Assembly (NCBI GenBank): GCA_020723925.1
Contig: DYHX01000007.1
Coordinates: 1 to 42,726 of the forward strand
Direction of reading: 5' to 3'
From: Nitrospira japonica
GTDB taxonomy: Bacteria; Nitrospirota; Thermodesulfovibrionia; Thermodesulfovibrionales; DYHX01
Length of the DNA: 42,726 bases
Shown piece by piece: positions 1 to 42,726 of the stretch. The position numbers and the translations under genes are program-made. Within the stretch, counting starts at the first letter, position 1. Every line of letters begins with the position of its first letter. The notes under the pieces were generated by a model that did not search any database, had not been told where the DNA came from, and saw only the letters and a list, made by a program, of their open reading frames with translations.

Positions 1-68
1 CGCTTGTCGGGAATCTTTCTTTACGATTCAGAACAAGTCGGAAGGATTGCGGACAAGCCACAATGACA
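1..68. repeat. Partial copy of a GTCATTC...GAATGAC-type dispersed inverted-repeat element, cut by the window edge
   Basis: Ends ...ggattgcggacaagccacaatgacag; resembles the right half of the copies at 116-182 and 8165-8234. Confidence 0.45.
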
Positions 69-115
69 GAATAAAAATGGTCACGTGGCATTACTTAATG
101 GTCTTATTAGTATGT

Positions 116-182
116 GTCATTCTGAACTTGTTTCAGAATCTCCCAAGAAAATTACGTGATGCTGAAATAAATTCAGCATGAC
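116..182. repeat. Small dispersed inverted-repeat element bounded by GTCAT...ATGAC
   Basis: gtcattctgaacttgtttcagaatct...gatgctgaaataaattcagcatgac: two internal hairpins and terminal GTCAT/ATGAC. Confidence 0.65.
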
Positions 183-201
183 AAACTGAGAGACTTTTTG
201 A

Positions 202-1449
202 ATGAAACTCAGTCCGTTTATACTTTTATGTATCACAGGGCTTTTTGCCATATTCAGTTCAACTATATCTAAAAGCCCTGTGCTTCCGCTATTTGCTTCA
301 TACCTTGGGGCAAACCCGGCAGGCGTAGGCTTTATTGCGTCTGTATCAGCATTCACAGGAATAGTTGCCAGTATACCTGCTGGAATGCTCTCAGATAGAG
401 TGGGCAGAAAGAAGATACTTATTTTTTCAGCCATTGTTTTTTCAACAGCACCATTTCTATATCTAATGGTCACGGAGATATGGCAACTTGCGGTCATCAG
501 GTTCTATCACGGCTTTGCCACTGCCATATTCATACCTGTTGCAATGGCCCTTGTTTCAGATCTGTTTTATAGGGAACGGGGAGAAAAGATGGGTTGGTTT
601 TCCACAGCTACCCTTATTGGTAGGTTTATGGCTCCGATAGTGGGAGGCAGTATTATAGGCTTATTGGTTTTCAGTCCTGGTCTTAGCTACAGGGTTGTCT
701 ACCTTGTATGCGGGATTGCAGGTATAACAGCCCTGCTACTCATACTGAGAATGCCAAATCCCCCCTCACCCCCCTTCATAAGAAGGGGGTATTTAGAGAG
801 TCCCCCTTTGGAAAAGGGGGATATAGGGGGATTTTCAAAAGAAAAGAAAGTTCAGATATGGAAGGGTACTTTAATTGCCTTCAAGACAGTAATATCCGAC
901 AGGGGAATCCTTATCACAAGTGCGGTTGAGGCAGCAATACTCTTTGCATACGGGACCTTTGAAACATTTCTTCCTCTTTATTCAATTAAGATTGGTCTCA
1001 GTGCCTATGAAGTGGGAATATTTCTTTCAGCACAGGTGATTACCTTGTCATTGACAAAGCCAATGATGGGAAGATTCTCTGATAGGTATGGAAGAAAACC
1101 ACAAATATTTACAGGAGCCATAATTGGTGCAGTATGTATTGGGAGTTTTTCAATCTTCAAGTCATTTATACCGCTCCTTGCCTTGAGCATACTATTTGGG
1201 CTGAGCCTCTCTATTGTTACATCTGCCACATCTGCCTTTATTGCTGATTTGAGCAGGCGTGAAACTCACGGCTCAGCCATGGGGATTTTAGGTTCAATAA
1301 TGGATATAGGACACACAACAGGACCATTGGTTTCAGGAATTGTGGCCACCTATTTCGGTTTCGGCAAAGCCTTTATAGGAGCATCGTTAGTTCTTACATT
1401 AGCAGCTTTACTGTTCTTGAAAAGTATAGGGCTGGGCAGGGGCAAATAA
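202..1449 (+). CDS. MFS transporter (major facilitator superfamily)
   Basis: ORF; MFS motif GMLSDRVGRKK and second-half GRFSDRYGRKP; multiple TM segments. Confidence 0.9.
   Translation: MKLSPFILLCITGLFAIFSSTISKSPVLPLFASYLGANPAGVGFIASVSAFTGIVASIPAGMLSDRVGRKKILIFSAIVFSTAPFLYLMVTEIWQLAVIRFYHGFATAIFIPVAMALVSDLFYRERGEKMGWFSTATLIGRFMAPIVGGSIIGLLVFSPGLSYRVVYLVCGIAGITALLLILRMPNPPSPPFIRRGYLESPPLEKGDIGGFSKEKKVQIWKGTLIAFKTVISDRGILITSAVEAAILFAYGTFETFLPLYSIKIGLSAYEVGIFLSAQVITLSLTKPMMGRFSDRYGRKPQIFTGAIIGAVCIGSFSIFKSFIPLLALSILFGLSLSIVTSATSAFIADLSRRETHGSAMGILGSIMDIGHTTGPLVSGIVATYFGFGKAFIGASLVLTLAALLFLKSIGLGRGK
757..833. repeat. C/G-rich palindromic repeat inserted in frame within the MFS gene
   Basis: aatcccccctcaccccccttcataagaagggggtattt...tccccctttggaaaagggggatatagggggatt; same family as 18936-18981; encodes the low-complexity PNPPSPPFIRRGYLESPPLEKGDIGGF. 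Confidence 0.8.
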
Positions 1450-1504
1450 TCTTGCAAGCAAAGCTTTTTCAAACATCTGCCTGCTACCTGCATATATAAT
1501 CGCA

Positions 1505-1783
1505 TTATTGGGTTAAATCACGAAAACATAAATTTTGCACCAGCAATAATAAGAACAACTGCCATGAAAAATGCTCTGCCCTGTAATACTTTATTGTTGC
1601 TACCGCTGCAACGAGAATGTTCAAAGAAAGGGCTGTCGGCTTCATCATCTCCGGTGCAAAACTAAAAAATGCCATCACCGCAAGATAACCCGAGTCTCCT
1701 CCATGCCCTACTGATGAATAAAGGACAGCAACAGAAAACATGAGAAATGATAAAATGAGTAGTGCACTAAAATTAAATTCCAT
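1505..1783 (-). pseudogene. N-terminal fragment of a TauE/SafE (TSUP) family permease
   Basis: 92-aa ORF with YSSVGHGGDSGYLAVMAF typical of the N-terminus of YfcA-like permeases (about 250 aa); C-terminal half absent. Confidence 0.65.
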
Positions 1784-1880
1784 ACCTCTCTAACAATTAC
1801 TTCTGGATTCCCTCTTTTGCAGGGATAACAAAGAAGGAAACAATTCTCTGAAAGAGTTGCCTCATCATTTTGAAAACGGC

Positions 1881-2876
1881 TTACTTTAACATATAGAGCA
1901 ACATTATATTAACTACATGCACCAGCACTATCCCTATGGAATCCCAGGCTAAAAACAATTTCTTCTTCTCTGCCCTATAGGTTAAACCAATAATTGCAAT
2001 AGTTGTCATTATCATTGCAGATAAAGCAGAAATCATATGATTTGGATTTACAAAAGAAAGAATTGGACCTTTAATGAAGAAAATGTCGTCAATGGCGAGG
2101 ATTAAGATGTTAAAAATATTACTTCCAAAGAGATTTCCGATTGCAAGGTCTATAGCACCTATTTTCACAGCCGCCATGCCAACCACCACTTCTGGGAGGG
2201 ATGTAGAAAGTGCTATAAAGATGTTGCCAACAAAGGTCTGCCCCAGACCTGTGGTCTCTGCGATTCCCTTACCGATATATGGCAAAAAGGCGGCAGCAGC
2301 TACAACAAAAAAGGCATTAATGCCATAATTGAAAACAGCAGTCCTCATTGAGATGCCTTCATACTTAAGTTCAACTGCTACTTTACTAAATGCAGAAACC
2401 TGCCTCTTTTCGTAAAAATAGACCAATCTTATAGCAATAAAATAGATAACTATAAATAGTAATGTATAAGGACCTATCCAGCCCAATGGAAGAGTCCGAC
2501 CTCCAAAAAATAGACTTATGGCAACTATACTTAGAAGTAATATCCCAAAACCGGCAGAAAGTACATGCCCATGATGCGCCCTCGATGATATTGGTGTTGG
2601 GCGATGCATGGCGTCAAGAAAAGAAATGATAAGCATATTGAACACACAACTGCCGAGCACATCGCCAACAGCAATATCAGGAACATCTGCATATGTAACA
2701 GAGCTTATTCCTGTAACAAGTTCGGGAAGTGATGTTACGGACGCCATAAGAACAACGCCTATCCATGTCCTTCCAAGCCCTGTCTTTTCAGCGATAATAT
2801 CGCCGTACTTTGAAAGTCTTGAACCTGAATATACTATTATAGATGTGCATACTATAAATCCAAGCCAGAGAATCAT
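1881..2876 (-). CDS. Sodium/calcium exchanger family (CaCA) membrane protein
   Basis: Two internally duplicated alpha-repeat-like segments (SVTSLPELVTGISSV..DVLGSCVFNM; ALSTSLPEVVVGMAAV..NLFGSNIFNI). Confidence 0.9.
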   Translation of the reverse strand: MILWLGFIVCTSIIVYSGSRLSKYGDIIAEKTGLGRTWIGVVLMASVTSLPELVTGISSVTYADVPDIAVGDVLGSCVFNMLIISFLDAMHRPTPISSRAHHGHVLSAGFGILLLSIVAISLFFGGRTLPLGWIGPYTLLFIVIYFIAIRLVYFYEKRQVSAFSKVAVELKYEGISMRTAVFNYGINAFFVVAAAAFLPYIGKGIAETTGLGQTFVGNIFIALSTSLPEVVVGMAAVKIGAIDLAIGNLFGSNIFNILILAIDDIFFIKGPILSFVNPNHMISALSAMIMTTIAIIGLTYRAEKKKLFLAWDSIGIVLVHVVNIMLLYMLK

Positions 2877-2885
2877 CCGGTTTTC

Positions 2886-3092
2886 CTATAAATGTTCAAT
2901 ATCATCCCTTTTTTCTCCTTTTAACTTCTTCTCAAGATACTCCTTTGCAATATCCCTTCCCCCAAGTCCAAAGGCTATGGCAAGGGCAAGTACTACACCA
3001 CCAAATATTATTGCAAAGGCAATAATTATTGTCCCTCTACCTATACACCTTTGGTGTGTCCAGTCTCTACGGGTCTCAGTATAATCTCGCAC
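2886..3092 (-). CDS. Small single-TM protein resembling the last TM helix of TM-helix-repeat/MscS-like proteins; possible gene remnant
   Basis: IIFGGVVLALAIAFGLGGRDIAKEYLEKKLKGE motif in a 68-aa ORF. Confidence 0.45.
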   Translation of the reverse strand: MRDYTETRRDWTHQRCIGRGTIIIAFAIIFGGVVLALAIAFGLGGRDIAKEYLEKKLKGEKRDDIEHL

Positions 3093-3211
3093 CTCCTACA
3101 AAATATTTTCCTCGTGGTGAAGGAAACCTATTGATATTTATAAATTAGAGTATAAAGGTAAAAAAACAGATGGTCAAGAAAAATGGGACAGCTTTTATTA
3201 TAATTTGAGAG

Positions 3212-3613
3212 ATGAAAGATGCTGATAAAAGAATCGCCTCTGAGATTTTTTATTCAGCGTTAAAAGCCGTTGACCCTTATAGTTCTGTAAAACTCTACGC
3301 AGATAGAATTCTTTCGGTATATCACAGCAATAATTTTAAAAGAGTTTTTGTCATAGGTTTTGGTAAAGCAGTATGTCCTATGGCAGAGGCAGTGGAAAAT
3401 TCCTTGCCGGATTTGATTGATGCAGGGGTCGTGATTACGAAATATGGATACAAAATAAGTCATAAGTCGAAAGCCAGGAGCCAGGAGTCAAAAATAAAAA
3501 TTTATGAGGCAGGGCATCCAATCCCTAATGAAAATGGATTAAAAGGCACAGAGGAGATAATTAAGCTCCTTTGTGATGGATGTTCAGATTATGATGATAG
3601 AATGAGAAAATAA
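3212..3613 (+). pseudogene. Truncated glycerate 2-kinase (GckA/TtuD-type), N-terminal part only
   Basis: VFVIGFGKAVCPMAEAVE, DAGVVITKYGYK, YEAGHPIPNENG motifs; about 133 aa versus about 430 aa for full-length family members. Confidence 0.75.
3455..3489. repeat. Degenerate heptad tandem repeat (5 x 7 bp) inside the glycerate kinase fragment
   Basis: ataagtc ataagtc gaaagcc aggagcc aggagtc. Confidence 0.75.
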
Positions 3614-3618
3614 AGACT

Positions 3619-3644
3619 TAAGGGCAGGCGAATGCCTGCCCTTA
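3619..3644. terminator. Intrinsic, probably bidirectional terminator between convergent genes
   Basis: TAAGGGCAGGC-GAAT-GCCTGCCCTTA, perfect 11-bp stem, between convergent ORFs. Confidence 0.7.
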
Positions 3645-3650
3645 GTGGTT

Positions 3651-5585
3651 TTACTTCTTTGTCCCTTTTTCAAATATCCGTTTCAGTATCTCTTTATGCT
3701 TTGCATCGGTCTTTGCAAAGCCTGTTACATCGGTCACTTTCTTCCATATCGCAGCATCCTTCTGGTAATCATGGCATGAAATGCAGATATTGACTCTCAT
3801 AATCCTGTCCTGTTCCTCTTTGTTAAACGGTCTTGCACCGTAATGGCTCGTTGCCTGAAGCTGCTTGCCGTTGTCATCAACAATTCTCTCAAGCTCAAAT
3901 GGAATGTCAAGTCCGTTTGCCTTTGTATTGTAAATACCGCCGCCAAGACCCAATGTCTTTTTGTTTGAATGGCAATCCTCGCATGTTCGCGCCTCTTTGC
4001 TAATTGTATGCGGCTGAATTGGATTATGGGCAAAACCTGAAAATCCATCATAAGTGTTAAAGACCTTATTCTGCATTGTCACCTTCCCATCAGCTCCGAC
4101 CTGTGTGAATATCGCCTGACATCCTGGAATAAATGGAGAGACCTTGCCCTTTTGGTTTATTCCAAGCACTGGACTTTCCCACCTTACATATGAACGAGTC
4201 TCATCCCATGTAAATGCAGTTTTTTCTCTATTAGCCCTTTTACCTGCTTTTGAGATGTCTTCAGGCTTTGTAGTATTTATCCAGTCGCCTGATGGTTTGC
4301 CCAAATCCTGCTTTGCATGACAGCCATAACATTGAGGCGCCCATTTTGCGTGACAGGCATAGCACTCCATTTTATTTAGGTGTGCAGGGATACTCTTTGC
4401 AGACTGCGCCAGTAAAGAGCCTTTGGTTACTACATCCTTTGTTTGAGGAATAATGTGGTCTTTGCCTGTAATCTTTGCCTTAAGAATAATCTTATCGCCA
4501 TCTTTCCTGAGATTCTTGAGAGGGTCACCCAAGGAGGTCTTGAGATTGCTTGCAGATTTTGAACTACCATGGCAGTCCTCGCACCTTATCTCTGTTGCCT
4601 GATGTTTTTTACTGTAAATATTGCCGTCGCCATGCAGTTCCTTTTTGGTGTGGCAATCTATACAGGTCATGCCCTTTGTGTAATGAACATCTGCTGTTAA
4701 ATGGTTATACCACTTTCCATGAAGGGTAGGTTGTTTCTTCCCGTCTGCAGTCCACGGAGAGCCATAATCATCGGATTCTATGGTTCCGATATAGCTTACG
4801 CCTGTCCTTCCTCCCCTGTTATGGCAGTGGATACATTGAAATTCAGGAATCTTATTTGTAATCCTGTGAACTATCGGCCTCCCCTTTTGTTTCTTGTCTA
4901 TTGCCTTATCGCCGCCCTCATAAGTTCCCTTGTTGCTATATACTGTATGGCAAGCCGCACATCCTGATGCCCTCCAATCGCCATCTCTTTCATGTCCCGA
5001 ACTCCAAATATGGCACCTCAAACATTGCTCCCTCAAGTAATCATCAACAATGTGATTGGTATCACTCATAGGTTTTTTAGGGTCATAGAGGGGAAGCTGC
5101 TTCAATGACTTTAAGGCGCCTTTCTTTTCTGGCACATTTCCATCTTTGTCTTCTACATCGTAAGTTGCGTAAATTGCGTTTTTGGTCTTCTGTGCGGCAT
5201 TGGTATATCTGGAGCCGCTTATCTTTCCAGCCATTGTGGCATGGAGTGATTTTTTGCTGTTTTCAACATCCGCTGCATGACACTTTCCGCAGGTCTTATC
5301 AACAGCCCTTAAATCGCTGGGGTTTGCATACATTCCCCTTATATGCGCCTCTTCTTTTGTCGCGCCTGCAGGATTCCCCAGATGACATTCTATGCAGGTT
5401 AGTTTTGACATTACAGGTCCATCGCTTATCTGCTCAATCCCTTCATGACATTTCAGACACCCTGCGTCTGCCGGATTTGCAGCCTTTGCCATCTGCGTGG
5501 AGGCATCTCTAAATTGGGCAAATACAAACAGGGAAGCTGCTGCAAGAATAAGAAACATTACAAAAAGTTTTCGTTTCATCTTCAT
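3651..5585 (-). CDS. Secreted dodecaheme c-type cytochrome
   Basis: Signal peptide; 12 CxxCH motifs counted by eye (CLKCH, CIECH, CGKCH, CLRCH, CAACH, CIHCH, CIDCH, CEDCH, CYACH, CYGCH, CEDCH, CISCH). Confidence 0.92.
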   Translation of the reverse strand: MKMKRKLFVMFLILAAASLFVFAQFRDASTQMAKAANPADAGCLKCHEGIEQISDGPVMSKLTCIECHLGNPAGATKEEAHIRGMYANPSDLRAVDKTCGKCHAADVENSKKSLHATMAGKISGSRYTNAAQKTKNAIYATYDVEDKDGNVPEKKGALKSLKQLPLYDPKKPMSDTNHIVDDYLREQCLRCHIWSSGHERDGDWRASGCAACHTVYSNKGTYEGGDKAIDKKQKGRPIVHRITNKIPEFQCIHCHNRGGRTGVSYIGTIESDDYGSPWTADGKKQPTLHGKWYNHLTADVHYTKGMTCIDCHTKKELHGDGNIYSKKHQATEIRCEDCHGSSKSASNLKTSLGDPLKNLRKDGDKIILKAKITGKDHIIPQTKDVVTKGSLLAQSAKSIPAHLNKMECYACHAKWAPQCYGCHAKQDLGKPSGDWINTTKPEDISKAGKRANREKTAFTWDETRSYVRWESPVLGINQKGKVSPFIPGCQAIFTQVGADGKVTMQNKVFNTYDGFSGFAHNPIQPHTISKEARTCEDCHSNKKTLGLGGGIYNTKANGLDIPFELERIVDDNGKQLQATSHYGARPFNKEEQDRIMRVNICISCHDYQKDAAIWKKVTDVTGFAKTDAKHKEILKRIFEKGTKK

Positions 5586-5641
5586 CTCCTTTCTTATCTT
5601 ACTTGATGGTTTCTTGCAACCTTCTTTGGAATTTCTGTCTG

Positions 5642-5971
5642 CTATTTTCCTTTCAAAGACTTGATATAGGCGGTAATATTTGCCATGTCTGCAGACTTTG
5701 CATCTATTGCCTTGCCTTTCATCATCATTTCAATACACATATTAACTGCCGCCTCAAGGCTTTTTGCCTTGCCTCCCATGAACTCCTTCTTGGCGGCATC
5801 TATACCGCTTCCATCCTTATGGCATGAGTTGCATGATTTGCCCGATGTGCCGCCTCCAAATTTAGTATCGTTAAAGAGCGTCTTGCCTTTTGCTACATCC
5901 GCTGCAAAGGCAAAGGAAAAGATAAGCCCGAGGGCTACTATTGACAGCACTGCGATTTTTAAAACCTTCAT
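5642..5971 (-). CDS. Monoheme c-type cytochrome, periplasmic
   Basis: Signal peptide; GKSCNSCHKDG heme motif; 109 aa. Confidence 0.88.
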   Translation of the reverse strand: MKVLKIAVLSIVALGLIFSFAFAADVAKGKTLFNDTKFGGGTSGKSCNSCHKDGSGIDAAKKEFMGGKAKSLEAAVNMCIEMMMKGKAIDAKSADMANITAYIKSLKGK

Positions 5972-5983
5972 TTTTACCTCCGA

Positions 5984-6718
5984 TTAAAATATGTTTTTGG
6001 TTTTTTCTGCATCCAATTCCGAGACAATGGAATACATGAGTCCCCTGTCTGCCCATAACAGGATTATGTAGCCGCTTTTATTCAGCACATAAGCCCTTTT
6101 GTCTTTTAACATCACCTCCTTTTTGCTTTTTAAGTCATCGGGAATAGCTTCGTCCGTAATAAAGACGGATACTGGAGAGCCGTTGTACTCGTAAAAGAGC
6201 AGGGCGAAATGCCTTTTATCAAGGATGCACAGCCTGCCCCCTTTGAGTCTTGCATTGAGAGACGGCGGTATTACGGCAAAATTAACCTTACTCCTGAACC
6301 ATGCCGTAACCTCATCAGAGTTGGAAGAACCGATATGCATCTGCGGTACAGGCAGGAATTTCACATGGTCGTTTACAATCTTGTTGAGGATAGTAGGAGC
6401 TTTTGTATGCGTTGAGTATAGATACCCTACCACTGAAATAATCAGGATGGAAGCGGCAACAGCAAGTATTTGATACGGCCGCTTCAAATATCTTTTTTTC
6501 TGTTCCCCTGCGCTCAATATCTTATTTTTCAGTTCTTCCGGTGGTGAATCCTTTTTAATGGCGCTTCTCAGCATGGGACCGAAAGACTTCTCAGCATCAA
6601 GAAACGCACTGCACTCACGGCATTCCTTTGTATGTCTTTTTGCTTCAAGCATGTCCTGACTTACTACCTCAGGATATTCGGACAGGTATGTTATTTTTCT
6701 TGCATTGCTACACTTCAT
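5984..6718 (-). CDS. Anti-sigma factor, zf-HC2-like, single TM
   Basis: N-terminal Cys/His region (MKCSNARK..HTKECRECSAF), central TM (ILAVAASILIISVVGYLY), overlaps the upstream sigma gene. Confidence 0.8.
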   Translation of the reverse strand: MKCSNARKITYLSEYPEVVSQDMLEAKRHTKECRECSAFLDAEKSFGPMLRSAIKKDSPPEELKNKILSAGEQKKRYLKRPYQILAVAASILIISVVGYLYSTHTKAPTILNKIVNDHVKFLPVPQMHIGSSNSDEVTAWFRSKVNFAVIPPSLNARLKGGRLCILDKRHFALLFYEYNGSPVSVFITDEAIPDDLKSKKEVMLKDKRAYVLNKSGYIILLWADRGLMYSIVSELDAEKTKNIF

Positions 6719-7256
6719 TGCTCTTACCTCTTAAATAACCCCTGTTTTTTGCATATTCATAAAGGGCATCCCTCAGAAGCATCCTCCCTCTGTAAAGCCT
6801 TGATGCCAGAGTTCCTGAAGAGATATTCAGAATCTCCTGCACCTCACGGTATGAGAGTTCTTCAATGTCAACGAGTAAAACGACCATCCTGAATTCCACC
6901 GGCAGGGACTCAATGGCCTCTTTCGCCTCTTCATCCATGACAGCAGAGAATATCTCCTTTTCAAGGTCAACATACTGGCCACTTTTATAAAAAATAGGTT
7001 CAAGAAAATCAGGCTCTACATCTATCTCTTCAGGAGAGTTCTGTTCCTTTTTGTATTTGTTGATGAATGTGTTGGTAAGTATTTTCAGAAGCCATGCCTT
7101 TGCCTTATTTTCAGAACGCAAAGACCCAATATTTTCAAATGCCTTAAGGCATGTCTCCTGCACGAGGTCTTCGGCATCCTGTCTGTTTTTTGTAAGCCTC
7201 ATTGCAGTAAACCAGATAGAGTCAAGATACTTTTCTATCAAATCAGTGTATTCCAT
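6708..7256 (-). CDS. ECF-family RNA polymerase sigma factor
   Basis: Region 2 (FTAMRLTKNRQDAEDLVQETCLKAFENI) and region 4 (LPVEFRMVVLLVDIEELSYREVQEILNISSGTLASRLYRGR). Confidence 0.95.
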   Translation of the reverse strand: MEYTDLIEKYLDSIWFTAMRLTKNRQDAEDLVQETCLKAFENIGSLRSENKAKAWLLKILTNTFINKYKKEQNSPEEIDVEPDFLEPIFYKSGQYVDLEKEIFSAVMDEEAKEAIESLPVEFRMVVLLVDIEELSYREVQEILNISSGTLASRLYRGRMLLRDALYEYAKNRGYLRGKSNEV

Positions 7257-7373
7257 AATTTAACTTCCGCTCTTCAGCACTTCCGCACTACATTTTGCAC
7301 AGCCCGAATGCCTTTCTATAAGAATAGACAAATTTTACTCGCAAAATCTTCCCGATGATAATAAAATAATCAT

Positions 7374-8233
7374 GTGAAAAAACTTATCATCTTCACAGAC
7401 CTTGATGGGACACTTTTAGATTATTCAACGTATTCTTTTGAGGCGGCTATACCCGCCCTCCAATTACTCAAAGAAAAGAATATCCCCCTTATTATCTGTT
7501 CAAGCAAGACAGGAAAGGAGATAGAGCATTACAGAAAAAAACTTGGCAATACTCATCCCTTCATCTCTGAAAATGGTGGAGGGATATTTATTCCAAAAGG
7601 TTATTTTGATTTCAGAGTTGAGAGTTCAGAGTTCATGAAGAAAATGATTATCTTGTCATAAGACTCGGTGCAAAGTATTCTGACCTGAGAAAGGCGATAA
7701 CAGAATTAAGAGAAGAGGGTTTTGATGTTAGAGGTTTAGGAGACATGACAGCAAAGGAGATTGCAGAGATAGCAAACATGGGCATTGATGAGGCAGAGAT
7801 GGCAAAGGAGAGGGATTTTGATGAGCCTTTTATTTTTGAAGGAAATGAAGAAAAACTCTTTGAAACAATTAAAGCAAAAGGTTTTAATTATACTCAGGGG
7901 AGATTTTTCCATATCCTCGGCAACAGTGATAAAGGAAAGGCAATATCCATTCTAATTGATTTATACAAAATAAAATTTGGCGAAATTATAACTATCGCCA
8001 TAGGTGACAGTCCCAATGATATCCCGATGCTCGAAAAAGTCGATTATCCGGTCATTGTCCAAAAACCCGATGGAAGTTATGACCAGCGAATAAAGGTACC
8101 TAACATAATAAAGGCAGATGGCATCGGCCCAGATGGCTGGAATAAGGCAATTTCAAAAGTTATAGTCATTCCCCGAATTGATCGGGGAATCCAGAGCAAA
8201 GGAGCTGGATTCTCTGGCCAAGCCAGAGAATGA
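7374..8233 (+). pseudogene. Mannosyl-3-phosphoglycerate phosphatase-like HAD hydrolase, frameshifted at a heptad repeat
   Basis: ORFs 7374-7661 (FTDLDGTLLD, SSKTGKEIEHYRKKL, ISENGGGIFIP) and 7745-8233 (GRFFHILGNSDKGKAI, AIGDSPNDIPMLEKVDYPV) are two parts of one HAD protein in different frames. Confidence 0.85.
7613..7633. repeat. 3 x 7-bp tandem repeat (cagagtt/gagagtt/cagagtt) at the frameshift
   Basis: Direct reading of gatttcagagttgagagttcagagttcatgaag. Confidence 0.85.
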
Positions 8234-8234
8234 C
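8165..8234. repeat. Small inverted-repeat element GTCATTC...GAATGAC with two hairpins; overlaps the C-terminus of the HAD ORF
   Basis: gtcattccccgaattgatcggggaatccag...ctggattctctggccaagccagagaatgac. Confidence 0.8.
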
Positions 8235-8278
8235 ACATAGAAATCCTATAAAAAGCTACAGGGAATTATAAGTTAAAA

Positions 8279-9505
8279 CTATTCCTTAGATTTTCTCATC
8301 AGCCTGCCGCCCCTCGGAATGATTGCTATTCCGGATGGATCTATATGACACCGAAAACGGTCTCTGTCAGGGTCAAAGCCAATTTGCTCCCCTTCATTTA
8401 TTACATTTAACTTATCCACAATCACCCTTCTGAGACTGCATCCTTTTTTAAGAACCGTCTGGTCCATGATTATGCAATTTTCTACGCTGACATTATCTTC
8501 GATTACAACCCCGCTCCTGATAACCGAATTGCGTATCTTAGCCTTACGGATAACAGTACCTTCGGCGATTATGCTGTTTCTTATGTCTCCCCTCAATATC
8601 TTTGCAGAAGGCCCTTCATAACCTGACGGATGGATAGGCCACAATCTATTGCCAAGTTCAAACAATGGACGGTCGCCCAACATGTCCATATGGGCATCAA
8701 AATATGAGGATATAGTTCCAACATCCCTCCAGTATCCCCTCTCCTCATAATCCATGGTCCCCGGGATGGTGTTTGTTGCGAAGTCATAGGCAAAGACCTT
8801 CCTTGTATCCACGAGGTCTGGTATAACATGGGCGCCGAAATCGTGCTGTTTTCTTCTTTGTGCCTTTGCCAGTGCATCCAACAACACATCCTTGTTAAAT
8901 ATGTAATTCCCCATAGAAACATAAGCACGTGTCGGATCATCAGGCATGGGGGTCGGTTTTTTCGGTTTTTCCTGAAAACCTATTATCCGTTTTTCGCTGT
9001 CGGTCTGAATAACTCCGAAGGAAGATGCCTGCTTAACAGGGATGGGCCTTGCCGCAACAGTAACAAAGGCATCTTTCTCAATATGAAAATCTATCATCTG
9101 GCGGATGTCCATTTTGTAAATGTGGTCTGCACCAAAGACTATAACAAGTTCGGGGTTATGCTGCTGGATAAGGTTAATATTCTGGAAAACCGCATCGGCA
9201 GTGCCCTGAAACCACTCCGGCCCCATGCGCATCTGTGGAGGCACAACCGTAACAAAATGATCCCTGATAACAGGAGATAAGACCCAGTTCTGCCGCACAT
9301 GCTCTATTAGAGACTGGGATTTGTACTGCACTAAAAGATAAATAGAATAAATATGTGAATTAATAAAATTGCTCAGGACAAAATCCGCTATCCTGTACCT
9401 TCCGCCAAATGGAACCGAAGGTTTAGAACGGAATGCCGTCAACGGGAAAAGCCTTTCCCCCTTGCCTCCGGCAAGCACAAATGCAAGAACCTTTGGGTGC
9501 GCCAT
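8279..9505 (-). CDS. glgC: Glucose-1-phosphate adenylyltransferase
   Basis: FVLAGGKGERLFPLTAFRSKPSVPFGGRYRIADFVLSN; FGADHIYKMD; left-handed beta-helix C-terminus. Confidence 0.95.
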   Translation of the reverse strand: MAHPKVLAFVLAGGKGERLFPLTAFRSKPSVPFGGRYRIADFVLSNFINSHIYSIYLLVQYKSQSLIEHVRQNWVLSPVIRDHFVTVVPPQMRMGPEWFQGTADAVFQNINLIQQHNPELVIVFGADHIYKMDIRQMIDFHIEKDAFVTVAARPIPVKQASSFGVIQTDSEKRIIGFQEKPKKPTPMPDDPTRAYVSMGNYIFNKDVLLDALAKAQRRKQHDFGAHVIPDLVDTRKVFAYDFATNTIPGTMDYEERGYWRDVGTISSYFDAHMDMLGDRPLFELGNRLWPIHPSGYEGPSAKILRGDIRNSIIAEGTVIRKAKIRNSVIRSGVVIEDNVSVENCIIMDQTVLKKGCSLRRVIVDKLNVINEGEQIGFDPDRDRFRCHIDPSGIAIIPRGGRLMRKSKE

Positions 9506-9529
9506 TTAAAACCTCCTTGCTGCTAAATC

Positions 9530-10243
9530 TTAATTCTCATTTAATTTTCTCAATGTCTTTACAGCCTCATCCCTTATATGTGGATCTGCATCATTATCCA
9601 AAACTCGTTTCACAAAAGGGATTGCTGACTCATCCCCGGTTTTTCCAAGCGCCTTTATTGCACTCATCCTGATTGCAAAGCTCTTATCGTTTAATGCAGA
9701 AATCAAATACGGTACAGCCTTTCTGTCGCCTATGTTGCCGAGAGACTGCATTGCCGCCTCTCGCACATACAATGTCTTATCTGTTAATGCATCTATCAAT
9801 ACATCCACCACCTTTGAATAGTTTTTGAAATTACCGAGGGCAAGGGCGGCATTCCATTTTAATGCAGGGCAGTCATAGGTAAAGAACGGGTCATCCAATA
9901 CTTTTATTAATAAATCTACTGCCCTGGGATTTTTAATTTCAGCCAACAGCTTTACTACTCTAACCTGAATCTTCCAATCCTCACCTTGATTTTCAATAAC
10001 ACTCATAAGCGCCCTGACCGATTCATCATCCCTGATTCTGCCCAATTCTTCAATTGCCAAAATACGAACTCTCAGGTCATTATGCTGGAGTTTCAGAATC
10101 AATTTATCGATATCGTCTGCATAGACGTTTCCTTTTGTGATTAAAAACATACCGCATAAGGAAACCACAAATGCAACGACAACCATTGCTGACTTGAGCG
10201 AAACCGATATTCTTTGATAGCGTCGTGAGCGAAAATTAGTCAT
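9530..10243 (-). CDS. HEAT-repeat protein with N-terminal signal/TM segment
   Basis: Repeated LLAEIKNPRAVDLLIKVLDD / AMQSLGNIGDRKAVPYLISALND units. Confidence 0.85.
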   Translation of the reverse strand: MTNFRSRRYQRISVSLKSAMVVVAFVVSLCGMFLITKGNVYADDIDKLILKLQHNDLRVRILAIEELGRIRDDESVRALMSVIENQGEDWKIQVRVVKLLAEIKNPRAVDLLIKVLDDPFFTYDCPALKWNAALALGNFKNYSKVVDVLIDALTDKTLYVREAAMQSLGNIGDRKAVPYLISALNDKSFAIRMSAIKALGKTGDESAIPFVKRVLDNDADPHIRDEAVKTLRKLNEN

Positions 10244-10274
10244 GCTTGTTGCTTGTATCTCGATTTTGTTTTTA

Positions 10275-10961
10275 TTACTGCGAAAACCTTTTCAGCGCTA
10301 AGAGTGCTTCGTCCTTTATAAGCGGATCCTTGTCATTTTCTGCAATATTCCTCAAATAGGGGAATGCCTGCGAGTCTCCGATCTCTTCAAGGGACTTTAT
10401 TGCACCGAACTTAATTGCAAAACTCCTATCATCCAATACAGATATCAAAAAAGGCACAGCCTTTGAACTGCCAACCCTTCCCATGGTTTTTATGATAGCC
10501 TCCCTGACCACAGGATTGTCCTCAAACCTTGATGCATCGAGGAGTATATCGACTGCCTTCGGATCTTTTATGAAATTACCGAGGGCGGTGACAGTGCTCC
10601 ACTTTATTGCAGGGCAGTCATGATTAAGAAACGGGTCGCTTAGTATGTTCTCCAGAAAACCGAGCGCCTTCTGCTTTCTGCTCTCACCGAGCAGCTGGAT
10701 TGCCCTGATCCTGTATCTCCAGTTCAGCATTTTGTTTTCGACAAGGCTGATGAGCGCATCCGTAAGCCTGTCGTTCTTTATGCCCTCTGCACCGCCGTAT
10801 AGCGGTAAACGATTCTGCCAGTCATTTGTCTGAATGTCTGATATTAATTTATCAACATCCAGTTCGTCGGCAAACGACTCACCGACAGACACAACAAACA
10901 GAGAAACAAGAAACAAGAAAACAGTTATGTGAAAATTTTTTCTATAATCGGTTGAAAACAT
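10275..10961 (-). CDS. HEAT-repeat protein, tandem paralogue of 9530-10243
   Basis: Signal peptide plus HEAT units; ALGNFIKDPKAVDILLDA, VGSSKAVPFLISVLDDRSFAIKFGAIKSLEEIGD. Confidence 0.85.
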   Translation of the reverse strand: MFSTDYRKNFHITVFLFLVSLFVVSVGESFADELDVDKLISDIQTNDWQNRLPLYGGAEGIKNDRLTDALISLVENKMLNWRYRIRAIQLLGESRKQKALGFLENILSDPFLNHDCPAIKWSTVTALGNFIKDPKAVDILLDASRFEDNPVVREAIIKTMGRVGSSKAVPFLISVLDDRSFAIKFGAIKSLEEIGDSQAFPYLRNIAENDKDPLIKDEALLALKRFSQ

Positions 10962-11023
10962 CCCTTCCCTCCTTATTTAAAACTTTTTTATTTTAATACT
11001 CCGTTCATAATAATATCCACTGC

Positions 11024-12181
11024 TTAAAGTACGACTATCGAAATGGCAGCTCCTATGAGTACCACATAAAGAACATCAACCCTTTTAGCCAGTGCAATTA
11101 ATGCACCCAGTCCGAACAATAGCCTGACAATATCCCAGGGCACAGCCAATGCAAATTTTAAAGTCACATAAAATAGGAGTCCGACAAAGGATGCAAGTAT
11201 TCCCTTTGTTGCCCTTAAAAAATACGCGGATGTCTTTAGTCTGTCAAAGAAAGGTGTGGCAACAATCAGTATTAAGAAGGAAGGTGTAAATATTGCTATG
11301 GTTGCCACTATAGAACCCAACAGGCCATATAACAAATACCCAACGAAGGTAGCAGTGATGACAATAGGACCGGGGGTGATCTGCCCTAATGCAATCCCAT
11401 CCATGAATGTCTTATGGTCCATCCACCCCTTCACATTCACGAACTCATGAAGCATCAATGGCACAGATGCAAAACCGCCTCCGAATGCAAAAAGGTCTAT
11501 CCTGAGCATCATGGCTGCCAATCTAAAGAGCTTTATATCTGCAACATAAAGCACCGAAAGTCCTGCCAGCAGGATTAAAAATAGCAGCGCAATTTGCTTG
11601 AACATCCATCGGTTCCTTTTCTTGCCATGAGCTGAAGAGATTGTGAAGCTGACACCTCTGAAAAAGACGATGCCTGTCATGGCAGCACCTATAATAACTA
11701 TAAAGGGGCTTATGCCCGACCAGAAAAGGAAAGCTGCCACGGCAGATATAAAAATCTCTTTGTAACTCCTCAATATCCCCTTGCCAAAAGAATGCAATGC
11801 GTTTGCGATGAGGGCAACAACAATAACCTGAAGACCATTGAACAACGAAATGATCAGTGAGATGTTATGGGATCTCTCGTATAACGCTGACAGTATCAGC
11901 ATCAGAATAAATGCAGGCAGTCCAAATCCAATATACGATAATAATGCACCTGTTATCCCTTTCGTTCTCAATCCGACATAAGCCGCCATCTGTATGGCGG
12001 TTGCACCGGGTATGGATTGACAGAGGGCGATACCTTCCTTAAATGTCTCTTCATCCACCCATTTATTGCGTTTTACAGAAAGCTCCTTTATATACTGGAC
12101 CATCGCAGGCCCGCCGAAGGCTGTAATGCCGAGCCTGAGAAAGGAGAGGAACAACTGAATGATTGTAGGCCTTTTATCCAT
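11024..12181 (-). CDS. chrA: Chromate transporter family protein (two-domain ChrA)
   Basis: FLRLGITAFGGPAMVQYIKE..PGATAIQMAAYVG and second half RIDLFAFGGGFASVPLMLHE..TPGPIVITATFVGY; start set to MDKRPT (12181), overlapping the TSUP stop codon. Confidence 0.88.
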   Translation of the reverse strand: MDKRPTIIQLFLSFLRLGITAFGGPAMVQYIKELSVKRNKWVDEETFKEGIALCQSIPGATAIQMAAYVGLRTKGITGALLSYIGFGLPAFILMLILSALYERSHNISLIISLFNGLQVIVVALIANALHSFGKGILRSYKEIFISAVAAFLFWSGISPFIVIIGAAMTGIVFFRGVSFTISSAHGKKRNRWMFKQIALLFLILLAGLSVLYVADIKLFRLAAMMLRIDLFAFGGGFASVPLMLHEFVNVKGWMDHKTFMDGIALGQITPGPIVITATFVGYLLYGLLGSIVATIAIFTPSFLILIVATPFFDRLKTSAYFLRATKGILASFVGLLFYVTLKFALAVPWDIVRLLFGLGALIALAKRVDVLYVVLIGAAISIVVL

Positions 12182-13110
12182 TAGAAATACTGAACAATAT
12201 ATCTTATTGCAAGAAAGACTATAACAATGCCAAGCATCAGCTTTATAAACCTTTGCGGCACAAACTTCTGAAACCTCGCACCTAAATACATCCCTACAAA
12301 ACCACCTATTCCGAACAGTATTCCCAGAGACCAATCCGGCATTGCAGAAACTCCATTCACTGCAGGGATGATGCTGAAAAACAATGCGCCTGCAATGGTA
12401 TAGACAGGCAGATGGAAAACAGCCACACAGAATGGCGCAATTATCGAGCCGCCGCCGATCCCGTAAGCGCCGCCTATAACGCCCACAACAAGCGCAAGCA
12501 TAAACATGCCAATAGTATTGAAAGAAAACCTTTCTCCCCAGAATTCGTATTCTACCTCTCTCAATGATACGGATACTGTCTTTACCACTGCATCTTTAGG
12601 CAGACCTGATGCTATTTTTGCGCTCTGCAATCTCTTCGCCTCATCTATCCTTGCCTTGAACTTCTCTTCCAGAGTCTTTGCAGCAGAGGACTTCTTCGAC
12701 TTTACTATGATTTCCTTTAAAAGCCTGATGCCTATGTAAAACAGCACGCAGCCGACAAAGAATTTAAAGGCCTTCGGGTCGGGTAGATAAAATACCCTCA
12801 CATAGTATCCAAGAAAAACACCGGGCAATGTACCCGCAACCACTACCCATGTCAAAGGCCATGCCATGCGTCCTTCTTTAATATAACGGTAAACTCCGCT
12901 CGGAATTGCAACAACATTAAAGACATGATTTGTCCCGCTCACGGACGGAGCAGTATAATTGAGAACGCTCATCTGATAAGGAAGAAGGAGAAATGCACCT
13001 GAAATTCCCCCCATTGATGTAAAAAAAGAGATAAACATCGCAACCAATGGTGGGAGAATGATATTGGTCTTAACGCCGGAAATGGGAAAGAGGATGTTTA
13101 GAAAATCCAT
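12181..13110 (-). CDS. TauE/SafE (TSUP) family permease
   Basis: MGGISGAFLLLPYQMSVL, GGAYGIGGGSIIAPFCVAVFHLP; multi-TM. Confidence 0.88.
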   Translation of the reverse strand: MDFLNILFPISGVKTNIILPPLVAMFISFFTSMGGISGAFLLLPYQMSVLNYTAPSVSGTNHVFNVVAIPSGVYRYIKEGRMAWPLTWVVVAGTLPGVFLGYYVRVFYLPDPKAFKFFVGCVLFYIGIRLLKEIIVKSKKSSAAKTLEEKFKARIDEAKRLQSAKIASGLPKDAVVKTVSVSLREVEYEFWGERFSFNTIGMFMLALVVGVIGGAYGIGGGSIIAPFCVAVFHLPVYTIAGALFFSIIPAVNGVSAMPDWSLGILFGIGGFVGMYLGARFQKFVPQRFIKLMLGIVIVFLAIRYIVQYF

Positions 13111-13171
13111 AAGGCTTCCACCTCATCAATTATTAGTCCTAATTATAGCAAAAATTATTTATACTAACCTT

Positions 13172-14620
13172 ATGTCCAGACTGAGCATATTCCACCGGCT
13201 GATTATAGGCTATTTGGCCGCGTTCGTCCCCATTATTGCGGTAAGTATATATTCCATCTTCCAGTTGCAGCAATTCACCAGCATTACCAGCTCAATCATA
13301 AACATCGATAACCGCACCATAGACTATGAGAAGAAACTTACCGATTCCCTGCTTTCACAGATACGATACGAGAGAAAATATATCCTTATAAAAGATGATT
13401 CGCTTTATGACCGATTTCTTCTGTCAAAAATTGACTTCGCCAAATATCTTGATGAGGCCGTGTCGCTTTCGGGTAATCCTCAAAAAATGGGCTTATTAAA
13501 AACAATAAAAGAGCATCATAACCGCTATCAATCCATCTTTGACAAAGAGGTGGAACACCTGAGGGCAAACAGGCATTATCCGCAAGCGCAATATAAGCAG
13601 GAAAAGGAAAAGACCGTAGAAGAAATAATGGAAGGACTGAAGAGACTTAGGGCACAAAGCCGGCAGGACACCTATGATAGGATAAAAAATCTGAGAGATT
13701 CGGGTATCAGCTCCAGAAGGCTGGCTGCTGCAATGGCTGTAATAGCCGTTTTATGGGGAATCGGCACGGCATTCTTTATCACAAAAAGCATTGCAGAGCC
13801 GCTCTCTATGGTAATAAACAAGACAAGAGAGGCATCCGGAGGAGTCTTAAAAGGAGACCTGAATGTAGCATCTCCTCCGGAGATTGTTGAATTGGCACGC
13901 TCATTTAATTACATGTGCGATAAACTCGGTGAACTGGATAAGATAAAGTCAGACTTTTTCTCATCCATGTCTCATGAACTGCGCACTCCGCTAACTTCAA
14001 TAAAAGAAGGGACTAATCTGCTGCTTGAAGGGATAGGCGGAGAAACAACCGAAAAACAGAAAAGGCTTTTGACAATAATCGCAGAAGAGAGCAACCGGCT
14101 TATTGAGCTTGTGAATTCCCTGCTCGACCTTTCAAGGATGGAGGCAGGGATGATGCCTTTTAACATTATTGACACAGGCATCGATCAATTGATAAATAAA
14201 GCTGTTATGGAGATGGAGCCTTTATCGATGGCTAAGGACATCAGCCTTAGATTGGAAATAGCTTCTAATTTGCCTGCTGTTAAAATAGACGGAGAGAGGA
14301 TTCTTCAGGTGCTTAGAAACCTCATAGGAAATGCGATAAAGTTTACCCCCAATGGAGGAGGAGTCATCGTGTCTTCAGGGCTTGTGAATGGAAATATAGA
14401 GGTCAGGGTATCTGATACAGGGCCCGGCATACCTGAGGAGAGCCTAACAACAATATTTGATAAGTTTCAGCAGGCATCAATTTCTGATTCTTCTAAGATT
14501 AAAGGAACCGGCTTAGGATTGGCTATTGTCAAACACATAATCACAGCTCATGGAGGAAGGGTTTGGGCAGAGAGCGAATTGGGAAGAGGAAGCTCATTTG
14601 TCTTTTCATTGCCTACCTGA
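13172..14620 (+). CDS. Membrane sensor histidine kinase (HAMP-HisKA-HATPase)
   Basis: MSSMSHELRTPLTSIKEG H-box, LIGNAIKFTPNGG, DTGPGIPEESLTTIFDKFQQ, GTGLGLAIVKHI. Confidence 0.93.
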   Translation: MSRLSIFHRLIIGYLAAFVPIIAVSIYSIFQLQQFTSITSSIINIDNRTIDYEKKLTDSLLSQIRYERKYILIKDDSLYDRFLLSKIDFAKYLDEAVSLSGNPQKMGLLKTIKEHHNRYQSIFDKEVEHLRANRHYPQAQYKQEKEKTVEEIMEGLKRLRAQSRQDTYDRIKNLRDSGISSRRLAAAMAVIAVLWGIGTAFFITKSIAEPLSMVINKTREASGGVLKGDLNVASPPEIVELARSFNYMCDKLGELDKIKSDFFSSMSHELRTPLTSIKEGTNLLLEGIGGETTEKQKRLLTIIAEESNRLIELVNSLLDLSRMEAGMMPFNIIDTGIDQLINKAVMEMEPLSMAKDISLRLEIASNLPAVKIDGERILQVLRNLIGNAIKFTPNGGGVIVSSGLVNGNIEVRVSDTGPGIPEESLTTIFDKFQQASISDSSKIKGTGLGLAIVKHIITAHGGRVWAESELGRGSSFVFSLPT

Positions 14621-15009
14621 TAGCCTTTACCCTTGTTGGCTGCAGTGCGCTGAAAGAAAGGGTAAAGGAGAAAGAGGCATCCGGGCATCTGCTGCATGCA
14701 AAGGAGTTGCTTACACAAGGGGACTACGAAGGGTCGTTAAAGGAAACCCAGAAGGCCTTAAACATTTCAGGTAAAAATCCGCCCGGAGATGAGGCGCTCT
14801 TCAATATGGGGCTTATATATGCGCATCCAAAAAATCACAAGAAGGATTTTAAAAAGTCCCTTTTATTCTTCAGAAGGCTCATCAAAGATTATCCCCGGAG
14901 CCCTCTAACCGAGCAGGCTAAGATATGGATAGGAGTGCTCCATATGATAGAAAAGTCAAAGCAGGTTGATGTAGAAATCGAAGAGATGGAAAAGGAGATG
15001 TCCCGATGA
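14563..15009 (+). CDS. Small lipoprotein with tetratricopeptide-like helical repeats
   Basis: Lipobox LVGCSALKE; overlaps histidine kinase 3' end; [25 protein letters not shown]. Confidence 0.7.
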
Positions 15010-16097
15010 TTACACCTCCGAGAATATTAGTGGTAGATGATGACAGGAATCTCAGGCTCCTTGCATCAATCCTGAGCAGTCAGGGATATGCGGTAGAGAC
15101 AGCAGTCAATGGCATCGAGGCGATTAATAAGACAAAGAGCACGCGACCTGACATAATACTCCTTGATGTAATGATGCCAGAGATGGACGGTTATGAGGTG
15201 TGTGATAGATTGAAGTCTGACCTGTCAACCCGACCAATCCCTGTTGTGATGGTCACAGCATCGACCGATAGGGATTCAAGGCTCAAGGGACTTGAGGCTG
15301 GGGCGAATGACTTTTTGACAAAACCTGTAGACAGGGCAGAGCTTACCCTCAGGGTGCGCAATTTACTTAAGGTCAAGGAATATGAAGACTTTCTTAATGA
15401 CCATAATAGGATACTTGAAGAACAGGTTCAGGAGAGGACAAGGCAGCTCAAAGAGGCATTCCAGAATCTTGACATTGCCCACAAAAAGATAAAGGAAGGA
15501 TATCTTGACACGATATACAGGCTGACCCTTGCTGCAGAATACAAGGATGAAGATACAGCGACTCATATCAGAAGAATAAGTTACTATTCACAGACCCTTG
15601 CAAAAGTGCTTGGTCTGGGTTCTGATCTTGTAGAGACTATATTCTATGCGAGTCCAATGCATGATGTGGGCAAGATTGGCGTGCCTGACAGCATACTGCT
15701 TAAGCCGGGCAAACTCACACCAGAGGAGTTTGAGATAATGAAGTCGCACCCAACCATTGGCGCCAAGATACTGCGAGGCTCAGAATCAGCTTTTCTAAAA
15801 ATGGCAGAAAACATTGCCCTTACCCATCACGAAAGATGGGATGGAACTGGCTATCCGGGGGGTCTCAGGGGGGATGAGATTCCGATAGAGGGGAGGATTG
15901 TGATGATTGTTGACCAGTATGATGCCCTCAGAGCAAAGAGGCCGTACAAGCCAGGGCTATCCCATGATCGGGCATATGAGATAATTACCAAAGGTGACGG
16001 CAGGACCATGCCAGAGCACTTTGACCCGAAAATATTAGAGGCATTTAAGGAGGCTGCACCTGACTTTAAGAGAATCTTCGAGACATATCAGGGTTGA
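15006..16097 (+). CDS. Response regulator with HD-GYP domain (c-di-GMP phosphodiesterase type)
   Basis: Receiver [75 protein letters not shown]. Confidence 0.95.
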
Positions 16098-16098
16098 G

Positions 16099-17211
16099 GT
16101 GGGAGATAGAAAAAGTGGGACCATAGGTGTTATCTTATTGAACCTCGGCGGTCCTGATTCCATCGGATCGGTTAAACCATTTTTATATAATCTCTTTTCG
16201 GATAGGGATATAATAAAGCTTGGTCCTGCATTCATGCAGAAGCCATTTGCCTGGCTTATATCAAGAATGAGGGCGAAGAAGACAGAGAAGTCTTACAGTC
16301 TCATAGGAGGCAAATCTCCGATACTTGATATTACAATGGCTCAGGCAAAAGCACTTGAGGATGCTCTCAACTGTTCACTGTTCACTGTTCACTGTTCACT
16401 GTTATTCAAGGTCTATGTGGGTATGCGATACTGGCACCCTTTTATAGAAGAGACCGTAGAACAGATGCACAAAGATGATATAAAAAAAATCATTGCCCTG
16501 AGCCTTTACCCCCATTACTCTATTGCCACGACAGGGTCTTCGGTTAAAAAATTCAAAGAGGCAGTAATAAAAAGTTACATGGGTCGAGGGTCAAGGGTCA
16601 AGGAACAGCTTACGATAAGCAGTGGAGAGAAAATGCTCACTATTCGCTGTTCACTTTTCACTGTTCACTGTATAACCTCATGGTTCAATCATCCCATGTA
16701 TATAGATGCCCTTGTTGATGTCATAAAAAAAGGTCTGGAATCTTTCCCCCCCTCCCTAACCCTCCCCACTCAGAGGGGGAGGGAAGGGTGGGGGGATGTC
16801 CATGTGCTCTTCAGTGCCCATGGCCTCCCAATGCGGTTTATAGAGGAAGGCGACCCCTATGTGCATCAGATACAGGGCACTATAGATGAGATAACGAAGA
16901 GGATAAGTATAATGTGGGACATTTCTTATCAGAGTAAGAGTGGGCCAGTAAAATGGCTTGAACCATCGACAGATGATAAGATCAAAGAGCTTGCTAAAAA
17001 GGGTGTCAAAAACCTTCTAATAGTGCCCATAAGTTTTGTTTCAGACCATATTGAAACCCTATATGAGATCGATATACTCTATAAGGGGATGGCCGAGGGA
17101 TTGGGTCTTAATTTAAGACGGACGGAATCCCTGAATACACATCCAACCTTTATCAGGGCTCTTGAGGATATGGTTATAAAGAATGTAAAGGATCGTGGAT
17201 GGGTAGATTAA
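16099..17211 (+). CDS. hemH: Ferrochelatase with several in-frame repeat insertions
   Basis: GVILLNLGGPDSIGSVKPFLYNLFSD, SLYPHYSIATTGSS, LFSAHGLPMRF, VPISFVSDHIETLYEID. Confidence 0.93.
   Translation: MGDRKSGTIGVILLNLGGPDSIGSVKPFLYNLFSDRDIIKLGPAFMQKPFAWLISRMRAKKTEKSYSLIGGKSPILDITMAQAKALEDALNCSLFTVHCSLLFKVYVGMRYWHPFIEETVEQMHKDDIKKIIALSLYPHYSIATTGSSVKKFKEAVIKSYMGRGSRVKEQLTISSGEKMLTIRCSLFTVHCITSWFNHPMYIDALVDVIKKGLESFPPSLTLPTQRGREGWGDVHVLFSAHGLPMRFIEEGDPYVHQIQGTIDEITKRISIMWDISYQSKSGPVKWLEPSTDDKIKELAKKGVKNLLIVPISFVSDHIETLYEIDILYKGMAEGLGLNLRRTESLNTHPTFIRALEDMVIKNVKDRGWVD
16370..16404. repeat. Heptad tandem repeat (actgttc)x5 within hemH
   Basis: actgttc actgttc actgttc actgttc actgtta. Confidence 0.95.
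16581..16601. repeat. Heptad tandem repeat (gggtcaa)x3 within hemH
   Basis: gggtcga gggtcaa gggtcaa. Confidence 0.85.
16639..16673. repeat. Degenerate heptad repeat, same consensus as 16370-16404, within hemH
   Basis: actattc gctgttc acttttc actgttc actgtat. Confidence 0.85.
16746..16796. repeat. C/G-rich palindromic repeat within hemH
   Basis: ccccccctccctaaccctccccactcagagggggagggaagggtgggggga; encodes PPSLTLPTQRGREGWG in frame. Confidence 0.85.
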
Positions 17212-18572
17212 TAATTGTTGGCGGAGGTATCTCAGGGCTTTCCATTGCTTATGCGATCCTTGAGAGAGAACCCTCAACAGAACTCCTCGTGTTTGAGGCT
17301 GAGAAAAGAGCAGGGGGCAAGATATGGACCGAGAGGGCGAATGGTTTCCTCTGCGAGGGTGGTGTTAACGGCTTCCTTGACAATAAACCAAAAACCATTG
17401 AGCTTGCATCGAAACTCAGGATAGAACCTCTCAGGAGCAATGATGCAGCGAGGAGGAGATTCGTATACTCTGAAGGAAAACTGCATCTCCTGCCAGAATC
17501 TCCCAGCGCCTTTTTCATATCAAATCTCCTCAGTTTTCCTGGAAAGCTGAGGATTCTCTATGAGATATTTGCCCCTAAAGGTGAGAAGGAGGACGAGAGC
17601 CTTGCTGACTTTGCAAGGAGAAGGCTTGGCAAAGAGGCATACGAAAAACTCATTGACCCTATGGCATCTGGCATATATGCTGGAGACCCTGAAACATTGA
17701 GCCTGAAGAGCTGTTTCCCGAGGATACACGAGCTCGAAAAGAATTATGGAAGTCTAATAAGGGCATTAGTGAAACTCCAGATTCAGGCGAAGAAGTCAGG
17801 TAATATGATGCCAGGTCCGGGCCCTGGTGGCGTTCTTACATCTTTTTATGATGGGATGGAGACAATGATTGATTCACTGAAGAATTTTCTTGGTGACAGA
17901 ATCAGGCTTGACAGCAGGGTAACTGGGATAGGGAAGAAGGGTGGAACCTATGCTGTTCACCTCTCTGATGGTTCAAAAGTCGAGGCTGAGAACGTTGTCA
18001 TAGCATCGCCTGCATATGCTGCCGCTGAAATGCTCAGTGATTTCGATAGGTCGCTTTCTTCGACACTTTCCGAGATACCCTATCCATCTTTGTCTGTTGT
18101 CTGTCTTGGATACAGGAAAGACAAGGTTAATAATTCCCTTGAAGGATTTGGCTTTCTTGTACCTAACAGGGAAAGGAGAAGGCTTCTCGGCACCCTGTGG
18201 GATTCGAGTATTTTCCCGAATAGGGCTCCAGAGGGATATGTGCTCATCAGGAGTATGCTTGGTGGTGCAAGGGCATCAGAGCTTGCAATGAGGGAGGACG
18301 ATAGGCTCATAGATATTGTGATAGCAGAGCTCAGGGACGTGATGGGGATAGGCGCAGAGCCTGATTTTTATAGGGTCTACAGACATGAAAGGGCGATTCC
18401 TCAGTATATAGTAGGGCATCAGAGCAAGCTGAAGAAGATAGATGAGACCCTGATGAAGTATAGGGGACTTTATATTACTGGTAACGCATACAGGGGTATT
18501 GGTGTAAACGACTGCATAGAAAACTCGTATAAGCTGGCGGAAAGGATTGTTGAGGAGGGTTGCTGTCGTTGA
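17199..18572 (+). CDS. hemG: Protoporphyrinogen oxidase (FAD-dependent)
   Basis: GGGISGLSIAYAI Rossmann motif, EGGVNGFLDNKPKTIELA, C-terminal GLYITGNAYRGIGVNDCIENSYKLAERI. Confidence 0.92.
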   Translation: MGRLIIVGGGISGLSIAYAILEREPSTELLVFEAEKRAGGKIWTERANGFLCEGGVNGFLDNKPKTIELASKLRIEPLRSNDAARRRFVYSEGKLHLLPESPSAFFISNLLSFPGKLRILYEIFAPKGEKEDESLADFARRRLGKEAYEKLIDPMASGIYAGDPETLSLKSCFPRIHELEKNYGSLIRALVKLQIQAKKSGNMMPGPGPGGVLTSFYDGMETMIDSLKNFLGDRIRLDSRVTGIGKKGGTYAVHLSDGSKVEAENVVIASPAYAAAEMLSDFDRSLSSTLSEIPYPSLSVVCLGYRKDKVNNSLEGFGFLVPNRERRRLLGTLWDSSIFPNRAPEGYVLIRSMLGGARASELAMREDDRLIDIVIAELRDVMGIGAEPDFYRVYRHERAIPQYIVGHQSKLKKIDETLMKYRGLYITGNAYRGIGVNDCIENSYKLAERIVEEGCCR

Positions 18573-18645
18573 GATATAGGGAGGGAACAGGTATTGTTTT
18601 TTGCATGGAAATATGATAGTTTTTTAAAAAACAAAGGAGGAGGCC

Positions 18646-18876
18646 TTGAAGGAACAGGAGATTATTGAGCTTCTAAAAAGAGAGAATGAAGAGTTCAAAA
18701 AGATCGAGGAAGAACACAGAAATCTTGAGGGAATCCTTGTAGAGATAGACAAGAAGCTCTATCTCACACCAGAGGAAGAGGTTGAGAGGAAGAAGATTCA
18801 GAAACAGAAGCTCCTCAAGAAAGACAGGATGGCAGAGGTTATAAGGGACTATAAAAAGCGCCATTCAATCAGTTAA
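18646..18876 (+). CDS. DUF465/YdcH-like small coiled-coil protein
   Basis: 76-aa ORF: EEHRNLEGILVEIDKKLYLTPEEEVERKKIQKQKLLKKDRMAEVIRDYKK; RBS aaaggagg upstream. Confidence 0.8.
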   Translation: MKEQEIIELLKRENEEFKKIEEEHRNLEGILVEIDKKLYLTPEEEVERKKIQKQKLLKKDRMAEVIRDYKKRHSIS

Positions 18877-18905
18877 GAGTTTAAAGTTCGGAGTTCGGAG
18901 TTAAA
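18871..18905. repeat. Heptad tandem repeat (agttcgg-type)x5
   Basis: agttaag agtttaa agttcgg agttcgg agttaaa; overlaps the stop of the DUF465 gene. Confidence 0.85.
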
Positions 18906-18935
18906 ACTATAGTCAACGACAATAATAAGTAGACA

Positions 18936-18981
18936 AATCCCCCTCCATCCCCCTTTGCTAAAGGGGGACTTTAGGGGGATT
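18936..18981. repeat. C/G-rich palindromic repeat (same family as 757-833)
   Basis: aatccccctccatccccctttgctaaagggggactttagggggatt. Confidence 0.9.
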
Positions 18982-19016
18982 AATTTAAGTTGTTTACTAT
19001 AATTTGCTTATCCCCG

Positions 19017-19044
19017 AACTAATAACTCCTAACTCATAATTCAT
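19017..19044. repeat. Heptad tandem repeat (aactcct-type)x4, inverted relative to 18871-18905
   Basis: aactaat aactcct aactcat aattcat. Confidence 0.85.
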
Positions 19045-19068
19045 TAGGAGAAAGGGGTATTTATTTTT

Positions 19069-20721
19069 ATGAGAAGCGATCGCATAAAGCAAGGACTGGA
19101 GCGGGTTCCGCACAGGGCCCTTCTTTATGCAACAGGCATTCCAAAGACAGAGATGGGCAAACCATTCATCGGTGTGGCAACCAGTTTTACAGATATAATT
19201 CCTGGTCATATCGGAATGAGAGATCTCGAAAGATTCATAGAGAAAGGCATTCATACAGGGGGCGGCTATCCGTTCTTCTTCGGCATACCTGGGATATGCG
19301 ATGGCATTGCAATGGGGCACAGCGGCATGCACTATTCCCTTCCATCAAGGGAGCTAATTGCAGATATGGTCGAGACTGTGGCAGAGGCACATCGCTTCGA
19401 TGGCCTTGTCCTCCTCACAAACTGCGATAAGATAACACCCGGAATGCTTATGGCTGCTGCAAGGGTGAATATCCCGTCAATAATAGTTACAGCAGGACCG
19501 ATGCTCTCAGGCCATCTAAAGGGCAAGAGACTTTCCCTTGTGAATGATACCTTTGAGGCTATTGGAAAATATAAAAAAGGTCTTATAAAGGACGAGGAAC
19601 TCGAGACCCTTGAGATGTGTGCATGTCCTGGTGCTGGCTCATGTCAGGGAATGTATACAGCAAACACAATGGCGTGCGTTACAGAGGCTCTCGGGATGAG
19701 CCTTGCGGGCTGTGCCACTGCACTTGCTGTTTCTGCACAGAAGAGGAGGATTGCCTTTGAGAGCGGGAGGCGTGCTGTTGAACTTATCAAGAAGAATGTA
19801 ACCCCGCGGAAGATAATGACGCGGAAGGCATTCGAGAATGCAATCATGGTTGACCTTGCACTTGGAGGGTCGACAAATACAGTCCTCCATATCCCGGCTA
19901 TAGCCCATGATGCAGGCGTAAAGCTTCAACTCGAGATATTTGATCTGCTCGGCAAGGTGACTCCACATATAGCAAACATGCTCCCGGGCGGAGAGCACTA
20001 TCTTGAAGACCTTGATTATGCTGGTGGTATTCCAGCAGTTCTAAAGAGGCTGAGGGACAGGATAAAAAACAACATAACAGTAAGCGACAGGAGCATTTAT
20101 GAGATTGCAGATTCAGCAGAGGTGGTTGATGAAGAGGTCGTAAGGCCGCTGAACAAGGCATATCATAAAGAGGGTGGTATAGCCATCCTCAGGGGAAATC
20201 TTGCCCCTGAGGGAGCTGTTGTGAAGCAGTCGGCTGTGAGTAAGAATATGATGAGATTCGAGGGGACTGCAAAGGTATTCGATTCTGAGGAAGAAGGCAT
20301 GAAAGCAATTCTTACTGGAAAGATAAATTCTGGCGATGTTGTGGTAATAAGATATGAAGGTCCAAAAGGAGGCCCTGGTATGAGGGAGATGCTTTCTCCA
20401 ACCGCAACCATTGCCGGTATGGGTCTGAGTGAGTCTGTCGCTTTGATAACTGATGGGAGATTCTCGGGCGGGACAAGGGGACCATGCATAGGTCATATAT
20501 CGCCAGAGGCAATGGAGGGAGGTCCCATTGCAGTAATCATGAATGGAGATAGAATCAAGATTGATATTCCAGGAAGGAAGCTGGACCTTCTTATATCAGA
20601 TAAAGAGTTAAAGGATCGGCTTAACAAATGGAAGCCGCCAGAACCCAAGATAAAGAAGGGCTATCTTGCAAGGTATGCAAGGATGGTGAGCTCGGCGGGT
20701 GAAGGCGCTGTAATGAAATAG
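19069..20721 (+). CDS. ilvD: Dihydroxy-acid dehydratase
   Basis: [68 protein letters not shown]. Confidence 0.97.
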
Positions 20722-20725
20722 CCGC

Positions 20726-20779
20726 TGCCTTCATTCTTCTGCCTTCATTCTTCTGCCTTCATTCTTCTGCCTTCATTCC
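20726..20779. repeat. 14-bp (2x7) tandem repeat tgccttcattcttc, about 3.9 copies
   Basis: Direct reading downstream of the ilvD stop codon. Confidence 0.95.
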
Positions 20780-20859
20780 TTATCCACCTTATAGATATTC
20801 ACTTTTTTGCAACATTTTATGGTAAAATTGTAAAAAATCTGAAGGAGCTATGAAGACTT

Positions 20860-22593
20860 ATGAAGATCTCTGGTGCTGAGATTATTGTTGAGTGTCTTAA
20901 AAGGGAAGGTGTCAGGCATATTTTTGGATACCCTGGTGGCGTTGTGCTTAATATCTTTGACCTCCTTTATGACGAGAAAGACCTTCAGTTGATCCTGACA
21001 AGGCATGAGCAGGGGGCGGTGCATGCTGCGGATGGGTATGCAAGGGCGACTGGAAGGCCAGGGGTTGTGCTCGTTACATCAGGCCCGGGGGCCACAAATA
21101 CAGTCACAGGTATCGCAACAGCGTCTATGGATTCTGTGCCCCTCGTTGTTTTTTCAGGCCAGGTGCCAACCCTTCTCATAGGGAATGATGCTTTCCAGGA
21201 GGCTGATATTGTAGGAATCACAAGGCCATGCACAAAGTACAATTATCTTGCAAAGGATGTAAAAGACCTATCGAGGATAATAAAAGAGGCATTTCACATA
21301 GCAACAACAGGTAGACCAGGTCCGGTTCTGATAGACCTTCCAAAGGACGTTACAGGTTCAAAGACAGAGTTCACATGGCCAGAGATAGACATAAGGAGCT
21401 ATAACCCGACATACGAGGGCAACAAATGGATGATTACACAGGCAGCCCATCTCATTGCTAAGTCAAAAAAATCTGTGATCATATCTGGTGGAGGAGTAAT
21501 CATCTCAGGTGCCTCAAAGGAAATAAGAGAGCTTGCAGAACACACCGACATCCCTGTGACCATGACCCTCATGGGGCTTGGTTCTTTCCCGGGAACACAC
21601 CATCTTTCTCTTGGAATGCCTGGTATGCATGGCACTTACTATGCAAATAAGGCAATACAGGAATCAGACCTCATCATCGCGGTAGGAATGCGTTTTGACG
21701 ACAGGGTTACAGGCAAGGTTGATGCCTTTGCGCCCCATGCAAAGATAGTCCACATAGACATAGACCCGACCTCCATAAGGAAGAATGTGAGGGTCGATGT
21801 GCCTATAGTTGGTGATGTGAAGAGGGTTCTGACTGTCCTGAACAAGGTGCTTAAAGAAGAGGTAAAGGAGCAGTGGGAAGAGGTGAGAAGGGCCTGGCTC
21901 AAGCAGATAGATGCATGGAAGGCAGAGAGGCCGATGACCTATACTTACAGCAATGAGGTAATAAAGCCTCAGTTTGTCGTCGAGAAGATATACGAGATCA
22001 CAAAAGGCGATGCGATAATAACAACAGAGGTTGGCCAGAACCAGATGTGGACAGCCCAGTTTTATAAATTCGATAAACCAAGGACCCTGCTGTCATCAGG
22101 CGGCCTCGGCACAATGGGCTATGGATTCCCTGCAGCAATAGGCGCACAGCTTGCATTCCCGAATAAGCTTGTGATAGATATTGCCGGGGACGGGAGTATA
22201 CAGATGAATATACAAGAACTTGCAACCGCCGTGATAAACAAGTTACCTGTGAAGGTTGCGATACTCAATAATAGATACCTTGGCATGGTCAGGCAGTGGC
22301 AGGAGCTATTTTATCAGGAGAGATACTCGCATACAAAACTCGATGAAAGTGTGCCTGATTTTGTTAAAATTGCCGAGGCTTACAATGCCGTTGGTCTAAG
22401 GGCAACAAAGCCGAGCGAGGTGGAGCCAGTCCTCAAGGAGGCATTCAAGACAAAAAAACCAGTATTTATGGATTTTATAGTCGACTGGAAGGAAAAGGTA
22501 TATCCAATGGTGCCTCCAGGCGCACCCATAGATCAGATGATGTTTGAGGAACCTGAAAAGAAACCTGAGAAAAAACTCAAGGTAGTGAAATAA
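20860..22593 (+). CDS. ilvB: Acetolactate synthase large subunit
   Basis: [65 protein letters not shown]. Confidence 0.97.
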
Positions 22594-22662
22594 AGACAGT
22601 GACAAGTGGTGCGTAACAATATTAGGAAGCTGAGGGAAGTTGAGAATGTGAGACATCCCAAC

Positions 22663-22711
22663 CTCACCGCTTCTCATCTTCACTTCGTTACTCGCCACTC
22701 ATTACTTTAGT
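22663..22711. repeat. Degenerate heptad repeat forming an imperfect hairpin with 22634-22653
   Basis: ctcaccg cttctca tcttcac ttcgtta ctcgcca ctcatta ctttag; GAAGttGAGAAtgtGAG pairs with CTCaccgcTTCTCatCTTC. Confidence 0.6.
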
Positions 22712-22727
22712 TATACGAGGAGAAGAT

Positions 22728-23219
22728 ATGAGACATACTATTTCTGTTCTTGTTGAGAATAAATTTGGTGTGCTTTCAAGGGTTTCAGGGCTCTTCAGCG
22801 GGAGGGGTTACAACATAGAGAGCCTTTCTGTTGGGGAGACTATCGACCCACAGATATCCCTTATGACCATAGTTACAGGCGGCGATGACTGGGTGATAGA
22901 GCAGATTACAAAGCAACTTAACAAGCTCATAGATGTGATCAAGATTACTGATATGACAGAACTTGACCATGTCGAGCGTGAGATGGTCCTGATAAAAGTA
23001 ACCCCCAGACAGCAGGATAAGGCAGAGGTGCTGAATCTAACAGAGATATTTCGTGGCAGGATAGTGGATTCAAGTCAGAGGACTTATACTATAGAGATTA
23101 CAGGGGATGAGAAGAAGATAGAGGCATTTGTTGAGCTAATGAAACCTATGGGGATAAAGGAATTCGTGAGGACAGGTAAGGTCGCCATAGCAAGAGAGGG
23201 AGTAAAGAAGAAGCAGTAA
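22728..23219 (+). CDS. ilvH: Acetolactate synthase small subunit
   Basis: ACT domain: MRHTISVLVENKFGVLSRVSGLFSGRGYNIESLSVGETIDPQISLMTIVTGGDD. Confidence 0.97.
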   Translation: MRHTISVLVENKFGVLSRVSGLFSGRGYNIESLSVGETIDPQISLMTIVTGGDDWVIEQITKQLNKLIDVIKITDMTELDHVEREMVLIKVTPRQQDKAEVLNLTEIFRGRIVDSSQRTYTIEITGDEKKIEAFVELMKPMGIKEFVRTGKVAIAREGVKKKQ

Positions 23220-23277
23220 GTGGCTAAAATAGAACTTTATCTAAAGAGATTAGTTTTGAGATTAAATGAGGTGGATA

Positions 23278-23634
23278 ATGGAGACATTAAAAGTTCTTTT
23301 TCATGTGAGTGAGCCTGACAGGTGGAAGGTGGCTTTAGGCAATATCACCAATCTCATAAAGGATGTTGGCGAGGGCAATGTTGATGTTGAAGTTCTTGCA
23401 AATGGCCCATCGGTTTCTGCCTATGTGGATTCTGAACTGATTGACATAATGAAAGGTCTTGCTGAAAAGAATGTCAGGTTTGTTGCATGCAGGAACTCTC
23501 TTAAAAAGATGTGTGCGGATGACATTATATGCATAGATGAGGATAAGCTTCCTTCTTTCATCGAGGTAGTCCCTGCCGGGATAACTGAGATTATAAAGAA
23601 GCAGGCTGAGGGCTATGCCTATGTAAAGCCATAG
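23278..23634 (+). CDS. DsrE/DsrF-like family protein
   Basis: KVLFHVSEPDRWKVALGNITNLIKDVG..VDVEVLANGPSV..VRFVACRNSLKK; start taken at METLK. Confidence 0.8.
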   Translation: METLKVLFHVSEPDRWKVALGNITNLIKDVGEGNVDVEVLANGPSVSAYVDSELIDIMKGLAEKNVRFVACRNSLKKMCADDIICIDEDKLPSFIEVVPAGITEIIKKQAEGYAYVKP

Positions 23635-23768
23635 AACTCATCAAATTCAAAAATTACCCAAACCTGCAATGCCTGCCAAGTTATCGCTGGAAAATTCGAC
23701 TTTCAAATGGAATAAAACTTATTTTTATATGATAAAGATGCCTAAGGGGAAAAACAGAAAGGAGTGAA

Positions 23769-24590
23769 ATGAGATTATTTAAAAGTCTTTTGCTATCAGT
23801 ATTAGTTCTATCAGTGGTCAGTGTACCAGCAGTATCTGCTGAGACAAGGATACGCTGTGCATCTACAACCAGCACTCAGAATTCAGGGTTGTTTGATTAC
23901 ATCCTGCCGATATTTGAAAAAAAGACAGGGATAAAAGTTGATGTGGTGGGTGTTGGGACAGGTGCTGCCCTTGAGATAGGCAAAAGAGGAGATTGCGATG
24001 TGGTCTTTGTCCATGCAGAGGAATTTGAGTTAAAGGCGTTAAAGGAAGGTTATTTTGTAAATCGTTACGATGTTATGTATAACGATTTTATTATCATTGG
24101 ACCATCCAATGACCTTGCAAAGATAAAAGACATGAAATCAGCTTCTGATGCGTTCAAAAGGATTACTGAAACTAACTATTTTTTTGTATCGAGGGGTGAC
24201 AGATCAGGAACCCATATAAAAGAGTTATCTATCTGGAAGAAGGCCGGAATTGAGCCCAAAGGTCAGAAATGGTATTTAGAGGTTGGTCAGGGCATGGAAA
24301 AGACCCAGAGGGTCGCCAATGAAAAAAAGGCATATACACTCACAGATAGAGGCACATGGCTTGCGACAAAAGATAAGGACAAGCTGGAAATGTCAATTGT
24401 TCTTGAAGGCGACCCAATACTTTTTAACCAGTATGGTATTATGGCTGTAAATCCTGAGAGGCACAGACATGTTAAATACAAAGAGGCTATGGAGTTTGTA
24501 ATCTGGATTATTTCTCAGGAAGGGCAGAAGGCTATTGCTGATTTTAAAGACAAAAACAGCAACCAACTTTTTATACCAAATGCAAAATAA
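23769..24590 (+). CDS. tupA: Tungstate ABC transporter, substrate-binding protein
   Basis: Signal peptide; RCASTTSTQNSGLFDYILPIFEKKTGIKVDVVGVGTGAALEIGKRGDCDVVFVHA. Confidence 0.93.
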   Translation: MRLFKSLLLSVLVLSVVSVPAVSAETRIRCASTTSTQNSGLFDYILPIFEKKTGIKVDVVGVGTGAALEIGKRGDCDVVFVHAEEFELKALKEGYFVNRYDVMYNDFIIIGPSNDLAKIKDMKSASDAFKRITETNYFFVSRGDRSGTHIKELSIWKKAGIEPKGQKWYLEVGQGMEKTQRVANEKKAYTLTDRGTWLATKDKDKLEMSIVLEGDPILFNQYGIMAVNPERHRHVKYKEAMEFVIWIISQEGQKAIADFKDKNSNQLFIPNAK

Positions 24591-24646
24591 GCACGCATCA
24601 ATGAATTTGTATAATGTCTATAGAATCTTTGCATCTTCTCTTTAAT

Positions 24647-24863
24647 ATGGATAGCGAGCGTATTCCCGCAGCTTGCTGTGGGGTTTAGCGAGCGAATATA
24701 AAAGTGAAGCTCCTGACTAAAGTCAGGGCTTCCATGCAAGGAAAAAGTATTATTTAGATAGCTGGCTTTCATCTCCGACTAAAAGTCGGAGCTTTCAGCC
24801 AGCATCCATGTAATAATTCCTTGCATTAAGATTCCCTGTAGCTTGCTACAGGGAATCTTCAAT
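24647..24863 (+). repeat. Copy A of a modular multi-hairpin element (about 217 bp) between tupA and tupB
   Basis: Hairpins cccgcagcttgctgtgggg, gaagctcctgactaaagtcagggcttc, agctggctttcatctccgactaaaagtcggagctttcagccagc, gattccctgtagcttgctacagggaatc; near-identical to the reverse complement of 36956-37173. Confidence 0.95.
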
Positions 24864-24873
24864 ACAGAACAAA

Positions 24874-25575
24874 ATGGATTCAATCATATCAGGCTTTGTA
24901 AAAGCATTCTCTCTAATCTTTCATCTTGATAAAGAGCTTCTCGGAATTATTTTTTTATCACTTAAGGTATCAGGGCTGGCACTTATTATTGCTGCAGCCA
25001 TCGGCCTGCCATTCGGGGCCATCATCGGCCTTAGAAGGTTTTATGGAAGGGACTTAATAATCAGCGTCCTGAACACCTTCATGGGCCTTCCGCCTGTTGT
25101 GGTTGGACTCTCCCTTTATCTTATCCTTTCAAGGAGTGGGCCCCTTGGTTTCATGGGATTACTATATACACCTTCAGCAATGGCTACAGCCCAGAGCATT
25201 CTTGCATTTCCTATTGTGGCATCCCTCTGTCATTCAGCTATTGTGAGTGTTGACCCGATTATAAAACAGGCTTCAGTGACCCTTGGTGCAACACCTTTAC
25301 AGGTGACAATTACTATAATGAAAGAGGCAAGGTATGGGATAATGTCAGGGGTAATTGCAGCATTCGGAAGGGTAATGGCAGAAGTGGGCGCAATACTTAT
25401 CGTTGGCGGAAATATTGCTGGCTACACCAGGGTCATGACAACTACCATTGCCCTTGAGACAGACAAAGGGAATTTTGAGCTTGCACTTGCCCTGGGGATA
25501 GTTCTCCTTGCAATATCTCTCATGATAAACATGGTTCTTCATTATGTACAGAAGCTGGGTGTAAGGACAAAATGA
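24874..25575 (+). CDS. tupB: Tungstate ABC transporter permease
   Basis: Permease signature EARYGIMSGVIAAFGRVMAEVGAILIVGGNIAGYTRVMTTTIALET. Confidence 0.92.
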   Translation: MDSIISGFVKAFSLIFHLDKELLGIIFLSLKVSGLALIIAAAIGLPFGAIIGLRRFYGRDLIISVLNTFMGLPPVVVGLSLYLILSRSGPLGFMGLLYTPSAMATAQSILAFPIVASLCHSAIVSVDPIIKQASVTLGATPLQVTITIMKEARYGIMSGVIAAFGRVMAEVGAILIVGGNIAGYTRVMTTTIALETDKGNFELALALGIVLLAISLMINMVLHYVQKLGVRTK

Positions 25576-26303
25576 GTGAACTCGGACTAACCATAAAGGA
25601 AATTAAAAAAAGCTATAACGGCAAGGTGGTGTTGAATGATTGCTCCTTTGTATTCGACAGGGGAAAGACTCACGTAATCATTGGCCCGAACGGAAGCGGG
25701 AAATCAACACTCCTGAGGATATCTGCCCTTCTCGAATATCCAGACGAAGGGAAGGTCATTTATCATGATGATTACAAAACCTTTGAGGATAATGTTGAGC
25801 TTTATAGGAGGATAACCCTTGTCTTTCCCAAAGGAGGACTTTTTAATATAACGGTGTTCAAGAATGCTGCCTACGGGCTTAAGTTAAGGAGGATCAATAA
25901 AGGAGAGGTAGAAAAAAAAGTTGAAGATGCATTAAGGGATGTGGGATTGTGGGAGAAGAGGAATCAAAATGCTCTTACACTCTCAACAGGTGAGGGACAG
26001 AGGCTTGCCCTTGCAAGGGCAATGGTTCTCAACCCGGATGTCCTATTCCTTGATGAGCCAACAGCATCCCTTGACCCGAGAAACACTTCGATTATTGAAG
26101 AGATAATCAGTAATATAAAGAGAAGGTACATGCCCACCATAATAATGGTCACCCACAATATGTTCCAGGCCCAGAGGCTTGCAGACAGTGTCATCTTCGT
26201 GTATGAAGGCCAGATCGTAGACGGCGGCCCGGGCAATAAATTTTTTGAAAACCCAACAGACGAAAGGGCGTATAAATTTATAACAGGACAGATGGTTTAT
26301 TAG
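25572..26303 (+). CDS. tupC: Tungstate ABC transporter ATP-binding protein
   Basis: Walker A IGPNGSGKSTLLR, signature LSTGEGQRLALARA, Walker B VLFLDEPTASLD; 4-bp overlap with tupB. Confidence 0.93.
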   Translation: MSELGLTIKEIKKSYNGKVVLNDCSFVFDRGKTHVIIGPNGSGKSTLLRISALLEYPDEGKVIYHDDYKTFEDNVELYRRITLVFPKGGLFNITVFKNAAYGLKLRRINKGEVEKKVEDALRDVGLWEKRNQNALTLSTGEGQRLALARAMVLNPDVLFLDEPTASLDPRNTSIIEEIISNIKRRYMPTIIMVTHNMFQAQRLADSVIFVYEGQIVDGGPGNKFFENPTDERAYKFITGQMVY

Positions 26304-26330
26304 TAGGAACATGGCATGCCATGTTCCTAC
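26303..26330. repeat. Perfect 28-bp palindrome GTAGGAACATGGCATGCCATGTTCCTAC overlapping the tupC stop codon
   Basis: Left half GTAGGAACATGGCA is the exact reverse complement of TGCCATGTTCCTAC. Confidence 0.95.
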
Positions 26331-26370
26331 CTTGCTTGTAATTCAAAACAATTTCTTTTATCCTAATGCC

Positions 26371-27042
26371 ATGGTTGAATTAAATAAGATAGCGATTTTC
26401 AGCAGCCTCAGTGATTCTGATCTGAAGGAGATAAGCCCTTATCTTATCCCGGCTAAATTCAAAAAAAAAGAAATTATTTTCTCAGAGGGTGACCAGTCAG
26501 AGTGGTTTTATATCGTTACAATCGGAAAGGTCAAGATCACAAAACTCTCTCATGAGGGTAGAGAGATTATCCTTGAACTTATATCTCCAATGGATTTTTT
26601 TGGAGGCCTTGCAGTACTTAGAGGTTTCCCATATCCAGCAAATGCAGTTGCGATGGAGGATACAGAGGTTCTAAAGATTTCAAGAAGCAACCTGCTGAGG
26701 CTTCTGGATAGGTTTCCTAATCTGATGTTCTGCATGGCAGCTAACATCGGCGACAGAATAAAGAACTCTCATGAGACCCTTAAAAATATAGCCCTCGAAA
26801 GAGTTGAATCAAGGATCGCATCACTTCTTATAAAACTTTCTGATAAGGCAGGTAAAATGGCCGATGATGGTATTATCATCGACCTAAAGCTTACCAAACA
26901 GGACATAGCTGAGATGGTGGGCACAACTGTTGAGACATCCATAAGGACCATGAGCAAGTTCAAAAAACTCAACCTTATCACAAGTAAGGCAGGGAAGATA
27001 GTAATCAAGGATATAGATAAACTAAAGTCCTTAGGCTATTAA
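26371..27042 (+). CDS. Crp/Fnr-family transcriptional regulator
   Basis: cNMP-binding fold (IIFSEGDQSEWFYIVTIGKVKI..GREIILELISPMDFFGG) and HTH (LTKQDIAEMVGTTVETSIRTMSKFKKLNLI); start set to MVELNK, downstream of the palindrome. Confidence 0.93.
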   Translation: MVELNKIAIFSSLSDSDLKEISPYLIPAKFKKKEIIFSEGDQSEWFYIVTIGKVKITKLSHEGREIILELISPMDFFGGLAVLRGFPYPANAVAMEDTEVLKISRSNLLRLLDRFPNLMFCMAANIGDRIKNSHETLKNIALERVESRIASLLIKLSDKAGKMADDGIIIDLKLTKQDIAEMVGTTVETSIRTMSKFKKLNLITSKAGKIVIKDIDKLKSLGY

Positions 27043-27452
27043 CCACGTGTCTCCTTTGCATACAGGGTTGCAATCATATTATAGAAGAAGAGGAAAATCG
27101 ATAGGATCTCAATCAGACCTGACGCAACTGTGAGTCCCCTATATGCCGATACTTCGGGATTAAAAGTTCCAAGAGTGTAAAACAGAAGCATTCCAACCAG
27201 TCCAATATTAGCAAGCCAGAACTGTGTCTCTCCCATCTTTGGGCTCTTCAATGGCTTTCCAGAGAACCTTGGCAGTATATGGTAACCAACACCAAATATC
27301 ATCATCGATACCCAGCCGAGCATATTGAGATGGGAATGGACGAACTTCAGATGTAGTAGCGATGGATTACCGAGCATCAGTATGCCGAGTAAAGATGCTA
27401 TGGCAAGGTAGATGATACTCATACTAATAAAGTTTTTTACGAATCTGTCCAT
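27039..27452 (-). CDS. Small (137 aa) heme-copper-oxidase subunit I-like membrane protein
   Basis: 4 TM segments; LKFVHSHLNMLGWVSMMIFGVGYHILPRFSGKPL resembles CcoN/NorB-type helices with His residues. Confidence 0.7.
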   Translation of the reverse strand: MDRFVKNFISMSIIYLAIASLLGILMLGNPSLLHLKFVHSHLNMLGWVSMMIFGVGYHILPRFSGKPLKSPKMGETQFWLANIGLVGMLLFYTLGTFNPEVSAYRGLTVASGLIEILSIFLFFYNMIATLYAKETRG

Positions 27453-27514
27453 AAACCTTCCTCCTTATTGTATTAAGTTTCTTACCCTATATTAATTCAT
27501 AAAATTCCGGTGTG

Positions 27515-27532
27515 TTATGATGCATGTCATAA
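27515..27532. promoter_or_regulatory. Candidate Crp/Fnr-type operator
   Basis: TTATGA-TGCATG-TCATAA palindrome, about 63 bp upstream of the start of 27039-27452. Confidence 0.6.
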
Positions 27533-27626
27533 ATGAAACTATAGTTTCACACGGAAATAACCTCTTTAACCACGAATACCACTAAATCATCATAAATCAT
27601 AATTTCTAAACTCTAAACAAATCAAT

Positions 27627-27657
27627 GGTTCGACAAGCTCACAGCTCATCCTGAACC
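27627..27657. repeat. Dispersed inverted repeat GGTTCGACAAGCTCAC...ATCCTGAACC
   Basis: ggttcgacaagctcacagctcatcctgaacc; terminal GGTTC/GAACC. Confidence 0.5.
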
Positions 27658-27736
27658 AGTCAAAAGATTTTTTGGCAGACTAACCATAGTGAGATTGTAG
27701 GAAACAATGGACAGGATTCCAAGAAAATTTTATGTA

Positions 27737-27754
27737 GTATGATACAGGTCATAA
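27737..27754. promoter_or_regulatory. Candidate Crp/Fnr-type operator
   Basis: GTATGA-TACAGG-TCATAA, same architecture as 27515-27532, about 74 bp upstream of the DUF1858 gene. Confidence 0.6.
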
Positions 27755-27827
27755 AACTTGTATAACTATCCATATATACTTAAAGTCATCCAGATAATAA
27801 TTTACCGAAAAAGGAGGAAGATAATTA

Positions 27828-28052
27828 ATGGAAGCAACAGAAAAGAAGGTGACAAAGGATTCGATCATCGGTGACGTCATCAAAAAAAGCCCTGCTGCAA
27901 GGAAGGTGATTGAGAAGTATTTTGGAGGTGGCTGTTTCACATGTCCAGGGATCAATATGGAATCCATCTCGTTCGGTTCCATGATGCACAACATTGACCC
28001 GGAAAAGATTATCAAAGAGATTAACGAACTGGAGGATAATAATGGAAGTTAA
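27828..28052 (+). CDS. DUF1858 domain protein
   Basis: SIIGDVIKKSPAARKVIEKYFGGGCFTCPGINMESISFGSMMHNIDPEKIIKEIN. Confidence 0.88.
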   Translation: MEATEKKVTKDSIIGDVIKKSPAARKVIEKYFGGGCFTCPGINMESISFGSMMHNIDPEKIIKEINELEDNNGS

Positions 28053-28170
28053 GTGCTTTGTATGCGGCACAACAGAGAAGAACAGAGTTTACATCAACTG
28101 CGTCCATGAAGGTGAAAACAAGCTTGTGTGTGTGCGCTGCCTGCCTGTGCTCATACATGGTGGGCACTAA
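28042..28170 (+). CDS. 42-aa zinc-ribbon-like small protein
   Basis: MEVKCFVCGTTEKNRVYINCVHEGENKLVCVRCLPVLIHGGH: CxxC...CxxC; overlaps the 3' end of the DUF1858 gene; not in the ORF track. Confidence 0.7.
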   Translation: MEVKCFVCGTTEKNRVYINCVHEGENKLVCVRCLPVLIHGGH

Positions 28171-28204
28171 ACACATATGAAATGCCTATACGACGGCATG
28201 AAAG

Positions 28205-28231
28205 GGGCTGGATGAGCCTGGTGTCCAGCCC
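28205..28231 (+). terminator. Possible terminator after the DUF1858 / small-protein operon
   Basis: GGGCTGGA-11 nt-TCCAGCCC followed by agattttcc. Confidence 0.4.
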
Positions 28232-28308
28232 AGATTTTCCTCCAACCATTCCTTGACAGGAATCATTGTTTAGTTTTAAGCTAATATAGTTTTAAGCATT
28301 CTTGAGAG

Positions 28309-28351
28309 AACCCCTCAGAGAATCTTTAAAAAACTCTGAGGGGTTTTATTT
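28309..28351 (+). terminator. Strong terminator-like hairpin just upstream of the DEAD-box gene
   Basis: AACCCCTCAGAG...CTCTGAGGGGTT (12-bp perfect stem) then ttttattt; 31 bp before the ATG. Confidence 0.75.
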
Positions 28352-28375
28352 GACAGTTAAAAGAGAGGAAAGAGG

Positions 28376-29941
28376 ATGAAATTTGAAGACTTTTCGTTGA
28401 CAGAAGATACTCTGCGCGCGGTGTCTGATATGGGTTTTGAGGAGCCGACACCAATTCAGGAGATGGCAATACCGCATGCCTTGAGGGGCAAGGACATTAT
28501 AGGTCAGGCACAGACAGGCACAGGCAAGACTGCTGCTTTTGGAATACCTATCGTGGATGTGTCCACCAAAGGCAGAACACCATTTGCTATTATCCTTGAA
28601 CCTACAAGGGAACTTGCTGTCCAGGTCGCTGAGGAGATAAACAGGATAGGCAAGTATAAAAGGGTTAGTGTTCTACCTATCTATGGCGGCCAGTCAATAG
28701 ACAGACAGATAAGGGCATTAAAGAAGGGTGTTGATGTTGTGGTAGGGACTCCTGGACGCGTTATAGATCATATAAAAAGAAAGACACTTTCACTGGGTGG
28801 CATAAAAACACTTGTCATGGATGAGGCAGATGAGATGCTTGATATGGGTTTTATCTCTGATATGGAGGAGATATTAAAAGAGACGCCAGAGATGAGACAG
28901 ACTATGCTCTTTTCAGCAACTATGCCTGCTGAGATATTAAGGATTTCAAAGAGGTATATGAACAAGCCTGAGAAGGTAGCTGTAAATGTAGCAGATATAA
29001 TTGTGCCCAGGGTAAGGCAGCTTTTTTATGAGGTGAAGGAACAGGACAAGACTAACGCCCTATCCAGGCTAATAGATGTCGAAGACCCACACATGGCCCT
29101 TGTGTTCTGCCATACAAAGAGAGAGGTCGATGACGTATCAACAAAACTCCAGCAGATGGGTTACGAGGCTGGTGCCCTCCATGGAGATTTTACTCAGGCC
29201 CACAGGGATGATATGATAGGCAAATTCAAGAAGGGTGTCATAGATATTCTCGTAGCTACTGATGTTGCAGCCCGCGGCCTTGATATTAAAAATGTAAGCC
29301 ATGTCATTAATTACAGCATTCCCCAGAACCCTGAAGGTTATATACACAGGATAGGAAGAACAGCCAGGGCAGGCAAATCAGGGATGGCAATTACCTTTGT
29401 GACACCAAGGGAATACAGACAATTAAGGCTTATCGAGAAGATGGCGAAGACTACGATAAGCAAGGGAAAGCTTCCAACAGAGAAGGACGTTAGAAAGGCA
29501 AGGGAAAGGGCTGTTGTCGAAGACCTTGGTGCGACCATAAAAAGCGGTGAACATTCTGATTATTTATCTATGGTAAAGGGGCTTATACAGGAATACGACC
29601 CTATTGACCTCGCTGCAGCAGCCATGAGCATTGCCTTCGGGGATTTAAAGGCCCATGCAATAGAGGAGCAGGATTTTTCAAAATCTAAAACCGAATCAGG
29701 GATGGTCAGGCTATTCATGACCATAGGCAAGAAAGATAAGATAACAGCAGGGGACATTGTTAAGTCCATTGCATCAGAGGCGGATATCCCTGGCAGAAAG
29801 ATAGGCAAGATTGCTGTCTATGATACATTCACCTTTGTGGAGGTCCCTGATGAGCTTGCAGACAGGGTTGTAAAGTCCATAGACGACCTTGTCTTAAAGG
29901 GCAGGAGGGTCAGGGTAGAGCCAGCAAAGCCACGAAAATGA
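28376..29941 (+). CDS. DEAD-box ATP-dependent RNA helicase (DeaD/CsdA-like with DbpA-type C-terminal domain)
   Basis: AQTGTGKTAAFGIP, VMDEADEMLDMGF, LFSATMP, VATDVAARGLDIKNVSHVINY, HRIGRTARAGKSG; C-terminal MVRLFMTIGKKDKITAGDIVKSIA..FVEVPDELADRVV. Confidence 0.95.
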   Translation: MKFEDFSLTEDTLRAVSDMGFEEPTPIQEMAIPHALRGKDIIGQAQTGTGKTAAFGIPIVDVSTKGRTPFAIILEPTRELAVQVAEEINRIGKYKRVSVLPIYGGQSIDRQIRALKKGVDVVVGTPGRVIDHIKRKTLSLGGIKTLVMDEADEMLDMGFISDMEEILKETPEMRQTMLFSATMPAEILRISKRYMNKPEKVAVNVADIIVPRVRQLFYEVKEQDKTNALSRLIDVEDPHMALVFCHTKREVDDVSTKLQQMGYEAGALHGDFTQAHRDDMIGKFKKGVIDILVATDVAARGLDIKNVSHVINYSIPQNPEGYIHRIGRTARAGKSGMAITFVTPREYRQLRLIEKMAKTTISKGKLPTEKDVRKARERAVVEDLGATIKSGEHSDYLSMVKGLIQEYDPIDLAAAAMSIAFGDLKAHAIEEQDFSKSKTESGMVRLFMTIGKKDKITAGDIVKSIASEADIPGRKIGKIAVYDTFTFVEVPDELADRVVKSIDDLVLKGRRVRVEPAKPRK

Positions 29942-29945
29942 TTCC

Positions 29946-30791
29946 ATGCGAAGGCTTGGAGTTCATACATCCATTGCAGGAGGAATCCGCCTGTCCCTTG
30001 AAAGGGCATCAGACCTTGGCTGCAGCACTGTTCAGATATTTTCCCACAACCCACGGGGATGGGCTATTAAGGCCGCCTCAGATTATGAAGCAACCTTGTT
30101 TAAGTCAATCAGGGCTAAATTTGATATTTCACCTGTGTATATTCATGCCTCGTATCTAATAAATTTAGCATCAAGAGATGATTCTTTAAGTAGGAAATCT
30201 ATTGAACTCCTTATTACAGAGATGGAAAGGGCTGATGCAATTGGAGCCGATTATGTGATACTCCACACCGGGAGTGCATCAGGGGATGACGAAAAACAGG
30301 CAAGGAGAAGGGCTATTGAAGGTCTGAGCGAAGTTTCAGCCATGGGGAACTGGAGTGCAGGGCTTCTGATAGAGAACACCGCGGGTGAGAGGGGAGATAT
30401 ATCGTCGAGGATTCATGACCTTGCTGAGATAACGGCTGGTGTTACAGGCAATTTTATCTCTGGCGTATGCATTGATACATGCCATGCCTTTGCAGCAGGA
30501 TATGACATTTCGAATAATAAAGGTATATCTGAGATTATAAAAGAGATAAGAGAACACATAGGCATCGAAAAGATAAAACTCATACACCTGAATGACTCAA
30601 AGGGCTCGGTGGGTTCCGGTATTGATAGGCATGAGCATATCGGTATGGGGAAGATAGGGTTTGATGGATTGAGGAGACTTATAAACCATCCATCTTTCAG
30701 TGATATACCACTCATACTTGAGACCCCGAAGAAGAAAGAGAGCGATGACCCTGAAAACCTGGAGAGGGTTAAAAGGATGATAAGACAATAA
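29946..30791 (+). CDS. nfo: Endonuclease IV
   Basis: LGVHTSIAGGIRLSLERASDLGCSTVQIFSHNPRGW, VCIDTCHAFAAGYDI, KLIHLNDSKGSVGSGIDRHEHIGMGKIG. Confidence 0.95.
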   Translation: MRRLGVHTSIAGGIRLSLERASDLGCSTVQIFSHNPRGWAIKAASDYEATLFKSIRAKFDISPVYIHASYLINLASRDDSLSRKSIELLITEMERADAIGADYVILHTGSASGDDEKQARRRAIEGLSEVSAMGNWSAGLLIENTAGERGDISSRIHDLAEITAGVTGNFISGVCIDTCHAFAAGYDISNNKGISEIIKEIREHIGIEKIKLIHLNDSKGSVGSGIDRHEHIGMGKIGFDGLRRLINHPSFSDIPLILETPKKKESDDPENLERVKRMIRQ

Positions 30792-31019
30792 TCAGGTTTT
30801 CATCTTTCTGAGCATGTCACTTATTTCCCCTGTCTCAGGGAAACGAAAGTGGTTGGACTTGGAGAAGATAAGTTTGCCATCAACTGTTACATCAAAGATG
30901 CCTCCGCCCCCCTCGATGAGGGCTGGCTCTATATCAAATTCATTTTTTATCTCGTCCCTCAACCTGAGGGCCGCAGGTCTATAGTTTCACTCCCCACAGT
31001 ATTTTATCTTTATTTCCAT
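30792..31019 (-). CDS. SelW/Rdx-family thioredoxin-like selenoprotein, in-frame TGA = Sec (codon 11)
   Basis: MEIKIKYCGEUNYRPAALRLRDEIKNEFDIEPALIEGGGGIFDVTVDGKLIFSKSNHFRFPETGEISDMLRKMKT; TGA at 30989-30987 aligns with the second redox position of the family CxxC/CxxU motif; not in the ORF track. Confidence 0.85.
30962..30978 (-). promoter_or_regulatory. Candidate bacterial SECIS hairpin
   Basis: Starts 9 nt after UGA: ACCUG-CGGCCCU-CAGGU, apical loop containing GG. Confidence 0.55.
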
Positions 31020-31141
31020 TTGTAATAGATTTTATGTTCAGGGAATAGATTTGTCAATAAAAGATCTGGAGTATGGTCCATAATGAGTATTAACCCAAAT
31101 AATGCAATCGAAATCTTTTGGATTAAAATTGAATAATCGTT

Positions 31142-31171
31142 CCATATATAGAACGATTGTTCTAAATATGG
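31142..31171. promoter_or_regulatory. 30-bp inverted repeat, possible operator
   Basis: CCATATATAGAAC-GATT-GTTCTAAATATGG, 12/13 arm matches, in the divergent region between the SelW-like gene and the HTH gene. Confidence 0.5.
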
Positions 31172-31227
31172 CATCAAATAGATTGTTTACAAAAATGCAC
31201 TATTTGTTCTCAAATGTAATTTTTCTG

Positions 31228-31257
31228 TTGACAAATAGAATTAATCTGTTATATAAA
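31228..31257 (+). promoter_or_regulatory. Candidate sigma70-type promoter for the HTH gene
   Basis: TTGACA (31228) and TATAAA (31252), 18-bp spacer. Confidence 0.5.
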
Positions 31258-31274
31258 TGTAAACAGGTGAGGAA

Positions 31275-31820
31275 ATGCTGAAGAATTTATTTTCATCATC
31301 AATAAGAGCGGATGTCCTGGCGCTGCTTCTGAACAGCCCGGACGAGAAGTTCTATGTCAGAGAGATCGCAAAACTCCTCAGGAAAAATCCGTCAGGCGTA
31401 AAGAGAGAACTTGATAATCTCGAAAAGATGGGTATAGTTTTCAGCGAAAGGGTTGCAAACCTCAAATACTTCCAGGCAGACAAAGACTCATCCCTGTTCT
31501 CTGAGCTAAAAAATCTTATTGCAAAATCCCTCGGGCTGCCAGGAGCACTCAAGGCAGTCCTCAGGGCTTCAGGTACAAAAGCCGCTTTCCTTTATGGCCC
31601 ATATGCAGAAGGGGAGGATGTGGATACCGTAGATCTTTTTGTTATAGGCGCATCATCATCCATTATAAAAGGACTTAAGGGTATCGAAAAAAAGTTTGGA
31701 CAGAAGGTCAATTGTACTGTGATGGAAGAAGCAGAATATAAGCTTAAGAGGAAAAAAAGAGATGCCAATTTAAAAAGGCTCCTGTCAGGGAAGAGGATTA
31801 CCCTTATAGGCAGGGTTTAG
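31275..31820 (+). CDS. Winged-helix transcriptional regulator fused to a degenerate nucleotidyltransferase-like domain
   Basis: SIRADVLALLLNSPDEKFYVREIAKLLRKNPSGVKRELDNLEKMGIV followed by AAFLYGPYAEGEDVDTVDLFVIG. Confidence 0.75.
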   Translation: MLKNLFSSSIRADVLALLLNSPDEKFYVREIAKLLRKNPSGVKRELDNLEKMGIVFSERVANLKYFQADKDSSLFSELKNLIAKSLGLPGALKAVLRASGTKAAFLYGPYAEGEDVDTVDLFVIGASSSIIKGLKGIEKKFGQKVNCTVMEEAEYKLKRKKRDANLKRLLSGKRITLIGRV

Positions 31821-31869
31821 CTTAGAGCGTCCCCCGATAGAGGCGGGGGATAGAAAGGGGGGGAATTTA

Positions 31870-31950
31870 ATGGCAGCAAAGACAAAGAAGGCAGCAGCAA
31901 AAAAGCCAGCTGCGAAAAAGACCGCAAAGAAGCCCGTAAAGAAGAAATAA
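31870..31950 (+). CDS. 26-aa Lys/Ala-rich basic micropeptide (histone H1-tail-like)
   Basis: MAAKTKKAAAKKPAAKKTAKKPVKKK; preceded by G-rich tract gaaaggggggg and followed by a strong terminator; below the ORF-track cutoff. Confidence 0.6.
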   Translation: MAAKTKKAAAKKPAAKKTAKKPVKKK

Positions 31951-31968
31951 GTACCCGCTAAGCTTTTG

Positions 31969-32001
31969 GGCTGGAGAAGGAATTCTCCAGCCTCTTTTTT
32001 T
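31969..32001 (+). terminator. Intrinsic terminator
   Basis: GGCTGGAGAA-GGAA-TTCTCCAGCC + tctttttttt. Confidence 0.9.
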
Positions 32002-32079
32002 GACCGTTTATATTATATAAAAGCTGATTCTGACAAAAAATTCAAGTAAATTCTGTAACTTGTTGAAATATTTAGATTT

Positions 32080-32958
32080 TTAGGAGTATATCAGAGTCTG
32101 GGGATATTCGACTTCTGATACAATTTCCCAGCAATCAACGCAGGAAAGCAGCTTTTTTATAAACTTCAGGTTTGTTGCGTGCCCTGATTTGTTCGCAAAA
32201 ATATGACCGTATATCGGGAACCCTATAAGAGAAAGATCGCCAATAGAATCAAGTATCTTATGCCTCACAAATTCATCCTTGAACCTCAGACCTGATGTGT
32301 TCAGGACACCATTGTCACCGAGGATTACGGCATTATCCAGCGATCCTCCCTTTGCAAGACCATTCGCCCTGAGGTATTCCACGTCTTTCAAAAACCCGAA
32401 AGTCCTTGCCGGGGCAACCTCTTTTATGAAGTTTTCCTCATTGAGCTCGATGCTCTGCTTCTGTTCACCGAGGAGGTGATGGTTGAAATGTACCCTGTAT
32501 GTGATCCTTCTCCCATTATAAGGAAGGACAGCAATATCAGAATGTCCATCGTCAAGGATGACCGGCTTTACTATCCGCATATAGGGTCTTTTCTTGCCCT
32601 GTTTTGCAATTCCACCCTTTAAAATTATACTAACAAGCTCGGTAGAGCTTCCGTCGAGTATTGGTATCTCAGGACCATCAACCTCGATAAACAGATTGTC
32701 TATTCCCAGGCCTGATAGGGCTGCAAGCAGGTGTTCGACTGTTTTTATTTTGGCGCTATCATAACCGAGGGTTGTGGCAAAGGCTGTATCTATTACAGCA
32801 CCGATGTGTGCCCTGATCATTATTCCTTTGTCACTCCTGCAGAAGATTATACCGGTATCCCTCGGTGCGGGCTTGAGCTTCACAGTCGCATGCCTGCCTG
32901 TATGAAGACCTACCCCTTCGAAGTTTATTTCCTGTCGTAGAGTTCTCTGTAAACGCAT
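32080..32958 (-). CDS. lpxC: UDP-3-O-acyl-N-acetylglucosamine deacetylase
   Basis: MRLQRTLRQEINFEGVGLHTGRHATVKLKPAP, TVEHLLAALSGLGIDNLFIEVDGPEIPILDGSS, HKILDSIGDLSLIG. Confidence 0.97.
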   Translation of the reverse strand: MRLQRTLRQEINFEGVGLHTGRHATVKLKPAPRDTGIIFCRSDKGIMIRAHIGAVIDTAFATTLGYDSAKIKTVEHLLAALSGLGIDNLFIEVDGPEIPILDGSSTELVSIILKGGIAKQGKKRPYMRIVKPVILDDGHSDIAVLPYNGRRITYRVHFNHHLLGEQKQSIELNEENFIKEVAPARTFGFLKDVEYLRANGLAKGGSLDNAVILGDNGVLNTSGLRFKDEFVRHKILDSIGDLSLIGFPIYGHIFANKSGHATNLKFIKKLLSCVDCWEIVSEVEYPQTLIYS

Positions 32959-33094
32959 AATTTCGGAAGTTTAACAAGCAAATAAAATGCCAGATGGAAC
33001 TTCGTGGTAAATCAAGGATTTTCTTGTTGCCGTGTGTTGTTTATCTTCATCAGATGTGTGGTTATCGACACACTTAGACTTCGGTAATCTCAGC

Positions 33095-34480
33095 CTAACC
33101 GACCTCGCCACCAACTACTATTTCAGGGATTCTGATGGTTGGCATTGCATCCGAGACAGGCACTCCCTGTGCATCCTTACCGCAGGTCCCTATCGAGAAT
33201 CCCAGGTCAGTGGCTACCATATCAATGGATTTCAGCACCTCTGGTCCATTTCCAGTGAGTGTTGCACCCCTGACAGGCACCCCTATCTTTCCATCCTCAA
33301 TAATGTAGCCTTCCTGGACATCGAATACAAAATCCCCTGTTACTGTGTTAACCTGCCCTCCGCCCATTTTCATAACAAAGAGGCCTTTTGGTATGGATTT
33401 CAATACATCTTCTGGTAGAGACTTTCCATGTACGATGAATGTGTTGGTCATCCTTGGGATTGGTCTGTGCTGATATGACTCCCTGCGGCCATTTCCTGTG
33501 GATTTGACACCATCCCGCATGGCTGTAAGTTTGTCATACATATAACCTGTGAGTATCCCATCTCTCACGAGGACTGTGCTCTGTGATGGTGTGCCTTCAT
33601 CGTCAAATCTGAAGGAGCCCCTCTTGTTCGGAAGGGTGGCATCATCCACAACCGTAATCAGAGGTGATGCGACCTGCTGGCCTATCTTCTTTGAATATAC
33701 AGAGAGCCCTTGCTGCGCAAGGTCGGCCTCGAGACCGTGTCCTATTGCCTCGTGTATCATAGTACCGCCTGCCTCTGATGATATGACAACAGGCATCCTG
33801 CCTCCTGGGGCCCTTCGTGCAGTGAGCATCATGACTGCACGCTTTGAAGCCTTCAACGCGAGTTCTTCTATTGGCACCTCATCAAAAAGCTCAAAGCCGA
33901 TAAACCCTCCTGCAGGTTCGTATCCTGTCTGAATTATTCCTCTGTCAGATGCTATCACCTGCACTACCGCAAGGGTGTAAACACGCTCATCTTCTGATAT
34001 AATCCCTTCTGATGTCGCTATCTGGACCCTCTGGATAGAGTCGCGGTAAATCACGTTCACCTGTTTAATCCTATTATCAAAATCCCTTGCAACTTTATTT
34101 GCAGTCCTTACAATCTCTATTTTTCTATCCATTGGAACATCTTCAGGGAATGATTTTATTGTGAAGTCTATCTCAGGTTCTTCTTTTCTGAGATCAAGCA
34201 CCCTGTCGCCACCTGCACTGGCTGCAGCCCTGCTTAGATTGCCTGCAAGCTTAAGTAATGACCCTTCTGATAGGTCGTTGCTGAAGGCATAGGCGGTTTT
34301 CCCATTGAAAATAAGTCTTATGCCGACTCCAGCGTCGACCCCTGAGATTATCTTTTCTATTTTGTTGTCTTCCAGTTGAATGGATGTCGGCTTTCTGTGC
34401 TCCACAAACACATCAGCATATTCACCGCCTGAAGACATAACTTTCTTAAGAACCCTCAGAAGCAGTTCGCCATCTAACAT
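33095..34480 (-). CDS. tldD: TldD-family metalloprotease
   Basis: GGTMIHEAIGHGLEADLAQQGLSVY (HExxxH), RRESYQHRPIPRMTNTFI; start likely MLDGEL. Confidence 0.93.
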   Translation of the reverse strand: MLDGELLLRVLKKVMSSGGEYADVFVEHRKPTSIQLEDNKIEKIISGVDAGVGIRLIFNGKTAYAFSNDLSEGSLLKLAGNLSRAAASAGGDRVLDLRKEEPEIDFTIKSFPEDVPMDRKIEIVRTANKVARDFDNRIKQVNVIYRDSIQRVQIATSEGIISEDERVYTLAVVQVIASDRGIIQTGYEPAGGFIGFELFDEVPIEELALKASKRAVMMLTARRAPGGRMPVVISSEAGGTMIHEAIGHGLEADLAQQGLSVYSKKIGQQVASPLITVVDDATLPNKRGSFRFDDEGTPSQSTVLVRDGILTGYMYDKLTAMRDGVKSTGNGRRESYQHRPIPRMTNTFIVHGKSLPEDVLKSIPKGLFVMKMGGGQVNTVTGDFVFDVQEGYIIEDGKIGVPVRGATLTGNGPEVLKSIDMVATDLGFSIGTCGKDAQGVPVSDAMPTIRIPEIVVGGEVG

Positions 34481-34550
34481 CAGCACCTCATAATTTAAAT
34501 AGGTTTTGCCTAAAAGGAAGGCTTTTTGTAGACTATTATAGCATTAAAGA

Positions 34551-34635
34551 AAATTCAAAATTTAAAATAAAAATGCAAATTAAGGGAGAATAAATTTTGA
34601 ATTGCAATTTTACTTTTTGCTTTTTGAACTTTTAA
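34551..34635. repeat. Two A/T-rich heptad tracts in approximately inverted orientation
   Basis: aaattca aaattta aaataaa aatgcaa attaagg ... attttga attgcaa ttttact ttttgct ttttgaa cttttaa. Confidence 0.7.
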
Positions 34636-34744
34636 TGGATAGCGAGTGTATTCCCGCAGCTTGCTGCGGGGTTAGCGAGCGAATATAAAAATAATAATTC
34701 CTTGCATTAAGATTCCCAGCAGCAAGCTGCAGGGAATCTTCAAT
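34635..34744 (+). repeat. Copy C (internally deleted) of the modular multi-hairpin element, just upstream of mtnP
   Basis: Shares the left (atggatagcgag..cccgcagcttgctgcggggttagcgagcgaatataaaa) and right (taataattccttgcattaagattccc..gggaatcttcaat) modules with copy A but lacks about 105 bp in between. Confidence 0.9.
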
Positions 34745-34763
34745 TTAATGGTATGGAGGTCAT

Positions 34764-35549
34764 ATGCCCAGAATAGGAGTCATAGGCGGTAGCGGACTTT
34801 ACGAGATTGAAGGGATAGTCATCAAAGAGGGGAAGAAGATAACAACCCCTTTTGGAGACCCATCCGATATTTACAGGATTGGAGATATAGCCGGGATAGA
34901 GCTTGCATTTTTACCCCGGCATGGTTCACCACACCACATCCCGCCGCACAGGATAAACTACAGGGCAAATATCTGGGGTTTCAAAGAGCTTGGAGTAGAG
35001 AGGATTATATCTGTGAGTGCTGTTGGAGGGATAACCCCTGAGATGATACCCAGGACAATCGTTGTTCTTGACCAGGTTATAGATATGACAAAAGGCAGAG
35101 AGTCTACATTTTATGATGCAGATGTGGTTGTGCATATAGACTTTACAGAGCCGTATTGTCCAGAGCTAAGGGACTCTATATTCTCTGCAGGTAAGAAATC
35201 AGGGATTGACCTCAAGCAGACAGGTACTTATATCGGTGTGAACGGACCGAGACTTGAAACCAGAGCGGAAATAAGGTTTTTCTCCAGAATAGGTGCTGAT
35301 GTTGTTGGTATGACTGGGATGCCTGAGGCATCTCTTGCAAGGGAGCTTGAGATGTGTTTTTCAGGGGTTTCTGTTATTACAAACTACGCTGCTGGCATCT
35401 CTGAGAAGAAGCTAACAACAACAGAGGTTGTTGAGACGATGAGGAAATCCACAGAGAGATTAAAACTCTTATTAAAAGAGACCTTCAGCCTGATACCTGC
35501 TGAAAGAAGATGCGGGTGCAAGGACGCACTTAAAGATGCAAAGATGTGA
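34764..35549 (+). CDS. mtnP: S-methyl-5'-thioadenosine phosphorylase (or MTI phosphorylase)
   Basis: IGVIGGSGLYEIEG, TPFGDPSDIY, LPRHGSPHHIPPHRINYRANIWGFKELG, VVGMTGMPEASLARELEMC. Confidence 0.92.
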   Translation: MPRIGVIGGSGLYEIEGIVIKEGKKITTPFGDPSDIYRIGDIAGIELAFLPRHGSPHHIPPHRINYRANIWGFKELGVERIISVSAVGGITPEMIPRTIVVLDQVIDMTKGRESTFYDADVVVHIDFTEPYCPELRDSIFSAGKKSGIDLKQTGTYIGVNGPRLETRAEIRFFSRIGADVVGMTGMPEASLARELEMCFSGVSVITNYAAGISEKKLTTTEVVETMRKSTERLKLLLKETFSLIPAERRCGCKDALKDAKM

Positions 35550-35570
35550 GTGTTCGGGTATTATATCCTC

Positions 35571-36947
35571 ATGGAAACAATTCTCATAGTTGAAGACAAA
35601 GAGTCAATGGCACAGATGCTGAAGGAGACACTCGATGCTGAAGGCTATAAGACCATCATCGCAGAGGACGGACTTGAGGGCATTGAAAGGTTGAGGGAAG
35701 ACAGGGTGGATCTTATTCTTACTGACCTGAAACTCCCAAAGAAAGACGGTATGGACATCATGAGGGCGGCAAAGGATGAGAATCCTCTGGTCCCTGTCAT
35801 CGTGATGACAGCCTACGGCTCGGTAGAGACCGCTGTGCTTGCTATGAAAGAGGGAGCGTTTGATTTCATTACAAAGCCATTTGATACAGACCACCTGCTT
35901 GTTCTTATAAAGAGGGCAATAGAGAACCAGAGGCTAATGACTGAAAACATGCTTCTGAAGGAAGAGTTTTCATCCATGCTCGGCCTCCCGAGGATTATAG
36001 GAAAGAGCGAAAAGATTAAAGAGGTTGCACAGAAGATTCAGAGGGTTGCACCTGGCAAGACAACAGTTCTTCTCCTTGGTGAAAGCGGAACAGGCAAGGA
36101 ATTATTCGCAAGGGCAATCCATTATCTAAGCCCGCGCAGAGACTATCCATTCGTTCCGATAAACTGTGCTGCCATACCGAGGGAGCTTCTTGAGTCAGAG
36201 CTTTTCGGTCATGAAAAAGGTTCATTTACTAGCGCCGAGTCAAAAAAGTTTGGAAAGTTTGAACTGGCTGATAAAGGCACGATATTTCTTGATGAGGTTG
36301 GAGATATGGACATTTCCCTTCAGGCAAAATTACTGAGGGTTATACAGGAAGGCGAGATAGAGCGCGTTGGAGGGTTGAAGACAATAAAGATCGATGTCAG
36401 GATTGTAGCAGCAAGCAACAAGGACCTTGAAAAGGCTGTTAGTGAGCGGACCTTCAGGGAAGACCTCTACTACAGGCTTAGCGTCTTCCCTGTAAAGATT
36501 CCACCACTCAGAGAGAGGAGTGAGGATATTCCACTGCTTGTAGAATTTTTCCTCAATAAGTATTGCATCGAACTTAAGGCTCAGGTAAAGAATATTTCCA
36601 GCGAAGCCCTTGACTTGTTCATGGGATACCCGTGGAAAGGCAATGTCAGGGAGCTTGAGAACACGATTGAGCGTGCCATAATATTATGTGATGGGAAGAC
36701 GATAACCCAGGAGCATATCTCCCTGAGTCCGTTACCTCTTGAATCAATCATGAGGGCAGTGCCAATGGATGGGACGCTTAAGGACACGGCAAGGGAGGCG
36801 CTGAGGATTGCTGAGACGCAGAGGATAAAGAAGGCACTGAAAGAAACAAAGGGCAACAAGAGCAGGGCAGCAGAGATGCTCCATGTGAGCTACAAGACCA
36901 TTCTTACAAAGATAAAGGAATATGGTATAGAGGATAATAGAGGCTAA
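35571..36947 (+). CDS. Sigma-54-dependent response regulator (NtrC family)
   Basis: Receiver DLILTDLKLPKKDGMDIM; AAA+ GESGTGKELFARAIH, GAFTGA-like GSFTSA, DEVGDMDISLQAKLLRVIQEGEIERVGG; Fis-type HTH. Confidence 0.95.
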   Translation: METILIVEDKESMAQMLKETLDAEGYKTIIAEDGLEGIERLREDRVDLILTDLKLPKKDGMDIMRAAKDENPLVPVIVMTAYGSVETAVLAMKEGAFDFITKPFDTDHLLVLIKRAIENQRLMTENMLLKEEFSSMLGLPRIIGKSEKIKEVAQKIQRVAPGKTTVLLLGESGTGKELFARAIHYLSPRRDYPFVPINCAAIPRELLESELFGHEKGSFTSAESKKFGKFELADKGTIFLDEVGDMDISLQAKLLRVIQEGEIERVGGLKTIKIDVRIVAASNKDLEKAVSERTFREDLYYRLSVFPVKIPPLRERSEDIPLLVEFFLNKYCIELKAQVKNISSEALDLFMGYPWKGNVRELENTIERAIILCDGKTITQEHISLSPLPLESIMRAVPMDGTLKDTAREALRIAETQRIKKALKETKGNKSRAAEMLHVSYKTILTKIKEYGIEDNRG

Positions 36948-36955
36948 GCAGGAAA

Positions 36956-37173
36956 ATTGAAGATTCCCTGTAGCAAGCTACAGGGAATCTTAATGCAAGG
37001 AATTATTACATGGATGCTGGCTGAAAGCTCCGACTTTTAGTCGGAGATGAAAGCCAGCTATCTAAATAATACTTTTTCCTTGCATGGAAGCCCTGACTTT
37101 AGTCAGGAGCTTCACTTTTATATTCGCTCGCTAAACCCAGCAGCAAGCTGCGGGGAATACGCTTGCTATTCAT
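36956..37173 (-). repeat. Copy B of the modular multi-hairpin element (about 218 bp), inverted relative to copy A
   Basis: Reverse complement differs from copy A at only a handful of positions near one end. Confidence 0.95.
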
Positions 37174-37190
37174 TTAAAACAGGAGGTCCT

Positions 37191-37610
37191 ATGAGAAAAA
37201 TTCTTGTAGCGCATGACGGTTCTAAGTCTTCTGACAAGGCATTGAAAAAGGCAGTGGAGATTGCTATAAAATTTGAGGCTCCCCTCACGGTTGTATCCGT
37301 AATACCTGAGCTGTATCTCACAGAGATAGTCGAGACTGACAGGGCGAGAATATCCAACGCACTGACCGAGGAGACAAAGATTGCTATGGAAAAAATAAGA
37401 GCATCCCTTGCAGGCAGGGCCATAGAAGTAAAAACAGTCATAAGGCAAGGAGACCCGGCAGAAAAAATCCTTGAAACTGCACAGAAGATGAAGGCAGACC
37501 TTATTATCGCAGGCTCCCATGGAAGACACGGCGCAAAAAAATTTCTCCTTGGAAGCGTCTCATCAAGGATTGTTGACCATGCCACCTGTCCCGTGCTTGT
37601 GGTGAAGTAA
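37191..37610 (+). CDS. Universal stress protein (UspA family)
   Basis: MRKILVAHDGSKSSDKALKKAVEIA..GDPAEKILETAQKMKADLIIAGSHGRHGAKKFLLGSVSSRIVDHATCPVLVVK; RBS aggaggt; the N-terminal 48 aa of the listed ORF come from repeat copy B. Confidence 0.95.
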   Translation: MRKILVAHDGSKSSDKALKKAVEIAIKFEAPLTVVSVIPELYLTEIVETDRARISNALTEETKIAMEKIRASLAGRAIEVKTVIRQGDPAEKILETAQKMKADLIIAGSHGRHGAKKFLLGSVSSRIVDHATCPVLVVK

Positions 37611-37640
37611 GACTGAAATAGTTCAGCCTCACTTCAATGA

Positions 37641-38552
37641 CTATTTCTTTATAAAGCGCTTTATTGCCTTATTAAAAGATAAGGGCTCAAACCCAAAATT
37701 TTTCTTAACGCTGTCAGGCTCACAGATGTTGTCTATTGCGAGGAGGCCAAGTTGTTCTGAGGTAGCAGCAGGGATCTTTTTCCCAAAAATCCCGGCAATC
37801 CTTCCTATTCCACTCATAAACGGTAACCCCATCTTGGCAATTCCCATAGGTATATGGAGGATGGGTTTTTTTATCTCGAGGGTATCCATAATAACCTTTA
37901 CCATCTTATTGTATGTAAGATGCTCTGGCCCACCAAATTCGTAGACCTTGCTAATCGCTTCAGGGTTGTCAATTATCTTGAGGAAACACCTTACCCAGTC
38001 CTCAACGTAGATAGGCTGAAGTTTTGCATTTCCTGTTCCTGGAACAGGAACGAAAGGCCCTACTTTTAGGAGTTCCCTTATACGCTCTGTAAATCCATCG
38101 CCATGGCCAACTACGATGGATGGCCTGAAGATAGTGTAAGGCACACCGCTTGTCCTCACAATCTCCTCTGCCTCTGCCTTTGTCTTATGATACTTTGACC
38201 ATGAACTTAAAGAGGCTCCAAGGGCAGATTGATAGAAGAAGTGTTTTACCTCTGCTTTTTTTGCCTCGTCAACGAGATTCCTGGTTCCCTCAACATGAAC
38301 CTTTTCAAAGGTCATGTCGTTTTTTTCTTCAATGATTCCAACGAGATTAACTACCATATCAACGCCATCAAGGGTATTTTTTAAACTATCCCTCTCTGTA
38401 ATATCGCCAATTACAGCATCAAACCCTTTTCTTTTGCACGCCTCTGCCCTCTCATGGGACCTTGCAAGGCACCTGATCTTATAATCTTTCTCCTTCAATG
38501 CCCTGAGAAGGTGTTGCCCAATAAAGCCTGTTCCACCCGCAATGAATATCAT
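37641..38552 (-). CDS. NAD(P)-dependent epimerase / NDUFA9-like SDR protein
   Basis: MIFIAGGTGFIGQHLLRALKEKDYKIRCLARS..VNLVGIIEE..FRPSIVVGHGDG. Confidence 0.92.
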   Translation of the reverse strand: MIFIAGGTGFIGQHLLRALKEKDYKIRCLARSHERAEACKRKGFDAVIGDITERDSLKNTLDGVDMVVNLVGIIEEKNDMTFEKVHVEGTRNLVDEAKKAEVKHFFYQSALGASLSSWSKYHKTKAEAEEIVRTSGVPYTIFRPSIVVGHGDGFTERIRELLKVGPFVPVPGTGNAKLQPIYVEDWVRCFLKIIDNPEAISKVYEFGGPEHLTYNKMVKVIMDTLEIKKPILHIPMGIAKMGLPFMSGIGRIAGIFGKKIPAATSEQLGLLAIDNICEPDSVKKNFGFEPLSFNKAIKRFIKK

Positions 38553-39139
38553 AAGCCTATCAATCTCAGAAGTTCCCTGTAGGAAGTCTTTTCTATATCA
38601 TCGTGAAGACTCTTTCCATGTGCATCCATTGTAACTATTGCAGGGAAATCCTCAACATTGAATAACCACATCGCCTCAGCTATGCCAAAGTCATCTATCT
38701 TCCAGCCATCAATAACCTTTCTTACCCTCTCTGCAAGATATACTGCTGCACCACTTATTGTATGCAGATATGCACATCCATTCTTTTTGAGCGCCCCAAG
38801 GGTGTGTTTGCCCATGCCGCCTTTGCCCATGATGCCCCTTATCCCATATTCCCCTATAACCCAGTGTTCATACATCTCAACCCGCATGCTCGTTGTCGGC
38901 CCGCTGGCAATAAGCCTCCAGCCCTCATCAGACTTCCTTATAATCGGGCCGCAGTGATAAATGATAGCACCATCGAGGTTGAACGGGATTTCTTCTTTTC
39001 TGGGCCTTTCGTTGAAGAGAAACTTGTGCACCCTGTCCCTTCCAGTAACGAGTTGTCCAGTTATCAATACCATATCACCAACATTAAGACCGAGAACATC
39101 CTCTTTAGTCAAAGGGAGCTTTATCTTCTTTGTCTCCAT
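38549..39139 (-). CDS. Class I fumarate hydratase, beta (C-terminal) subunit
   Basis: GDMVLITGQLVTGRDRVHKFL, IYHCGPIIRK, GPTTSMRVEMYEHWVIGEYGIRGIMGKGGMG. Confidence 0.93.
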   Translation of the reverse strand: METKKIKLPLTKEDVLGLNVGDMVLITGQLVTGRDRVHKFLFNERPRKEEIPFNLDGAIIYHCGPIIRKSDEGWRLIASGPTTSMRVEMYEHWVIGEYGIRGIMGKGGMGKHTLGALKKNGCAYLHTISGAAVYLAERVRKVIDGWKIDDFGIAEAMWLFNVEDFPAIVTMDAHGKSLHDDIEKTSYRELLRLIGL

Positions 39140-39186
39140 ATCTCACCTTCTGGAAATTTAAAAATCAAGCATTCTTTCATTTGAAA

Positions 39187-40032
39187 TCACCATATCAGCC
39201 TTCCCCTTCTGTTGGCCCAGCAGCATACAGAGATATCTACAAAGTAAGATGCAGGGTGGCGATGGTTGACGCCGACCTTCACACCAATGGCGGTGGTCTT
39301 CCCTCCAAAACCAAGGGGCCCTATACCGAGCTGGTTAATTTCATTCAAAAGTCTTTTTTCAAGGTCAGCCAGGACTGGTGCGCCGTTTGTATCGGTAAGC
39401 TTTCTTATAAGCTGGTCCTTCGCAAGCCTTGTAACCTGGTCCTTTGAGGCGCCTATGCCAACTCCGAGTGTATATGGAGGACATCCCCTTCCTTGTGCCT
39501 TGTGAATTGCGTCAAGCACGCACCGCCTTACGCCTTCGAGGTTCCTCTCTGCTCCGAGCTCTTCAACCGGGAGTTTGTATATCTGGCCAGTGTTCTCGCA
39601 GCCAGAGCCTTTTAGCATGAGGTCTATTGTGAGTGTGCTGTCATGGGTCTCCTCAAAATAAATGACAGGAAATCCTTTGCCTGTGTTGTCCCCTGTATTT
39701 TTATCCGTTATTATGTCAACAGCGTTACCCCTTAATGGAATCTTTTCGGTGGCAATCCGTGTGGACTCGATTATTGTGTCTTTAAGTTCGACCTGACTGA
39801 GCCCTATCGGCACCTTTACATAAAATACAGGGACACCTGTATCCTGGCATATCGGCCTCGAGGTCTCCCTTGCCAGGAGAATGTTCTCAAGAACGGTGGA
39901 GAGGGCCTGTTTTGCATTCGAGCCGTTTTCTTCGATAATATATGCAGACTTCAGGGCATCCTCAACATCAGGCGGAAGGGATGTTGCAACCTTTCTATAA
40001 AGTTCTATTATTCCGTCACGAAGTTTCAGCAA
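39187..40032 (-). CDS. Class I fumarate hydratase, alpha (N-terminal) subunit
   Basis: SRPICQDTGVPVFYVKVPIG, KGSGCENTGQIYKLP, GRGCPPYTLGVGIGASKDQVTRLAKDQLIR. Confidence 0.93.
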   Translation of the reverse strand: MLKLRDGIIELYRKVATSLPPDVEDALKSAYIIEENGSNAKQALSTVLENILLARETSRPICQDTGVPVFYVKVPIGLSQVELKDTIIESTRIATEKIPLRGNAVDIITDKNTGDNTGKGFPVIYFEETHDSTLTIDLMLKGSGCENTGQIYKLPVEELGAERNLEGVRRCVLDAIHKAQGRGCPPYTLGVGIGASKDQVTRLAKDQLIRKLTDTNGAPVLADLEKRLLNEINQLGIGPLGFGGKTTAIGVKVGVNHRHPASYFVDISVCCWANRRGRLIW

Positions 40033-40513
40033 GTTTTAACCTCATATCCCTCAGATAATCTATATGCATCTGCTCCTGTTCCATCATGTCTTTAAATATA
40101 ATCCCTGCATTGCTGTCTTCAGCACTCTCTGAAAGTTTTCTGTAGAGGCTATATGCCTTTCCCTCTATCTCGAGTGCAAGAATAAGGGCGCCGAGATCAT
40201 CGACGAATGTATAGTCTTCAAGCTTTTCTTCAAGGCCTTTCACTGGTATTGCACCTTCAACAAGCGGTGCAGGGATCCTTTTTTTGAACTCCTCGAACGA
40301 GGACATATCCCTATCTCCCTGAATAGACTGATAGAGGAACTGGATGTATTCCATATGTCTCCCTTCCCAGGCTGAGAGTTCCCCGAATGTTTTCTTAGCC
40401 TCCTCGTTTCGTGCCTTGACAGCGGCCTGTATGTAAAAATTGTTTGTCCCCTTTTCCATTATGTATGCTTCAATTAGTGCCTGAAGCATATCCTCCTTGC
40501 CTGTTATCATCAC
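40016..40513 (-). CDS. Ferritin-like / rubrerythrin-related protein
   Basis: EAYIMEKGTNNFYIQAAVKARNEEAKKTFGELSAWEGRHMEYIQF..ALILALEIEGKAYSLYRKLSESAEDSNAGIIFKDMMEQEQMHIDYL. Confidence 0.85.
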   Translation of the reverse strand: MMITGKEDMLQALIEAYIMEKGTNNFYIQAAVKARNEEAKKTFGELSAWEGRHMEYIQFLYQSIQGDRDMSSFEEFKKRIPAPLVEGAIPVKGLEEKLEDYTFVDDLGALILALEIEGKAYSLYRKLSESAEDSNAGIIFKDMMEQEQMHIDYLRDMRLKLAETS

Positions 40514-40522
40514 CGTCTCCTT

Positions 40523-41305
40523 TTAGGATAAATCAGCAGGAGAGAACACGATCTCATCCCTGAATGACTTTATCAAATAGATGGTTTTCATTATCGCAGG
40601 GTCTTTTACATCTACCATTGCAGCATCAAGACCGGCACCTGCAAGGTAACTGAGAAAAGTAGAGTTCACCTTTGGCTTCAGGGCATTCGGAATGCCTGTT
40701 GAGACATTTGATATCCATGCTACTGTATTAATGGGTGGCTCTACCATCTCCTTCAGTGCCCTGATGCACTCGTAGGAGTTAAGGAGGTGCTCCTGGCCCA
40801 TCCCCCTGCCGATATGAACGATTGATGGGTCTGCAAACAATCTTGCATTTGGGATATCAGCAGCATTGGCCCTCTCTATCAGCTCCTCAAGGATCTGCAG
40901 CTTTGCTTCGAGAGATACTGGGATAGTTCCTTTCATTGCCCTCAGAATAAGGCTTGCCTTAAAGCGTGAGACAAGGTTGAGAACCTCCTCTCTGCCCCCT
41001 TCTTCTCCGGATATGAAATTGATTATCGGAGGTTCTTTGCAAAGGGTTATGGATTTCTTCAGTGCCTCGACATTTCTCGAATCAAGGGCGAGCCTGAGCC
41101 CTGTTGCCTCCTCTGCCGCCTCAACAGCCATCGGGAGAGTTTCCTCATCTCCACTTCCATCAAGAGAGCACTGGACATTTATTACCTCTGCTCCTGCATC
41201 AGAGAGTTCTTTTGAGAGGCTTGCAATAGCCTTCTTATCTTTCCTTTTAAGTGCCTCCATATAGGCTCTGTTCCTGGTATTGAGATTTTCTGCTATCACA
41301 ATCAT
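40523..41305 (-). CDS. Pterin-binding methyltetrahydrofolate:corrinoid methyltransferase-like protein (AcsE-like)
   Basis: VIAENLNTRNRAYMEALKRKD..LSDAGAEVINVQCSLDGSGDEETLPMAVEAAEEATGLRLALDSRNVEAL..FADPSIVHIGRGM. Confidence 0.85.
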   Translation of the reverse strand: MIVIAENLNTRNRAYMEALKRKDKKAIASLSKELSDAGAEVINVQCSLDGSGDEETLPMAVEAAEEATGLRLALDSRNVEALKKSITLCKEPPIINFISGEEGGREEVLNLVSRFKASLILRAMKGTIPVSLEAKLQILEELIERANAADIPNARLFADPSIVHIGRGMGQEHLLNSYECIRALKEMVEPPINTVAWISNVSTGIPNALKPKVNSTFLSYLAGAGLDAAMVDVKDPAIMKTIYLIKSFRDEIVFSPADLS

Positions 41306-41619
41306 GTCTTTCCCCCTATCCGGGCCTGACAGCCCTCATATAAAGTATAAAGCCGACTTGTTATTGACAGGCAAATAAGTCATTTGCTTACTTAAGAGTA
41401 TATCATTTTATTACTATCCTTCAAGACCATGTCAAGGAAATAATATTTTTGGCTCATCACCTATTTTAGTGGGTGTTTGCAACTTATACACACTTTTAGT
41501 AGAATTTGTTTCAAAGGGTTGCAAGTTTTTGAACAGCCTCAAACAATAAAGGAGATGAAAGGGATTTTAATATCGATGCTTTTCTTAAAGTCTATATTAT
41601 TCTATTTTATGGAGGACAA

Positions 41620-42663
41620 ATGGACATTAATTTAAAGAGGATGTTCATCCCTGCAATCGTAGCTCTGATATCCGTATCTGCATTATTTGTCATCAGGGGG
41701 ATTGCATTCAGACTTCTTCACAAATGGGCAGAGAGAACAGAAACAAAAATCGATGACATGGTAATTAAGTCATTGAAGACACCTTCCATCTATTGGTGTA
41801 TTGCAATTGGACTTTACATTGGTGTTGCAATCTCAGAGCTTCCAGAAAGGTATGTCTTTTATTTCAGCAAGACCATTCATGTAATTGTGATACTTTCCAT
41901 TACCATTGCAACAGCAAACCTATCAGGCAAGATATTCAAGAATTACATACAGAAGTCCAGCCTGCCAATTCCCACAACAGGCCTTGCATACGGGATATTA
42001 AAGGGGACAATCCTTGTTATAGGTTTGTTGATTATACTCAGCGTTCTCGGAATTTCAATAACCCCTCTCATTACAGCACTGGGCGTCGGAGGTCTTGCAG
42101 TTGCCCTTGCCCTTCAGGATACCCTGGCAAACCTCTTTGCAGGGATTCATATACTGGTTGAAAAATCCGTAAGGGTCGGAGACTTCATAAGGCTTGAGAC
42201 AGGACAGGAGGGCTATGTTGAGGACATCACATGGAGGACAACGAGGATAAGGATGCTTCCGAATAATATGGTCATAATTCCAAACAGCAAGCTTTCTCAG
42301 AGCATTGTGACAAATTATTATCTGCCTGAAAAACGGATGTCAATTCAAATCCCTATAAGTGTGAGCTATTCTTCTGATCCTGAAATAGTTGAAAGGACAC
42401 TCATTGAGGAGGCAAAAAAGGCTGCTGGCGAGATACCTGGTTTGCTTGGCGATCCTGAACCTATGGCAAGGTTTGTCCCCGGCTTTGGCGAGAGTTCCCT
42501 TGATTTCACTTTAGTCTGTCATGTTAAGGAGGTTACAGATCAGTATCCTGTTCAACATGAGTTAAGAAAGAGGATTTTTAAGAGATTTAAGGCGGAGGGA
42601 ATAGAAATACCATTCCCACATCGTACAGTTTACCTCAGAGAGGAAAAAGAATGGAAAACATAG
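41620..42663 (+). CDS. MscS-family mechanosensitive channel
   Basis: ITPLITALGVGGLAVALALQDTLANLFAGIHILVEKSVRVGDFIRLETGQEGYVEDITWRTTRIRMLPNNMVIIPNSKL. Confidence 0.95.
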   Translation: MDINLKRMFIPAIVALISVSALFVIRGIAFRLLHKWAERTETKIDDMVIKSLKTPSIYWCIAIGLYIGVAISELPERYVFYFSKTIHVIVILSITIATANLSGKIFKNYIQKSSLPIPTTGLAYGILKGTILVIGLLIILSVLGISITPLITALGVGGLAVALALQDTLANLFAGIHILVEKSVRVGDFIRLETGQEGYVEDITWRTTRIRMLPNNMVIIPNSKLSQSIVTNYYLPEKRMSIQIPISVSYSSDPEIVERTLIEEAKKAAGEIPGLLGDPEPMARFVPGFGESSLDFTLVCHVKEVTDQYPVQHELRKRIFKRFKAEGIEIPFPHRTVYLREEKEWKT

Positions 42664-42726
42664 TTGTCTGTCCGAAAATAGACATAGAAGGCAGGCATGG
42701 CAGGATTCATAATTTTTAGAATCGAC

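Follow-up and report, generated by a model that had tools for sequence, protein, structure and literature searches.

Does a gene whose reading frame breaks at a tandem repeat of 7-nt units represent a reversible switch, or a gene that has been lost? The question is raised by a phosphatase gene in the window, by which we mean the whole 42,726-nt stretch of the MAG analysed here (referred to as G000). The original prediction held that a heptad expansion had frameshifted a mannosyl-3-phosphoglycerate (MPG) phosphatase-like gene, and that gain or loss of units could turn the gene on and off. Re-reading the sequence at 7602-7670 returned exactly what had been quoted, and the stop at 7661 is confirmed: from a GTG at 7374, frame 0 ends after 95 codons at a TAA (7659-7661), and the ORF listing shows the remainder of the phosphatase to be open in a different frame up to a stop at 8231-8233. 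The N-terminal part (7374-7661, forward strand), of HAD-IIB type, carries motif I (DLDGT) and CSSKT, with the TAA following the frameshift; the C-terminal part (7634-8233, forward strand) carries the DKGK and GDSPND motifs and has a single ATG of its own, at 7745. Both re-reading and TRF place the break exactly at a slippable tandem array of imperfect TTCAGAG and TTGAGAG units (7611-7635, forward strand; period 7, 3.6 copies, 88% matches, 16 of 18 lag-7 matches), and three arrays of such strength are observed in the window, against 0.01 per third-order Markov shuffle. The arithmetic of the prediction is likewise correct, in that two units out or one unit in restores the frame; the gene thus contains a tandem repeat in coding sequence with frame set by unit number, as a heptanucleotide contingency locus does. 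The two halves contain no further stop or indel, and their dN/dS against homologues (0.05-0.15) resembles that of intact-versus-intact pairs, although dS is near saturation and the test is weak. At its 3' end (8165-8233) the phosphatase frame enters a palindromic repeat, CCCCGAATTGATCGGGGAATCC, giving a low-confidence C-terminal tail that is also present in the closest homologue. An in-frame palindromic-repeat-like segment, NPPSPPFIRRGYLESPPLEKGDIGGFSKE, also occurs between the membrane segments of an MFS-type transporter at 202-1449.

The assignment of both halves to the HAD-IIB/MPGP family is upheld by profile matching: positions 1-76 and 77-257 of TIGR01486 are matched consecutively by the two halves (100.7 and 123.9 bits), each of which alone misses the cut-off of 164.75, and together they match along the whole protein, as does the intact homologue in the relative G033 (231.9 bits). 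The catalytic motifs (DxD, S/T, K and GDSxND) are all present in the DNA, but lie in two frames rather than in one polypeptide. The nearest structures by sequence are solved MPG phosphatases (PDB 1wzc and 3ztw); these mannosyl/glucosyl-3-phosphoglycerate phosphatases have family, motifs and domain order in common with the window gene, which differs from them in being split by a frameshift, and whose relatives adjoin gpgS-like and glycerate 2-kinase genes. MPG synthase can be ruled out as the partner, as PF09488 had no match in 61 genomes of the order (a Thermus control was positive) and the neighbour is the GpgS-like gene, a partial sequence that matches NF040724 (glucosyl-3-phosphoglycerate synthase) below its cut-off. 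Given the lack of an MPG synthase, and the kinase and NF040724-matching gene found beside the phosphatase in relatives, a role as glucosyl-3-phosphoglycerate phosphatase is likelier, and the gene is probably gpgP. A search of G000 for a second MPGP-family gene found none, ruling out a compensating copy there.

The comparison with orthologues that had been proposed as a check was made by cutting the loop DNA from approximately 80 homologues with protein anchors on both sides. Among closer homologues the loop is mostly 48 nt long, with 42 nt in some genomes of genus g12 and in G007, and its length is a multiple of three in every two-anchor homologue except the window gene and G158:C47, both of which have 41 nt. 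The closest homologue, in G033, encodes an intact protein of 291 aa, and its heptad array is of a similar kind but has one unit more than the array in the window. Because relatives have loops of 48 or 42 nt, and because of this longer array in G033, the lesion is one missing heptad rather than two extra, and the heptad expansion originally proposed is therefore wrong. When the intact protein of G033 was modelled with AlphaFold2 (mean pLDDT 91), the loop lay in the core-to-cap connection, and the frame break falls in the main in-domain dip in confidence (block 81-90, pLDDT 76, versus 93-98 around it).

Many of the loops consist of period-7 DNA with differing units (AAATCTC, AAATTTC, AGATTTC, AAAATTC, GAGTTAG). 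Of 28 loops tested against a null in which codons were recoded synonymously at the usage of the genome, 12 had an exceptional lag-7 match (reached in at most 10 of 2000 recodings, and in 0 of 2000 for L041, L046, L037 and L055); since it exceeds the synonymous-codon null, the loop repeat is a feature of the DNA rather than a consequence of the peptide sequence. The loops of L044, L053, L100 and L121 are longer through palindromic inserts, all in frame; these are of PPSPPFSKGG and VIPAK type, occur in other species, and mark the loop as an insertion-tolerant site. In G158:C47 (L120), where the phosphatase loop likewise lacks exactly one heptad, the kinase end upstream is intact and no further lesion was seen; an intact copy of the phosphatase gene lies on C69 of that genome. 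This second, independent case shows heptad-unit loss to be a real mutational path at this loop.

In many relatives the gene order is gpgS, kinase, phosphatase, with the phosphatase 3' of glycerate 2-kinase (overlapping it by ATGA in G033) and the gpgS-like gene divergent upstream; the full order in G033 is an MscS-like gene, a glycosyltransferase, a peptidase, gpgS, two small genes, kinase, phosphatase and glgC. No gpgS match was found anywhere in G000, either in a search that was positive for 17 of 40 relatives or with a full-length protein; this MAG is 93.8% complete in 106 contigs, and gpgS could sit in a gap, though its expected site shows a deletion. There, beside the 3' remnant of the MscS-like gene (2881-3044, reverse strand), the roughly 5.3 kb that come next in G033, including gpgS, are missing. 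The kinase is reduced to residues 6-115 of 434 (relic at 3212-3572, residues at 3224-3574, forward strand; 66% identical to the G033 enzyme), to which the final 33 nt of the gene are fused in another frame (3573-3605, forward strand); 29 of these are identical to G033, against 19 of 33 at the next best place in the window, and the relic has an internal deletion of some 300 codons. It also shows, relative to G033, an in-frame 21-nt heptad gain (AGCCAGG, AGCCAGG, AGTCAAA; 3470-3492, forward strand). The sequence ATGAGAAAATAA (3602-3613, forward strand) is likely a leftover of the phosphatase start, which in relatives overlaps the kinase stop.

Between kinase and phosphatase lies a 3.8-kb block (3614-7373) not so placed in G033, containing, all on the reverse strand, a multihaem cytochrome c (3651-5585), a small cytochrome c (5642-5971), a probable anti-sigma gene (5984-6718) and an ECF sigma factor gene (6708-7256). 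Downstream, positions 8001-15053 (forward strand) are 95-99% identical to G033:C61, against a genome background of approximately 70%, with the left breakpoint at about 7950-8000, inside the phosphatase gene. Consequently, the 3' part of the phosphatase gene arrived in a recent import, or through some equivalent exchange; G033 belongs to another family than G000. Neither flank of the segment is G033-like, which would argue against a simple chimeric contig.

With gpgS absent, the kinase gutted and the operon split, the locus lacks the functional gene and pathway expected of a contingency locus, and combines instead the inactivating lesion and lost pathway context of a pseudogene. We therefore consider it probable that the phosphatase is a recently disabled relic of a dismantled pathway, broken by the loss of a heptad. 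Comparison with relatives points to a lost osmolyte pathway. Under the mechanism that we propose, the core/cap loop would long have carried heptad arrays in this clade, and slipped-strand loss of one 7-nt unit would have reduced it to 41 nt and shifted the frame, parting the catalytic aspartates (in the N-terminal part) from the GDSPND motif (in the C-terminal part), so that presumably no full-length protein is made. Selection may have been relaxed by loss of the pathway, at about the time of the frameshift or earlier. The heptad was lost recently, or selection acted on the gene until recently, to judge from the low dN/dS and the clean frames on either side, although with dS near saturation the indication is weak.

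An alternative is that the 7-nt difference is an assembly or sequencing error, or a minority allele picked by the assembler. Assemblers err at repeats, the genome is a MAG, and the relatives are in frame; however, the 25-nt array is far below usual read length, 50 other arrays of the same assembly are in frame (many of them longer), and the remaining locus is broken independently, in gpgS and the kinase. We regard such an error as unlikely.

Reversible phase variation, in which heptad gain and loss would toggle the phosphatase within a population, is in our assessment very unlikely. The parts of the original claim that stand are the position of the break, precisely at a slippable array, and the reality of unit loss, and a switch would also accord with the independent one-heptad-short allele of G158:C47, where the kinase and phosphatase frames are otherwise clean, and with a window phosphatase of low dN/dS that lacks further lesions. 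What is not supported is reversible on/off function, given that the pathway partners are gone or gutted and that the gene no longer sits in its operon. Moreover, the tract amounts to no more than 3.6 imperfect units, almost every other homologue keeps the loop in frame, and the product is a cytosolic metabolic enzyme rather than a surface structure. Longer and cleaner heptad arrays lie in frame in essential-type genes of G000, and heptads in this genome consequently do not mark switchable loci. Poorest of all is the prospect that ribosomal -1 frameshifting or re-initiation bypasses the break to yield a functional product, either whole or as two pieces that complement each other: the reading frames are clean on both sides and TAGGAGAC precedes the ATG at 7745, but a classical slippery heptamer is absent near the break, a start at 7745 would lose approximately 37 cap residues, and the GGAGAC upstream of it is coding sequence, conserved in relatives as the peptide GFGDM.

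The array that broke the relic would itself be part of a clade-wide process that makes period-7 repeats of many units, mostly in frame within genes. In 519 kb of G000 (L140-L159, L180-L199 and the window, the contigs being picked by number and not at random) we found 67 period-7 arrays, against 0, 2, 6, 1 and 2 arrays of periods 5, 6, 8, 9 and 10, and by mechanical ORF counts 50 of the 67 are each contained in one ORF of 150 codons or more. Period-7 arrays were also found in G033 (27 in 320 kb), G023 (9 in 100 kb) and G011 (6 in 100 kb), and their abundance is common to the genomes of genus g12; none was found in 100 kb from each of G014, G021, G005, G008, G201 and G164, which represent six lineages. 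In G000 such arrays are mostly in frame and lie in housekeeping genes; those as good as or better than the phosphatase array occur in genes that the cell could ill afford to lose, including leuS (2), lpxK (3), queA (3), hemH (2), ychF, a holB-like gene, a GH3 gene and a cobB/cobQ-like gene. The two arrays of the ferrochelatase gene hemH lie within the window (16367-16403, with the unit ACTGTTC, and 16637-16671, both on the forward strand). Compared with their Pfam profiles, QueA, HemH and LpxK have extra residues (364 for 321, 354 for 315 and 374 for 319, respectively).

Of all the arrays examined in G000, none but that of the phosphatase was found to break its gene. A codon-model scan for other heptad frameshifts flagged six clusters, five of which proved to be gene boundaries and one (queC, L188) in frame; the model is noisy and was kept out of the counts. 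Arrays at gene starts seem to encode signal-peptide-like N-termini (L159:1650-1760, L186:19180-19285 and L197:4954-5061), the exported proteins concerned being an M16 peptidase, an outer-membrane-efflux-like protein and a flagellar MotE-like protein.

From these distributions we advance, at roughly even odds, the proposal that in one clade of Thermodesulfovibrionales an active process specific to period 7 keeps inserting and rewriting heptads of arbitrary sequence in coding genes, with selection retaining only frame-neutral outcomes in loops, such that core enzymes would gain segments of 7-residue period and genes losing their function would show heptads out of frame. Taken alone, the locus is an ordinary decaying gene, and the pattern across the clade outweighs it: tandem repeats of 7 nt are over-represented in many bacteria, and here the heptads are mostly intragenic, diverse in unit and in frame, with families of the same order showing none in equal samples. 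Owing to this contrast between heptad-rich and heptad-free families, the source of the heptads is testable by comparison of gene content, the candidates being a polymerase, a repair or recombination factor, or a missing repair gene. The locus also illustrates that a repeat-borne frameshift in a decaying gene can mimic a phase-variation switch when a single genome is read, and that heptads alone in a genome are no evidence of contingency loci.

Our literature search, of incomplete coverage, returned no report of heptads together with Nitrospira, and the closest parallels come from other bacteria. In neuO of E. coli K1 and phage CUS-3, a gene that modifies the capsule, 3-53 AAGACTC heptads (20 being commonest) lie close to the 5' end, and both ON and OFF alleles occur in different strains (PMC13001214). 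The phosphatase resembles neuO in that a heptad repeat within the coding sequence determines the frame through its number of units modulo 3, yet differs in its 3.6 imperfect units located mid-gene, its one OFF allele and its dismantled pathway. Heptads of Xanthomonas (GGGAATC; PMC4692102) and Beggiatoaceae (TAACTGA; PMC4679880), and those of STRR type in cyanobacteria, are reported to be mainly intergenic and of one or few unit sequences. G000 shares with all of these a genome-wide period-7 excess, and its units partly overlap the Nostoc GGGGA(C/T)T (CCCCAGT/CCCCAAT at L157:19194-19235), whereas it differs from all three in its great diversity of units and in the 50 of 67 arrays that lie in ORFs. 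Geobacter metallireducens carries 49 copies of four-heptad elements with one dispersed consensus (GGGACCG; PMC2700814); as there, the heptads of G000 occur within and between genes, sometimes several per gene, but its arrays are without a common unit and have the period alone in common.
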